A stretch of 38,107 bases of DNA from the IMG/VR virus record IMGVR_UViG_3300032286_000246, positions 1-38,107 of that record; one strand, written 5' to 3'. This DNA comes from a virus. Each line of letters starts with the position of its first letter. Positions within the stretch are counted from its first letter, which is position 1. A program made the position numbers and the translations under genes. Shown piece after piece: positions 1-38,107 of the stretch. The notes under the pieces were generated by a model. It saw nothing but the letters and a program-made list of their open reading frames with translations. It was not told where the DNA came from and did no database searches.

Positions 1-65
1 AATGTAAGCACATCAAATCAATGCCCAAAAGGGGGGTTTAACAAAACATACAAAAGCAAAAGCAA

Positions 66-515
66 ATGAGAGCAAAATCATTAAAAGCAAAGGAATTACA
101 AGGTACTCTGATACCTTCCCGTATCAAATCCTTTTCCGGTAGCCCAGTCGGCAGGTCGCTGCTAAAACTGAATGAGGATGAGGTAAAGATTTATGAGAAA
201 TTAAAAGACCATCTCCAAGCTCACAAGGCAAGCAAGGACGTTGACGACATTTTTTTGAGCATTGCTACGCGTGCCATTGGCCATTTGCTTTACAATGCCG
301 AGGTTCTTGCAGTTGCCGGTGCAGTTATGGTGCATCCAAACGGTGCAAGGCAAGTTAGTGCAGAATGGACTGCATTTAAACAATCTATGGATATGTTTTT
401 GGAGATTTCTAAGAGTTTAGGCTTAGATCCTGGCAGCCGTTTAAAATTGGACTACTTTAGAGATAGTAACGACAATGAGGATGATGAGATAGCTAAACTT
501 TTAAAAATGAACTAA
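66..515 (+). CDS. terminase small subunit, P27-like family
   Basis: Likely the DNA-recognition subunit of the packaging motor, which binds the packaging site and loads the large subunit. The 149-residue protein shows the C-terminal pattern usual in P27-type small terminases: NGARQVSAEWTAFKQ near residues 93-107 and LGLDPGSRLKL near 119-129, then an acidic tail. It stands first in a packaging-head gene block and overlaps the next gene by one base (TAATG). If the genome is circular, the HNH nuclease ending at 38032 lies directly upstream, the usual HNH-TerS-TerL order of HK97-like cos phages. The family call comes from the motif and position. Confidence 0.85.
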   Translation: MRAKSLKAKELQGTLIPSRIKSFSGSPVGRSLLKLNEDEVKIYEKLKDHLQAHKASKDVDDIFLSIATRAIGHLLYNAEVLAVAGAVMVHPNGARQVSAEWTAFKQSMDMFLEISKSLGLDPGSRLKLDYFRDSNDNEDDEIAKLLKMN

Positions 516-724
516 TGAAACAAAGTATTTATGATACATTAATCTTTATAATTGTTATGAGTATAATGGTTACGGGTTTAGCTGTTCCATTTTACTATTT
601 GTGGAATTGGTTGTTTGTTAAATTCTTTTGGTTTGATTATATTGATTACTTGGAGGCAGTTGGTTTTGTTAGTTTTGTTTTTTTGTTTAGATTTATTGCC
701 ATAGAGATTAAAACGCCTAAATGA
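515..724 (+). CDS. small predicted membrane protein
   Basis: A 69-residue protein of unknown function. It is almost wholly hydrophobic, with two likely membrane segments at about residues 7-30 and 45-62, separated by an aromatic stretch (FVKFFWFDYIDY), and a short basic tail. Its start overlaps the stop of the small terminase gene by one base and its end overlaps the methyltransferase start by four bases, so it is translated within the packaging operon. A membrane protein between terminase genes is not a standard packaging component. It may be an inserted accessory gene, for example for exclusion of competing phages, but nothing in the sequence proves that. Confidence 0.6.
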   Translation: MKQSIYDTLIFIIVMSIMVTGLAVPFYYLWNWLFVKFFWFDYIDYLEAVGFVSFVFLFRFIAIEIKTPK

Positions 725-1137
725 ATAATTTTATAAGCGAGGTGACGAATGAGGATTGCATGGAAGGCATGGCACGGTATCCAGACAGATACTTTGATTT
801 GGCTATTGTTGACCCACCGTATGGGATTGGTGAGGATGGAAGTAAAAATCATACAAGAAGTAAACTTGCAAAAGCTAGAAATTATAAATCATTTGCAGGT
901 AATGATATTTTTGCACCTGATATAATTTATTTTAATGAACTTTTAAGAGTTTCTAAAAATCAAATTATATGGGGAGCTAATCACTTTATTGAAAATGTTC
1001 CTAATGCTAACAGTTCAAGTTGGATTGTATGGAATAAAGTAAATGGAATTAATGATTTTGCTGATTGCGAATTAGCTTATACTTCATTTAAGACGGCAGT
1101 AAGAATGTTTACTTATAAGTGGAAAGGTATGCTTTAA
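721..1137 (+). CDS. DNA methyltransferase, N-terminal part (interrupted gene)
   Basis: First piece of a beta-class amino-methyltransferase for DNA (N6-adenine or N4-cytosine). It holds the catalytic motif IV DPPYG at residues 31-35 and a following segment with WGANHF and SWIVWNK typical of this family. It stops at a TAA (1135-1137). Six bases later the same frame resumes at 1144 with the missing half, so reading through the TAA would give one continuous enzyme of about 222 residues. Similar phage enzymes normally carry both halves in one chain, and the stop lies where a glutamine codon (CAA) would fit. This fragment alone lacks the SAM-binding motif I and is probably inactive by itself. Confidence 0.75.
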   Translation: MNNFISEVTNEDCMEGMARYPDRYFDLAIVDPPYGIGEDGSKNHTRSKLAKARNYKSFAGNDIFAPDIIYFNELLRVSKNQIIWGANHFIENVPNANSSSWIVWNKVNGINDFADCELAYTSFKTAVRMFTYKWKGML

Positions 1138-1143
1138 CAGGAT

Positions 1144-1389
1144 ATGAAAAATAAAGAATACCGCATACACCCAACACAAAAACCCGTTTCCCTTTATAAG
1201 TGGCTTTTGCAAAATTACGCAAAGCAAGGCGATAAAATACTTGATACTCATTTAGGCTCTGGAAGCAGTCGTATTGCAGCCTATGAAATGGGATTTGATT
1301 TTACTGCTTTTGAATTGGATAAAGAATACTTTGAGGCTCAAGAAAAAAGATACAAGGCTCACATTGCACAGTTGAAATTAGAATTATAA
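1144..1389 (+). CDS. DNA methyltransferase, C-terminal part (interrupted gene)
   Basis: Second piece of the same methyltransferase, in the same frame as 721-1137. It carries the family signature HPTQKP at residues 9-14 and the SAM-binding motif I as LDTHLGSGSS at residues 33-42, followed by the acidic FELD (56-59). Motif order IV then I defines the beta class. An ATG at 1144 could allow separate translation, which would give a two-subunit enzyme; alternatively the gene is broken, or the stop is a sequencing or population variant. Phage methyltransferases of this type commonly protect DNA against host restriction. Confidence 0.75.
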   Translation: MKNKEYRIHPTQKPVSLYKWLLQNYAKQGDKILDTHLGSGSSRIAAYEMGFDFTAFELDKEYFEAQEKRYKAHIAQLKLEL

Positions 1390-1398
1390 TTAAAATAA

Positions 1399-3066
1399 AT
1401 GAAATTTATTGAGGATGTTGTTTCGGGGCGATTAATATTAGGCAACTATGCAAGGCTGGCAGTTTACAGGCATTTAGCTGATTTAAAAAATAACGATTGG
1501 GAGTATTTGTTTTCAGAGGAGAAGGCTAATAGGGCTTTCTCCTTTATTTCTGCACTGCGCCACACCAAAGGCGAGTTTGCCGGGCAAAGATTTAACATAC
1601 AACCATTCCAAGAGTTTTTTATTAAAGTATTATTTGGATGGCAAAAAAAGACTGGTGGCAGACGCTTCCGCAAGGCTTACCTTGAGATTGCAAGGAAAAA
1701 CGGCAAAACGGAGTTAGCAGCTGCGATTGCAGTATATTGTTTTTTGTTAGACAATGAAACGGGAGCGGAGGTGTACACGGCTGCGACTACAAGGGATCAA
1801 GCGAGGATTGCCTTTGATACGGCAAAAGTATTTTTAAAGAATTTAAAGAATGATTCAAAGACATTTAACAAGTTAGTTAATGTTTTAAAGTATAATTGTA
1901 ATGTACCTACTACTAATTCAAAATTTGAATCAGTTTCCTCCGATGCCGATACTTTAGATGGATTAAATCCCAGTTTTTGTTGCATTGACGAATTTCACGC
2001 GCATAAAAATTCAGATGTTATAAACGTAATGGAAACGGGCATGGGTTCAAGAATACAACCATTACTCCTTATTACTACCACTGCTGGCTTTAATCGGGAA
2101 AGTCCTTGTTATTTGTATAGGAAGGTAATGATTGATATTTTGGAAAAGAGAAAGGTGGATGAATCTGTATTTCCTTTGTTGTTTTGTTTAGATGAAGGAG
2201 ATGACTGGCAAGATAAAAAGAATTGGACAAAGAGCAATCCTAACCTTGGTGTCACTCCATACATAAGTTACATGGATGACCAATTTCAAAAAGCATTAAA
2301 TGAGGGAGCGTCAAAGCAAATACAATTTATGACTAAGAATTTAAACGTATGGACATCTACCTCCTCCGTTTGGATTTCTCAAAGCTACATTGATGCAACC
2401 AGGTTGTTTATTGATGATGTTACGCTGTATAATAAGAAATGCTTTGCTGGATTAGACTTGGCATCTACTCGTGACATTTGCGCACTTGTACTTTGTTTTC
2501 CGGTACAAGAAGGATTATCTAAACCACATATAAAATCTTATTACTTTTGCCCAGAGGACAATGTCAGAGAGCGATCGCTAAGTGATGGTGTACCTTATCT
2601 GCAATGGCAGCAAGATGGGCACTTAACCATGACAGATGGCAATGTAACCGATTACGACTTTATAAAAAACAAGGTAATTGAAATAACGGCTAAATATAAA
2701 ATAGAATGTATTTGTTTTGACCGATGGAATGCCTCGCAGCTTGTTATTCAGCTCACAAACGATGGTGCAACCATGAAGCCATTTGGGCAAGGATTTATTT
2801 CAATGTCTGCTCCAACTAAAGAAATAGAAAAGTTGTTTTTATCTCATGAAATTACACATGATGGTAATCCAGTGTTAGAGTGGATGATGAGCAATGTTAT
2901 TTTGCGACTTGATCCTGCTGGCAACATAAAGATAGATAAAGCAAAGAGTACAGAAAAGGTCGATGGAGCGGTTGCAATGGTTATGGCATACGCTCAAATA
3001 ATGCAAGGTGATAGACCAACGATATATGAGGGGAAGGAAAGGGAAGGAGGATTATTGATGTTATAA
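1399..3066 (+). CDS. terminase large subunit
   Basis: Packaging ATPase and headful or cos nuclease that drives DNA into the prohead. The N-terminal ATPase domain has a Walker A-like motif ARKNGKTE at about residues 98-105, Walker B with catalytic acid CCIDEFH at 194-200 and the coupling motif TTTAG at 226-230. The C-terminal RNase H-like nuclease domain shows the expected acidic residues: D353 (GLDLAST), D441 (CFDRW) and D522 (VDGAVAM). The length of 555 residues is normal for the Terminase_1 group found with HK97-type heads. It starts 9 bases after the methyltransferase fragment, and the portal gene follows after one small gene. Confidence 0.95.
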   Translation: MKFIEDVVSGRLILGNYARLAVYRHLADLKNNDWEYLFSEEKANRAFSFISALRHTKGEFAGQRFNIQPFQEFFIKVLFGWQKKTGGRRFRKAYLEIARKNGKTELAAAIAVYCFLLDNETGAEVYTAATTRDQARIAFDTAKVFLKNLKNDSKTFNKLVNVLKYNCNVPTTNSKFESVSSDADTLDGLNPSFCCIDEFHAHKNSDVINVMETGMGSRIQPLLLITTTAGFNRESPCYLYRKVMIDILEKRKVDESVFPLLFCLDEGDDWQDKKNWTKSNPNLGVTPYISYMDDQFQKALNEGASKQIQFMTKNLNVWTSTSSVWISQSYIDATRLFIDDVTLYNKKCFAGLDLASTRDICALVLCFPVQEGLSKPHIKSYYFCPEDNVRERSLSDGVPYLQWQQDGHLTMTDGNVTDYDFIKNKVIEITAKYKIECICFDRWNASQLVIQLTNDGATMKPFGQGFISMSAPTKEIEKLFLSHEITHDGNPVLEWMMSNVILRLDPAGNIKIDKAKSTEKVDGAVAMVMAYAQIMQGDRPTIYEGKEREGGLLML

Positions 3067-3099
3067 AATGTACCTAATTAAAATAAAAACCTTTTAATT

Positions 3100-3330
3100 A
3101 TGGAGAATTTAATGAGAAAGCATGAGTACGCTCAACAGGTTAGACAAATTAATTCAACATCCGGATATTTTCATAGGTTTTATGAATTGTCAGGAGAATG
3201 CCGTACGCACCAAGAGGCATGGCAGAAATTAGAGGAAGAAAGAGATGAGTTAGGTCTTGTTGAAAAGTACACAACGTATAATAGCTTTCGCAAAGCGAAA
3301 AGTAATTATATGGACATGAAGTTTGTTTAG
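3100..3330 (+). CDS. hypothetical protein between terminase and portal
   Basis: A 76-residue protein I do not recognise. It is rich in charged and aromatic residues (YAQQVRQIN, EAWQKLEEERDELG) and predicted mainly helical, without membrane segments or cysteine motifs. ATG codons at 3100 and 3112 are both possible starts; the longer form follows an A+T-rich leader. The C-terminal part (YTTYNSFRKAKSNY) could be a small helical DNA-binding or adaptor unit, but this is a guess from composition. It is the last gene before the terminator-like hairpin at 3378-3405. Confidence 0.6.
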   Translation: MENLMRKHEYAQQVRQINSTSGYFHRFYELSGECRTHQEAWQKLEEERDELGLVEKYTTYNSFRKAKSNYMDMKFV

Positions 3331-3377
3331 TCTGTTACTCAAGGTTTATAAATTCATACTAATCTGGTTTATATTTG

Positions 3378-3415
3378 CCGCATGGGAATAATTAACTCCA
3401 TGCGGTCTTTTTTTT
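3378..3415 (+). terminator. intrinsic terminator hairpin overlapping the portal start
   Basis: A perfect 8-bp stem (CCGCATGG at 3378-3385 with CCATGCGG at 3398-3405) and a 12-base loop, followed by a run of eight T's after TC. This is the classical form of a rho-independent terminator on the + strand. Both arms contain CATG, so both candidate portal start codons (ATG at 3382 and at 3400) lie in the stem. It could terminate part of the terminase transcripts and hide the portal start. Confidence 0.75.
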
Positions 3416-4608
3416 CTAATACTCGTGCGAGTATAGAGAATCCAAGTACACCAATTAACGGTGATACATTAGGCGCATTGTTTCAAAGAGGATCTGCAGC
3501 TGGTGTTGCGGTCGATGAATATTCAATTATTGGTCTTCCTGCATTTTACCGTGCTACTCAAATACTTGGAGGTGTTATTGCATCTTTGCCTTTTGACATT
3601 ATAGAAAAAGGATTAGATGAAAGTATAAGAATAGCAAAGGAGCATCCTAATTACAAAGTAGTTAGCCGTGAGCCTTCACAATTCTACACAGCTCACACGT
3701 TTTATAAAACAATGGTGCTTCATTATTTGAGCCATGGTGTTTTTTACGCTGCTATTAACAGGAATGCAAATAGCCAAAGGATTACAAGTCTTTTAATTCT
3801 TGATCCTACGCAAATGGAAAGTTACTATAATACCAGAGGCGAGTTACTATTTAAGAATAAGAAGAATAATAAAAAATATAGTTCAGATAACATCATTCAC
3901 ATACCTAACCTTTCATGGAATGGTATTGATGGTTTTGTTATGCCGGACCTTCATAGAGATAACTATGGCTTAGCTTTAGCCAATAGAAATTACGGTGCTA
4001 ACTTTTACAAGAATGGCGCACACTTAAACGGAGTGCTAAAGCATCCTGGCAAGTTAACAAATGAGGCATACGACAGATTAAAATCTTCTTTTAACCGTGC
4101 TTTTGGTGGAAGTCAAAACGCTGGAGGCACTGCTATTTTAGAAGAAGGCATGGACTTTCAGAAAGTAGGTCTTAATCCTGCTGATGCAGCATTTAATGAA
4201 ACTAAGAAAGCTACCATTGCAGACATTGCTCGCATAACAGGTGTGCCAGGTGTTTTATTGGAAGATATGGATAAGGCAACATTTAGCAACATGGAGCAGT
4301 TGAGCCAAATGTTTGTTAACTATACCATTATGCCATTATGCGAAACGATAGAGGCAGAATTTAACCGTAAGATATTTTTTGAGGCAGAAAAGTACACTTA
4401 TTGCACTCGATTTAATCTTGATGGCTTACTTAGAGGAGATGTTGCAGCGCGATCTTCTTATTATACTGCTATGCGTAATGTATTAGCTATGTCACCTAAT
4501 GAAATAAGGATTAAGGAAAATATGAATCCCTATGCAGGTGGAGATAGTTATGAATTGCCTTTAGCATCAAACATAAAAATAGAACCTACGACAGATGCCG
4601 TACAGTAA
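3382..4608 (+). CDS. portal protein, HK97 family
   Basis: Forms the ring at one vertex of the capsid through which DNA enters and to which the tail joins. The 408-residue length and segments such as AFYRATQILGGVIASLPFDI (near 51-70), DLHRDNYGLALANRNYGANFYKNG and IARITGVPGVLLED fit the Phage_portal (HK97-type) family well. Position directly before protease and major capsid genes confirms it. Two in-frame starts are possible, ATG at 3382 and ATG at 3400 (giving MRSFFSN), both inside the stem of the hairpin described at 3378-3405; I keep the first. The 3' end overlaps the protease start by 14 bases. Confidence 0.93.
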   Translation: MGIINSMRSFFSNTRASIENPSTPINGDTLGALFQRGSAAGVAVDEYSIIGLPAFYRATQILGGVIASLPFDIIEKGLDESIRIAKEHPNYKVVSREPSQFYTAHTFYKTMVLHYLSHGVFYAAINRNANSQRITSLLILDPTQMESYYNTRGELLFKNKKNNKKYSSDNIIHIPNLSWNGIDGFVMPDLHRDNYGLALANRNYGANFYKNGAHLNGVLKHPGKLTNEAYDRLKSSFNRAFGGSQNAGGTAILEEGMDFQKVGLNPADAAFNETKKATIADIARITGVPGVLLEDMDKATFSNMEQLSQMFVNYTIMPLCETIEAEFNRKIFFEAEKYTYCTRFNLDGLLRGDVAARSSYYTAMRNVLAMSPNEIRIKENMNPYAGGDSYELPLASNIKIEPTTDAVQ

Positions 4609-5530
4609 TTACCCACAGTCAGCAACAAATGCCGCAAAGAAAGCATTGCAGCATAAAGAAGATAATGGTAGCCAGTGCGGTACAAGTGTAGGCTGGACAA
4701 GGGCAAGGCAATTATCAAGTAGAGAGGCATTAAGTGAGGATGAGGTTATAAGAACATATAGTTTTTTAAGTAGAGCCAAGGTATATGACCAAGGTAAATA
4801 TTTTGATGATAACGATAACGAGATATGCGGTTCAATCATGTATGATGCTTGGGGTGGTTCAACCATGTTGCCATGGGCAGAAAGAACAGCTAATAAAATA
4901 ATGGACGAAAGGTCAAAAGAAGAAACAATGGAAAAGAGAAGTATAAATTACGAGTTTAGGGCAATGCCAGAGTCTCGCACAATAGTAGGCACTGCTACCG
5001 TGTTTAATTCTGCCTATGACATGGGTTGGTATGATGAAGAGATGAGCCAAGATGTATTTACTAACTCGGACATGAGCGATGTAGTAGCATTGTTTAATCA
5101 TGATGCTAACATGGTTTTGGCAAGGACTAAATCCGGTACCTTAAAATTAAAGGTTACTGGTTCTGCTATGGAATATGAGTTTGAGGCACCAAACACTACC
5201 TTAGGTAATGATCTTTTAGAGATGGTTAAACGAGGTGATGTTTATCAATCATCATTTGCTTTTAGTGTAGAGGCAGAGGATTGGCAAGAAAGGGAAGGCA
5301 TGAAACCAAAGAGAGTGATTAGAGGCATAAAGAAAGTATATGATGTTTCTCCAGTTACTTATCCGGCTAATCCAGACACAATGGTTGCAAAAAGAAGCTA
5401 CGAGCAAACAACAGGAAAGATTGATGAAGAATTACAAGCTGTGATTGACATATCAGTAAAATCTGAAATTAATATACAGAACGAGTTACGCAGGAATGCC
5501 CTGCACTTATTAAATTTAAAAACAAAATAA
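4595..5530 (+). CDS. prohead protease, HK97 type (S78), with N-terminal extra domain
   Basis: Maturation protease that digests scaffold segments inside the prohead. Residues about 113-275 are the protease: FNHDANMVLART (His169), VYQSSFAFSV (Ser219 or Ser220) and VSPVTYPANPDT match the S78 family pattern with catalytic His and Ser. Before it lies a separate domain of about 105 residues, with SVGWTRARQLSSREALSEDE and IMYDAWGGSTMLPWA; similar Trp/Gly-rich modules occur in other phage proteins, function unknown. An internal ATG at 4928 (residue 112) would yield the protease alone. The gene overlaps portal by 14 bases and the capsid gene by one. Confidence 0.9.
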   Translation: MPYSNYPQSATNAAKKALQHKEDNGSQCGTSVGWTRARQLSSREALSEDEVIRTYSFLSRAKVYDQGKYFDDNDNEICGSIMYDAWGGSTMLPWAERTANKIMDERSKEETMEKRSINYEFRAMPESRTIVGTATVFNSAYDMGWYDEEMSQDVFTNSDMSDVVALFNHDANMVLARTKSGTLKLKVTGSAMEYEFEAPNTTLGNDLLEMVKRGDVYQSSFAFSVEAEDWQEREGMKPKRVIRGIKKVYDVSPVTYPANPDTMVAKRSYEQTTGKIDEELQAVIDISVKSEINIQNELRRNALHLLNLKTK

Positions 5531-6756
5531 TGACTGCAAAGGAATTAAGAGAAAAGCGGGCTTCCGATTACGCAATAATGGAAGACCTACAAAAAAGAGC
5601 CGCAGCCGAAGGTAGATTGATGTCTGCCGACGAATCCGCACAATGGGATAAAGCAGATGGTTCTTTTAAAAGTTATACAGACCAAATTTCACGTTTAGAA
5701 AGATGGAATGAAATCAACTCCGATATAAGAGGAGTTAGTGGTATTGATGACACACTTGCTGCATTGCCAACGGATCAAAGAGAGATTGTAAAGTCTCCAG
5801 AGTACCACTCTGCATTCATGAAGGCTATTGCTAAGAGAGAGTTGAACAACACAGAGCGCGGCTTACTTCGTGAAATGCGTGGTACTGCAACAATTACTAC
5901 TGCGGAGACTGGCTTGGCAGGTGGTTATGTTATTCCTTACCAATTCTCAAACGAGTTGGAAAGAACAATGGCTTACTACGGCCCAATGTTACAAGTTAGC
6001 CGTATTATAACGACTCCACAAGCAGGTACATTGTACTGGCCAAAGGTAAATGATACAGGCACGGCTGCTAACTGGCATACAGAGGCAGCGGCAGTAACTG
6101 TTCAAGACATGACCTTTACAAGAGAGACTTTTGCAGCTCACGTTTGTAACACATTGGTAAAAGTATCTGTTGAATGGGCAAATGACGAGTTTGGTCTATT
6201 AAATAGTGAATTACCAATTATGTTAGGTGAGCGTTTAGGTAGAGCGTTGAACACTGCATTTACAACTGGTGATGGTTCTGGTAAACCAACAGGATTTAGA
6301 GATGTTGCACCAAGTGGTGTAGAATCTGCAACTACGGGAGCGTTTACTGCTGCTAACCTTGTTGACCTTGTTCACTCTGTTGACATTGCTTACAGAAATA
6401 GCCCATCAACTGCGTTCATGATGCATGACCAGATTTTAAGTGCGGTTAGAAAGTTAAATTACGATAGTGATAAAAATCCATTATTCCAACCATCACTTAG
6501 AGAAGGTACACCAGACAGATTGTTAGGTTACAACTTCTTTGTGAATAATGATTTACCATCTGCACAGGCTGCTGATGCGAAGATTATTTTCTTTGGAGAT
6601 TGGAGTAAGTATATAATCCGTGCCGTTGCCAACAATGTCCTTGTGCCATTGCGTGAGCGTTTCATGGATGAGATGGAAATAGGTTTCTTAATGTATGCAA
6701 GGTATGATGGCAAATTGCTTAATACTGCTGCAATTAAGCACCTAAAGAATCTGTAA
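5530..6756 (+). CDS. major capsid protein, HK97 fold
   Basis: Main shell protein, 408 residues. The N-terminal 100 or so residues are highly charged and coiled-coil-like (KELREKRASDYAIMEDLQKR, DQISRLERWNEI), as expected for the delta scaffolding region removed by the protease. The mature part starts near residue 115-140 with the pattern TAETGLAGGYVIPYQFSNEL, followed by hallmark stretches GTLYWPKVNDTGTAANWHTE, TGDGSGKPTGF and RLLGYNFFVNNDLP of the Phage_capsid family. The exact cleavage point cannot be read from sequence. A strong hairpin (6777-6800) follows the stop, consistent with high expression of this gene. Confidence 0.95.
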   Translation: MTAKELREKRASDYAIMEDLQKRAAAEGRLMSADESAQWDKADGSFKSYTDQISRLERWNEINSDIRGVSGIDDTLAALPTDQREIVKSPEYHSAFMKAIAKRELNNTERGLLREMRGTATITTAETGLAGGYVIPYQFSNELERTMAYYGPMLQVSRIITTPQAGTLYWPKVNDTGTAANWHTEAAAVTVQDMTFTRETFAAHVCNTLVKVSVEWANDEFGLLNSELPIMLGERLGRALNTAFTTGDGSGKPTGFRDVAPSGVESATTGAFTAANLVDLVHSVDIAYRNSPSTAFMMHDQILSAVRKLNYDSDKNPLFQPSLREGTPDRLLGYNFFVNNDLPSAQAADAKIIFFGDWSKYIIRAVANNVLVPLRERFMDEMEIGFLMYARYDGKLLNTAAIKHLKNL

Positions 6757-6776
6757 TTTCATTAGGGATCTAATTT

Positions 6777-6810
6777 GGAGGACTTGAAATATAGTCCTCC
6801 ATTTTAAAAT
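6777..6810 (+). terminator. hairpin after the major capsid gene
   Basis: Perfect 8-bp stem GGAGGACT (6777-6784) / AGTCCTCC (6793-6800) with an 8-base loop, followed by ATTTTAAAAT. It sits between the capsid stop and the next start. It may be a partial terminator or an mRNA 3'-end stabiliser that keeps capsid mRNA in excess. The T tract is short, so termination would be incomplete. Confidence 0.6.
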
Positions 6811-6818
6811 ATAATCAA

Positions 6819-7379
6819 ATGGCTTGGAAAGTAACTACTGCACCTGTTAATGAACCTTGGACTCTTGCCGAGGTTAAAAGCTATTTAAAGATTGATGATT
6901 CTAACGAGGATTCAATGTTAAATACTTTAATAAAAGGTGCAAGGATGGTGGCAGAAAGTTATCTTAACCAAGCATTAATTACACAAACAATAACGGAGAA
7001 GTTTGATAGGTTATCTAATCCTACTCTTTACCTTAGTGTATCTCCAGTTATTGCCGTTACTAATTTCCAGTACGCAGACAGCCAAAATACTACGCAAAAC
7101 TTTGCAGCGACTAACTATGTCGTTGACACATTTAGTAAACCAGCACGGCTCTCTATAGCTTACGGGAAAACATGGCCTACACTTTACGGGAATATAAATG
7201 ATGTTACAATTACTTACACGGCTGGATACGACACAGAAAGTAGCGGTGTGCCATTTCAGATAAGACAAGCTATCTTATTAATGATAGCCGATACCTACGA
7301 GAATAGGCAAGATTACGTTAAAAAATTACCTACGGCTTCCCAATATTTACTTGACCAATATCGCGTTCAATATTTCTGA
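6819..7379 (+). CDS. head-tail connector protein (gp6-like)
   Basis: Probably forms the adaptor ring below the portal. The 186-residue protein begins with the pattern of the phage connector family (HK97 gp6, phiE125 gp8-like): WTLAEVKSYLKIDDSNEDSM at residues 15-34, then LIKGARMVAESYLNQALITQT, a beta-rich middle and a C-terminal helix (FQIRQAILLMIADTYENRQD). Such proteins lie straight after the capsid gene, as here. Stop and next start overlap by one base (TGATG), so it is coupled to the head-closure fusion gene. Confidence 0.85.
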   Translation: MAWKVTTAPVNEPWTLAEVKSYLKIDDSNEDSMLNTLIKGARMVAESYLNQALITQTITEKFDRLSNPTLYLSVSPVIAVTNFQYADSQNTTQNFAATNYVVDTFSKPARLSIAYGKTWPTLYGNINDVTITYTAGYDTESSGVPFQIRQAILLMIADTYENRQDYVKKLPTASQYLLDQYRVQYF

Positions 7380-9370
7380 TGAAGTATAACAAAAATGAAA
7401 TTATTGGTCGAATGCGTGACAGGATAACTATCCAAAATGTCACACGTTCAAAATCAGACACAGGTTATGCCTCCGAGTCATGGGCAGATTTATCTACCGT
7501 TTGGGCGAATGCAGAAAGCAAGTTACCTCCATCCAATGAAACGGTAATTAATGGAAAGAATACTGCTAAAAATATAAGTGACTTTACTATAAGATATACG
7601 ACAGGCATAGATCAAGAAAGTCGTATTATTTGGAATGATAAACTATACCAAGTTCGAAATATAAAGGTAAGTCACGATAGAAGATTTATAAGTTTTCAAG
7701 GAGAGTTTTACGACTCCTACATACTTACCGGTGTTTCCGTTGCTGCCATCCTTTCAGCGAATGCCAATGTATCATCCAATATCAAAGTGATACACAATGT
7801 ACTTGCTGCTATGAATGCGATAGCAACGACAAACGCTGAAATAGTTGTGAGCCAACAAGGCTTAGTTGAAGCTGCGGCTTCCTTATCCGCATCTGGCAAT
7901 ATTTCTGCCAATGCTACAAAAGTGATACCAATAAATAGCAATGTTACGGCAAATGGCACTTTAGCTGCTGCGGTGACAAAAGCTATAAATATAGATAGTA
8001 CACTAAACGCAAATACTACTTTATCGGCAAATGCTTTAGTAAGTAAAACTTTATCAAGCACATTAAATGCAAATGCTACTACATCGGCTGCGGTTGATGT
8101 TGTAACGCAAGGCTCTGTTAGTGTGGATGCTGCATTAAATGCATTAGCTACAGTTGCGGCTGAAATTAAGCGGACAGTTACAATGCAAAGTAGTTCAACA
8201 ACAAGCGCAACGACAGAATTAAACGCTACATTAACTAAAGTTATAGAGGCAAGTGCTACAGCTACGGCTAATACACAAAGTACGGCACAGTTAACCATAC
8301 CAATTAACGCAGCTGCAAATGCTACGGCTAACACATCGGCAAATGCTACATTATCATATACAGTAAATGCCGAGTTAAATGCTACGGCACAGACAAATGT
8401 TGAGGCAGGTATTGGTGTTACGTTTGTTTCTTCATTAATTGCTTCGGGTTCTGTAACAAATGCAAGTGTAGCAAGAACGGCAACATTGGCGGCAAGTGTT
8501 ACGGGAGCGGCAACGGTGACGGGTGCGACGTTGGATGTAAATAAACCTTTATTACTTGATTTATATCCAAATGCAGCAGCGGCATACTCTTTGCGTAAAT
8601 TGCGCACGGCATATACAGGAAATGCAATAAGGGTAAGAAGGTCTTCAGATAATACTGAACAAGATATTGGATTTGATTCTAATAATAATTTAAACCAAAG
8701 TGCATTAACTACTTTTGTTGGCGCTAATAATGGTTTTGTGGTTACATGGTATGACCAAAGCGGGAATAGCAAAAATGCAACTCAATCAACAGCTGCTAAT
8801 CAACCTCAAATAGTAAGTAGTGGTGTGGTCATTTTAACAAATACAAAACCATCTTTAAAATTTATAGATTTAGGTGACCATTTACAAATAGCATCAAATT
8901 TTGCTACTTTTAATAATACAACTATTTTTAATGTTTGTGACCCATTAAATTATACAGGCATATCTGCAAATGCTCGTTTTTATAATCTATATGATGGTTC
9001 TAAACACATACAGTATTTAAATGATTTTGCAACATCAAGATTACATTTTAGAAATTCATTATGGCAAACAAGTTTAATTGCTACTCAATTCACTACACAA
9101 AATTCCCCTACAAATCAATTTTTAAGTAGTATATTGGCTTTGTCTTCAAGTAATGATTTATATTTAAATAATTCACTACAATCTAAAACATCACTTGATA
9201 ATATAGTTGGTGATGGAGGTACTGTAAGCGTTATAGGTCAGAGAGGTGATATTGTTTCGACTACTAACTTTATAGGAGATTTTCAAGAATTAATAGTTTA
9301 CCAAACTGACCAAGGTACAAATAGAACTGCTATTAATAATAACATAAATACTTATTATGCAATTTATTAA
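7379..9370 (+). CDS. head-closure adaptor fused to repeat stalk and LamG/arabinofuranosidase-B-like domain
   Basis: A 663-residue three-part protein. Residues 1-115 match head-closure proteins (SPP1 gp16 type): GRMRDRITIQNVTRS, SESWADLSTVWANAES, DFTIRYTTGID and YQVRNIKVSHDRRFISF. These normally end at about 110 residues. Residues about 116-390 are a low-complexity stalk made almost only of Ala, Asn, Thr, Ser and Val in repeated units like LNANATLSA. Residues about 391-663 form a jelly-roll-type module with SLRKLRTAYTGNAIRVRR, GFVVTWYDQSGNSKNATQ and KPSLKFIDLGDHL, a pattern I associate with LamG or the catalytic region of fungal arabinofuranosidase B. The order suggests a neck-anchored fibre that may bind glycans. 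Activity is not shown. Confidence 0.8.
   Translation: MKYNKNEIIGRMRDRITIQNVTRSKSDTGYASESWADLSTVWANAESKLPPSNETVINGKNTAKNISDFTIRYTTGIDQESRIIWNDKLYQVRNIKVSHDRRFISFQGEFYDSYILTGVSVAAILSANANVSSNIKVIHNVLAAMNAIATTNAEIVVSQQGLVEAAASLSASGNISANATKVIPINSNVTANGTLAAAVTKAINIDSTLNANTTLSANALVSKTLSSTLNANATTSAAVDVVTQGSVSVDAALNALATVAAEIKRTVTMQSSSTTSATTELNATLTKVIEASATATANTQSTAQLTIPINAAANATANTSANATLSYTVNAELNATAQTNVEAGIGVTFVSSLIASGSVTNASVARTATLAASVTGAATVTGATLDVNKPLLLDLYPNAAAAYSLRKLRTAYTGNAIRVRRSSDNTEQDIGFDSNNNLNQSALTTFVGANNGFVVTWYDQSGNSKNATQSTAANQPQIVSSGVVILTNTKPSLKFIDLGDHLQIASNFATFNNTTIFNVCDPLNYTGISANARFYNLYDGSKHIQYLNDFATSRLHFRNSLWQTSLIATQFTTQNSPTNQFLSSILALSSSNDLYLNNSLQSKTSLDNIVGDGGTVSVIGQRGDIVSTTNFIGDFQELIVYQTDQGTNRTAINNNINTYYAIY
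7720..8550 (+). repeat. degenerate coding repeat (Ala/Asn/Thr stalk)
   Basis: About 830 bases inside the head-closure fusion gene. Variants of the peptides NANATLSA, ATANTSANA and LNATAQTN recur, often after a short non-repetitive segment such as KVIPINSNV or KAINIDSTL. Units are roughly 20-30 residues and imperfect, so the repetition is at protein and codon level (many GCAAATGCTAC-like strings) rather than exact DNA copies. Alternating small polar and hydrophobic residues suggest beta-structure in a fibrous shaft. It also explains the long false frame on the opposite strand. Confidence 0.75.
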
Positions 9371-9623
9371 AGGCTATAAATACACAAGTGAAAATCAAGC
9401 TATTGAAGCAAAGTTGCAATGCAATGAATACTATGGCATACCTAATAATATAAATGATGTAACAAGAAACTGGGTTGATTATCGGTTTGCAAATTTAAAT
9501 AATCCGCAATTTTGGTACATTGTTTACGATGATACCTTGCTCCCTGTTTTAGGTGAGCCTATTAATTTTGAAATTATAGTGCCAGAAATAAACTTATTAC
9601 CATTATTAAAACCAATGGAATGA
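9357..9623 (+). CDS. hypothetical small protein downstream of the neck-fibre gene
   Basis: An 88-residue protein overlapping the end of the preceding fusion gene by 14 bases. It starts FIKGYKYTSENQAIEAKLQC and has FWYIVYDDTLLPVLGEPINF near residues 58-77. In my judgement this resembles small proteins encoded next to fibre genes in Bacteroidetes phages, for which I know no proven role. The tight overlap suggests a partner of the fibre, for example a chaperone or cap. No signal peptide or membrane segment is visible. Confidence 0.65.
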   Translation: MQFIKGYKYTSENQAIEAKLQCNEYYGIPNNINDVTRNWVDYRFANLNNPQFWYIVYDDTLLPVLGEPINFEIIVPEINLLPLLKPME

Positions 9624-9659
9624 GGAAACAGGCAAATAAGAAGAAATAAACCTAACACG

Positions 9660-10634
9660 ATGAAAATAGCCATTTTTACAAACATTAACTCTCCAGCTAC
9701 CGACTTTTATCGGACCGTTGGCTGCTATGCCTACATGGGCCATGATATAAGATACCTTGCCATTGAATCGGCTAAGTGGTATGATTTAATGGATGTTGAT
9801 GTGGTAGTGGTTAAATCTCCTAATGGCATGGCATACTTTGAGATGCTAAAAGAGTGCAAGAGGATGGGTAAGAAAATCATCATTGACCATGACGATAATC
9901 TGCACGAAACAACACGCACTAATCCGGCACACATTGGACTAAGTCATGAGGCAATGCGAAAAACGGTGGAGGATTGTTTCGGCTTTGCTGACCATATTAT
10001 TTATTCTACCGATGCCTTGCAAAAATACTATATGCCATATCACGAAGGCATTGCAAGCACAGTTATAAATAATGGATGGAATCCAATCATTCAGCCATTC
10101 ATGCCAGTACCTAAAATAGAAGATAAGATAAGATTTATATGGCGCGGTTCTATGCATCACTTGGATGACATTGGCAGTATAGCAAGTTATATTAATGAGT
10201 TAGCGGAAGATGAGAGCTTTGATGTTGCCATGCTTGGCATACAAGATTTTATAATGGCTCATCTATTTCCAAAGGTAAAAACAAAGGAATGGAATAGCTC
10301 ACTTTTTGGCTACTTTGAAACATTAAACAATAGCCAATGTCATTACGGATTATTTCCGTTACTCAAAAACGATTTCAACTTTGCAAAGAGTAATATATTT
10401 GCCATTGAAATGTTAGTAGCTGGAGGAGTTACCATTGCACCAAAGGGCATACCAGAGTACAACATTCCAGGTGTGATAAAGTATGATGACTTTGGCGATG
10501 TCATACAAGCGGTGAAAAACAAGGACTTTGACAGAGAGGCGATAGTGAAGGAGGGAAGGGAGTATTTAAACGATGTGCTTAGAGTGGATAAAACAAACAA
10601 AAAGAGAGAACTAATTTTAAATAATTTAAACTAA
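9660..10634 (+). CDS. glycosyltransferase-like protein (GT-B fold), copy 1
   Basis: A 324-residue cytoplasmic protein likely to transfer a sugar from a nucleotide sugar. It reads as a GT-B family 1/4-like enzyme: IAIFTNINSPATDFYRTVG at the N-terminus, FADHIIYSTDALQKYY and VINNGWNP mid-protein, IRFIWRGSMHHLDDI opening the second Rossmann domain, and NFAKSNIFAIEMLVAGG with EYNIPGV where the donor-binding region is expected. It is clearly paralogous to the protein at 36609-37595 (same start, WRGxxxH, EWNS, KSNIFAIE, NIPGV, EGRxYLN). It stands among structural genes just after the neck fibre, so glycosylation of a virion protein is a reasonable hypothesis. Confidence 0.8.
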   Translation: MKIAIFTNINSPATDFYRTVGCYAYMGHDIRYLAIESAKWYDLMDVDVVVVKSPNGMAYFEMLKECKRMGKKIIIDHDDNLHETTRTNPAHIGLSHEAMRKTVEDCFGFADHIIYSTDALQKYYMPYHEGIASTVINNGWNPIIQPFMPVPKIEDKIRFIWRGSMHHLDDIGSIASYINELAEDESFDVAMLGIQDFIMAHLFPKVKTKEWNSSLFGYFETLNNSQCHYGLFPLLKNDFNFAKSNIFAIEMLVAGGVTIAPKGIPEYNIPGVIKYDDFGDVIQAVKNKDFDREAIVKEGREYLNDVLRVDKTNKKRELILNNLN

Positions 10635-10640
10635 TAAACT

Positions 10641-11057
10641 ATGAGTGCTTTTTCAAATTATTTGGAAGACCAAATAACAGGATGGATTGCAGGAACAACT
10701 TTTGCAGCTGCTCCTACTGCTACTTTTGTACAGTTATACAACGGTGATCCGACAGACACAGGGTCAGGTGGTACTCCTATTGTAATTGCAACTGCGGCAA
10801 GAACATCTATTGCCAGTGGCGCAGGGTCATGGACAAGAGGAACTGGAAATGCTGGTACTATTACAAATGCATCTGCTATTACTATTACAACCAGTGCAAC
10901 GGCTACGGCATCTGCTACTTACGTTACAGTTTGGGACGCAAGTGCATCTGGTAATTTACTTTTTTATGGTCAATTAACTCCAACGGCTGGCAAAGTGATT
11001 GCAGTAGGTGATGAAGTGAAATTTAATATATCTTCATTAACTTTAACTGTTGCCTAA
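10641..11057 (+). CDS. virion/tail-fibre-like beta-structured protein
   Basis: A 138-residue protein of the type often annotated as a phage tail fibre or decoration protein: it starts with a short helix (SAFSNYLEDQITGWIAG), then FVQLYNGDPTDTGSGGTPI, a Ser/Thr/Ala-rich beta region, YVTVWDASASGNLLFYGQLT and a closing VGDEVKFNISSLTLTVA. This order of helix, LYNGDPTD, VWDA-GNLL and GDxxxF is familiar from small virion proteins in many siphoviruses. Its exact place in the particle is unknown; the site between head-closure and tail-completion genes favours neck or capsid decoration. A strong hairpin follows at 11060-11089. Confidence 0.7.
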   Translation: MSAFSNYLEDQITGWIAGTTFAAAPTATFVQLYNGDPTDTGSGGTPIVIATAARTSIASGAGSWTRGTGNAGTITNASAITITTSATATASATYVTVWDASASGNLLFYGQLTPTAGKVIAVGDEVKFNISSLTLTVA

Positions 11058-11059
11058 AT

Positions 11060-11100
11060 ATTAGGAGAATACTTAGGTGTTCTCCTAATTAATATTTTAT
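11060..11100 (+). terminator. hairpin/terminator inside the morphogenesis operon
   Basis: Perfect 10-bp stem ATTAGGAGAA (11060-11069) / TTCTCCTAAT (11080-11089), 10-base loop, then TAATATTTTATT. It lies between the decoration-type gene and the tail-completion gene. The form fits an intrinsic terminator of moderate strength or an mRNA-stabilising hairpin that gives excess of the upstream product. Confidence 0.6.
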
Positions 11101-11101
11101 T

Positions 11102-11686
11102 ATGACTTACATTACACAGAGCCAAATATCAAGACTAAGGAAATCAAGCGGAACAGGTGCTAAGAGGAGAGGCTTGTTTGCTAATGGTTTGGCTGAATGC
11201 GTGCTTGAATTAGATGATATCTTATCAAAGATAACAGTTGATAAAAGAATGGATGTTATCAATGCCGCAATGCCTGCTGCAATAAATTTATATAAGTCGC
11301 TTATTCCTGTGTCTAAAAAAGAACACAAGATAAGTACGTTTGCTAAAGGTGTAGGTAAGTCTGATGGTAATAGTAAGTATAGGTATATAGTTAAACCTGG
11401 TAATTTACAAAGGTCTGTAAAAGGTTTAAGCCAATTACTAAAAAAATACAAGTGGAACAATGGAGCAATAGGGCCTCATTACATTCCACAGCCAATAGGT
11501 TCTACTTTAAATAGTGAACAAAAATACGATGGCTTTTACGCTCACATGGTTTACGGCTCTGCCAAAGCATGGAGGCAAAAGATAGTCTTAAAAGCAAAAA
11601 CTATGTCTGCATCTGTTGTTTATCCAAAGATGATAGCAGAGGCAAAGGAAGTAGTTAAGATGTACCCTAAAAAGTTTTGGGAATGA
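11102..11686 (+). CDS. tail completion / head-tail joining protein (HK97 gp10-like)
   Basis: Predicted connector protein between head and tail. The 194-residue sequence has the arrangement of HK97 gp10-like proteins: an N-terminal helical part (VLELDDILSKITVDKRMDVI), a central AAINLYKSLIPVSKKEHKIS, a loop with RYIVKPGNLQRSVKG and a C-terminal GFYAHMVYGSAKAWRQK before a long helix. The conserved idea is a pseudo-Ala-rich helix, then a G-rich loop with the substrate-like KPGNL motif. The gene lies where this protein is expected, just before the tail terminator. Its stop overlaps the next ATG (ATGA at 11683). Confidence 0.75.
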   Translation: MTYITQSQISRLRKSSGTGAKRRGLFANGLAECVLELDDILSKITVDKRMDVINAAMPAAINLYKSLIPVSKKEHKISTFAKGVGKSDGNSKYRYIVKPGNLQRSVKGLSQLLKKYKWNNGAIGPHYIPQPIGSTLNSEQKYDGFYAHMVYGSAKAWRQKIVLKAKTMSASVVYPKMIAEAKEVVKMYPKKFWE

Positions 11687-12072
11687 TAGGAAAGGTAATA
11701 TACGGAAGGTTAAGCGCAGAGCCAACAGTCATAGCAATTGTAGGGCAAAAGATTTATCCAGACTTAACTCCGCAAGATGTGCAATATCCCTTCTGTGTTT
11801 ACACTATTGTAAATTCTACTCCCGTTGATTACAAGGATGGACAAAGTAACTTGGAGGAAGTGCAATTTCAAGTTGATTGCTACACTCAAAGTTATGATAG
11901 TACGCAAGAGCTTGCAAATAATATAAGAAATAGCCTTGATAGGTTTACGGGCACAGTTAACGGTATAAGTGTACAAACGATTAAATATATGTCAAGTGAT
12001 TCACAAGTGTACAATCCTACGCTAAATGTATATTGGATGTCAGTTGATTTTATGGCAAGAATGAAACGATAA
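11683..12072 (+). CDS. tail terminator protein (DUF3168 type)
   Basis: Caps the tail tube and sets the end of tail assembly. The DUF3168 pattern is clear: VIYGRLSAEPTVIAIVGQKI, then YPDLTPQDVQYPFCVYTIVN, a beta region EVQFQVDCYTQSYD, and NNIRNSLDRFTG. I chose ATG at 11683 (129 residues, four-base overlap with the preceding gene) instead of the TTG at 11677, because the ATGA overlap is typical in this operon. The gene sits between tail completion and tail tube genes, the normal order. Confidence 0.85.
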   Translation: MIGKVIYGRLSAEPTVIAIVGQKIYPDLTPQDVQYPFCVYTIVNSTPVDYKDGQSNLEEVQFQVDCYTQSYDSTQELANNIRNSLDRFTGTVNGISVQTIKYMSSDSQVYNPTLNVYWMSVDFMARMKR

Positions 12073-12074
12073 AT

Positions 12075-12344
12075 ATGAAACTAAGATTAATAAAAACTTG
12101 GAATGGCAAGCCAGTAGGCGCAACAGGAGTTTTCCTTTCCGACTTTGGCAAGCAACTTGTTGCCGATGGCATTGCAGAGCATCTTGATGATGATTTTGTA
12201 GTTGAGCAGATGCCAGAAAAACAAGTTCAAGAGACACCTCAACCAATTTATATTCCTGTGCCTATGCCTATGCAATACTTTGAGGACGAAAATGATTTAG
12301 AAAAGATTGATGTTAATATAGATTTGTCAAAAGTTAAAAAATAA
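12075..12344 (+). CDS. hypothetical small tail-region protein
   Basis: An 89-residue acidic protein. The first half is a small beta-like module (KLRLIKTWNGKPVGATGVFL) reminiscent of short KOW/SH3-like barrels, followed by a Pro/Gln-rich linker (MPEKQVQETPQPIYIPVPMP) and an acidic end. Such short proteins commonly lie between tail terminator and tail tube genes in phages of this type. Function is unknown. The start is two bases after the previous stop. Confidence 0.6.
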   Translation: MKLRLIKTWNGKPVGATGVFLSDFGKQLVADGIAEHLDDDFVVEQMPEKQVQETPQPIYIPVPMPMQYFEDENDLEKIDVNIDLSKVKK

Positions 12345-12348
12345 TAAA

Positions 12349-12774
12349 ATGCCAACTACAGGAATTATTAATGGTACGTTGATGCGCTTGTATAAAGATT
12401 CAACTGCAATCGGTTATGCCACATCGTGCCAAATGAACATCTCGGCTGCAATGCGTGAAATCTTAACAAAAGATAGCGCAAGCGGAGGATGGAGAGAAGT
12501 AAAGAAAGGTCAGTTATCTGGCACACTTTCCACAGAGGCATTATATGCCGGTCCTGGTGATTCATCTACCAATTACTTGTTTGATGATCTCTTTACCGAT
12601 TTAATTAGTGGTACTGCACTGACTATTAAATTTACTACAGATGTCAGCGGAGATAATGTGTTTACAATGCAAGCCATTTGTACATCATTAGACCTTAATG
12701 CAGCGGTAGAAGAAAATACAAGCTATTCAGCTTCTTTTGAAGTTACTGGTGCTATTGTTAAGACAACAAAATAA
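12349..12774 (+). CDS. major tail tube protein
   Basis: Probable subunit of the tail tube, 141 residues. It has the pattern of the TP901-1/phi13 type major tail proteins: GTLMRLYKDSTAIGYATSCQ at the start, REILTKDSASGGWREVKKGQ (residues about 38-57), then LSTEALYAGPGD and NAAVEENTSYSASFEVTGAI at the end. The position before the frameshifted chaperone pair and the tape measure gene is the canonical location of the tube gene. It is likely to be highly expressed, but no dedicated promoter was found. Confidence 0.88.
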   Translation: MPTTGIINGTLMRLYKDSTAIGYATSCQMNISAAMREILTKDSASGGWREVKKGQLSGTLSTEALYAGPGDSSTNYLFDDLFTDLISGTALTIKFTTDVSGDNVFTMQAICTSLDLNAAVEENTSYSASFEVTGAIVKTTK

Positions 12775-12792
12775 TTTTAAAAATTACCTAAA

Positions 12793-13122
12793 ATGAAAAC
12801 AATAAAAATAGCTAATGCGGACATACCAGTTAAATTTGGTATGTTCGTTTTAGGTACATTTTTAAGGGAGAGGAACCTTAAATTAAGTGACCTCTCCCTC
12901 CTTGGCGAAGACCTCCTATTTGCTCTTGAACTTGCCTTTGCAGGTGTACAGGCAGGTTACAAGGCAAAGGGAGAGAAGTGCCCATATACCTTAGAAAAGT
13001 TTTGCGATTTAGTTGACTTGGACAAGGGAGGCATAAACAGGATAACGGAGCTGATAACAAATGAGATTTCAGTGCCAGAAGATGAAGGAAGAAAAAACGA
13101 GATAGCGGAGGAGGTGAGTTAA
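12793..13122 (+). CDS. tail assembly chaperone, short form (gpG-like)
   Basis: A 109-residue, mostly helical protein that would hold the tape measure during tail assembly, like lambda gpG. It begins KTIKIANADIPVKFGMFVLG and ends in a charged tail DEGRKNEIAEEVS. Near its 3' end it contains a canonical slippery heptamer A AAA AAC (13092-13098) in the right frame, so a fraction of ribosomes should shift by -1 and make the long form described at 13098-13436. Position between tube and tape measure supports the assignment. Confidence 0.85.
   Translation: MKTIKIANADIPVKFGMFVLGTFLRERNLKLSDLSLLGEDLLFALELAFAGVQAGYKAKGEKCPYTLEKFCDLVDLDKGGINRITELITNEISVPEDEGRKNEIAEEVS
13092..13098 (+). other. -1 programmed ribosomal frameshift site A AAA AAC
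   Basis: The heptamer reads A-AAA-AAC in the zero frame (codons AGA, AAA, AAC). After slipping one base back, the two tRNAs re-pair as AAA, AAA, and reading continues with CGA at 13098. The zero-frame stop is 22 bases downstream (13120-13122). A purine-rich tract GAAGGAAG just upstream could act as a stimulatory site. Confidence 0.88.
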
Positions 13123-13436
13123 CACTTGACTACATTGAAAGATTTTGTTTTGGAGTCCTTAGATTCCATCCTTCGCAATACTATGAAATGACATTGAGAG
13201 AGGTTGTTATAGCCATGCAAGGTTATAATAACCAATTTGAAATAGAGCAGCAATTTGAGTGGGAACGTGCCAGGTGGCAAACAACACTTTTATTAAATGT
13301 TCATACGGCAAAAGGCAAATCAATTAAACCAAAAGATTTGATTGAGTTTCCTTGGGAGAATGATAATCCAAAACCAACTAAAAGAAGTTTATCAGAATTT
13401 GATAAGTCAATTTTTGACAAATGGGATAAAGAGTAA
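13098..13436 (+). CDS. tail assembly chaperone, frameshift extension (gpT-like part of gpGT)
   Basis: Codons entered by -1 frameshift from the gene at 12793; together they give a chaperone of about 214 residues. The frame is open from 13086 to 13436 and the part after the slip reads RDSGGGELTLDYIERF, then FGVLRFHPSQYYEMTLREVV, the pattern usual for the second domain of tail chaperones (FGVLxxxPxxFYxMTxRE). The first ATG of this frame is at 13188, inside the conserved motif, so independent initiation there would truncate the domain and is unlikely. The tape measure gene starts three bases after the stop. Confidence 0.85.
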   Translation, partial: RDSGGGELTLDYIERFCFGVLRFHPSQYYEMTLREVVIAMQGYNNQFEIEQQFEWERARWQTTLLLNVHTAKGKSIKPKDLIEFPWENDNPKPTKRSLSEFDKSIFDKWDKE

Positions 13437-13438
13437 TA

Positions 13439-15550
13439 ATGGCAAATGCAGCGCAGTTAAATCTTAAACTTGGCATAGATGTTTCAAGCCTTTCCCGTGA
13501 ACTTGGCAAGGTAGAAAGTAGAATGACAAAGTTTGGCTCACAGATGCAAAACATCGGCAGCACAATGACGCAGTCTATAACTCTACCATTGCTTGGTGTC
13601 GGTGCAGCTTCATTAAAGGCATTTGCCGACATTGAAAGGTTGCAAAATGGTTTAACTGCCATTATGGGAAGTAGTGCAGCAGCATCAGTTGAATTAGAAA
13701 AATTAAGAAAGGTTGCAGAAAATCCTGGTCTTGCTTTACCTCAAGTTGTAAAAGCATCAGCTACTTTGCAATCTGTTGGTATGTCTGCTGATGTTGCTCG
13801 AGAAACTATTAAACAATTTGGAAATGCAACTGCAAGAGCAGGAGAGGGAGCTGAAACCTTTGATGGAGTTATTGTTGCGTTAGGTCAAATTAGTGCAGTA
13901 GGTAAAGTTACACAAGAAGACCTTAATCAGATAAAAGGAAGGTTACCAGAGTTTGCCGATGTAATGAAAAATGAATTTGGAGTAGTTACGGCAGAGGCAA
14001 TAAATAAAATGGGTATTAGTGCAGAAGACTTTATAAGAAGGTCTGTAAGTGCATTAGGAGAATTAGAAAGAGCGCAGGGTGGTTTAGGTAATACATTTGA
14101 TAATTTAAAAGATAATGTAAATGCCTCTTTGGCTGAATTTGGCAAGGCTATAAACGAATCATTAAATTTACAAGCCGTTGCAGAAAGTTTAAGCAAATAT
14201 ATACAAGGTTTAGTAGATGGATTTAAGGCTCTTAATCCAGAGACACAAGGCTTTATCGTTAAGGCTGCTTTATTGGCTGCATCGATTGGACCTATTATAT
14301 TTATTGTAGGTAAATTGATAAGCACATACGGTGCTTTAGCCGGAGCATCAAAATTAATAGTACAAGCAATAGGAAATATAAGTAAAGCATTTAGCTATTT
14401 AGCTGCCAATCCAATGATTTTAGTAGTTACTGCATCTATTGCTGCTATCGGTGCTATTGCATTGTATGTTTACGACAACTGGAAGGCATTTAGCGACAAC
14501 TTTAAAAATATATGGATAAACATTAAAAACTCCGTAATGCAGGGAGTGGCTAATGTTTTAAAAAATATTGACTATTTACAGAAAGCATTAGGATTAAATC
14601 TATTTAATCTTGATGGTTTAACATCCTATCAAAAGGAGCAAAGAATAGTAGCTACAGAGTTTAAAAGTATTGGAGATACAGTTGATAGTTTAAAAGGCAA
14701 ACTTGCCTCATTGTTTACCACTGGTGCAAAAGCAACAGGTGGCGGTGGTGGTATTACTGCACCAACTTTGCCAACAGAACCAAGTGCTACTACTGCTACA
14801 GGTGGCGGTGCAGGTGGAGTAGCTGCATTACAACCAACTACACAAGATTTAGGTATTACTGCTATGCTTCCAACTTTAGATTTATTGCCATCTAAATTAA
14901 CAAATGTAACTGCTGAGGCAGAAAGATTAAAACAAACAACATTAGCACTAAATGATGCTACTACTAATTTTGTGCCTCCTATTTCAGCTATTGTAGCTTT
15001 TAAAACCGAAATAGAATCTTTAGGATTAAAGATGAATGAATTAGGTAATGCATCTATAAATATTAATTCTGCTATATCATCTGGTATCGGAGTTTTAGCA
15101 AATGAATTTGAAAAAGGTATAGGTTCATTTAATGATTTTGCTAATGCCGTTGTCAAAGGTGGTTTAAGCATTATAAAATCATTGATACAACAAGGTGTAG
15201 CAGCTGCGGTTTCAAATACATTAAAAGGGCCTGCTGGCACATTGGGCCCAGTCGGTGTTGCAGTTGCTGGTGCTGCTGGAGCATTGGCATCGGGATTATT
15301 TACAAGTTTAATTTCAAAGATCGGATTACCCAAACTTGCACAAGGTGGTCTTGCCTATGCTCCAACTATGGCAATGGTGGGAGATAATAAAAACGCTCGT
15401 GTTGATCCAGAAGTAATTGCACCTTTGTCAAAGTTAAAAGGGATGTTAGATGGTGGCGGTTCTCCTTATGTTTTATCCACTCGTGTAAGTGGTTCTGATT
15501 TAATTGTAATAATGGAGAAAGCGAGAAATGTAAACACAAGAATAAGATAA
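13439..15550 (+). CDS. tape measure protein
   Basis: Sets tail length and is thought to be ejected with DNA. The 703 residues include an N-terminal coiled region with VSSLSRELGKVESRMTKFG and LPLLGVGAASLKAFADIERL, the typical TMP_core pattern (TQEDLNQIKGRLPEFADVMK near 158-177), two hydrophobic Gly/Ala segments (about 273-290 and 320-345, membrane-like) and Gly/Thr-rich linkers near 432-465. At roughly 0.15 nm per residue, known for other siphoviruses, the tail would be about 105 nm. The C-terminal FTSLISKIGLPKLAQGGLAY is also usual for such proteins. Confidence 0.92.
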   Translation: MANAAQLNLKLGIDVSSLSRELGKVESRMTKFGSQMQNIGSTMTQSITLPLLGVGAASLKAFADIERLQNGLTAIMGSSAAASVELEKLRKVAENPGLALPQVVKASATLQSVGMSADVARETIKQFGNATARAGEGAETFDGVIVALGQISAVGKVTQEDLNQIKGRLPEFADVMKNEFGVVTAEAINKMGISAEDFIRRSVSALGELERAQGGLGNTFDNLKDNVNASLAEFGKAINESLNLQAVAESLSKYIQGLVDGFKALNPETQGFIVKAALLAASIGPIIFIVGKLISTYGALAGASKLIVQAIGNISKAFSYLAANPMILVVTASIAAIGAIALYVYDNWKAFSDNFKNIWINIKNSVMQGVANVLKNIDYLQKALGLNLFNLDGLTSYQKEQRIVATEFKSIGDTVDSLKGKLASLFTTGAKATGGGGGITAPTLPTEPSATTATGGGAGGVAALQPTTQDLGITAMLPTLDLLPSKLTNVTAEAERLKQTTLALNDATTNFVPPISAIVAFKTEIESLGLKMNELGNASININSAISSGIGVLANEFEKGIGSFNDFANAVVKGGLSIIKSLIQQGVAAAVSNTLKGPAGTLGPVGVAVAGAAGALASGLFTSLISKIGLPKLAQGGLAYAPTMAMVGDNKNARVDPEVIAPLSKLKGMLDGGGSPYVLSTRVSGSDLIVIMEKARNVNTRIR

Positions 15551-17796
15551 TGGCAGCAAGGTATACATCTACATTCTATTCAGAAAAAAGCCGCAAATAT
15601 ACTTTGTCAATAAATGACACAGTATTTTCCGGTGCTACAACAGAAGTAGAAATGCTTGATGCTGTAATTACATGGCAGTCTGAAGTTGAAAATGGTTTAG
15701 AAAGATATGCGCCTATTATTGCAAGTAATTTTAAGTTTACTATTATTATTAATACAGAAGCAATACAAGACTTATTAGATGATTTTTTAGTAGCACCAGA
15801 AGGTAGATTTACTATTACTTTAATAGGGCATGATGCAGCAAATAGTCCTAATTTTTATTGGTATGGATATATATTAGCTGATTTAGTAGAATTTGATGAT
15901 GTGCCATTATCTGTGGGATATGCTTATACTATTAATGCAGTTGATGGCATAGGATGGTTAAAAGGAATTGATTATAAGCCAGATGGCTATGATGTTTACC
16001 AAGGAGATGATACTATTGTAAATCATGTAAATAATTGTTTACAAAAACTTACATACGTTCAAGAAATATATGGCACAAGTGTAGGTATTTTAGCTACTGC
16101 CTTTAATTGGCATGAAGATAGTTGGACTTATTCAACATCTATTGATCCGCTTCTTAGAATGCGTGTAAATCATAAAGTATTTTATACTGTTGACACAAAA
16201 GACAATATAACTTACATGAAATGTTATGATGTTTTAAAAAGAATTATGAGTCCATTGGGGATGAGATTTTTCTTTTCAGACAGAAAGTTTTACATGATTC
16301 AGCCTAATATGTATCTTGAAAGTCCAGTATTATTATTTATTTATTATTTATCAAGTACATTACAACAAGCTACAAGTTTTTTACCTACTTTATTAAATGA
16401 TAATTATAGCGGCTCAAATAAACTATTAAGATTTAGTGGTGGCAGATGGGGATATTATGGGCATATAAAAGATTTAGATGTTGAATATGAACATATAGCA
16501 TCTGTTAATTTATTGTCTGGTAAAATATTTAATAATTTAAATACAGAGTTTTTTACTGCTAATGACCTTGATTATAATAATAATGAGGCAACTATTACTT
16601 ACACCTCTATAATGAAATATAGAGATAGTCAAGTAGGAAGTAGTACAATCGCTCCGCACATTGTTGAAGGTAGCTTTGTTATTGAGTTAAGACCTATTGT
16701 AGTGCCATTGATTGATTTTTTAACTGCCAACCGTTCACCAGAAGCAAATACATGGACTCTTGGTTCTGGATGGACTTTCTCCGATGGTGGAGGTGCTGCA
16801 CTTGGTCATGCAAAAGCAACGAATGCAACGGGAGATTTAGTATATACTAATTTTACTCCAACCAATGGAGCAACCTATTATGTGAGCTTTGGAATTGAAG
16901 TTACAAGTGGTACATTAGTTTTAAAAATGGGTGGTGATACTTATAGTATTACTGCAACAGGGGAATACTACGAAAGAATAATATGTGTATCAACGCAACA
17001 ATTAACCTTTGATCCGAGTGGAACATTTAACGGTATAATTAATTACGTTAAAATAAATCATGTAAAATATTGGTTAAAAAGAGATGTTACTTACAATGGA
17101 TTTCAGCACACCTTTACTGCTCAAACTTGGGAAACTTCTTTTAACTATTATAAATTTGTAATACCTGGAGGTTCTTCAATTTTGCCTGCTGCTGGTGGAA
17201 CAGTCAGTAATATAATAGTTAATTGGACATCTCCAACAATGCCAGAGAGCGGAGATGTTGGAGTAAGATTTTTAATTAGTCAAGTTAGAACTGAAACGGG
17301 AGTCGATTTAATAGCATCCTATTTAAAATTTTACGAACTTGGCAATTTATTCATGGAGCATTTAGCAGCTGGTAATTTAGATGGCCAAAATGATGTAAAA
17401 GTATTTGGTTCTTTTAATAATGACACATCAAGTATATCTGTTAAGAAACGTGTATTTTTTGGAGATGGGCCTTCCCTTGGTTCACCTGGTGCAATTCGTG
17501 TAAAAAACACTGCAAATACATGGCAAGTTACTGATGGCAATGGTTGGAGAGTAGGTAATACAGGAGATGGAAAAAACATTAATCAATTATTAGTTAATGA
17601 AATTATTAAAGGTCAGTTGTTTCCGGTTAGAAAAATGGTGGGAATGAATTTCCAAATACTTGATAGAAATAATCCTTGGTTTCCGCACCTTGCAATTATA
17701 AATAATAGCGTTACCTATATAATGGAAAATGCTACCTTAGATTTAAAGACAGATATAGTTAATGGTACATTTGTAGAAATAACAGACCAAAGCTAA
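15550..17796 (+). CDS. large tail-tip / baseplate-hub-like protein
   Basis: A 748-residue protein after the tape measure, where distal tail and hub proteins belong. The start YTSTFYSEKSRKYTLSINDT and the beta-rich first 250 residues, with FTIIINTEAIQDLLDDFL and YGYILADLVEFDD, look like a hub-type module of tail tips. Residues about 390-515 look like an inserted carbohydrate-binding-type jelly roll: WTLGSGWTFSDGGGAALGHA, YYVSFGIEV and LVLKMGGDTYS. The C-terminal part (ILDRNNPWFPHLAIINNSVT) is again tail-tip-like. It may include the receptor-contacting end of the tail; this is inferred from order and composition. Confidence 0.72.
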   Translation: MAARYTSTFYSEKSRKYTLSINDTVFSGATTEVEMLDAVITWQSEVENGLERYAPIIASNFKFTIIINTEAIQDLLDDFLVAPEGRFTITLIGHDAANSPNFYWYGYILADLVEFDDVPLSVGYAYTINAVDGIGWLKGIDYKPDGYDVYQGDDTIVNHVNNCLQKLTYVQEIYGTSVGILATAFNWHEDSWTYSTSIDPLLRMRVNHKVFYTVDTKDNITYMKCYDVLKRIMSPLGMRFFFSDRKFYMIQPNMYLESPVLLFIYYLSSTLQQATSFLPTLLNDNYSGSNKLLRFSGGRWGYYGHIKDLDVEYEHIASVNLLSGKIFNNLNTEFFTANDLDYNNNEATITYTSIMKYRDSQVGSSTIAPHIVEGSFVIELRPIVVPLIDFLTANRSPEANTWTLGSGWTFSDGGGAALGHAKATNATGDLVYTNFTPTNGATYYVSFGIEVTSGTLVLKMGGDTYSITATGEYYERIICVSTQQLTFDPSGTFNGIINYVKINHVKYWLKRDVTYNGFQHTFTAQTWETSFNYYKFVIPGGSSILPAAGGTVSNIIVNWTSPTMPESGDVGVRFLISQVRTETGVDLIASYLKFYELGNLFMEHLAAGNLDGQNDVKVFGSFNNDTSSISVKKRVFFGDGPSLGSPGAIRVKNTANTWQVTDGNGWRVGNTGDGKNINQLLVNEIIKGQLFPVRKMVGMNFQILDRNNPWFPHLAIINNSVTYIMENATLDLKTDIVNGTFVEITDQS

Positions 17797-18161
17797 TGGG
17801 ATATACTGAAAAAACAGTTTTATTAAGAGGTTTAGATTTTGATTCTGGTAGAACATCAAATCGAAGTGCTGGCGGTGTAGCAGGAACAGGTTCTATAAAT
17901 CCTACAAATAGCGAACCGACTACACAAAATAATAGTGTAACAAAAGTATTTACAGAAGAATTTCTTGATTCTTATACTGCAATACTTACAGTTACAAAAA
18001 ATGGAGGAGTATTACCAGGTGTTACTCAACAAATATTAGTTTTCCAAAATGGTCAATTATTAGTTGATAGTCAATATAGTGTAGCTGGTTCAAATGTTAC
18101 TATTGATTCAGTCACTCATTACGATGGTTCTAATTACATCATATTCTTTATAATTATATAA
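17796..18161 (+). CDS. tail-tip associated beta-structured protein
   Basis: A 121-residue protein translated from overlapping start/stop codons on both sides (TAATG). The first 50 residues are flexible (Gly, Ser, Asn, Thr); the rest is a compact beta module with AILTVTKNGGVLP, QQILVFQNGQLLVDSQYSVA and VTHYDGSNYIIFF. Modules of this kind recur in phage fibre regions as small domains joining or capping fibres. A structural role next to the tail-tip and fibre is likely; the precise role is not known. Confidence 0.65.
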   Translation: MGYTEKTVLLRGLDFDSGRTSNRSAGGVAGTGSINPTNSEPTTQNNSVTKVFTEEFLDSYTAILTVTKNGGVLPGVTQQILVFQNGQLLVDSQYSVAGSNVTIDSVTHYDGSNYIIFFIII

Positions 18162-20356
18162 TGGAACAAATACCTACACCTAAGAAAGAAAGAAAGTTTT
18201 TAAAAGCCATTGGGCGCGTTGCAGGTGTTTTAGTGCAAGAACTGGCACTTGGTTTAGGAAGAAAATACATAGGTAAAATGATAAACAAAATTAAGATTCC
18301 AAAGAAAAGAGAAATGTTGTCCTTTCTACTCCTGCTTTCCTGCACCTTTGCCTTTGCCCAATACCCAGCAACAGCCAATAAGCAACGATTAGGATATCAG
18401 ACTACGGGCGATGGCTTAGTTTTTAGAGGAAGGTCAAGCGATACATTAAGCCTTAAACCTTCTACTATAAATAATGCCTACCATTTATTTGACACACTTA
18501 ATAACGTCTTATTTAGCTATATTAAGACTAAAGGAGGATGGAAGTTTAATAATTCGGACACGGTAATAATAAACGGTGTTACTATGCCATTTGATTCTAT
18601 TACTTTTAATACGGCAAAAGATGGCACGGTAGGAGTAGGTGAGGTTGAATATAATGACACGCAAGGAAGTTTAATTCAAGGTTTACAAGGAGGGGATGTT
18701 ACCAATGTTATTGGACAACAATTACACCAAAGGGTTAACAATCGCACGGGAGCAACTTTGGCAAAAGGAACGGCGGTTTATTTGTCAGGAAGTCAGGGAA
18801 ATCGAATAACCGTTGCAAAAGCATTAGGTGTTACAGATGCTTTTTCAGCAAATACTTTTGGAATTGTGGCAGAAACAATCTTAAATAATCAAAGAGGATA
18901 TATTATAACTGAGGGCTTAATTACAAATATAAATACAAGTGCTTTAGTCGAAGATTCAGCGGTTTACCTTTCTCCAACGGTTGCTGGTGGATTAACATCA
19001 ACAAAGCCTCAAGCACCTCAACACACCGTTTATATTGGTGTTTGCGTTAAAAGTAATGCTGCTTCTGGAGAATTGTTCGTCAAAATTCGTAATGGACAGG
19101 AACTTGACGAATTGCACGATGTTCGGATAACATCGCCAGTTAATAATTCAAGCCTTTACTATATAAGTAACGAAAAATTATGGCGCGACACAACTGCGGC
19201 ATTGTTGGTCAGCGATACGGCAAGTATGTTGACAAATTATTTGCGCACAGGTGTTGCAGCTTCGACTTATCAAACGCAGTTAAATGGCACTGGTTTTGTA
19301 AAAGCAAGCGGAACAACTATAACTTATGATAATTCAACCTATTTAACATCTTCAACAGGAGTGACAACCTTTTCTGCAGCTTCAACAGGTTTAACTCCTT
19401 CAACTGCCACATCTGGAGCAATTACTTTGGGTGGCACATTAGCATTAACAAACGGAGGCACAGGCGCAACATCTGCATCTGCAGCAAGGACTGCCTTAGG
19501 CGCAACGGTGAGAGGTGCTAATACCTTTTTATTGACAGACATAGGAGCAATATCATTTTTAAGATATAATGCAGATAATACTGTAAGTCAAAGAGCAGCG
19601 GATGGAATGAGGAGTGATTTAGGAGGTACAACTATTGGACAATCAATGTTTACTTTAACTAATCCTTCGGCCATTACATTTCCAAGGTTTAACGCTGATA
19701 ACACAGTAACTGCTTTGGATGCTGCCAGTTTTAGAACTGCAATAGGTGCAGGAACAGGAACGGGAACTGTTACAAGCGTTACAGGTAGTTTACCTATATC
19801 TTCATCCGGAGGAACAACTCCTAATATTACAATAGCTAACGCTGCAGTATCTACAACAGGTGTAGTAACTGCAACTACTCAAACATTTGGAGGTGCTAAA
19901 ACATTTAATGGTGTTTTAAATGCAAGTAGTGATTTAAATGTTACAGGGTTAAGCGCATTAACAGGAGGGGCAACTATTGGTACAATGGCATCAACTTCCT
20001 CATTAACTCATGTTATTGGTGTAAATAGTAGTAATGCGATTGGTGAAATAGGAGTAGGTGATGGAATTAAATTTTCTGCAGGTTTTTTAGGTTTAGATAG
20101 TTATAAAACTATTGCTTTAATGGATTTTCCAAATACAAGCGCACAATCATCAAGCGATCTTACATCAACAGTTACAGGTGCAGTTGCAGGCAGTCCTGTT
20201 TTATTAGGAGTTCCAAATGCTTCTGTTGTAGCAAACACATCATATAGTGCATGGGTTTCTTCTACAAATACAGTTACGGTTAGATTTAATAATTATTCAT
20301 CATCTTCAGCTAATCCAGCATCTGGAAGTTTTTATTTAATCGTCTTAAACTTATAA
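18161..20356 (+). CDS. tail fibre-like protein with internal signal-peptide-like segment
   Basis: A 731-residue fibre-type protein. The shaft has phage-fibre repeats such as LALTNGGTGATSASAARTAL (near 425-445), a second pair SFLRYNADNTVSQR and TFPRFNADNTVTALD, and Gly/Ser/Thr-rich beta regions; the last 100 residues may be the receptor-binding tip. The N-terminus is odd: about 50 basic residues (PTPKKERKFLKAIGR, KMINKIKIPKKR), then MLSFLLLLSCTFAFAQ, a good Sec signal peptide with cleavage after FAQ or FA. An in-frame ATG at 18314 begins exactly there and would give a 680-residue secreted form. Either the basic part docks the fibre to the tail, or the real start is 18314. Confidence 0.78.
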   Translation: MEQIPTPKKERKFLKAIGRVAGVLVQELALGLGRKYIGKMINKIKIPKKREMLSFLLLLSCTFAFAQYPATANKQRLGYQTTGDGLVFRGRSSDTLSLKPSTINNAYHLFDTLNNVLFSYIKTKGGWKFNNSDTVIINGVTMPFDSITFNTAKDGTVGVGEVEYNDTQGSLIQGLQGGDVTNVIGQQLHQRVNNRTGATLAKGTAVYLSGSQGNRITVAKALGVTDAFSANTFGIVAETILNNQRGYIITEGLITNINTSALVEDSAVYLSPTVAGGLTSTKPQAPQHTVYIGVCVKSNAASGELFVKIRNGQELDELHDVRITSPVNNSSLYYISNEKLWRDTTAALLVSDTASMLTNYLRTGVAASTYQTQLNGTGFVKASGTTITYDNSTYLTSSTGVTTFSAASTGLTPSTATSGAITLGGTLALTNGGTGATSASAARTALGATVRGANTFLLTDIGAISFLRYNADNTVSQRAADGMRSDLGGTTIGQSMFTLTNPSAITFPRFNADNTVTALDAASFRTAIGAGTGTGTVTSVTGSLPISSSGGTTPNITIANAAVSTTGVVTATTQTFGGAKTFNGVLNASSDLNVTGLSALTGGATIGTMASTSSLTHVIGVNSSNAIGEIGVGDGIKFSAGFLGLDSYKTIALMDFPNTSAQSSSDLTSTVTGAVAGSPVLLGVPNASVVANTSYSAWVSSTNTVTVRFNNYSSSSANPASGSFYLIVLNL

Positions 20357-20357
20357 C

Positions 20358-20762
20358 ATGAAATCAATAATACTAAAACTTTTTTACCAAGGCTATGAGT
20401 TCATTGCCTTCTCCTTCTGCTGCGGCTTTGTTGCTTCGTTCTTCATCCCCATCCAAGGCTTCTTACTGTTTACAGTTGCCGTTGTTTTTGCAGACACAAT
20501 TACAGGAATAAAAGCAGCAAAGAAAGAGAATCAGCGTATAAGTAGTAAAGGTTTATATCGAACAACAGAAAAAATTGTAGTTTATTTTGTAGCCATACTA
20601 ATTTTTGAAGGTGCAAAAAATACCTTTTTAATTCCTTTCCCTATTACCTACATGGTAGCGATGATGATTTCTGCAACAGAATTATTTAGTGTAACGGAAA
20701 ACATCAAGAGGATTACTGGTGTTGAATTAGGGACATTAATTACACGCTTTTTTAAAAAGTAA
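20358..20762 (+). CDS. holin
   Basis: Makes holes in the inner membrane at the time of lysis. The 134-residue protein has three to four hydrophobic segments (about 13-48, 68-85 and 90-108) and the signature of the holin family found with Bacteroidetes and Firmicutes phages: VVFADTITGIKAAKKENQRI with KGLYRTTEKIVVYFVAILIF. A polar C-terminus with VTENIKRITG follows. It starts two bases after the fibre gene and precedes the lysis-linked genes, which agrees with the function. Confidence 0.85.
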   Translation: MKSIILKLFYQGYEFIAFSFCCGFVASFFIPIQGFLLFTVAVVFADTITGIKAAKKENQRISSKGLYRTTEKIVVYFVAILIFEGAKNTFLIPFPITYMVAMMISATELFSVTENIKRITGVELGTLITRFFKK

Positions 20763-20779
20763 CCATTAAATAAATTTAT

Positions 20780-21133
20780 ATGTCAAACGAATTTTTAGGA
20801 GTAAAAGAAACAAAAGAAGTTTTAAACTTTGGTTTCGATTTATTAGAGGCAATTATCAAATCTTTGGAGGACAAAAAGTTTTCTATTGTTACTGATTCAC
20901 CTCGTTTTGTACCTGTTATTTTTTCAGCTGCAAAAGCATTTGCTGGCATTGAAATGGTTAAACAGGAGTTGACTGACCTTACACCGGAAGAACAAAATGA
21001 ACTTGTAAACGAGTTGAAACAAAGATTTGACCTAAAGAATGATGCTGTGGAATTACTTGTTGAAGATGTTTTAGATCATGTTTTCTTAACAATTAAACTT
21101 GCTAAAAGATTTCAATCTATTAAGCAGCAGTAA
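20780..21133 (+). CDS. hypothetical protein next to holin
   Basis: A 117-residue, helical and acidic protein without signal peptide or membrane segment. Notable segments are LNFGFDLLEAIIKSLEDKKF and LTPEEQNELVNELKQRFDLK. I do not recognise its function. It is the last gene before a strong terminator (21172-21202), in a group with the holin. Such conserved helical proteins near the holin may help regulate lysis or assembly, but the sequence does not show that. Confidence 0.6.
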   Translation: MSNEFLGVKETKEVLNFGFDLLEAIIKSLEDKKFSIVTDSPRFVPVIFSAAKAFAGIEMVKQELTDLTPEEQNELVNELKQRFDLKNDAVELLVEDVLDHVFLTIKLAKRFQSIKQQ

Positions 21134-21171
21134 ATTATAGGCGCAGAAGAATCGCTACCTTAGGCAGCCGA

Positions 21172-21202
21172 GGGGAGTAGATTAATTTCTATTCCCCTTT
21201 TT
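21172..21202 (+). terminator. rho-independent terminator before the phosphoesterase gene
   Basis: Ten-base stem GGGGAGTAGA (21172-21181) / TCTATTCCCC (21188-21197), with one G-T wobble, a 6-base loop and five T's directly after it, then a long A tract. This is a strong terminator shape on the + strand. It separates the tail/holin genes from the phosphoesterase and endolysin genes, so the latter should be expressed less or from readthrough. Confidence 0.8.
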
Positions 21203-21214
21203 AAAAAAAAAACG

Positions 21215-22045
21215 ATGTTAAAGAAAATATTTCCCAATACACATGAATTTTTAGATTTTCAAGTGTACCAAAAAGACAGGTATTTTTTACTTATATCGGA
21301 TGTTCATTTAGATAGTGTTCACTGCAATAGAGTAAAGCTAAAAGAACACCTTGATTTAGCTTTAGAACGAAATGCACCAGTATTTATATTTGGTGATTTA
21401 TTAGACTTGATGCAAGGCAAATATGATCCTCGTAGTAATAAAGCTGACCTTAATCCAAAATACAATACTGCAAGATACATCGACGAAGTCATTAAAGATG
21501 TGGTCGAATTTTTAACACCTTACAAATCTATACTTGCATTCTATTCCCCTGGCAACCATGAAACAAGCGTAGAAAAACGCATTGAATATGGCATAGTGGA
21601 TAAAATTTGTTATCAGTTAGAAATGAGTCAAGGCAATTACTCTGGCTACATTTATTGTAGATTTTTTGCTTATTTAGAAGAAGGTACAAAAGTACCTTTA
21701 ATTATTGGATATCATCATGGTTATGGAGGAGGTGGGCCAGTAACAAGGGATACAATTCAAACTGCAAGAAAAGCCGTTTATCTTCCAGATGCAAATGTTG
21801 TTATTAGTGGTCATACTCATGACCGTTGGATAGTTCCTATTACACGAAATCGTATTTCAAGATATGGTGAAACAATAGACCAACAATGGCACATTAAAAC
21901 GGGCACTTACCAAAACGCACCAATAGATTTTAATGGCTATGCTATTGAAAAAGGTTTAGCACCTAAATCTGGTGCAGGTATATGGATGAAATATACTATT
22001 GGTTCTGACCTAAAATTAAATTACAATTTTCAATTTGCAGAATGA
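21215..22045 (+). CDS. calcineurin-like metallophosphoesterase
   Basis: A 276-residue soluble enzyme of the two-metal phosphoesterase fold. All metal-binding motifs are present: SDVHLD (D29, H31), FGDLLD (D61), PGNHE (N114, H115), YHHG (H167/H168) and SGHTH (H200, H202). Substrates in this family range from nucleotides and DNA ends to phospholipids, so the substrate here cannot be told. It is co-transcribed with the endolysin, overlapping it by four bases (ATGA at 22042), and lies behind a terminator. The pairing with a lysis gene suggests either host nucleotide turnover or an envelope substrate. Confidence 0.88.
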   Translation: MLKKIFPNTHEFLDFQVYQKDRYFLLISDVHLDSVHCNRVKLKEHLDLALERNAPVFIFGDLLDLMQGKYDPRSNKADLNPKYNTARYIDEVIKDVVEFLTPYKSILAFYSPGNHETSVEKRIEYGIVDKICYQLEMSQGNYSGYIYCRFFAYLEEGTKVPLIIGYHHGYGGGGPVTRDTIQTARKAVYLPDANVVISGHTHDRWIVPITRNRISRYGETIDQQWHIKTGTYQNAPIDFNGYAIEKGLAPKSGAGIWMKYTIGSDLKLNYNFQFAE

Positions 22046-22701
22046 AACCAAATGAATTTTTAATATGCCTTGATGCCGGGCATGGTGGCATGAGAAACGG
22101 AACGGGCCCAGAGAAATACGTAACCTATCCTTCTAAGTGCTGCCAACATCGCACAGGCAAATTTCATTCCTATGGATGGTTTTTCGAAGGAGTATTTAAT
22201 CGCTCATTAGCTAATTATTTGGAGCAGTACCTTATTGACTATGGCTTCCAAGTAAAAAAGATATATGAGCCTATCAATGACACAACATTATATAAACGCT
22301 GCCAACTTGCCACATCCTACGCAAAAGCAGCTCAGCATTCTATCCTTGTTTCCATCCATGGCAATGCTGCGTCACCTACTGCCAGAGGTTGGGAGATATT
22401 TACATCACCAGGAGAAACAAAGTCGGATCTTCTTGCTACTTGCATTGGTGAGCAAATAAAAACTGCTACACCAGGCTGGGTGCATAGGGCAGATTATACA
22501 GACAATGACTTAGACAAAGAGGCAAGGTTTCAAATGCTTACCGGTGTATCTATGCCTGCTGTATTGTCGGAAAATGGATTCTTTACAAATTACTCTGATG
22601 CTGGATTAATGATAGATGTTAATTGGCAGCAGAGTATTGCTAAAGCGCACGCAAAGGGCATCTTAGACTACGCAGTGCAGCAAGGTGTAGTGTGGGAATA
22701 A
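22042..22701 (+). CDS. endolysin, N-acetylmuramoyl-L-alanine amidase (Amidase_3)
   Basis: Cuts the bond between muramic acid and the stem peptide in peptidoglycan for host lysis. The 219 residues form a single zinc amidase domain with LDAGHGG (H14), FFEGVFN (E49), SIHGNA (H106) and catalytic glutamate in LSENGFF (E177). No signal peptide or cell-wall-binding domain is visible, so release depends on the holin (20358). It is the last gene of the rightward half, followed by the terminator at 22705-22729. Confidence 0.93.
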   Translation: MKPNEFLICLDAGHGGMRNGTGPEKYVTYPSKCCQHRTGKFHSYGWFFEGVFNRSLANYLEQYLIDYGFQVKKIYEPINDTTLYKRCQLATSYAKAAQHSILVSIHGNAASPTARGWEIFTSPGETKSDLLATCIGEQIKTATPGWVHRADYTDNDLDKEARFQMLTGVSMPAVLSENGFFTNYSDAGLMIDVNWQQSIAKAHAKGILDYAVQQGVVWE

Positions 22702-22735
22702 AAAAGGCGCAAGTATCTCTCTTGCGCCTCTTAAA
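22698..22735. terminator. bidirectional terminator between the two genome halves
   Basis: Perfect 9-bp stem AGGCGCAAG (22705-22713) / CTTGCGCCT (22721-22729), 7-base loop. On the - strand the stem is followed by six T's, an ideal intrinsic terminator for the leftward genes; on the + strand the tail is CTTAAAC, weaker. The convergent genes end on both sides, 4 and 27 bases away. Confidence 0.85.
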
Positions 22736-22756
22736 CACCTTAAACATCAACAAACA

Positions 22757-23050
22757 CTAATTAACAACTATATTCTGCAATAACCTATTTAACATTCTAA
22801 CGGCAGACTCTTTCACATCCTCTTTCTCGTTGTTTATTTTAACTACCTGCCAAAGCAAAGATACCATTCTTTCTGGATTCATATACTCGTAAAATTGTTT
22901 GTTTCTTTCATCTTTAGAATTGTAAAAAGATACAAGTGTTGATGCGGAGGATACCACATTATTTGTCCTTATTCCTTTTGGATACTTTGCTATCATAGCA
23001 TCACAAAGTGCTATTTGCTTTTTATCCAGTCCATACGTTTTAACAGCCAT
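22757..23050 (-). CDS. hypothetical protein, end of leftward operon
   Basis: A 97-residue protein, last gene of the leftward half. It starts AVKTYGLDKKQIALCDAMIA and contains NPERMVSLLWQVVKINNEKE and VRMLNRLLQNIVVN; it is mostly helical and neutral. No known motif is visible. Its start overlaps the preceding small gene (23040-23216) by 11 bases. It may be a small DNA-binding or partner protein of the RuvC-like nuclease upstream, but this rests only on location. Confidence 0.6.
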   Translation of the reverse strand: MAVKTYGLDKKQIALCDAMIAKYPKGIRTNNVVSSASTLVSFYNSKDERNKQFYEYMNPERMVSLLWQVVKINNEKEDVKESAVRMLNRLLQNIVVN

Positions 23051-23216
23051 GTGTTCCTATTTTTAAAAGTGAAAGTTTAGTTTTCTCTTGTTTAATGCGA
23101 TGTTCAATAATGCCCATGAACCATTTATCTTGCCTATTTTTATCTTTTAGCGATTCAGCTATATAAATCTTTTCAAGATTATTAAGACGTTTTCTTATAA
23201 CTTTTTCCTGTATCAT
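23040..23216 (-). CDS. small basic helical protein (58 residues)
   Basis: A short gene that fills the gap between 23050 and 23213. The 58 residues start MIQEKVIRKRLNNLEKIYIA and include KDKNRQDKWFMGIIEHRIKQ; they are basic and predicted to be one or two long helices, possibly a coiled coil. Its start ATG overlaps the stop of the RuvC-like gene (ATGA), and its 3' end overlaps the next gene by 11 bases, the tight packing seen throughout this operon, so I believe it is translated. Function unknown; a nuclease partner is possible. Confidence 0.6.
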   Translation of the reverse strand: MIQEKVIRKRLNNLEKIYIAESLKDKNRQDKWFMGIIEHRIKQEKTKLSLLKIGTHGC

Positions 23217-23671
23217 TTGAAATATGCTTTTGATATTAACGCTAATTGGAAAGCATCAATTTCATCTTGTGATAATTTTTTGTTTCCAGTCACTTCGAGC
23301 TTCATTCCTTTAATTACGGACATGGCATAATCCAATGTCCATTTACTGCCTTTGTCCTGTGGTGATATTCCTTTTACAGTATGGCCGTACAACTCCAACC
23401 AATCAATAGTAAATCTACTGGCTCCTTGGTTCATGCCGACATTTCGGCTAATCTTTGTTCTTGCCCTTCCATCGACATATTTTCTAAAAGTAATATTTTG
23501 CAAAGAAGAATCTTCGACTACTACTTTTATATCTGTTGCCCATGTCAATGCGTCCTTTGCCCAGTCGGCAAGTTTTTTGTACTTTCCAAAATAAACTTTT
23601 TGTTCATCAATGATACAAACGGCAAAGCCATTTAATCGCATAGATGGATCAATGCCGACGAATTTTGCCAT
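23213..23671 (-). CDS. RuvC-like Holliday junction resolvase / RNase H-fold nuclease
   Basis: Likely resolves branched DNA made by phage replication and recombination before packaging. The 152 residues follow the RuvC fold: VGIDPSMRLNGFAV with D8, IKVVVEDSSLQNI with E53, GMNQGASRFTIDWLELYGH in the middle and LSQDEIDAFQLAL with D136 and D139 at the end, giving four catalytic acids. It overlaps the membrane-protein gene at its start by 23 bases and the next small gene by four. Its place among late-leftward genes agrees with a role in DNA processing. Confidence 0.82.
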   Translation of the reverse strand: MAKFVGIDPSMRLNGFAVCIIDEQKVYFGKYKKLADWAKDALTWATDIKVVVEDSSLQNITFRKYVDGRARTKISRNVGMNQGASRFTIDWLELYGHTVKGISPQDKGSKWTLDYAMSVIKGMKLEVTGNKKLSQDEIDAFQLALISKAYFK

Positions 23672-24548
23672 AAGTTATTTTTTTATTTAGAAAGTTACGT
23701 TTAACATATTTGCTTACAAATTTTAGCAATCCAATATAGTCATAGTATTTATTTTTATACTTCCATACACCTGCCAATGGAAAGTATTCAAAGTTTTGCG
23801 TGCCGTAGGTCATGAACATGGTATTATCATAGGTAGTCCTTGAATATCCATCCCACAAATTAATGCCAGATAGTAAATCATAGGTGATAGTATCAATAGT
23901 GTAGGATTCATTAGCCTCACTGTAATACCTTCTTTCTAATAAGCCCTTATCTATCTTTTCAAGGCTCATAGTATTATAGGCAAAGAAATGATTATTCTGT
24001 GCTGGTAAGTAGGCAACTGTTAGTATAAAACAAACAGCCATTGTAAACTTAATCGGCTGCGTGCTGCTAATGTTTGTTTTAGTTACCTCCCTTACTACTC
24101 TCCTCCTTGTCCTTGGCTCTTTCACTCCTATGCCGTATGCCTCTATGCCTTTTTCAATAAACTGTATTTCTAAAACATAGCCAAAGCAGATAATAGCACC
24201 AATAAAGAAAAACATTGCCCAAAACTCTGCGCCAGTTGTTTGCCCTTGAATACTAAACCACAATTCTAACAATGCTATTACCGTAGCAATGGCAGCAACA
24301 CGCGGAGGATATTTACTACGCTTGTCAGATGGATTAAGGAAATCAATGAACACAACGGCAAATCTGCCAAACTGGAGCATAAGTGATGCAGGAATAGAAA
24401 GTAGCAGCGGAAGTGGAAGGAAGTACACATTAAGAGCTGCGGTAATAAGGTATGTTAAAATAATACCTGTGAAAATAATCTTTGGCATTGAGGAAGTAAT
24501 GTCCTGGAATAGCCATTCAAAGTTTTGGTTGTTAAAATTCTTTTTCAT
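23649..24548 (-). CDS. predicted multi-pass membrane protein
   Basis: A 299-residue protein of unknown function, first in its own transcription unit. Hydrophobic segments lie at about 24-45, 45-68, 84-101, 109-132 and 168-184; a basic stretch PRTRRRVVREV (near 147-157) sits between the fourth and fifth. The C-terminal 110 residues are polar and Tyr-rich (YSEANESYTIDTITYD, FEYFPLAGVWKYKNKYYDY). A promoter with a palindromic operator lies directly upstream (24579-24598) and a terminator before that. Such an early membrane protein could act in superinfection exclusion or take-over of the membrane, but no family motif supports that. Confidence 0.65.
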   Translation of the reverse strand: MKKNFNNQNFEWLFQDITSSMPKIIFTGIILTYLITAALNVYFLPLPLLLSIPASLMLQFGRFAVVFIDFLNPSDKRSKYPPRVAAIATVIALLELWFSIQGQTTGAEFWAMFFFIGAIICFGYVLEIQFIEKGIEAYGIGVKEPRTRRRVVREVTKTNISSTQPIKFTMAVCFILTVAYLPAQNNHFFAYNTMSLEKIDKGLLERRYYSEANESYTIDTITYDLLSGINLWDGYSRTTYDNTMFMTYGTQNFEYFPLAGVWKYKNKYYDYIGLLKFVSKYVKRNFLNKKITYGKIRRH

Positions 24549-24578
24549 GTTTGTGATGTTTTAAATATTAATGATAGG

Positions 24579-24598
24579 CAAATATACAAAGTATATTT
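24579..24598 (-). promoter_or_regulatory. early promoter with palindromic operator (site 1)
   Basis: On the - strand TATATTTG (24586-24579) fits the Bacteroidetes -7 box TAnnTTTG, 31 bases before the membrane-protein start codon. It is embedded in a perfect inverted repeat AAATATAC-AAA-GTATATTT (24580-24598) also found at 30411-30429. No TTG is present at the -33 distance, so the promoter may be weak or need an activator. The palindrome would suit a dimeric repressor or activator. Confidence 0.6.
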
Positions 24599-24610
24599 AT
24601 ATATAATAAT

Positions 24611-24647
24611 AAAATAAAAAAAAAGTGGGAAATAAAATTACTTCCCA
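24611..24647 (-). terminator. intrinsic terminator upstream of the membrane-protein gene
   Basis: Read on the - strand: stem TGGGAA (24647-24642), 10-base loop, TTCCCA (24631-24626), one C, then nine T's. It ends the transcript of the nucleotide-metabolism genes (24662 and upstream) and is immediately followed by the promoter/operator at 24579-24598. Confidence 0.75.
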
Positions 24648-24661
24648 TCGAAAACCACTAA

Positions 24662-24850
24662 TCACTCCTTTCGGAAAATTTCTTCTCTGCGTTTATACAT
24701 TTCATCCTCTGGTACAATAGTTAATTCTTTTGCGCACGTTTCAATGCGTAATTCTTTAAATCTTTCGATTGCCTCCGCTACATCTTTAGCAGCTACACTA
24801 ACAATGCCTTCCCTGTACTTTATTATAAAGCGATTTGTTTTAACTTCCAT
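24662..24850 (-). CDS. hypothetical small protein
   Basis: A 62-residue, highly charged protein: beta-like start EVKTNRFIIKYREGIVSVAA, then a helix DVAEAIERFKELRIETC and a polar end (PEDEMYKRREEIF). The two-strand plus helix pattern resembles small adaptor or antitoxin-like folds, but I cannot name a family. It is the last gene before the terminator at 24611-24647 and is preceded by a short A+T-rich gap (24851-24883). Confidence 0.55.
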   Translation of the reverse strand: MEVKTNRFIIKYREGIVSVAAKDVAEAIERFKELRIETCAKELTIVPEDEMYKRREEIFRKE

Positions 24851-24883
24851 TTTTATTTGTTTAAATAGTTTTTAAATACAATG

Positions 24884-25309
24884 CTAATCATGCTTAAAAT
24901 TTATTTCGTTAATTAATTTTTTAAGCTCATTGATATATTCTTTTTTATCCCATCCTTCAATATCACATATACATAAATCAACTGTAATATCTTTAAGTAA
25001 ATGTTCTTTAAATTTTAACCTTGCTAAATCGTTTACGGTTTTGGCTGGATAAGTATAATTTTCATCATGTATTTTATTTTTATCATTTTTTGACTGTATT
25101 GATTTTAACAAATTTGTTTCGATATCCTTTTTTTCATAATTAATTATTTCTTTATTAATTTTTAACAAACCTCTTTTTTGACCATTTAAAACACTTTTTC
25201 CATTGGTAATAAATACAGTATTTGCGCACGGAGAGCCAACTGTTTTATCAATTTTCCATCCTTCGGGCAATTCATTTAAAATATGCCAATCTTTATATTT
25301 TTCTGTCAT
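24884..25309 (-). CDS. hypothetical protein with conserved GSP/FITNGKSVLNG segment
   Basis: A 141-residue protein. The N-terminal 50 residues carry ELPEGWKIDKTVGSPCANTV and FITNGKSVLNGQKRGLLK, a pattern that, as far as I can recall, recurs in uncharacterised phage proteins. The middle is Lys/Asn-rich and probably flexible; the end DLCICDIEGWDKKEYINELK is more ordered. It starts two bases downstream of the dCTP deaminase stop and may be translated together with it. No function can be assigned. Confidence 0.6.
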   Translation of the reverse strand: MTEKYKDWHILNELPEGWKIDKTVGSPCANTVFITNGKSVLNGQKRGLLKINKEIINYEKKDIETNLLKSIQSKNDKNKIHDENYTYPAKTVNDLARLKFKEHLLKDITVDLCICDIEGWDKKEYINELKKLINEINFKHD

Positions 25310-25311
25310 GG

Positions 25312-25845
25312 CTATTTGTTTAAATAGTTTTTTGAGGCAACTGGATCTTTGCCCTGGTCTTTGTACTTTGCATCTGCCTTGCTGGCATAGTCGGTGTATG
25401 GCATTTCCGAAATATCATGGTAGCAAATTTGTGCAATCTTCATGTATGGATAAATCTTTACAGGTTGTACACAAACAAGTTCTAAAGTCCAATGCCCTCT
25501 AAAATTTACATCTCCAAAACCTGCAGTCACATGGACAAATAAACCTAATCTTCCTAAACTCGATTTGCCTTGAATTATTGGCACATGGCGAAGAGTCTCG
25601 GTGTATTCGACAGTTGACGCAAGGTATAAAATACCTGGTTCCAAAATCATGCCCTTTTCCGGAATAATAATTTCTGCCGTTTGAGGCTTCTTCCTGACGT
25701 CAAGAACATGGTCGGTGTAAATTAACAAAGTATTGCTCAGCGTTAAATCAACGCTATTTGTGCCAATATTTTCAAGAGTTAATGGCTCAATGACTATATT
25801 TTTAGCTGCAATTTCGTCAATGATTGTCTTGTCTGTTAAAATCAT
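25312..25845 (-). CDS. dcd: dCTP deaminase (dUTPase superfamily)
   Basis: Converts dCTP to dUTP (or directly to dUMP in bifunctional forms), supplying dUMP for thymidylate synthase. The 177 residues include SVDLTLSN (31-38), the phosphate-binding motif QGKSSLGRLG (92-101), VTAGFGDVNFRGHWTLEL (106-123) with catalytic E122, and YKDQGKDPVASK at the C-terminus; all are hallmarks of Dcd. It lies in one operon with ThyX (26365-27006), and both serve dTTP synthesis. The start overlaps the previous gene stop (ATGA). Confidence 0.9.
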   Translation of the reverse strand: MILTDKTIIDEIAAKNIVIEPLTLENIGTNSVDLTLSNTLLIYTDHVLDVRKKPQTAEIIIPEKGMILEPGILYLASTVEYTETLRHVPIIQGKSSLGRLGLFVHVTAGFGDVNFRGHWTLELVCVQPVKIYPYMKIAQICYHDISEMPYTDYASKADAKYKDQGKDPVASKNYLNK

Positions 25846-26066
25846 TTTTCTGATTTTTTAAAAGTTTCGTTATAATATTCTTGTCCTGTTTTGCAGATAA
25901 AACCTTGTTCATTTCCTTCATCAAAAGCATCTATTATCTGCTCATTTTCCATTTCTTTGGCAATTTTAAACTGCTCTTTGTATTTATTTCTAAGGACTTC
26001 TGAATCAAAAGAAACAATTCCAAGTAATTTTATTTCTAAAATTTCAACAGCGGTTAATTTGCTCAT
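25842..26066 (-). CDS. hypothetical protein in the nucleotide operon
   Basis: A 74-residue acidic protein: SKLTAVEILEIKLLGIVSFD, a helix KYKEQFKIAKEMENEQIIDA and the end GQEYYNETFKKSEK. I associate the KEMENEQIIDAFDEGNEQ... QEYYNETF layout with a small protein common in Bacteroidetes phages, without known function. Both ends overlap neighbours by four bases, so it is translated with the diphosphohydrolase-like and deaminase genes. Confidence 0.65.
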   Translation of the reverse strand: MSKLTAVEILEIKLLGIVSFDSEVLRNKYKEQFKIAKEMENEQIIDAFDEGNEQGFICKTGQEYYNETFKKSEK

Positions 26067-26368
26067 TTTTGTAAATCATTTAGTTCTGGATGTGTAAAAT
26101 AAAACTCGGTCAGCATTGCTGCATTGCACATTAAGTGTGCAGAGTGCAAAAGTCCGCTTTCATTATCAATCATTTCACCAAGTCGCATTGCTTCCAGGTG
26201 ACGCATAGCGGAGGCAATGACCTCTGAAAACAAAAAACCTTTCTCCCAATTTCTGGCAGGATATTTTTCTAATCCTTGAGTCCACACTTTCGCATATTCC
26301 CGTTGTGCAATGGCTGGGCAAAGATCGTAGCGTAGTTTATTTTCATTGTGTCTAATGGCTTCATTCAT
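26063..26368 (-). CDS. dATP/dGTP diphosphohydrolase-like protein (DUF5664 type)
   Basis: A 101-residue all-helical protein of the MazG-like kind. Recognisable pieces are NKLRYDLCPAIAQREYAKVW (residues 10-29), GLEKYPARNWEKGF, RHLEAMRLGEMIDNESGLLH and SAHLMCNAAMLTEFYF, matching the domain named dATP/dGTP diphosphohydrolase N-terminal. It may hydrolyse purine deoxynucleotides to balance the pool. It overlaps ThyX and the next gene by four bases each. No PurZ-like gene for 2-aminoadenine synthesis is present, so DNA base replacement is not supported. Confidence 0.78.
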   Translation of the reverse strand: MNEAIRHNENKLRYDLCPAIAQREYAKVWTQGLEKYPARNWEKGFLFSEVIASAMRHLEAMRLGEMIDNESGLLHSAHLMCNAAMLTEFYFTHPELNDLQK

Positions 26369-27006
26369 AAATGAAATGCTTCTAAAGATAACATAAATTT
26401 ATTTGTAAGTTTTAATTCATGGAGCATCTCCATAGCAATAAACCTTGTTTCAGCCTGGGCATGGCGGTCGATTCTTTGCTTAAACATATTAATGTACGCG
26501 TAGAGTGATCCAGTCCAAATAAAAGTAGTATTTAAATTTAAAGGTAAAATAGTACGCGCTTGTTCTTTACTTACACCAAGTTCAATTAAAATCTTATAGG
26601 AGCTTTGAGCAAACTTTATTAGATCCTCCTCAATGCTTTTAGCTAAATCATTGCTTGTTCCTGTTAGTTCTCCTTCGCTGCCTTGCTTACTGCTTTTAGA
26701 TTGAAATCGCCAATGTTCAATCTTTGAATAGGTGTCGGAAAAATCAACGTATCTTCCAGAGATACTATTAGCAGATAAGCCTACTTGGTGCTTGAGCAAC
26801 TGCCTTTCAACGTAGATAGGGCAAGTTATGCGGTATTGTATCTGCGGATGGCGAAAGGGGGAAGTGTGACCGTGTGAGGCAAGGTATTTAATTAAGGACT
26901 TATTTTCTTCGCTCGTGTAATTAACTGCCTCTTTGCCGTAGCTTACTCTGGCCGCATTTACCACCATTTCATCATTGCCAAATAATTCTAATAGTTCTAC
27001 TTTCAT
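26365..27006 (-). CDS. thyX: flavin-dependent thymidylate synthase ThyX, variant active-site motif
   Basis: Makes dTMP from dUMP using FAD and NADPH. The 213 residues show ThyX features: NAARVSYGKE (17-26), HGHTSPFRHPQIQYRI (45-60), ERQLLKHQVGLSANSISGRY (67-86) and late helices with LPLNLNTTFIWTGSLYAYIN and QAETRFIAMEM. The usual RHRx7S signature is changed to KHQx8S here (K72, H73, Q74, S83), with the downstream SGRY kept. It is first of the nucleotide cluster after the 420-base non-coding region, and a perfect 12-bp palindrome lies 12 bases upstream of its start. Confidence 0.88.
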   Translation of the reverse strand: MKVELLELFGNDEMVVNAARVSYGKEAVNYTSEENKSLIKYLASHGHTSPFRHPQIQYRITCPIYVERQLLKHQVGLSANSISGRYVDFSDTYSKIEHWRFQSKSSKQGSEGELTGTSNDLAKSIEEDLIKFAQSSYKILIELGVSKEQARTILPLNLNTTFIWTGSLYAYINMFKQRIDRHAQAETRFIAMEMLHELKLTNKFMLSLEAFHL

Positions 27007-27017
27007 TTTATCATCTT

Positions 27018-27029
27018 GTTGACGTCAAC
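27018..27029. promoter_or_regulatory. perfect 12-bp palindrome before thyX
   Basis: GTTGACGTCAAC is completely self-complementary and lies 12 bases before the thyX start codon, within its leader. A dimeric DNA-binding protein site or a small RNA hairpin would both fit. No other copy was noticed in the window. Confidence 0.45.
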
Positions 27030-27047
27030 GATATGGTTTAAAAATGT

Positions 27048-27156
27048 AGCAAGGGGCAAAAATTAAATAGTTTTTACTTAAAGCAGCTAAACCCTCGTGA
27101 GGAAAAAACGCAGATTAATTTTTACCACCTTGCTAAATTTGCCTGTCTTTCCAGGC
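27048..27156 (-). ncRNA. structured RNA unit B (tRNA-like, shared acceptor stem)
   Basis: On the - strand a hairpin GCCTG-GAAAGA-CAGGC (27156-27141) precedes AAATTT and then AGCAAGG (27134-27128), which pairs with CCTTGCT (27054-27048), bounding an 87-base unit. The 5' arm goes on TGGTAAAAATTAATCTGCG, the length of a tRNA-Leu D-arm region. Near the 3' side GTAAAAA and TTTTTGC pair around an 8-base loop at the T-arm position. The interior CCTCACGAGG does not form a normal anticodon arm. Same stem and same upstream hairpin design as unit A. Confidence 0.5.
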
Positions 27157-27211
27157 TGTCAATACTTTACACAATAGCTTTTTGTGTCAATCACTTAGGT
27201 ATCAGTTTTGC

Positions 27212-27340
27212 AGCAAGGGCAGGATTTGATACCTGCACAGCGCGACCTTCTAATTTAGAGTAATAATGTCGTGCACTTACGTTCTAAATTATAACGTATA
27301 CTATTCCGTCACCTTGCTATTTATCTGTCTAATTCCAGAT
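27212..27340 (-). ncRNA. structured RNA unit A, tRNA-Leu-like with abnormal anticodon arm
   Basis: On the - strand the 107-base unit 27318-27212 has acceptor AGCAAGG/CCTTGCT, then TGACGGAATAGTATACG (compare TGGTGGAATCGGTAGAC of E. coli tRNA-Leu), and TCGCGCTGTGCAGG before a T-arm GCAGG-TATCAAAT-CCTGC (compare TCGCGCTGTGCGGG and GGGTTCAAGTCCC). The anticodon arm is replaced by a 9-bp stem (TAATTTAGA/TCTAAATTA) with a 23-base loop, and the T-loop has one extra base. A hairpin ATCTG-GAATTAGA-CAGAT (27340-27323) lies just upstream. It is not expected to act as an ordinary tRNA. Confidence 0.5.
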
Positions 27341-27348
27341 TGCCAATT

Positions 27349-27413
27349 CATCCTCTGACGCAATAGGATGGAAAGAAATGTTTAATCAATAAACAAAACA
27401 TCCTACTCCGAGG
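27349..27413 (-). other. nested hairpins with mutually exclusive pairing
   Basis: CATCCT occurs at 27349-27354 and 27399-27404, and AGGATG at 27365-27370 can pair with either, extended to 7 bp with the distal copy (TAGGATG/CATCCTA). Inside the larger hairpin is GTTTA-ATCAA-TAAAC (27380-27394), and outside it CCTC/GAGG (27352-27355 / 27410-27413). Alternative structures of this kind are usual in attenuators and riboswitches. It follows the gene ending at 27426 and precedes the two tRNA-like units in the leftward transcript. Confidence 0.4.
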
Positions 27414-27425
27414 TCTGCAAATGTC

Positions 27426-27836
27426 TTATGTAGTCATGTGACCTACTAATATTCTTTCCTGGCGAAAGCTACTAAGCAAAGTTCTATAGTTATCACTGGT
27501 GATAAGTAATAGCTGCTTCACGGCTCGGCATTGCTCAAAGATGGCAGTGGCTTTTGGATATTTTCCTTTGACATAGTAATCTGTCAAAGTAGAAGAGTGC
27601 TTTATTCTTTTATACTCCTCCTCTGCCATGTCACGGATGCAAATCATTAGTAGTTGTGAGTAAATGCTTTCATTCATGCCAGAGATAACAGTGTAGCGTG
27701 AATAGTAAGCGGACAACTGACGCAGGTACTCATCACATTCCTCAAGGTGTTCAGCACTTGGCGCTGTACTTATCCATGCGTTTATTTCATCACAAAAGGC
27801 TTTAATCTCAATCATTTGAGCATTGTACTCTTTCAC
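27426..27836 (-). CDS. hypothetical helical protein
   Basis: A 136-residue protein, nearly all helix, with SAEHLEECDEYLRQLSAYYS, MAEEEYKRIKHSSTLTDYYV and FEQCRAVKQLLLITSDNYRT. I do not recognise a family. It overlaps the stop of the PD-(D/E)XK nuclease gene by four bases, so the two are translationally coupled; a partner or regulator of the nuclease is possible. It is the last gene before the 420-base non-coding region. Confidence 0.65.
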   Translation of the reverse strand: MKEYNAQMIEIKAFCDEINAWISTAPSAEHLEECDEYLRQLSAYYSRYTVISGMNESIYSQLLMICIRDMAEEEYKRIKHSSTLTDYYVKGKYPKATAIFEQCRAVKQLLLITSDNYRTLLSSFRQERILVGHMTT

Positions 27837-28729
27837 TTTGCGTCTTTTACCGTTAGCAATGTCACCGTTTTAGTTTCTTCCAAAGCTACTCCGTAAAGTA
27901 TTTCCTGCTTCTTCTGCGCTGCCAGTTGCTCCTCCCTTTCCTGTAGTTCCGGGCTATGAGTATATAATTTCTTTTGGTAAGTGCTATAGCTTAATACTTT
28001 ATTATCAACTTGTACCATATACCTACTATTCTGCAATTGCTGCTCTATTTGCTTTCGTAATTCATCTCTTTTTGTTGTCCAGTCTTTAATTAATGTATCC
28101 CAATCTATATATTTTTTCATTAAAGATTGTAATTCTTGACTACAATGCAACTCATAGGCTTCCGCTATTTCCTCTGCTGCTTTCCTAATCCTAATCTCTG
28201 TCTTTGCCAAGTCTTGCATTGTAAAGGTGTGCTGATATGTTTCATGCACATCTGTCCACTCCATGCTTTTGCCTTTTATTCTTGTCTTGTAATAGTCAAT
28301 ATAACAAGTAGGTAGTATTGTTTGCTGCTTAAATAGTATTAAACTATATGCCATCATTTGAAGGCTATTTTCTAATCTATCTTGTGTCCAAGCAGCAGTA
28401 CCTGTTTTAAAGTCTCGGATAATTCCGAAGTTTTCAGAGGCATTGTCAATGTAGCCAAGAAATTTAAACTCTCCAAAATCATGTTCAAGTTTATACTCTA
28501 CATGAGGATATAGGTAAATGTCTTGTAAAAAGTTAGGTGGAAAGTTAAAATCTCTTTGCTCACCTTTGACGTAATCCTCAATGTCAGAGGCAAACTGCTT
28601 TCCAAATTCCATCATTGGGGAAGGTGCATCTGGAATATTTAGAAAATACCTTTTCATGTAGGCAGAGGGATCAGACTCCCAGAGATTAATTTGGGAGATA
28701 GAAAGATGTGGTCGTGGTAGTTTAAGCAT
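27833..28729 (-). CDS. PD-(D/E)XK nuclease, RecB/Cas4-like
   Basis: A 298-residue nuclease probably acting on DNA ends in recombination or replication. Motifs in order: HLSISQINLWESDPSAYMKR (residues 8-27), E41 in MEFGKQF, VEYKL (E78), FLGYIDNAS with D95, IIRDFKTG with D106 and K108, and QMMAYSL (Q124-Y128). This is the pfam PDDEXK_1-type layout. No cysteine cluster for an iron-sulphur centre is obvious. A charged coiled region follows to the C-terminus (EIRIRKAAEEIAEAYELH). It lies between replication and nucleotide genes. Confidence 0.85.
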   Translation of the reverse strand: MLKLPRPHLSISQINLWESDPSAYMKRYFLNIPDAPSPMMEFGKQFASDIEDYVKGEQRDFNFPPNFLQDIYLYPHVEYKLEHDFGEFKFLGYIDNASENFGIIRDFKTGTAAWTQDRLENSLQMMAYSLILFKQQTILPTCYIDYYKTRIKGKSMEWTDVHETYQHTFTMQDLAKTEIRIRKAAEEIAEAYELHCSQELQSLMKKYIDWDTLIKDWTTKRDELRKQIEQQLQNSRYMVQVDNKVLSYSTYQKKLYTHSPELQEREEQLAAQKKQEILYGVALEETKTVTLLTVKDAK

Positions 28730-28970
28730 TATCTTCTGTTGTGTATGGTGTTTCCAAAAATTTCTTTAAATCATGAATAAGGTATTCTAATGCTGATTTA
28801 ATTATTTCTTCTTTAATAATATTGTTAGCTTCTATTTTATCTTTTTGAAATGCAATAGTATGTACTAATAAAGCTAATCTTGTACTGCCAGTTAATGCCC
28901 AGCTTTGTATCTTTTCTTGTTCATGGTCATAAAATGAAACATTGAACGGTGTTTTATTATCTAAAGCCAT
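28722..28970 (-). CDS. hypothetical protein (start chosen at 28970)
   Basis: An 82-residue helical protein starting MALDNKTPFNVSFYDHEQEK, with GSTRLALLVHTIAFQKDKIE and EYLIHDLKKFLETPY. The frame is open to an upstream ATG at 29030 (102 residues), but the extra 20 codons run exactly through an intrinsic terminator (28992-29017). The ATG at 28970 instead has the A-rich leader usual in Bacteroidetes. I therefore prefer 28970; the longer form cannot be excluded. The 3' end overlaps the nuclease gene by eight bases. Function unknown. Confidence 0.6.
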   Translation of the reverse strand: MALDNKTPFNVSFYDHEQEKIQSWALTGSTRLALLVHTIAFQKDKIEANNIIKEEIIKSALEYLIHDLKKFLETPYTTEDNA

Positions 28971-28991
28971 TTGTTTTGTTTTTAGGTTTTT

Positions 28992-29017
28992 AAAAAAAGG
29001 CAGCGCAGTTACTGCCT
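28992..29017 (-). terminator. intrinsic terminator between two leftward genes
   Basis: On the - strand AGGCAG (29017-29012), 8-base loop, CTGCCT (29003-28998), then a T run (seven T's including the stem end). It is strong in form. It falls right after the gene ending at 29031 and inside the optional N-terminal extension of the next gene. Confidence 0.65.
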
Positions 29018-29030
29018 CATATAGAGTCAT

Positions 29031-29435
29031 TCACCTCAATTTTTGAAATACCTGTATAAAGATAGTGCTTGTTGCTGCTGTTGCGCTTTCATGCGGCACT
29101 CCAGCCTCACTTATCTTATTATAGATGTCAATGTATGCCTGTGAGTAGATAGCAGACAACTCAAATACTAATGCTGCTAAGTCTGGCTTATCGCTTTGCT
29201 CTGTTTGTACTGGCATTGTTTGCGGCTCATCCTCAACTACCTTGTATTTGCCTTTGTCATCAATTAGCTGTATGTTCTGCCCAGACTTATATCTCTCTAT
29301 AACATCGCCAGGCTTTCCGTACACTCTGACTTGGCTTTGATCCTCCAGAGTTACGAGGATGTTTATTGAAGGGCCATACTGTCCTTCCCTTGGCGCACCT
29401 GCACCATATTTTACCACACCTTTAACGATTTTCAT
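29031..29435 (-). CDS. hypothetical protein with OB-like N-terminal region
   Basis: A 134-residue protein. The first 65 residues are beta-rich with a regular pattern (KIVKGVVKYGAGAPREGQYG, ITNILVTLEDQSQVRVYG-like strands and GDVIERYKSGQNIQLID), suggesting an OB or similar nucleic-acid-binding barrel. A flexible acidic linker (VVEDEPQTMPVQTEQSDKPD) leads to a helical C-terminal part that may mediate oligomers. Near recombination and replication genes, a single-strand-binding or recombination helper is plausible but unproven. It overlaps the preceding gene by 14 bases. Confidence 0.6.
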   Translation of the reverse strand: MKIVKGVVKYGAGAPREGQYGPSINILVTLEDQSQVRVYGKPGDVIERYKSGQNIQLIDDKGKYKVVEDEPQTMPVQTEQSDKPDLAALVFELSAIYSQAYIDIYNKISEAGVPHESATAATSTIFIQVFQKLR

Positions 29436-29685
29436 AATAATCTTCTTTTTTGCAGTCTAAAATCTCTTGTTCATATCTATCCCACACATCTGTGAGCTGC
29501 TCCGCTATCCAAGGCACATCGAGTGCTTCTGTCATAATTTCGTTAAATAAAACTTGCTGGGCATCGTCAAGTAAATCGTAGCGGAAGATTTTGTTAATAG
29601 CTTTGTCAACATCTTCTTCTGTTGTTCCTTTAATCTTGTAGTCATCCATAAGGTAGGATGCAAATCTTTTACTAATGTCGTTCAT
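29422..29685 (-). CDS. hypothetical acidic helical protein
   Basis: An 87-residue acidic protein made of helices: SKRFASYLMDDYKIKGTTEE, DVDKAINKIFRYDLLDDAQQ and EQLTDVWDRYEQEILDCKKE. It has no motif I can name. It is first after the terminator at 29711-29732 and overlaps the OB-like gene by 14 bases, so it may act together with that protein. No separate promoter was found in the 56-base gap upstream. Confidence 0.6.
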   Translation of the reverse strand: MNDISKRFASYLMDDYKIKGTTEEDVDKAINKIFRYDLLDDAQQVLFNEIMTEALDVPWIAEQLTDVWDRYEQEILDCKKEDYYENR

Positions 29686-29703
29686 GTTTTTTATATTAAG
29701 GTG

Positions 29704-29732
29704 ATAAAATAGGGCAGCTGGGATTCTGCCCT
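29704..29732 (-). terminator. terminator after the monocistronic gene
   Basis: On the - strand AGGGCAG (29732-29726), 8-base loop, CTGCCCT (29717-29711), then ATTTTATC. It follows the 206-residue gene closely and would limit its transcript to one gene, with partial readthrough into the next genes. Confidence 0.7.
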
Positions 29733-29741
29733 GTGAATTTA

Positions 29742-30362
29742 TTAAGCGTAAATAATTTGTTCTACTAACGATTTGCCATCAATATATCTTAATCTACGTG
29801 TTGGCAATTCTTCTTTGCTTAATTTTTTTGAAGTTGCAGATGGGCGGTAATCAGTTTTTACCAAAGCGTATGCAATAACCCAAAGTTGCTTATCTGTAAA
29901 AGTTGACTGGCTTGTTAAAATATTATAAGCCAAAGATCCTATTGTAAGGTAAGATTTTATTTCGCTTACCTTTCTAGCTATAGCGTCTAATCTTGCTTTG
30001 CTTACATAGCCTCCAACAGATGACACATGATTTTTTGTTTGATTAATAAAGTTAATTGAATTGAAAACTTCTTTTACGCTTACTGGCTCAGAAGTTACTT
30101 CTTCTTTTACATCAACAATAGGAGCATACCAAGCATTCTCAACTTTTCTGCCTCTGCAAGTATAAGAAGTATGGTTAAGGTGATAGTAAATGCCATTTTT
30201 TACAATAACTAAAGGAGCATCTTGTAATTCAATGCCATTTTCTGCAAGGAATTTTTTAGCCGTTTTTTTGTAAATAACTGGCATTATATTCTTTACATTA
30301 ATTAAAGATTTTAAAGCTAATCTTAATTCGTTTTTTGGAGCTAAGTAATTTAAAGTTGTCAT
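29742..30362 (-). CDS. hypothetical protein in a single-gene unit with operator
   Basis: A 206-residue basic protein of unknown function. I use the ATG at 30362 (TTLNYLAPKNELRLALKSLI) because the longer frame to 30446 would translate through the promoter and operator. Features are KKTAKKFLAENGIELQDAPL, an Arg/Cys spot TSYTCRGRKVENAWYAP, a flexible acidic linker and a basic C-terminus (RPSATSKKLSKEELPTRRLR) that could bind nucleic acid. It has its own promoter (30410-30440), a palindromic operator and a terminator, so it is probably an early gene expressed under control of the same regulator as the membrane-protein unit. Confidence 0.68.
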   Translation of the reverse strand: MTTLNYLAPKNELRLALKSLINVKNIMPVIYKKTAKKFLAENGIELQDAPLVIVKNGIYYHLNHTSYTCRGRKVENAWYAPIVDVKEEVTSEPVSVKEVFNSINFINQTKNHVSSVGGYVSKARLDAIARKVSEIKSYLTIGSLAYNILTSQSTFTDKQLWVIAYALVKTDYRPSATSKKLSKEELPTRRLRYIDGKSLVEQIIYA

Positions 30363-30409
30363 GATTGTGTGTTTTTTAAGGTGAATTATCGTTTGTTTCT
30401 TACGATTAT

Positions 30410-30440
30410 CAAATATACAAAGTATATTTATAATATACAA
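30410..30440 (-). promoter_or_regulatory. early promoter with palindromic operator (site 2)
   Basis: On the - strand TTG (30440-30438), 20 bases, TATATTTG (30417-30410), a good Bacteroidetes promoter; the transcript would start about 30404, some 42 bases before the ATG. The inverted repeat AAATATAC-AAA-GTATATTT (30411-30429), identical to the one at 24580-24598, covers the -7 box. A bound dimer would block it. Confidence 0.72.
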
Positions 30441-30469
30441 GCACAATTAAAAATAAATGTAAATTATTT

Positions 30470-31198
30470 TCATTTTTTTATTACTTTCCTCCACACAGCC
30501 AATTTCTGAGCGATCACTACGGCTCTTTTCATGTTGCCCTGTTCTATTTTCTTGGCATGGCTGCGGATGGTCATAAGGTCTAATGACTCTGGTGGCTCTT
30601 TAAGTGCGATGGCCTGGGCTTCTTCCCATAATTCTCTTTTCTCCCCTTTCTCGTATGTTATCATGTCAAACTTTAGGCACATATCATACCAGTATAGCGG
30701 CACATCTTCCCATGTCTTTCCGGTAAATTCTTTAATAATTGTTGGAAATTCTGCATACAATTTCTCTCTCTCCAATCTTCCGCGTTCCTCCATTTGTACC
30801 TGGTGCCGGAGTGCTGCTACTTCGTTGTCATGGCTTGCTATTATTTTCCTTCTGTAAGTCATATAGCCATTTAGTATCTTCCCTATAGTGTGCATATTTG
30901 CCTTGCCATAGAATTTAACATCATCATCCAGTTCCAGGCTTTCAGCGGAGAAGAGCCGAAAAGCTATTTCAATCTCATTGGCTGCTATCTGCCCAAATGT
31001 TTTTACTATCTCCTTGGCAATGTTTGCATAGAAAGCTAAATCTCCATCAATGCCGTACATTGGAAACACCGAGCTGATAACATTCAATGTTTGTTTATAC
31101 GCGTCCTTCTGCTCCATGTTGGCAATGCGGTTAGATCGGGCTGTGATGATTGCCTGCTCATCGGAGTTGCGAGGTTGGTACTTTGTTAAATTACTCAT
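30470..31198 (-). CDS. hypothetical protein, probable replication accessory
   Basis: A 242-residue, mostly helical protein with DLAFYANIAKEIVKTFGQIA, DVKFYGKANMHTIGKILNGY and a long charged helix EVAALRHQVQMEERGRLERE, followed by a basic end. I read it as a type common in Bacteroidetes phages next to initiator genes. Its place downstream of the winged-helix initiator (31626-32552) suggests a helicase-loader or initiator-partner role, as phages without their own polymerase usually encode one. No Walker motif is present, so it is not an AAA+ loader. Confidence 0.55.
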   Translation of the reverse strand: MSNLTKYQPRNSDEQAIITARSNRIANMEQKDAYKQTLNVISSVFPMYGIDGDLAFYANIAKEIVKTFGQIAANEIEIAFRLFSAESLELDDDVKFYGKANMHTIGKILNGYMTYRRKIIASHDNEVAALRHQVQMEERGRLEREKLYAEFPTIIKEFTGKTWEDVPLYWYDMCLKFDMITYEKGEKRELWEEAQAIALKEPPESLDLMTIRSHAKKIEQGNMKRAVVIAQKLAVWRKVIKK

Positions 31199-31400
31199 TA
31201 GTAAATTGTTTTAGTTTGTGATAGCTTCTTTGGTATTCAATGTATTTCTGCCTTTGCTCCCTGCTCATGGCATGGTACTTGGCGCGGAGGCGGAGGTTCT
31301 CGCGTTCTCGGATCTTCTTGTAAGTATATTTGTTCATGGTTGCGCGGTACTTCTTCATGTACTCACGCATATAGGCATTGCGGTCTTGTTTATTCTTCAT
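31191..31400 (-). CDS. small very basic protein
   Basis: A 69-residue protein with an extreme positive charge: KNKQDRNAYMREYMKKYRAT, NKYTYKKIRERENLRLRAKY and REQRQKYIEYQRSYHKLKQF. It is one long amphipathic helix or two and very likely binds nucleic acid. Similar YMREYMKKYR-type starts occur in small phage proteins related to HNH or zinc-finger proteins, but no cysteines are present here. It overlaps both neighbours by 8 and 11 bases. Confidence 0.6.
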   Translation of the reverse strand: MKNKQDRNAYMREYMKKYRATMNKYTYKKIRERENLRLRAKYHAMSREQRQKYIEYQRSYHKLKQFTNE

Positions 31401-31629
31401 AATTTTCTATTTCATGTTCAACTTCTTCCCAATAGTAATATTCATCATAGCTACCTTCTACTTCAATATTCCATTTTTCTTTTAACACTTCCCGTGCTGC
31501 AAATAAAGCGCAATGCTTTGCCAAAATAGATACAAGGATTTCCTGCCCTAATTCTCCTCCAATGTCTTGGATTAAAATATAGTAGTGATTAAATAGCTCT
31601 TTGGCTTTTTCTTTGGGTGTTTGTTTCAT
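31390..31629 (-). CDS. hypothetical small protein
   Basis: A 79-residue acidic protein: helix PKEKAKELFNHYYILIQDIG, EILVSILAKHCALFAAREVL and a Glu/Tyr-rich tail (SYDEYYYWEEVEHEIENYEE). The opening part, TPKEKAKELFNHY, is typical for small phage proteins of unknown role. The acidic tail could mimic nucleic acid or contact SSB-type surfaces, but this is speculation. It overlaps the initiator gene stop by four bases. Confidence 0.6.
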   Translation of the reverse strand: MKQTPKEKAKELFNHYYILIQDIGGELGQEILVSILAKHCALFAAREVLKEKWNIEVEGSYDEYYYWEEVEHEIENYEE

Positions 31630-32552
31630 GGTTGATATTCATTTACGAGCCTTTCAATTTCCTCCTGCCTCCGCTTCTCCTGTGCGGCAGGGTTGGAATA
31701 CATAAATTTAGTATAAATATTATTTGCCTGGGAGTAGATATTGCTAATAGTAAAGTTAGCCTTTAGCCACTTATCGGATATTTGCCATGCAGCAGTAGTA
31801 AACATTGTCACCATTTCATCAGCTGCCTGCTCACTTGCAGATACCTTTTTTAGCCATGTTACTAATTTTTTACAGTTTGCACCATCCTTGGCTGTCATGA
31901 TATAATTATTCTTGTCAGAAGGATAAGTAACACCTGCAAGCCGTTCATAGGTGGAAGCAAAGGCGGAGAAACAGAGGTAGGTCTCGGAGGGTTCGCGTTC
32001 CTTTACCTTTTCTTTTTTCGCAAAATTTTCTTTTGGGTCAGAGTCAGTGTTCAGAGAATCAAGGATAGACTGCCTTGTAAAAGAATTTTTTATTTTTGGT
32101 TGAGGAGGAGTGAAAGGCATTTCACAATCCTTTAATACTTTAATATTGTTAATACTTCTATTGGCTAATACTTCTTGGGTGTTCATGACTGAAGGTGTCC
32201 CCTCTTCATGGGTGAATACCTCCCCCTCTTCATTGGTGAATGGGGTGGTATCTAAATTTGACATACTTTTGCCTGTAACAAACACTCCTATAAATTCAGT
32301 TTCAATTTTATAAAGGTTACTTGTTTGGCTTCCGTCTGGTCTAAATCTTTGTTTTACGCTAATAATTTTTCTTGTTACCAATTCATTTTTAATCCTTAAA
32401 ATCTTTGAATCGCTAAATTTACATTGTTCAATTAATTTTTTGTTTGAAGGAAAACACATTTTATTTTCATTCATAAAATTAACTATATGGCAAAGTAAAA
32501 ATAATTGGTCTGGTGTTACCTGTGGTAAAAGCCTTGTATCTATGTTTATCAT
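31626..32552 (-). CDS. winged-helix replication initiator-like protein (lambda O-like)
   Basis: A 308-residue protein likely to open or mark the replication origin. The N-terminal 85 residues form a winged helix of the HTH_36 type: VTPDQLFLLCHIVNFMNENK, CFPSNKKLIEQCKFSDSKIL and a wing ELVTRKIISVKQRFRPDG. A disordered middle (about 95-185) leads to a helical C-terminal part (CKKLVTWLKKVSASEQAADE, TTAAWQISDKWLKANFTISN) that probably contacts the helicase machinery. Initiators of this kind often carry their origin inside the gene; I did not identify clear iterons there. It overlaps the ParB-like gene by four bases. Confidence 0.72.
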   Translation of the reverse strand: MINIDTRLLPQVTPDQLFLLCHIVNFMNENKMCFPSNKKLIEQCKFSDSKILRIKNELVTRKIISVKQRFRPDGSQTSNLYKIETEFIGVFVTGKSMSNLDTTPFTNEEGEVFTHEEGTPSVMNTQEVLANRSINNIKVLKDCEMPFTPPQPKIKNSFTRQSILDSLNTDSDPKENFAKKEKVKEREPSETYLCFSAFASTYERLAGVTYPSDKNNYIMTAKDGANCKKLVTWLKKVSASEQAADEMVTMFTTAAWQISDKWLKANFTISNIYSQANNIYTKFMYSNPAAQEKRRQEEIERLVNEYQP

Positions 32553-33004
32553 AATTCTAATTTAGCTTGTTTACCAAAATTTTTATTAAATACAAATACG
32601 TGTACTGCATGATTATCCATCTTATCAATAGGTTTACTTTCCGCAGATATCTGCTTAATGTCTGTTCTTTTTCCTTGATTTTCCTTTGCCTTTTCCCTAA
32701 ATACATCCTCAAGTTGCAATGCTAAAACGCTTCTTTGGTAATTAGATAAATTCCTTCTTCCAAACTGGTTATTAATCATCCATTCCTTAACACGATTAAT
32801 ATTATCAAACTTCTTTTCAAGTGTTTTATAATTTATGTCGTGTTCCTGTGCAATCCTGTATCGGTTGTGTCCGTCGATTAAAATACCATTCCATGTAATC
32901 AATGGTTCGCGAATTCCTTCTTCAAGAATATTGCGCTCCAGCTGCTTAAATTCCTCGTTTGATAATGGGGGAATAAGGCTTTCAAGTTCCTGTAATATTT
33001 GCAT
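32549..33004 (-). CDS. ParB/Spo0J N-terminal-like domain protein
   Basis: A 151-residue protein with the ParB-type NTPase/nuclease fold: LIPPLSNEEFKQLERNILEE, GIREPLITWNGILIDGHNRY (with the GxxxxDGHNR signature) and RIAQEHDINYKTLEK. The later part (WMINNQFGRRNLSNYQRSVL) is a helical region seen in phage and plasmid relatives. I use ATG at 33004; the longer frame to 33058 would run through the terminator hairpin of the leader. No ParA partner is present, so a role in gene control, DNA modification or replication is more likely than partition. First gene of the replication operon. Confidence 0.8.
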   Translation of the reverse strand: MQILQELESLIPPLSNEEFKQLERNILEEGIREPLITWNGILIDGHNRYRIAQEHDINYKTLEKKFDNINRVKEWMINNQFGRRNLSNYQRSVLALQLEDVFREKAKENQGKRTDIKQISAESKPIDKMDNHAVHVFVFNKNFGKQAKLEL

Positions 33005-33104
33005 AGGTAAAATAAAAAATGCCCGACAGGTGGACGCTATCGGGCAAAGGTGAAACAAAGATTTGTTTCAAGCTCCTTTGAATGGCGTCCACTCCGTTCA
33101 AAGA
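33005..33104 (-). ncRNA. structured leader RNA of the replication operon
   Basis: From the predicted start near 33104 the leader forms hairpin 1 (CTTTGAACGG / CCATTCAAAG, 33103-33076, one A-C mismatch), hairpin 2 (TGAAACAAA / TTTGTTTCA, 33070-33051) and a terminator hairpin 3 (TGCCCGA / TCGGGCA, 33046-33020) with a T-rich tail. Hairpin 1 exposes GTGGACGC (33092-33085), the exact complement of GCGTCCAC in the loop of hairpin 3 (33037-33030). Pairing of these loops could prevent or shape termination before the ParB-like gene. Confidence 0.6.
33007..33046 (-). terminator. intrinsic terminator (possible attenuator) before the ParB-like gene
   Basis: On the - strand TGCCCGA, 13-base loop, TCGGGCA, then TTTTTTATTTT. 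It ends 15 bases before the ATG at 33004. It either ends transcripts of the genes upstream (33126-36385) or, together with the promoter at 33110-33139, works as an attenuator for the replication operon. Confidence 0.78.
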
Positions 33105-33109
33105 ATACA

Positions 33110-33139
33110 CAAATATAATACTTTTTTAATTCTTTTCAA
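33110..33139 (-). promoter_or_regulatory. Bacteroidetes-type promoter for the replication operon
   Basis: On the - strand TTG (33139-33137), exactly 19 bases, then TATATTTG (33117-33110): a full match to the Bacteroidetes -33/-7 pattern. It overlaps the 3' end of the upstream gene (33126-33359). Transcription should begin near 33104, directly at hairpin 1 of the leader. Confidence 0.75.
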
Positions 33140-33359
33140 CTATTTGTTTTACCTCATTCTTATCCTCTATGAACCCACTGCCATGACTCCCTCCGACTAT
33201 TTTGAGGTACTGGTTCTCCACGCTGGCACTGTTTATAATCACCTGGGCAACATCTGCAACAACCTTGGCTTTGGCAATGTCATAGGTGGATTCGGGGTCG
33301 GTCAGTTCTTCAAGAACGGAGAATAGGTGGTTGCGTAAATCGCTGATTTTGTTTTTCAT
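33126..33359 (-). CDS. hypothetical small protein
   Basis: A 77-residue protein: KNKISDLRNHLFSVLEELTD, then AKAKVVADVAQVIINSASVE and a polar end. The layout DLRNHLF...LxD...AKVVADVAQVIINSAxVE is one I associate with a small conserved protein of Bacteroidetes phages without known function. It overlaps the next gene upstream by four bases, and its 3' end carries the promoter for the replication operon. Confidence 0.65.
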   Translation of the reverse strand: MKNKISDLRNHLFSVLEELTDPESTYDIAKAKVVADVAQVIINSASVENQYLKIVGGSHGSGFIEDKNEVKQIVEKN

Positions 33360-33571
33360 TTTGTTAATCTTTTAATTAAGTCGTTAAAATTATCTTGGCT
33401 TGTTCTGCCATTTCTGCGTTTATCATCGCCAAACATTTCTAATTTATACTGCAAATCATGGAGTTTATTAAACACTCCTAATTCTTTATAATGAGGATTT
33501 TCTACTACTTTGTACTTATACTCCGCCATTGCTTCCGCTAATATTCGAGCTTCGTCTTTTGTGAGTCTCAT
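33356..33571 (-). CDS. hypothetical small protein
   Basis: A 71-residue helical protein: RLTKDEARILAEAMAEYKYK, VENPHYKELGVFNKLHDLQY and a basic C-terminus (DDKRRNGRTSQDNFNDLIKR). The start TKDEARILAEAMAEYKY is typical for small phage regulators or unknowns. Its first 56 bases overlap, in another frame, the end of the HNH gene (33516-34205), which suggests that the HNH gene was inserted here and its 3' end was trimmed into the neighbour. Confidence 0.62.
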   Translation of the reverse strand: MRLTKDEARILAEAMAEYKYKVVENPHYKELGVFNKLHDLQYKLEMFGDDKRRNGRTSQDNFNDLIKRLTK

Positions 33572-34205
33572 TTGCTATTCTTTTAATTTGGTTTACTAAT
33601 TGTTGAACTTCCCTTAACTCTGGCGGCACACGGCTTATCCATAGGTTAAGCACTGCCAGTTCTCCCCGTGACATAAGACAGAGGTTGTCAAGGTTATTAT
33701 TGTCTATATTCCCATCCATGCGGAAAACAACGTAGCCCTTGGGCACTGGGCCGTGGACTTCTTCCCAGTTGTGCCTGGCAAGGGAGAGCCATCTGCCGTG
33801 ATCGACTTTAATTTCTACATACTCAACTATCTTTCTAATTGAGCCAATAGGTTTATAGTTGTAAGGAATGTTACCTTTAACATAACTTGATGCCACTAAC
33901 CTTGCACGGTGTTCTGGAGATAAATTTTTGCCTTTGTTCCAAGGGGTAAAGCCTTTTTTAAAGCAAGTGCTTCTTAAAGGTGATTTTATTCGACCTATTT
34001 CAGATACACGACGCATATTTAAAGATAAAAAACCTTTACATTTCTTTACTCCTATTTTATTAGCTGCTACTCCAATGGATACAGATGTCCTGCCCATTAT
34101 TAAAGATAAATCTTCATTGTGAATATATGGGTAATAGGTTTTTAAAAACTCTATTTCTTCATCTTTATAGCGAACCTTTACACTTTTTTGAATATCATTC
34201 CCCAT
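33516..34205 (-). CDS. HNH homing-type endonuclease
   Basis: A 229-residue site-specific nuclease of the free-standing homing type. The N-terminal part has a helix-turn-helix-like region (DEEIEFLKTYYPYIHNEDLS, LIMGRTSVSIGVAANKIGVK), then FKKGFTPWNKGKNLSPEHRA, a linker motif typical for such phage enzymes. The HNH core is ARHNWEEVHGPVPKGYVVFR with DGNIDNNNLDNLCLMSR: H, H, D and N residues in the usual order. It overlaps the methyltransferase gene by 28 bases and the following gene by 56 bases, consistent with late insertion into a compact operon. Confidence 0.85.
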   Translation of the reverse strand: MGNDIQKSVKVRYKDEEIEFLKTYYPYIHNEDLSLIMGRTSVSIGVAANKIGVKKCKGFLSLNMRRVSEIGRIKSPLRSTCFKKGFTPWNKGKNLSPEHRARLVASSYVKGNIPYNYKPIGSIRKIVEYVEIKVDHGRWLSLARHNWEEVHGPVPKGYVVFRMDGNIDNNNLDNLCLMSRGELAVLNLWISRVPPELREVQQLVNQIKRIANETHKRRSSNISGSNGGV

Positions 34206-34747
34206 GATGTAACAGATTTTTCATCGCAATGAAATTTGAAATTATATTGCTCAAACATTGATATCCATTCCTCTTTGCTTTTAAGGTTAATGTGTCCCCA
34301 TTCGGCATCCCACTCTGGTGTAGTTCGATTTGGAGTAGATGTAAAATAGAAATACTTTGTACAGGCTTTGCTAAGTTCCGGAATGATTAGTTTTAAATCT
34401 TGGTCAAATATATGCTCAAATACTTCTGTGGAATAAATAGCATCATATTTGCCTTTAACTTTAAACTTACCATTTGGCAATAAATACCGGTCCGGATCAA
34501 CACCTTTGCTAATAGCAAATTCTCTTTCATAAATATTAATGTCATAACCCATATAGTCATACAAGTTATTATTGATACAAGCAGATAAGAAAAAGCCAAG
34601 TCCAGAACCAAACTCAAATACACTTTTGCAGCCAATTGTTTTAAGGCATTGCACACCGTTAGCGTGGAGGTTAACAAGGCTTTGGTAGTTGGTAGTGGTA
34701 AAGCCAAGTTCAACGGATTTGTCGAAGAAGAATTTATCGTCTATCAT
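34178..34747 (-). CDS. class I SAM-dependent methyltransferase
   Basis: A 189-residue enzyme with the SAM-binding loop CKSVFEFGSGLGFFLSACIN (residues about 40-59, motif I FEFGSGLG), the acidic D after strand 2 (YMGYDINIYE), and a motif IV region KYDAIYSTEVFEHIFDQDLK. The type is that of small-molecule or sugar methyltransferases (Methyltransf_23-like) and not of DNA methylases, since no (D/N)PPY motif exists. A possible substrate is a glycan or nucleotide sugar, in line with the two glycosyltransferases. It ends overlapping the HNH gene. Confidence 0.8.
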   Translation of the reverse strand: MIDDKFFFDKSVELGFTTTNYQSLVNLHANGVQCLKTIGCKSVFEFGSGLGFFLSACINNNLYDYMGYDINIYEREFAISKGVDPDRYLLPNGKFKVKGKYDAIYSTEVFEHIFDQDLKLIIPELSKACTKYFYFTSTPNRTTPEWDAEWGHINLKSKEEWISMFEQYNFKFHCDEKSVTSWGMIFKKV

Positions 34748-34749
34748 TT

Positions 34750-35550
34750 TTAATATTCTAAGTTAGGAAAACTTGTTTTTACTGTCCAGTATTCTGTTGA
34801 TAAATTAGATCTGACTTTCCATAAATTACTTGTATGGTATCCAGATTTGTAAAAGCATTTGCAGATATTATCTACTATTTGCTTTGGCTTCATGCCTTTG
34901 TTATATTTGCTATAAATATACTTCTTGCAACCTTTATACCTTGGAAGATTCATAACGCTTGCCCATCCATCTATCATAGACTGGTAATCATTGTACGCTT
35001 GAAAGTCACATGGTATCTTCTTTCCTCCCTTATAGCAGTCATCCATTGCTTTCATCTTATTTCCTTTACCTGTGTACTTTATTCCTCCCGGATTAAGTGC
35101 CTTTAACATCAATTTACTTTCTAATCCATTGTTTGTTGCCTCAATGATAAAGAAGGCATAGATAACAGATATAGGCAGATTAGTCTTTTTATGCATAGAA
35201 TAAAAGAAATCATCGTACATAAAGCCTAAGTAAATTCGTCTTAAATCTATTAAACTCTTTCCTTTTAATCTTTGGAATCCTACTGCATCCATGTAATCGT
35301 ACAGCTCATCTTTCTCCATGCTCTTAATAGTATTGCCAGGAAGATTCTTTACATTAATAATAGCAAAGTTTTCCTGCGGATATTCCTTTGCTGGATTAGG
35401 TGCAGAGTTCTGTGCTTTGTAACTACCTCCTGCAAAACTGCTGATGTACATGGAAAGGCATAGCATAATGCCAAGCAGGATAAGTTTAAAGATGTTGCGT
35501 CTGCGAGTGATGGGAGAGTATATTTCCCATTCAAATTGGTTTTGTTTCAT
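34750..35550 (-). CDS. membrane-anchored glucosaminidase (FlgJ/LytB-like)
   Basis: A 266-residue enzyme for cutting the sugar chain of peptidoglycan. I use ATG at 35550; the longer frame to 35589 runs into the preceding gene spacing. A basic start (SPITRRRNIFK) precedes one hydrophobic segment LILLGIMLCLSMYISSFAGG, a signal anchor or signal peptide. The domain follows: FYSMHKKTNLPISVIYAFFI, IIEATNNGLESKLMLKALNP with the catalytic-type Glu, GGIKYTGKGNKMKAMDD and DFQAYNDYQSMIDGWASVMN. The gene lies in the early leftward block, far from the holin-endolysin cassette. Confidence 0.78.
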   Translation of the reverse strand: MKQNQFEWEIYSPITRRRNIFKLILLGIMLCLSMYISSFAGGSYKAQNSAPNPAKEYPQENFAIINVKNLPGNTIKSMEKDELYDYMDAVGFQRLKGKSLIDLRRIYLGFMYDDFFYSMHKKTNLPISVIYAFFIIEATNNGLESKLMLKALNPGGIKYTGKGNKMKAMDDCYKGGKKIPCDFQAYNDYQSMIDGWASVMNLPRYKGCKKYIYSKYNKGMKPKQIVDNICKCFYKSGYHTSNLWKVRSNLSTEYWTVKTSFPNLEY

Positions 35551-35566
35551 ACTAATTGATTTATAA
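35548..35566 (-). repeat. initiation-leader repeat, copy 1
   Basis: On the - strand TTATAAATCAATTAGTATG ends in the glucosaminidase start codon. A near-identical 19-base string stands at the start of the next gene upstream (35976-35994), one base different. A repeated leader could help ribosomes bind without a Shine-Dalgarno sequence. Confidence 0.55.
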
Positions 35567-35567
35567 T

Positions 35568-35978
35568 TTAATCTAATAATTTTTGGCATTCAGTAACATC
35601 ATAAGTATATAATAATTTATCATCATTAATAATTACTAATTTTATATTAGTTCCATACCATCCATTATTATATCCATATCCAGGTATTTTTATAGAATGT
35701 CCATTTATAGGTATTAATTCTATTCCATAATCTGGTATTCTTTTAAAGAAATTGTCGTTAGATAAATCAAAGTTTAATCCTTTAAAATCATCTATAGTTA
35801 TATGTTCAAAATCTATAAAATGGTCTTCGCAACAATCGTACTCATGCCATGAACCAAGCATAATGTTATCTGTAAAATAAATGGCAGATTGACAATGCAA
35901 TACATAATCATTTGAATATGGCTTTACATTTGTTTTTATTAATTTCTTAACCAATGATACAACTTCTAAGTTTTTCAT
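35568..35978 (-). CDS. hypothetical protein, DUF7448-like
   Basis: A 136-residue protein with a beta-rich pattern: HCQSAIYFTDNIMLGSWHEY, DCCEDHFIDFEHITIDDFKG, then IELIPINGHSIKIPGYGYNN and WYGTNIKLVIINDDKLLYTY. The CCEDHFxDFE core resembles the domain called DUF7448; I am not certain of that. Function unknown. Its start codon is preceded by the second copy of the leader repeat, and it lies between SSB and the glucosaminidase. Confidence 0.65.
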   Translation of the reverse strand: MKNLEVVSLVKKLIKTNVKPYSNDYVLHCQSAIYFTDNIMLGSWHEYDCCEDHFIDFEHITIDDFKGLNFDLSNDNFFKRIPDYGIELIPINGHSIKIPGYGYNNGWYGTNIKLVIINDDKLLYTYDVTECQKLLD

Positions 35979-35994
35979 ACTAATTGGTTTATAA
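35976..35994 (-). repeat. initiation-leader repeat, copy 2
   Basis: On the - strand TTATAAACCAATTAGTATG, ending in the ATG of the DUF7448-like gene; one base differs from copy 1. A looser + strand relative (CATACTAATCTGGTTTATA) occurs at 3353-3371, before the portal gene. Confidence 0.55.
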
Positions 35995-36001
35995 ATGTTT
36001 A

Positions 36002-36385
36002 TTAAAATGGCAAATCTTCGCCAAGGTCTAATTTGCCTACTGGCGGTGTAGCGGTGTGAGGAGTAGCTTCTGCGGTTGGCTTACCTCCAAATTCTAAAGA
36101 TGTGATTCTGCAGTTTATCATACCTACAGGCTCACCATTTTTCATAAAGGCATTAACAGTGCCAGATCCTTCTGCCACAATGTAAGTGCCTTTTGTGATG
36201 AATGGCGAAAGTTTAACGGCTCTTTCTCCCCATACACTACAACCTACCCAAATAGTTTTTTCTCCAGGATTACTACCATAGACCTTTTCGGTGTGGGCAA
36301 TACTAAAAGAACATACAGTTGTATCTCCTACTGTCTTTAATTCGGCATCACTGCCTACTCTTCCAGAAACGATTAGTTTTATCAT
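36002..36385 (-). CDS. ssb: single-stranded DNA-binding protein
   Basis: Coats single-stranded DNA during replication and recombination. The 127 residues form one OB domain: KLIVSGRVGSDAELKTVGDT, CSFSIAHTEKVY, TIWVGCSVWGERAVKLSPFI and KGTYIVAEGSGTVNAFMKNG. A flexible linker and the acidic tip LGEDLPF close the protein, as in bacterial SSBs, where the tip recruits partners. It is the first gene of the leftward block, with a start codon only some 17 bases from the -7 box of its promoter. Confidence 0.92.
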   Translation of the reverse strand: MIKLIVSGRVGSDAELKTVGDTTVCSFSIAHTEKVYGSNPGEKTIWVGCSVWGERAVKLSPFITKGTYIVAEGSGTVNAFMKNGEPVGMINCRITSLEFGGKPTAEATPHTATPPVGKLDLGEDLPF

Positions 36386-36397
36386 GATAATTTTTTA

Positions 36398-36429
36398 TTT
36401 GCAAATATATATATAATTGTATAACTTTG
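36398..36429 (+). promoter_or_regulatory. rightward promoter for the RHH-glycosyltransferase-HNH unit
   Basis: TTTG (36398-36401), 20 bases, TAACTTTG (36422-36429): a good Bacteroidetes promoter. The transcript would start near 36435, 13 bases before the RHH start codon. Its -33 box overlaps the -7 box of the divergent ssb promoter, so one bound protein could control both directions. Confidence 0.68.
36402..36409 (-). promoter_or_regulatory. leftward ssb promoter, -7 box
   Basis: TATATTTG on the - strand (36409-36402), 17 bases before the ssb start codon, giving a leader of about 10 bases. No TTG at -33, as at 24579. The palindrome TTTGCAAA (36398-36405) joins it to the divergent rightward promoter. 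Confidence 0.55.
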
Positions 36430-36447
36430 CATAAATATTATAAAAAA

Positions 36448-36612
36448 ATGGATGTACTAACGAAAAAAAGAAAAAGCGTGCTTTTGGATGATGATACGCA
36501 TAAACTACTTATATCTACTCAGATATATGTATCTGCAAAAACTGGTAAGAAAATGCCATTGGTTGAAATTATTAATTATTTATGTGCTGATTGGCAAAAA
36601 AAGAACAAATGA
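36448..36612 (+). CDS. small ribbon-helix-helix-like regulator
   Basis: A 54-residue basic protein. The order KRKSVLLDDDTHKLLISTQI (strand then helix A), YVSAKTGKKMPLVEIINYLC (turn and helix B) fits a CopG/Arc-type ribbon-helix-helix DNA-binding dimer. I use ATG at 36448; a TTG at 36427 in the same frame lies in the promoter -7 box. It is first in the rightward unit, right at the divergent promoter pair, the classic place for an autoregulator, and is the only obvious candidate for the regulator of the two palindromic operators at 24580 and 30411. Confidence 0.65.
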   Translation: MDVLTKKRKSVLLDDDTHKLLISTQIYVSAKTGKKMPLVEIINYLCADWQKKNK

Positions 36613-37595
36613 AGGCTACTATATTCACATCTTCTAAAAGTCAAGCGACTGATTACTACAGGACGATAGGTCCTTTCTCTCGTCTTGCATTGCAAAAGAA
36701 ATTTGAGTTGATTATATGCAATCAAGAAAAAGCAGTCTGGCATGATATATATAACACAGATATTGTTATTATACAGCGTCCTAACTCTACTGCCTCCCTG
36801 GGAATAATGGCAGATGCAAAGCGAATGAATAAGGCTGTGATAATAGACTTTGACGATCATTTATTAAATGTTCCAGAAGATAATCCTGCATCAACTTATT
36901 TTAGCAATCCACAGGTGCAAAAGCAAATACAAGATACATTCTTATTTGCAGATGTTATCATAGTATCTACTCAAAAGCTATATGACCTATATAAACCTTT
37001 AAGCCATAATAAGCCTATGTTTGTCATACCTAATGGATGGTCACCTACTGACCTACCTATGATAAAGGTAGAGGAGCAGCACAATCCTCCAAGGTTTGTT
37101 TGGCGTGGTGGAAGTACACACTTTGCAGACTTACATACTATAAAGGAGCAACTCAATAAGGCAATGGAGTTAGACACAGAATTTACTTTCTTTGGTATGC
37201 CTAAGTTTATGATGTATGACTTTAGCAAGAAGGCTAACTTTGTAGAATGGAATAGTATGTTTATTTACTTTACATTTATGCAAAGGATAGAAGGTGATTA
37301 TGGCTTTTATCCATTAGTTCGCAATGAGTTTAATGAAGGTAAGTCTAATATCTTTGCCATTGAATGTTTAGCAAATGGTATGCCAGTGTTAGCAGATGTA
37401 TACTTCAAGGAGTTTAATATACCTGGAGTAATGAGTTATGATACACCTCACCAATTCTTTGACCTTGTCTTAGCTATTATAGCTGGCAACATTAACAAAG
37501 TATCTCTCGTTAAGGAAGGAAGGAAGTATCTTAATGAGGTACTACACATAGAATTATTGAATCAAACAAGATACAAGATACTTAAAGGATTATAA
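36609..37595 (+). CDS. glycosyltransferase-like protein (GT-B fold), copy 2
   Basis: A 328-residue paralogue of the protein at 9660-10634. It shares KATIFTSSKSQATDYYRTIG, DIVIIQRPNSTASLGIMADA-like strand and helix order, FVWRGGSTHFADLHTI, FVEWNSMFIYF, EGKSNIFAIECLANGMPVLA and EFNIPGVMSYDTP. These fit a sugar donor-binding GT-B fold; the substrate is unknown. I use ATG at 36609, overlapping the regulator stop (ATGA), instead of TTG at 36591. As it is made from the divergent early promoter, it may be made before or together with the late copy. Confidence 0.78.
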   Translation: MKATIFTSSKSQATDYYRTIGPFSRLALQKKFELIICNQEKAVWHDIYNTDIVIIQRPNSTASLGIMADAKRMNKAVIIDFDDHLLNVPEDNPASTYFSNPQVQKQIQDTFLFADVIIVSTQKLYDLYKPLSHNKPMFVIPNGWSPTDLPMIKVEEQHNPPRFVWRGGSTHFADLHTIKEQLNKAMELDTEFTFFGMPKFMMYDFSKKANFVEWNSMFIYFTFMQRIEGDYGFYPLVRNEFNEGKSNIFAIECLANGMPVLADVYFKEFNIPGVMSYDTPHQFFDLVLAIIAGNINKVSLVKEGRKYLNEVLHIELLNQTRYKILKGL

Positions 37596-38032
37596 TGCCA
37601 TACATACCTAAGTACATAAAGTCAACCATTAATAAGGCTAAGATGCAGCGCAAGCCATCTGGTGAGCAAGGCAATTATAACAGTGCATGGCAGAAGGTTA
37701 GCGTAAACTATAGGCGAGCCAATCCACTATGTGAAGTTTGCTTAGTGCTTGGTGAGATGGTTGACATAACACCAGGTGATAGGAAGGGATGTGTTGACCA
37801 CATGATACCTATTACGCGTGGTGGTTCTATGTATAACTTAGGCAACCTATTAGCACTCTGTAAGTCTTGTCATGATACCAAGTCTATACTTGAGAAGACA
37901 AGTGTTGCACCTGTACCTATCTACATGGATGCAGATGCAAAGATACTACCGAAGGACAAGGCTGATGTGGTGACATGGCTGGCACAGCAGGTGCAGAGGA
38001 AGAGGAGCATGGAGCAGCAAGGAGGAGCATGA
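37595..38032 (+). CDS. HNH endonuclease, packaging-associated type
   Basis: A 145-residue nuclease of the type next to terminase genes that assists cos cleavage (HK97 gp74-like). It has NYNSAWQKVSVNYRRANPLC, zinc-binding CEVC (C46, C49) and CKSC (C89, C92), and the HNH core VDHMIPITRGGSMYNLGNLL with D68, H69 and N81/N84. If the genome is circular, the small terminase follows 140 bases downstream. The last third of the gene has unusually G-rich, purine-rich codons (RKRSMEQQGGA), unlike the rest of the window. Confidence 0.88.
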   Translation: MPYIPKYIKSTINKAKMQRKPSGEQGNYNSAWQKVSVNYRRANPLCEVCLVLGEMVDITPGDRKGCVDHMIPITRGGSMYNLGNLLALCKSCHDTKSILEKTSVAPVPIYMDADAKILPKDKADVVTWLAQQVQRKRSMEQQGGA

Positions 38033-38107
38033 GGAGGAGGATCGGACAGGGTCGGAGAGGCACGAAGGACCGGGGGAAGGGTGCAAGGACTGCAATGCCT
38101 TTCTTAT
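37980..38107 (+). other. G- and purine-rich terminal stretch, possible cos/packaging region
   Basis: The last 128 bases are far richer in G and in purines than the rest (several GGAGGAGG, GGGTCGG and CCGGGGGAAGGG strings) and then return to A+T-rich sequence at the edge. They lie between HNH and, if circular, the small terminase, where cos sites of HK97-type phages are found. The joined interval would also include AAAAGGGGGG at 27-36. No exact direct repeat between the window's first and last bases was seen. Confidence 0.4.

Follow-up and report, generated by a model that had tools for sequence, protein, structure and literature searches.

Anatomy of the leader

The window analysed here, a 38.1 kb IMG/VR virus record taken at its full length, carries a leader module on the minus strand (33139-33004) ahead of two genes of the same strand. 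The first gene after the leader (32549-33004) encodes a 151-aa protein with a ParB-like N-terminal domain, and its stop overlaps the start of a second gene (31626-32552) for a replication initiator-like protein (HTH_36, DnaD/O-like). In relatives, the ParB-like N-terminal domain forms a fusion with a DNA methyltransferase, whose type varies (N6_N4 or MT-A70). The window protein is a shortened version of this fusion that lacks the methyltransferase domain, and since the initiator directly follows the shortened gene, a single leader probably serves both. A deletion of the methyltransferase domain plus a second module would explain the arrangement. Among the relatives L003, L039, L066 and L071, the conserved ParB-like N-terminal domain sits on quite different methyltransferase domains (N6_N4, MT-A70), a pattern which suggests that the methyltransferase half of the fusions has been swapped.

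A Bacteroidota-type promoter, TTG-N19-TATATTTG, occupies 33110-33139 on the minus strand. Its -7 element is kept in relatives as TATMTTTG, and TAnnTTTG is the published Bacteroidota promoter consensus (PMC6847099 and others). The initial annotation had called this promoter perfect; the TTG is indeed exact in the window, but in most relatives conservation is limited to TAnnTTTG. Judging from the position of the promoter, the 5' end of the leader would lie near 33104, the probable transcription start, some 6 nt past the -7 element.

Three hairpins follow on the same strand. Hairpin 1 (33076-33103), with the stem CTTTGAA/TTCAAAG, exposes in its loop the sequence X (GTGGACGC, 33085-33092). Hairpin 2 (33051-33070) is a 9-bp helix of TGAAACAAA with TTTGTTTCA, and hairpin 3 (33020-33046) is an intrinsic terminator with a 10-bp stem, a 7-nt loop and a T-rich tail (TTTTTTATTTT, 33009-33019), the best terminator-like site of the region. 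The terminator loop reads CGTCCAC and, together with the neighbouring base, forms X' (GCGTCCAC, 33030-33037), the complement of X. The ATG of the ParB-like gene, at 33004, lies 16 nt past the terminator stem. The promoter, the three hairpins and the complementary loops that had been proposed for this region are thus all present on the minus strand, including the exact 8-base complement between the loops (33092-33085 with 33037-33030) and the 9-bp hairpin between them (33070-33051). The C-A mismatch reported in hairpin 1 is also real, and it becomes a G-U pair on the other strand.

No other copy of GTGGACGC or of its complement occurs in the window, where 0.22 matches would be expected by chance. 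A detector of a hairpin and a terminator with complementary loops returned one genuine unit in the window, versus about 0.22 per shuffled window; this detector requires complementarity, and its counts are not evidence for pairing, which comes instead from protein-selected leaders and from a blind covariance model.

Just upstream of the leader, an ORF of 77 aa on the minus strand (33126-33359) matches PHROG family 2044 (E 2.4e-15). The annotation of that family, 'RNA polymerase beta subunit', is a doubtful name for a protein of this size.

Loop-loop complementarity among relatives

A first pattern scan of other contigs (GTGGACGCC...GCGTCCAC) gave mostly chance matches. Relatives were gathered by the ParB-like protein alone, in a search of viral contigs that produced 80 loci. 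Those with a promoter and a terminator before the gene have the same anatomy with other letters in the loops, and the two loops are complementary each time. Over the 20 X types of these protein-selected leaders, the two loops of one leader match over a mean of 7.2 nt and mixed pairs over 3.8 nt; in 100000 permutations, the observed sum was never reached.

The blind test used a covariance model that described the three hairpins but not the loop-loop pairing. Run over 98 loci, it returned 113 matches, corresponding to 68 distinct leaders; in every one of the 68, loop 1 and the terminator loop are exactly complementary over 7 to 10 nt. This complement is exactly 7 nt long in 52 of them, usually stopping at the loop edges, and the set holds about 21 core loop sequences. 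Loop pairs taken from different leaders match over a mean of 3.66 nt, and reach at least 7 nt in 1.9% of cases. In the 26 aligned leaders of A2, pairing of the loop helix is complete (100%), and six of its seven pairs have changed on both sides; none of 500 shuffles reached, by any measure, the value observed for the four-helix structure that includes the loop helix. All three stems covary as well, those of hairpin 1 throughout the 68 distinct leaders.

Conservation excludes a chance origin of the loop match in the window: the complement remains exact in all 68 distinct relatives, although its letters differ among them. The loops of hairpin 1 and of the terminator almost certainly pair, because dozens of related phages keep the match with altered letters, and we have hardly any doubt that this RNA loop-loop pairing is real and under selection. 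The initial annotation had counted relatives with hairpins and without loop complementarity as evidence against its reading. The opposite was found: the search of other phages for the same architecture yielded 68 distinct leaders, whose loops covary perfectly over about 21 core sequence types.

The composition of the helix is itself informative. G-U pairs are absent from the X:X' loop helix (0 of 367 pairs), versus 108 of 1224 in the stems. At the level of sequence, the comparison shows X and X' kept complementary by strict Watson-Crick pairing while X changes among phages. The lack of G-U pairs is also what DNA repeats would display, as if X and X' were inverted DNA sites for a phage protein and the hairpins incidental. 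This reading is extremely improbable: the stems covary as RNA, G-U pairs included, X and X' occur in hairpin loops without exception, and the two modules of one genome carry a different X where one protein would read the same site.

Kissing loops or a nested fold

Two architectures can be drawn from a leader of this kind. In the first, the three hairpins form and the loops of hairpins 1 and 3 kiss; in the second, X and X' pair as a nested helix around hairpin 2, and hairpin 1 and the terminator are lost. The latter would be a classical attenuator, with the nested helix as an antiterminator that excludes both hairpins, and it draws its support from the window itself, where the nested fold is the better one by 5 kcal/mol (-33.5 vs -28.3 kcal/mol). 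The window leader is an exception, however. The three-hairpin fold is preferred in 24 of the 26 leaders folded, with a mean advantage of 9.4 kcal/mol when all 26 are counted, so a kissing-loop design is favoured over a classical terminator/antiterminator switch, which fits only the window leader and one other. The complement mostly ends at the loop edges, being 7 nt long in the majority of leaders as given above, and the two arms of hairpin 1, like those of hairpin 3, covary with each other. Altogether, we consider the classical attenuator very unlikely.

The order of hairpin 1 and the terminator hairpin and the compact spacing between them are kept among relatives. Hairpin 2 is missing from distant leaders with two hairpins, and in these X' again lies within or beside the apical loop of the terminator; in L039, L060 and L071, it falls within a long stem with an internal loop or a short closing stem. 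The common design, as read from these leaders, is two hairpins with loops able to kiss.

Nine loci (L039, L060, L069, L071, L073, L076, L077, L292 and L299) represent a second, simpler leader type. It mostly has no clear hairpin 2, and its linker is A/T-rich. Several of its members have a long terminator, interrupted by an internal loop, whose apical loop complements hairpin 1.

Genomic settings and divergence of the loops

In surveys keyed on the promoter and the first arm, or on hairpin 2, the module was found before ParB-methyltransferases, two kinds of replication initiators, HNH/helicase-like, other ParB-like and small proteins. Three phages with an initiator like that of the window (L429, L447 and L453) have it directly ahead of the initiator gene. 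These settings bear on a further explanation, that a protein (the ParB-like protein, the initiator or a host factor) or a ligand binds the hairpins and decides termination, with the loop pairing shaping its binding site. The good conservation of hairpin 2 in type A leaders and the nature of the downstream proteins, which are nucleic-acid binders, speak in its favour. Nevertheless, the module precedes many unrelated genes, distant leaders do without hairpin 2, and about 21 X sequences, complementary throughout, amount to a variety that a binder would not need. We regard such a binder as highly doubtful.

Two modules occur together in 17 contigs, on the same strand and separated by about 1.3 to 2.5 kb. 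These contigs present 14 different loop pairs in total, and the two loops differ every time. The absence of identical X pairs within one genome equals the chance expectation, such pairs being so few. By a graded measure, co-resident loops share shorter runs than random pairs (2.43 vs 3.13, P about 0.013 in a crude test), a result that leans weakly towards orthogonality.

The rate at which the loops change depends on the set considered. In initiator modules, which were fetched by a hairpin 2 pattern that leaves hairpin 1 untouched, loop divergence is 0.36 and 0.45, versus 0.04 for the hairpin 1 stem; this difference is about nine-fold and the loop changes are always compensated. The clearest pair of leaders, GTGCAAG vs GTGAAGG, differs at 4 of 14 loop positions and at only 2 of 79 positions elsewhere, and both of the latter sit in the closing pair of the terminator. 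In the full set of leaders, the rate of divergence is about the same for the loops and the terminator stem, with no excess for the loops.

A proposed mechanism for loop-governed termination

Polymerase starting at the promoter would make a leader of about 90 nt, and the X:X' loop-loop pairing would decide whether the terminator works. We think it likely, on sequence grounds, that loop pairing governs termination ahead of the operon, and from the position of the module, control of entry into the replication operon is plausible. As a whole, we hold with about equal belief and doubt the proposal that the leader is a self-recognising kissing-loop element and acts as a gate to the replication genes and other early genes of the phage.

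Early in infection, loop 1 of a nascent leader would catch X' as it emerges, the terminator would close late and the operon would be transcribed. Terminated leaders would then accumulate, and their loops would kiss new leaders of the same type, blocking the internal pairing so that the terminator closes. The outcome would be a negative feedback on the operon, together with the silencing of an incoming phage that has the same loop type and not of phages with other types. That leader copies act on each other in trans and in a type-specific manner is, for us, evenly balanced between yes and no. The sign of the effect, with readthrough from the own loop and termination from other copies, is put forward more tentatively.

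The main competitor keeps everything within one transcript: the two loops of a single RNA would kiss, delaying or stabilising the terminator as a fixed readthrough setting or a timer, and X would vary by neutral compensation. All the evidence for loop-loop pairing supports this reading equally, and it agrees with the conserved hairpin order and compact spacing, with the terminator-stem rate of loop divergence over all leaders and with the lack of any prophage setting among the records. Yet neutral compensation normally passes through G-U pairs, of which the loop helix has none; X changes far more than the hairpin 1 stem in initiator modules; and the two modules of one genome always differ, being somewhat less alike than random pairs. 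Action within a single transcript is a real possibility in our view, although we would sooner bet against it than for it. What favours recognition among RNA copies of one type, on the pattern of plasmid incompatibility or P4 immunity, is that the loops are diverse and free of G-U pairs, that two different types can occur in one genome, and that the loops change on near-constant backgrounds.

No integrase, tyrosine or serine recombinase, or resolvase was found in the records tested, some of which may be fragments. A lysogenic immunity of the P4 or P1 type thus has no obvious setting here, and the benefit of recognition between copies would be copy control or the exclusion of superinfection by the same type, in lytic or carrier-state infection.

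Antisense transcription, known families and hosts

An antisense RNA that controls the leader, of the kind known from ColE1- or pT181-type plasmids, had also been offered as an option, given that the opposite strand folds well and gains a G-U pair at the mismatch of hairpin 1. The search does not support it. Promoter-like sites of this consensus occur on the opposite strand in 4 of 180 cases versus 3.3 expected, a chance rate; the good folding of the complementary strand follows from the inverted repeats; and a leader RNA able to pair with another copy of itself makes an antisense strand unnecessary. We regard such control as a very remote possibility. The likeness to plasmid copy-number RNAs proposed alongside it holds in spirit, in that loops diversify and the two modules of a genome differ, but not for the antisense transcript. 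Searched for as a separate target, X has no extra copy in the window; in other genomes it occurs at most mildly above shuffles, and no recognisable target site for it was found.

No Rfam family matched the window at its gathering score, and among the loci of 18 relatives the matches were two tRNAs, with none for the leaders. C4 antisense RNA gave no match at E up to 1, and matches to STnc310 and ctRNA_pT181 were far below their gathering scores and were taken as chance. The open-access literature held nothing on an RNA family of this kind. The leader appears to be a new RNA family, while control of termination by loop-loop pairing is a known kind of mechanism.

The GenBank phage collection contained no relative by DNA or by initiator protein, and a methyltransferase search of the same phages returned distant proteins only. 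A search of genomes with the ParB-like protein found distant relatives across many phyla. The leader model gave one weak match (35 bits) against nine Bacteroidota genomes, and under strict filters, with few candidates scored per genome, the leader was found in none of 396 Bacteroidota genomes. The phages with the leader probably infect Bacteroidota.

Relation to known systems

In the pT181 attenuator, kissing hairpins decide an intrinsic terminator upstream of the replication initiator, and the loop and upper-stem sequences set specificity, so that orthogonal variants can be made (PMC3753616). The leader described here likewise has a terminator in the leader of an initiator operon and a 5' hairpin loop available for kissing. 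However, pT181 transcribes its antisense RNA from the other strand, whereas here both loop partners lie in one transcript with no evident antisense promoter, the opposite strand showing no excess of promoters of the consensus sought. Neither does a 5' hairpin or arm pair with the terminator stem as an antiterminator; the pairing is loop to loop.

ColE1 RNA I/RNA II and R1-type systems also use loop-loop pairing of about seven bases, with loops that diversify among compatible replicons. Those loops belong to an antisense RNA that acts on a replication primer or on translation, in contrast to the same-strand terminator here. Phage leader hairpins that affect termination are known from HK022 put RNA and other cis antitermination leaders; the put hairpins act directly on RNA polymerase and have conserved loops, whereas the present loops are variable, mutual pairing being their only constraint.

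Among phages, the closest resemblance is to the CI RNA and seqA-seqC immunity of P4 (also the C4 RNA of P1/P7 and the RNAs of N15), which likewise place mutually complementary stretches within one leader before early or replication genes. According to the summary in PMC4825925, transcription of the P4 replication genes ends prematurely as a result of RNA-RNA pairing. The P4 system relies on lysogeny and on an RNA that is processed, whereas for the present leader we found no integrase and no match to a curated Rfam family; here an intrinsic terminator carries X' in its loop and a 5' hairpin carries X in its own, in phages of probable Bacteroidota hosts.

Placed at the head of the replication operon in a group of uncultured phages, the leader represents an apparently undescribed RNA family, and the evidence for its loop-loop pairing is unusually clean. 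If it does act between RNA copies, it would give phages a protein-free system of self/non-self recognition and would amount to a large natural repertoire of orthogonal switches for transcription terminators, where earlier orthogonal sets were engineered (7 x 7, PMC3753616). Speculatively, and with more doubt than confidence, more than 20 mutually orthogonal and widely shared kissing-loop types could act as 'compatibility groups' of non-integrating Bacteroidota phages, whose operons would sense leader RNA of their own type for copy control and same-type exclusion, the types being exchanged and diversified and two often residing in one genome. Whether phages without integrases exclude their own kind by means of a leader RNA becomes a directly testable question.

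Other features of the window

A hairpin with T-rich flanks on both strands lies inside the minus-strand gene cluster at 29709-29734. It is likely a bidirectional terminator, and the detector found no complementary-loop partner for it. At 721-1389 (plus strand), two adjacent ORFs of 138 and 81 aa resemble the two halves of one DNA methyltransferase, with DPPYG in the first and HPTQKP in the second; judged from these ORFs, the gene may be split or broken. Finally, two similar proteins are encoded on the plus strand at 9660-10634 and 36591-37595, the second near the end of the record, and both look glycosyltransferase-like by eye.
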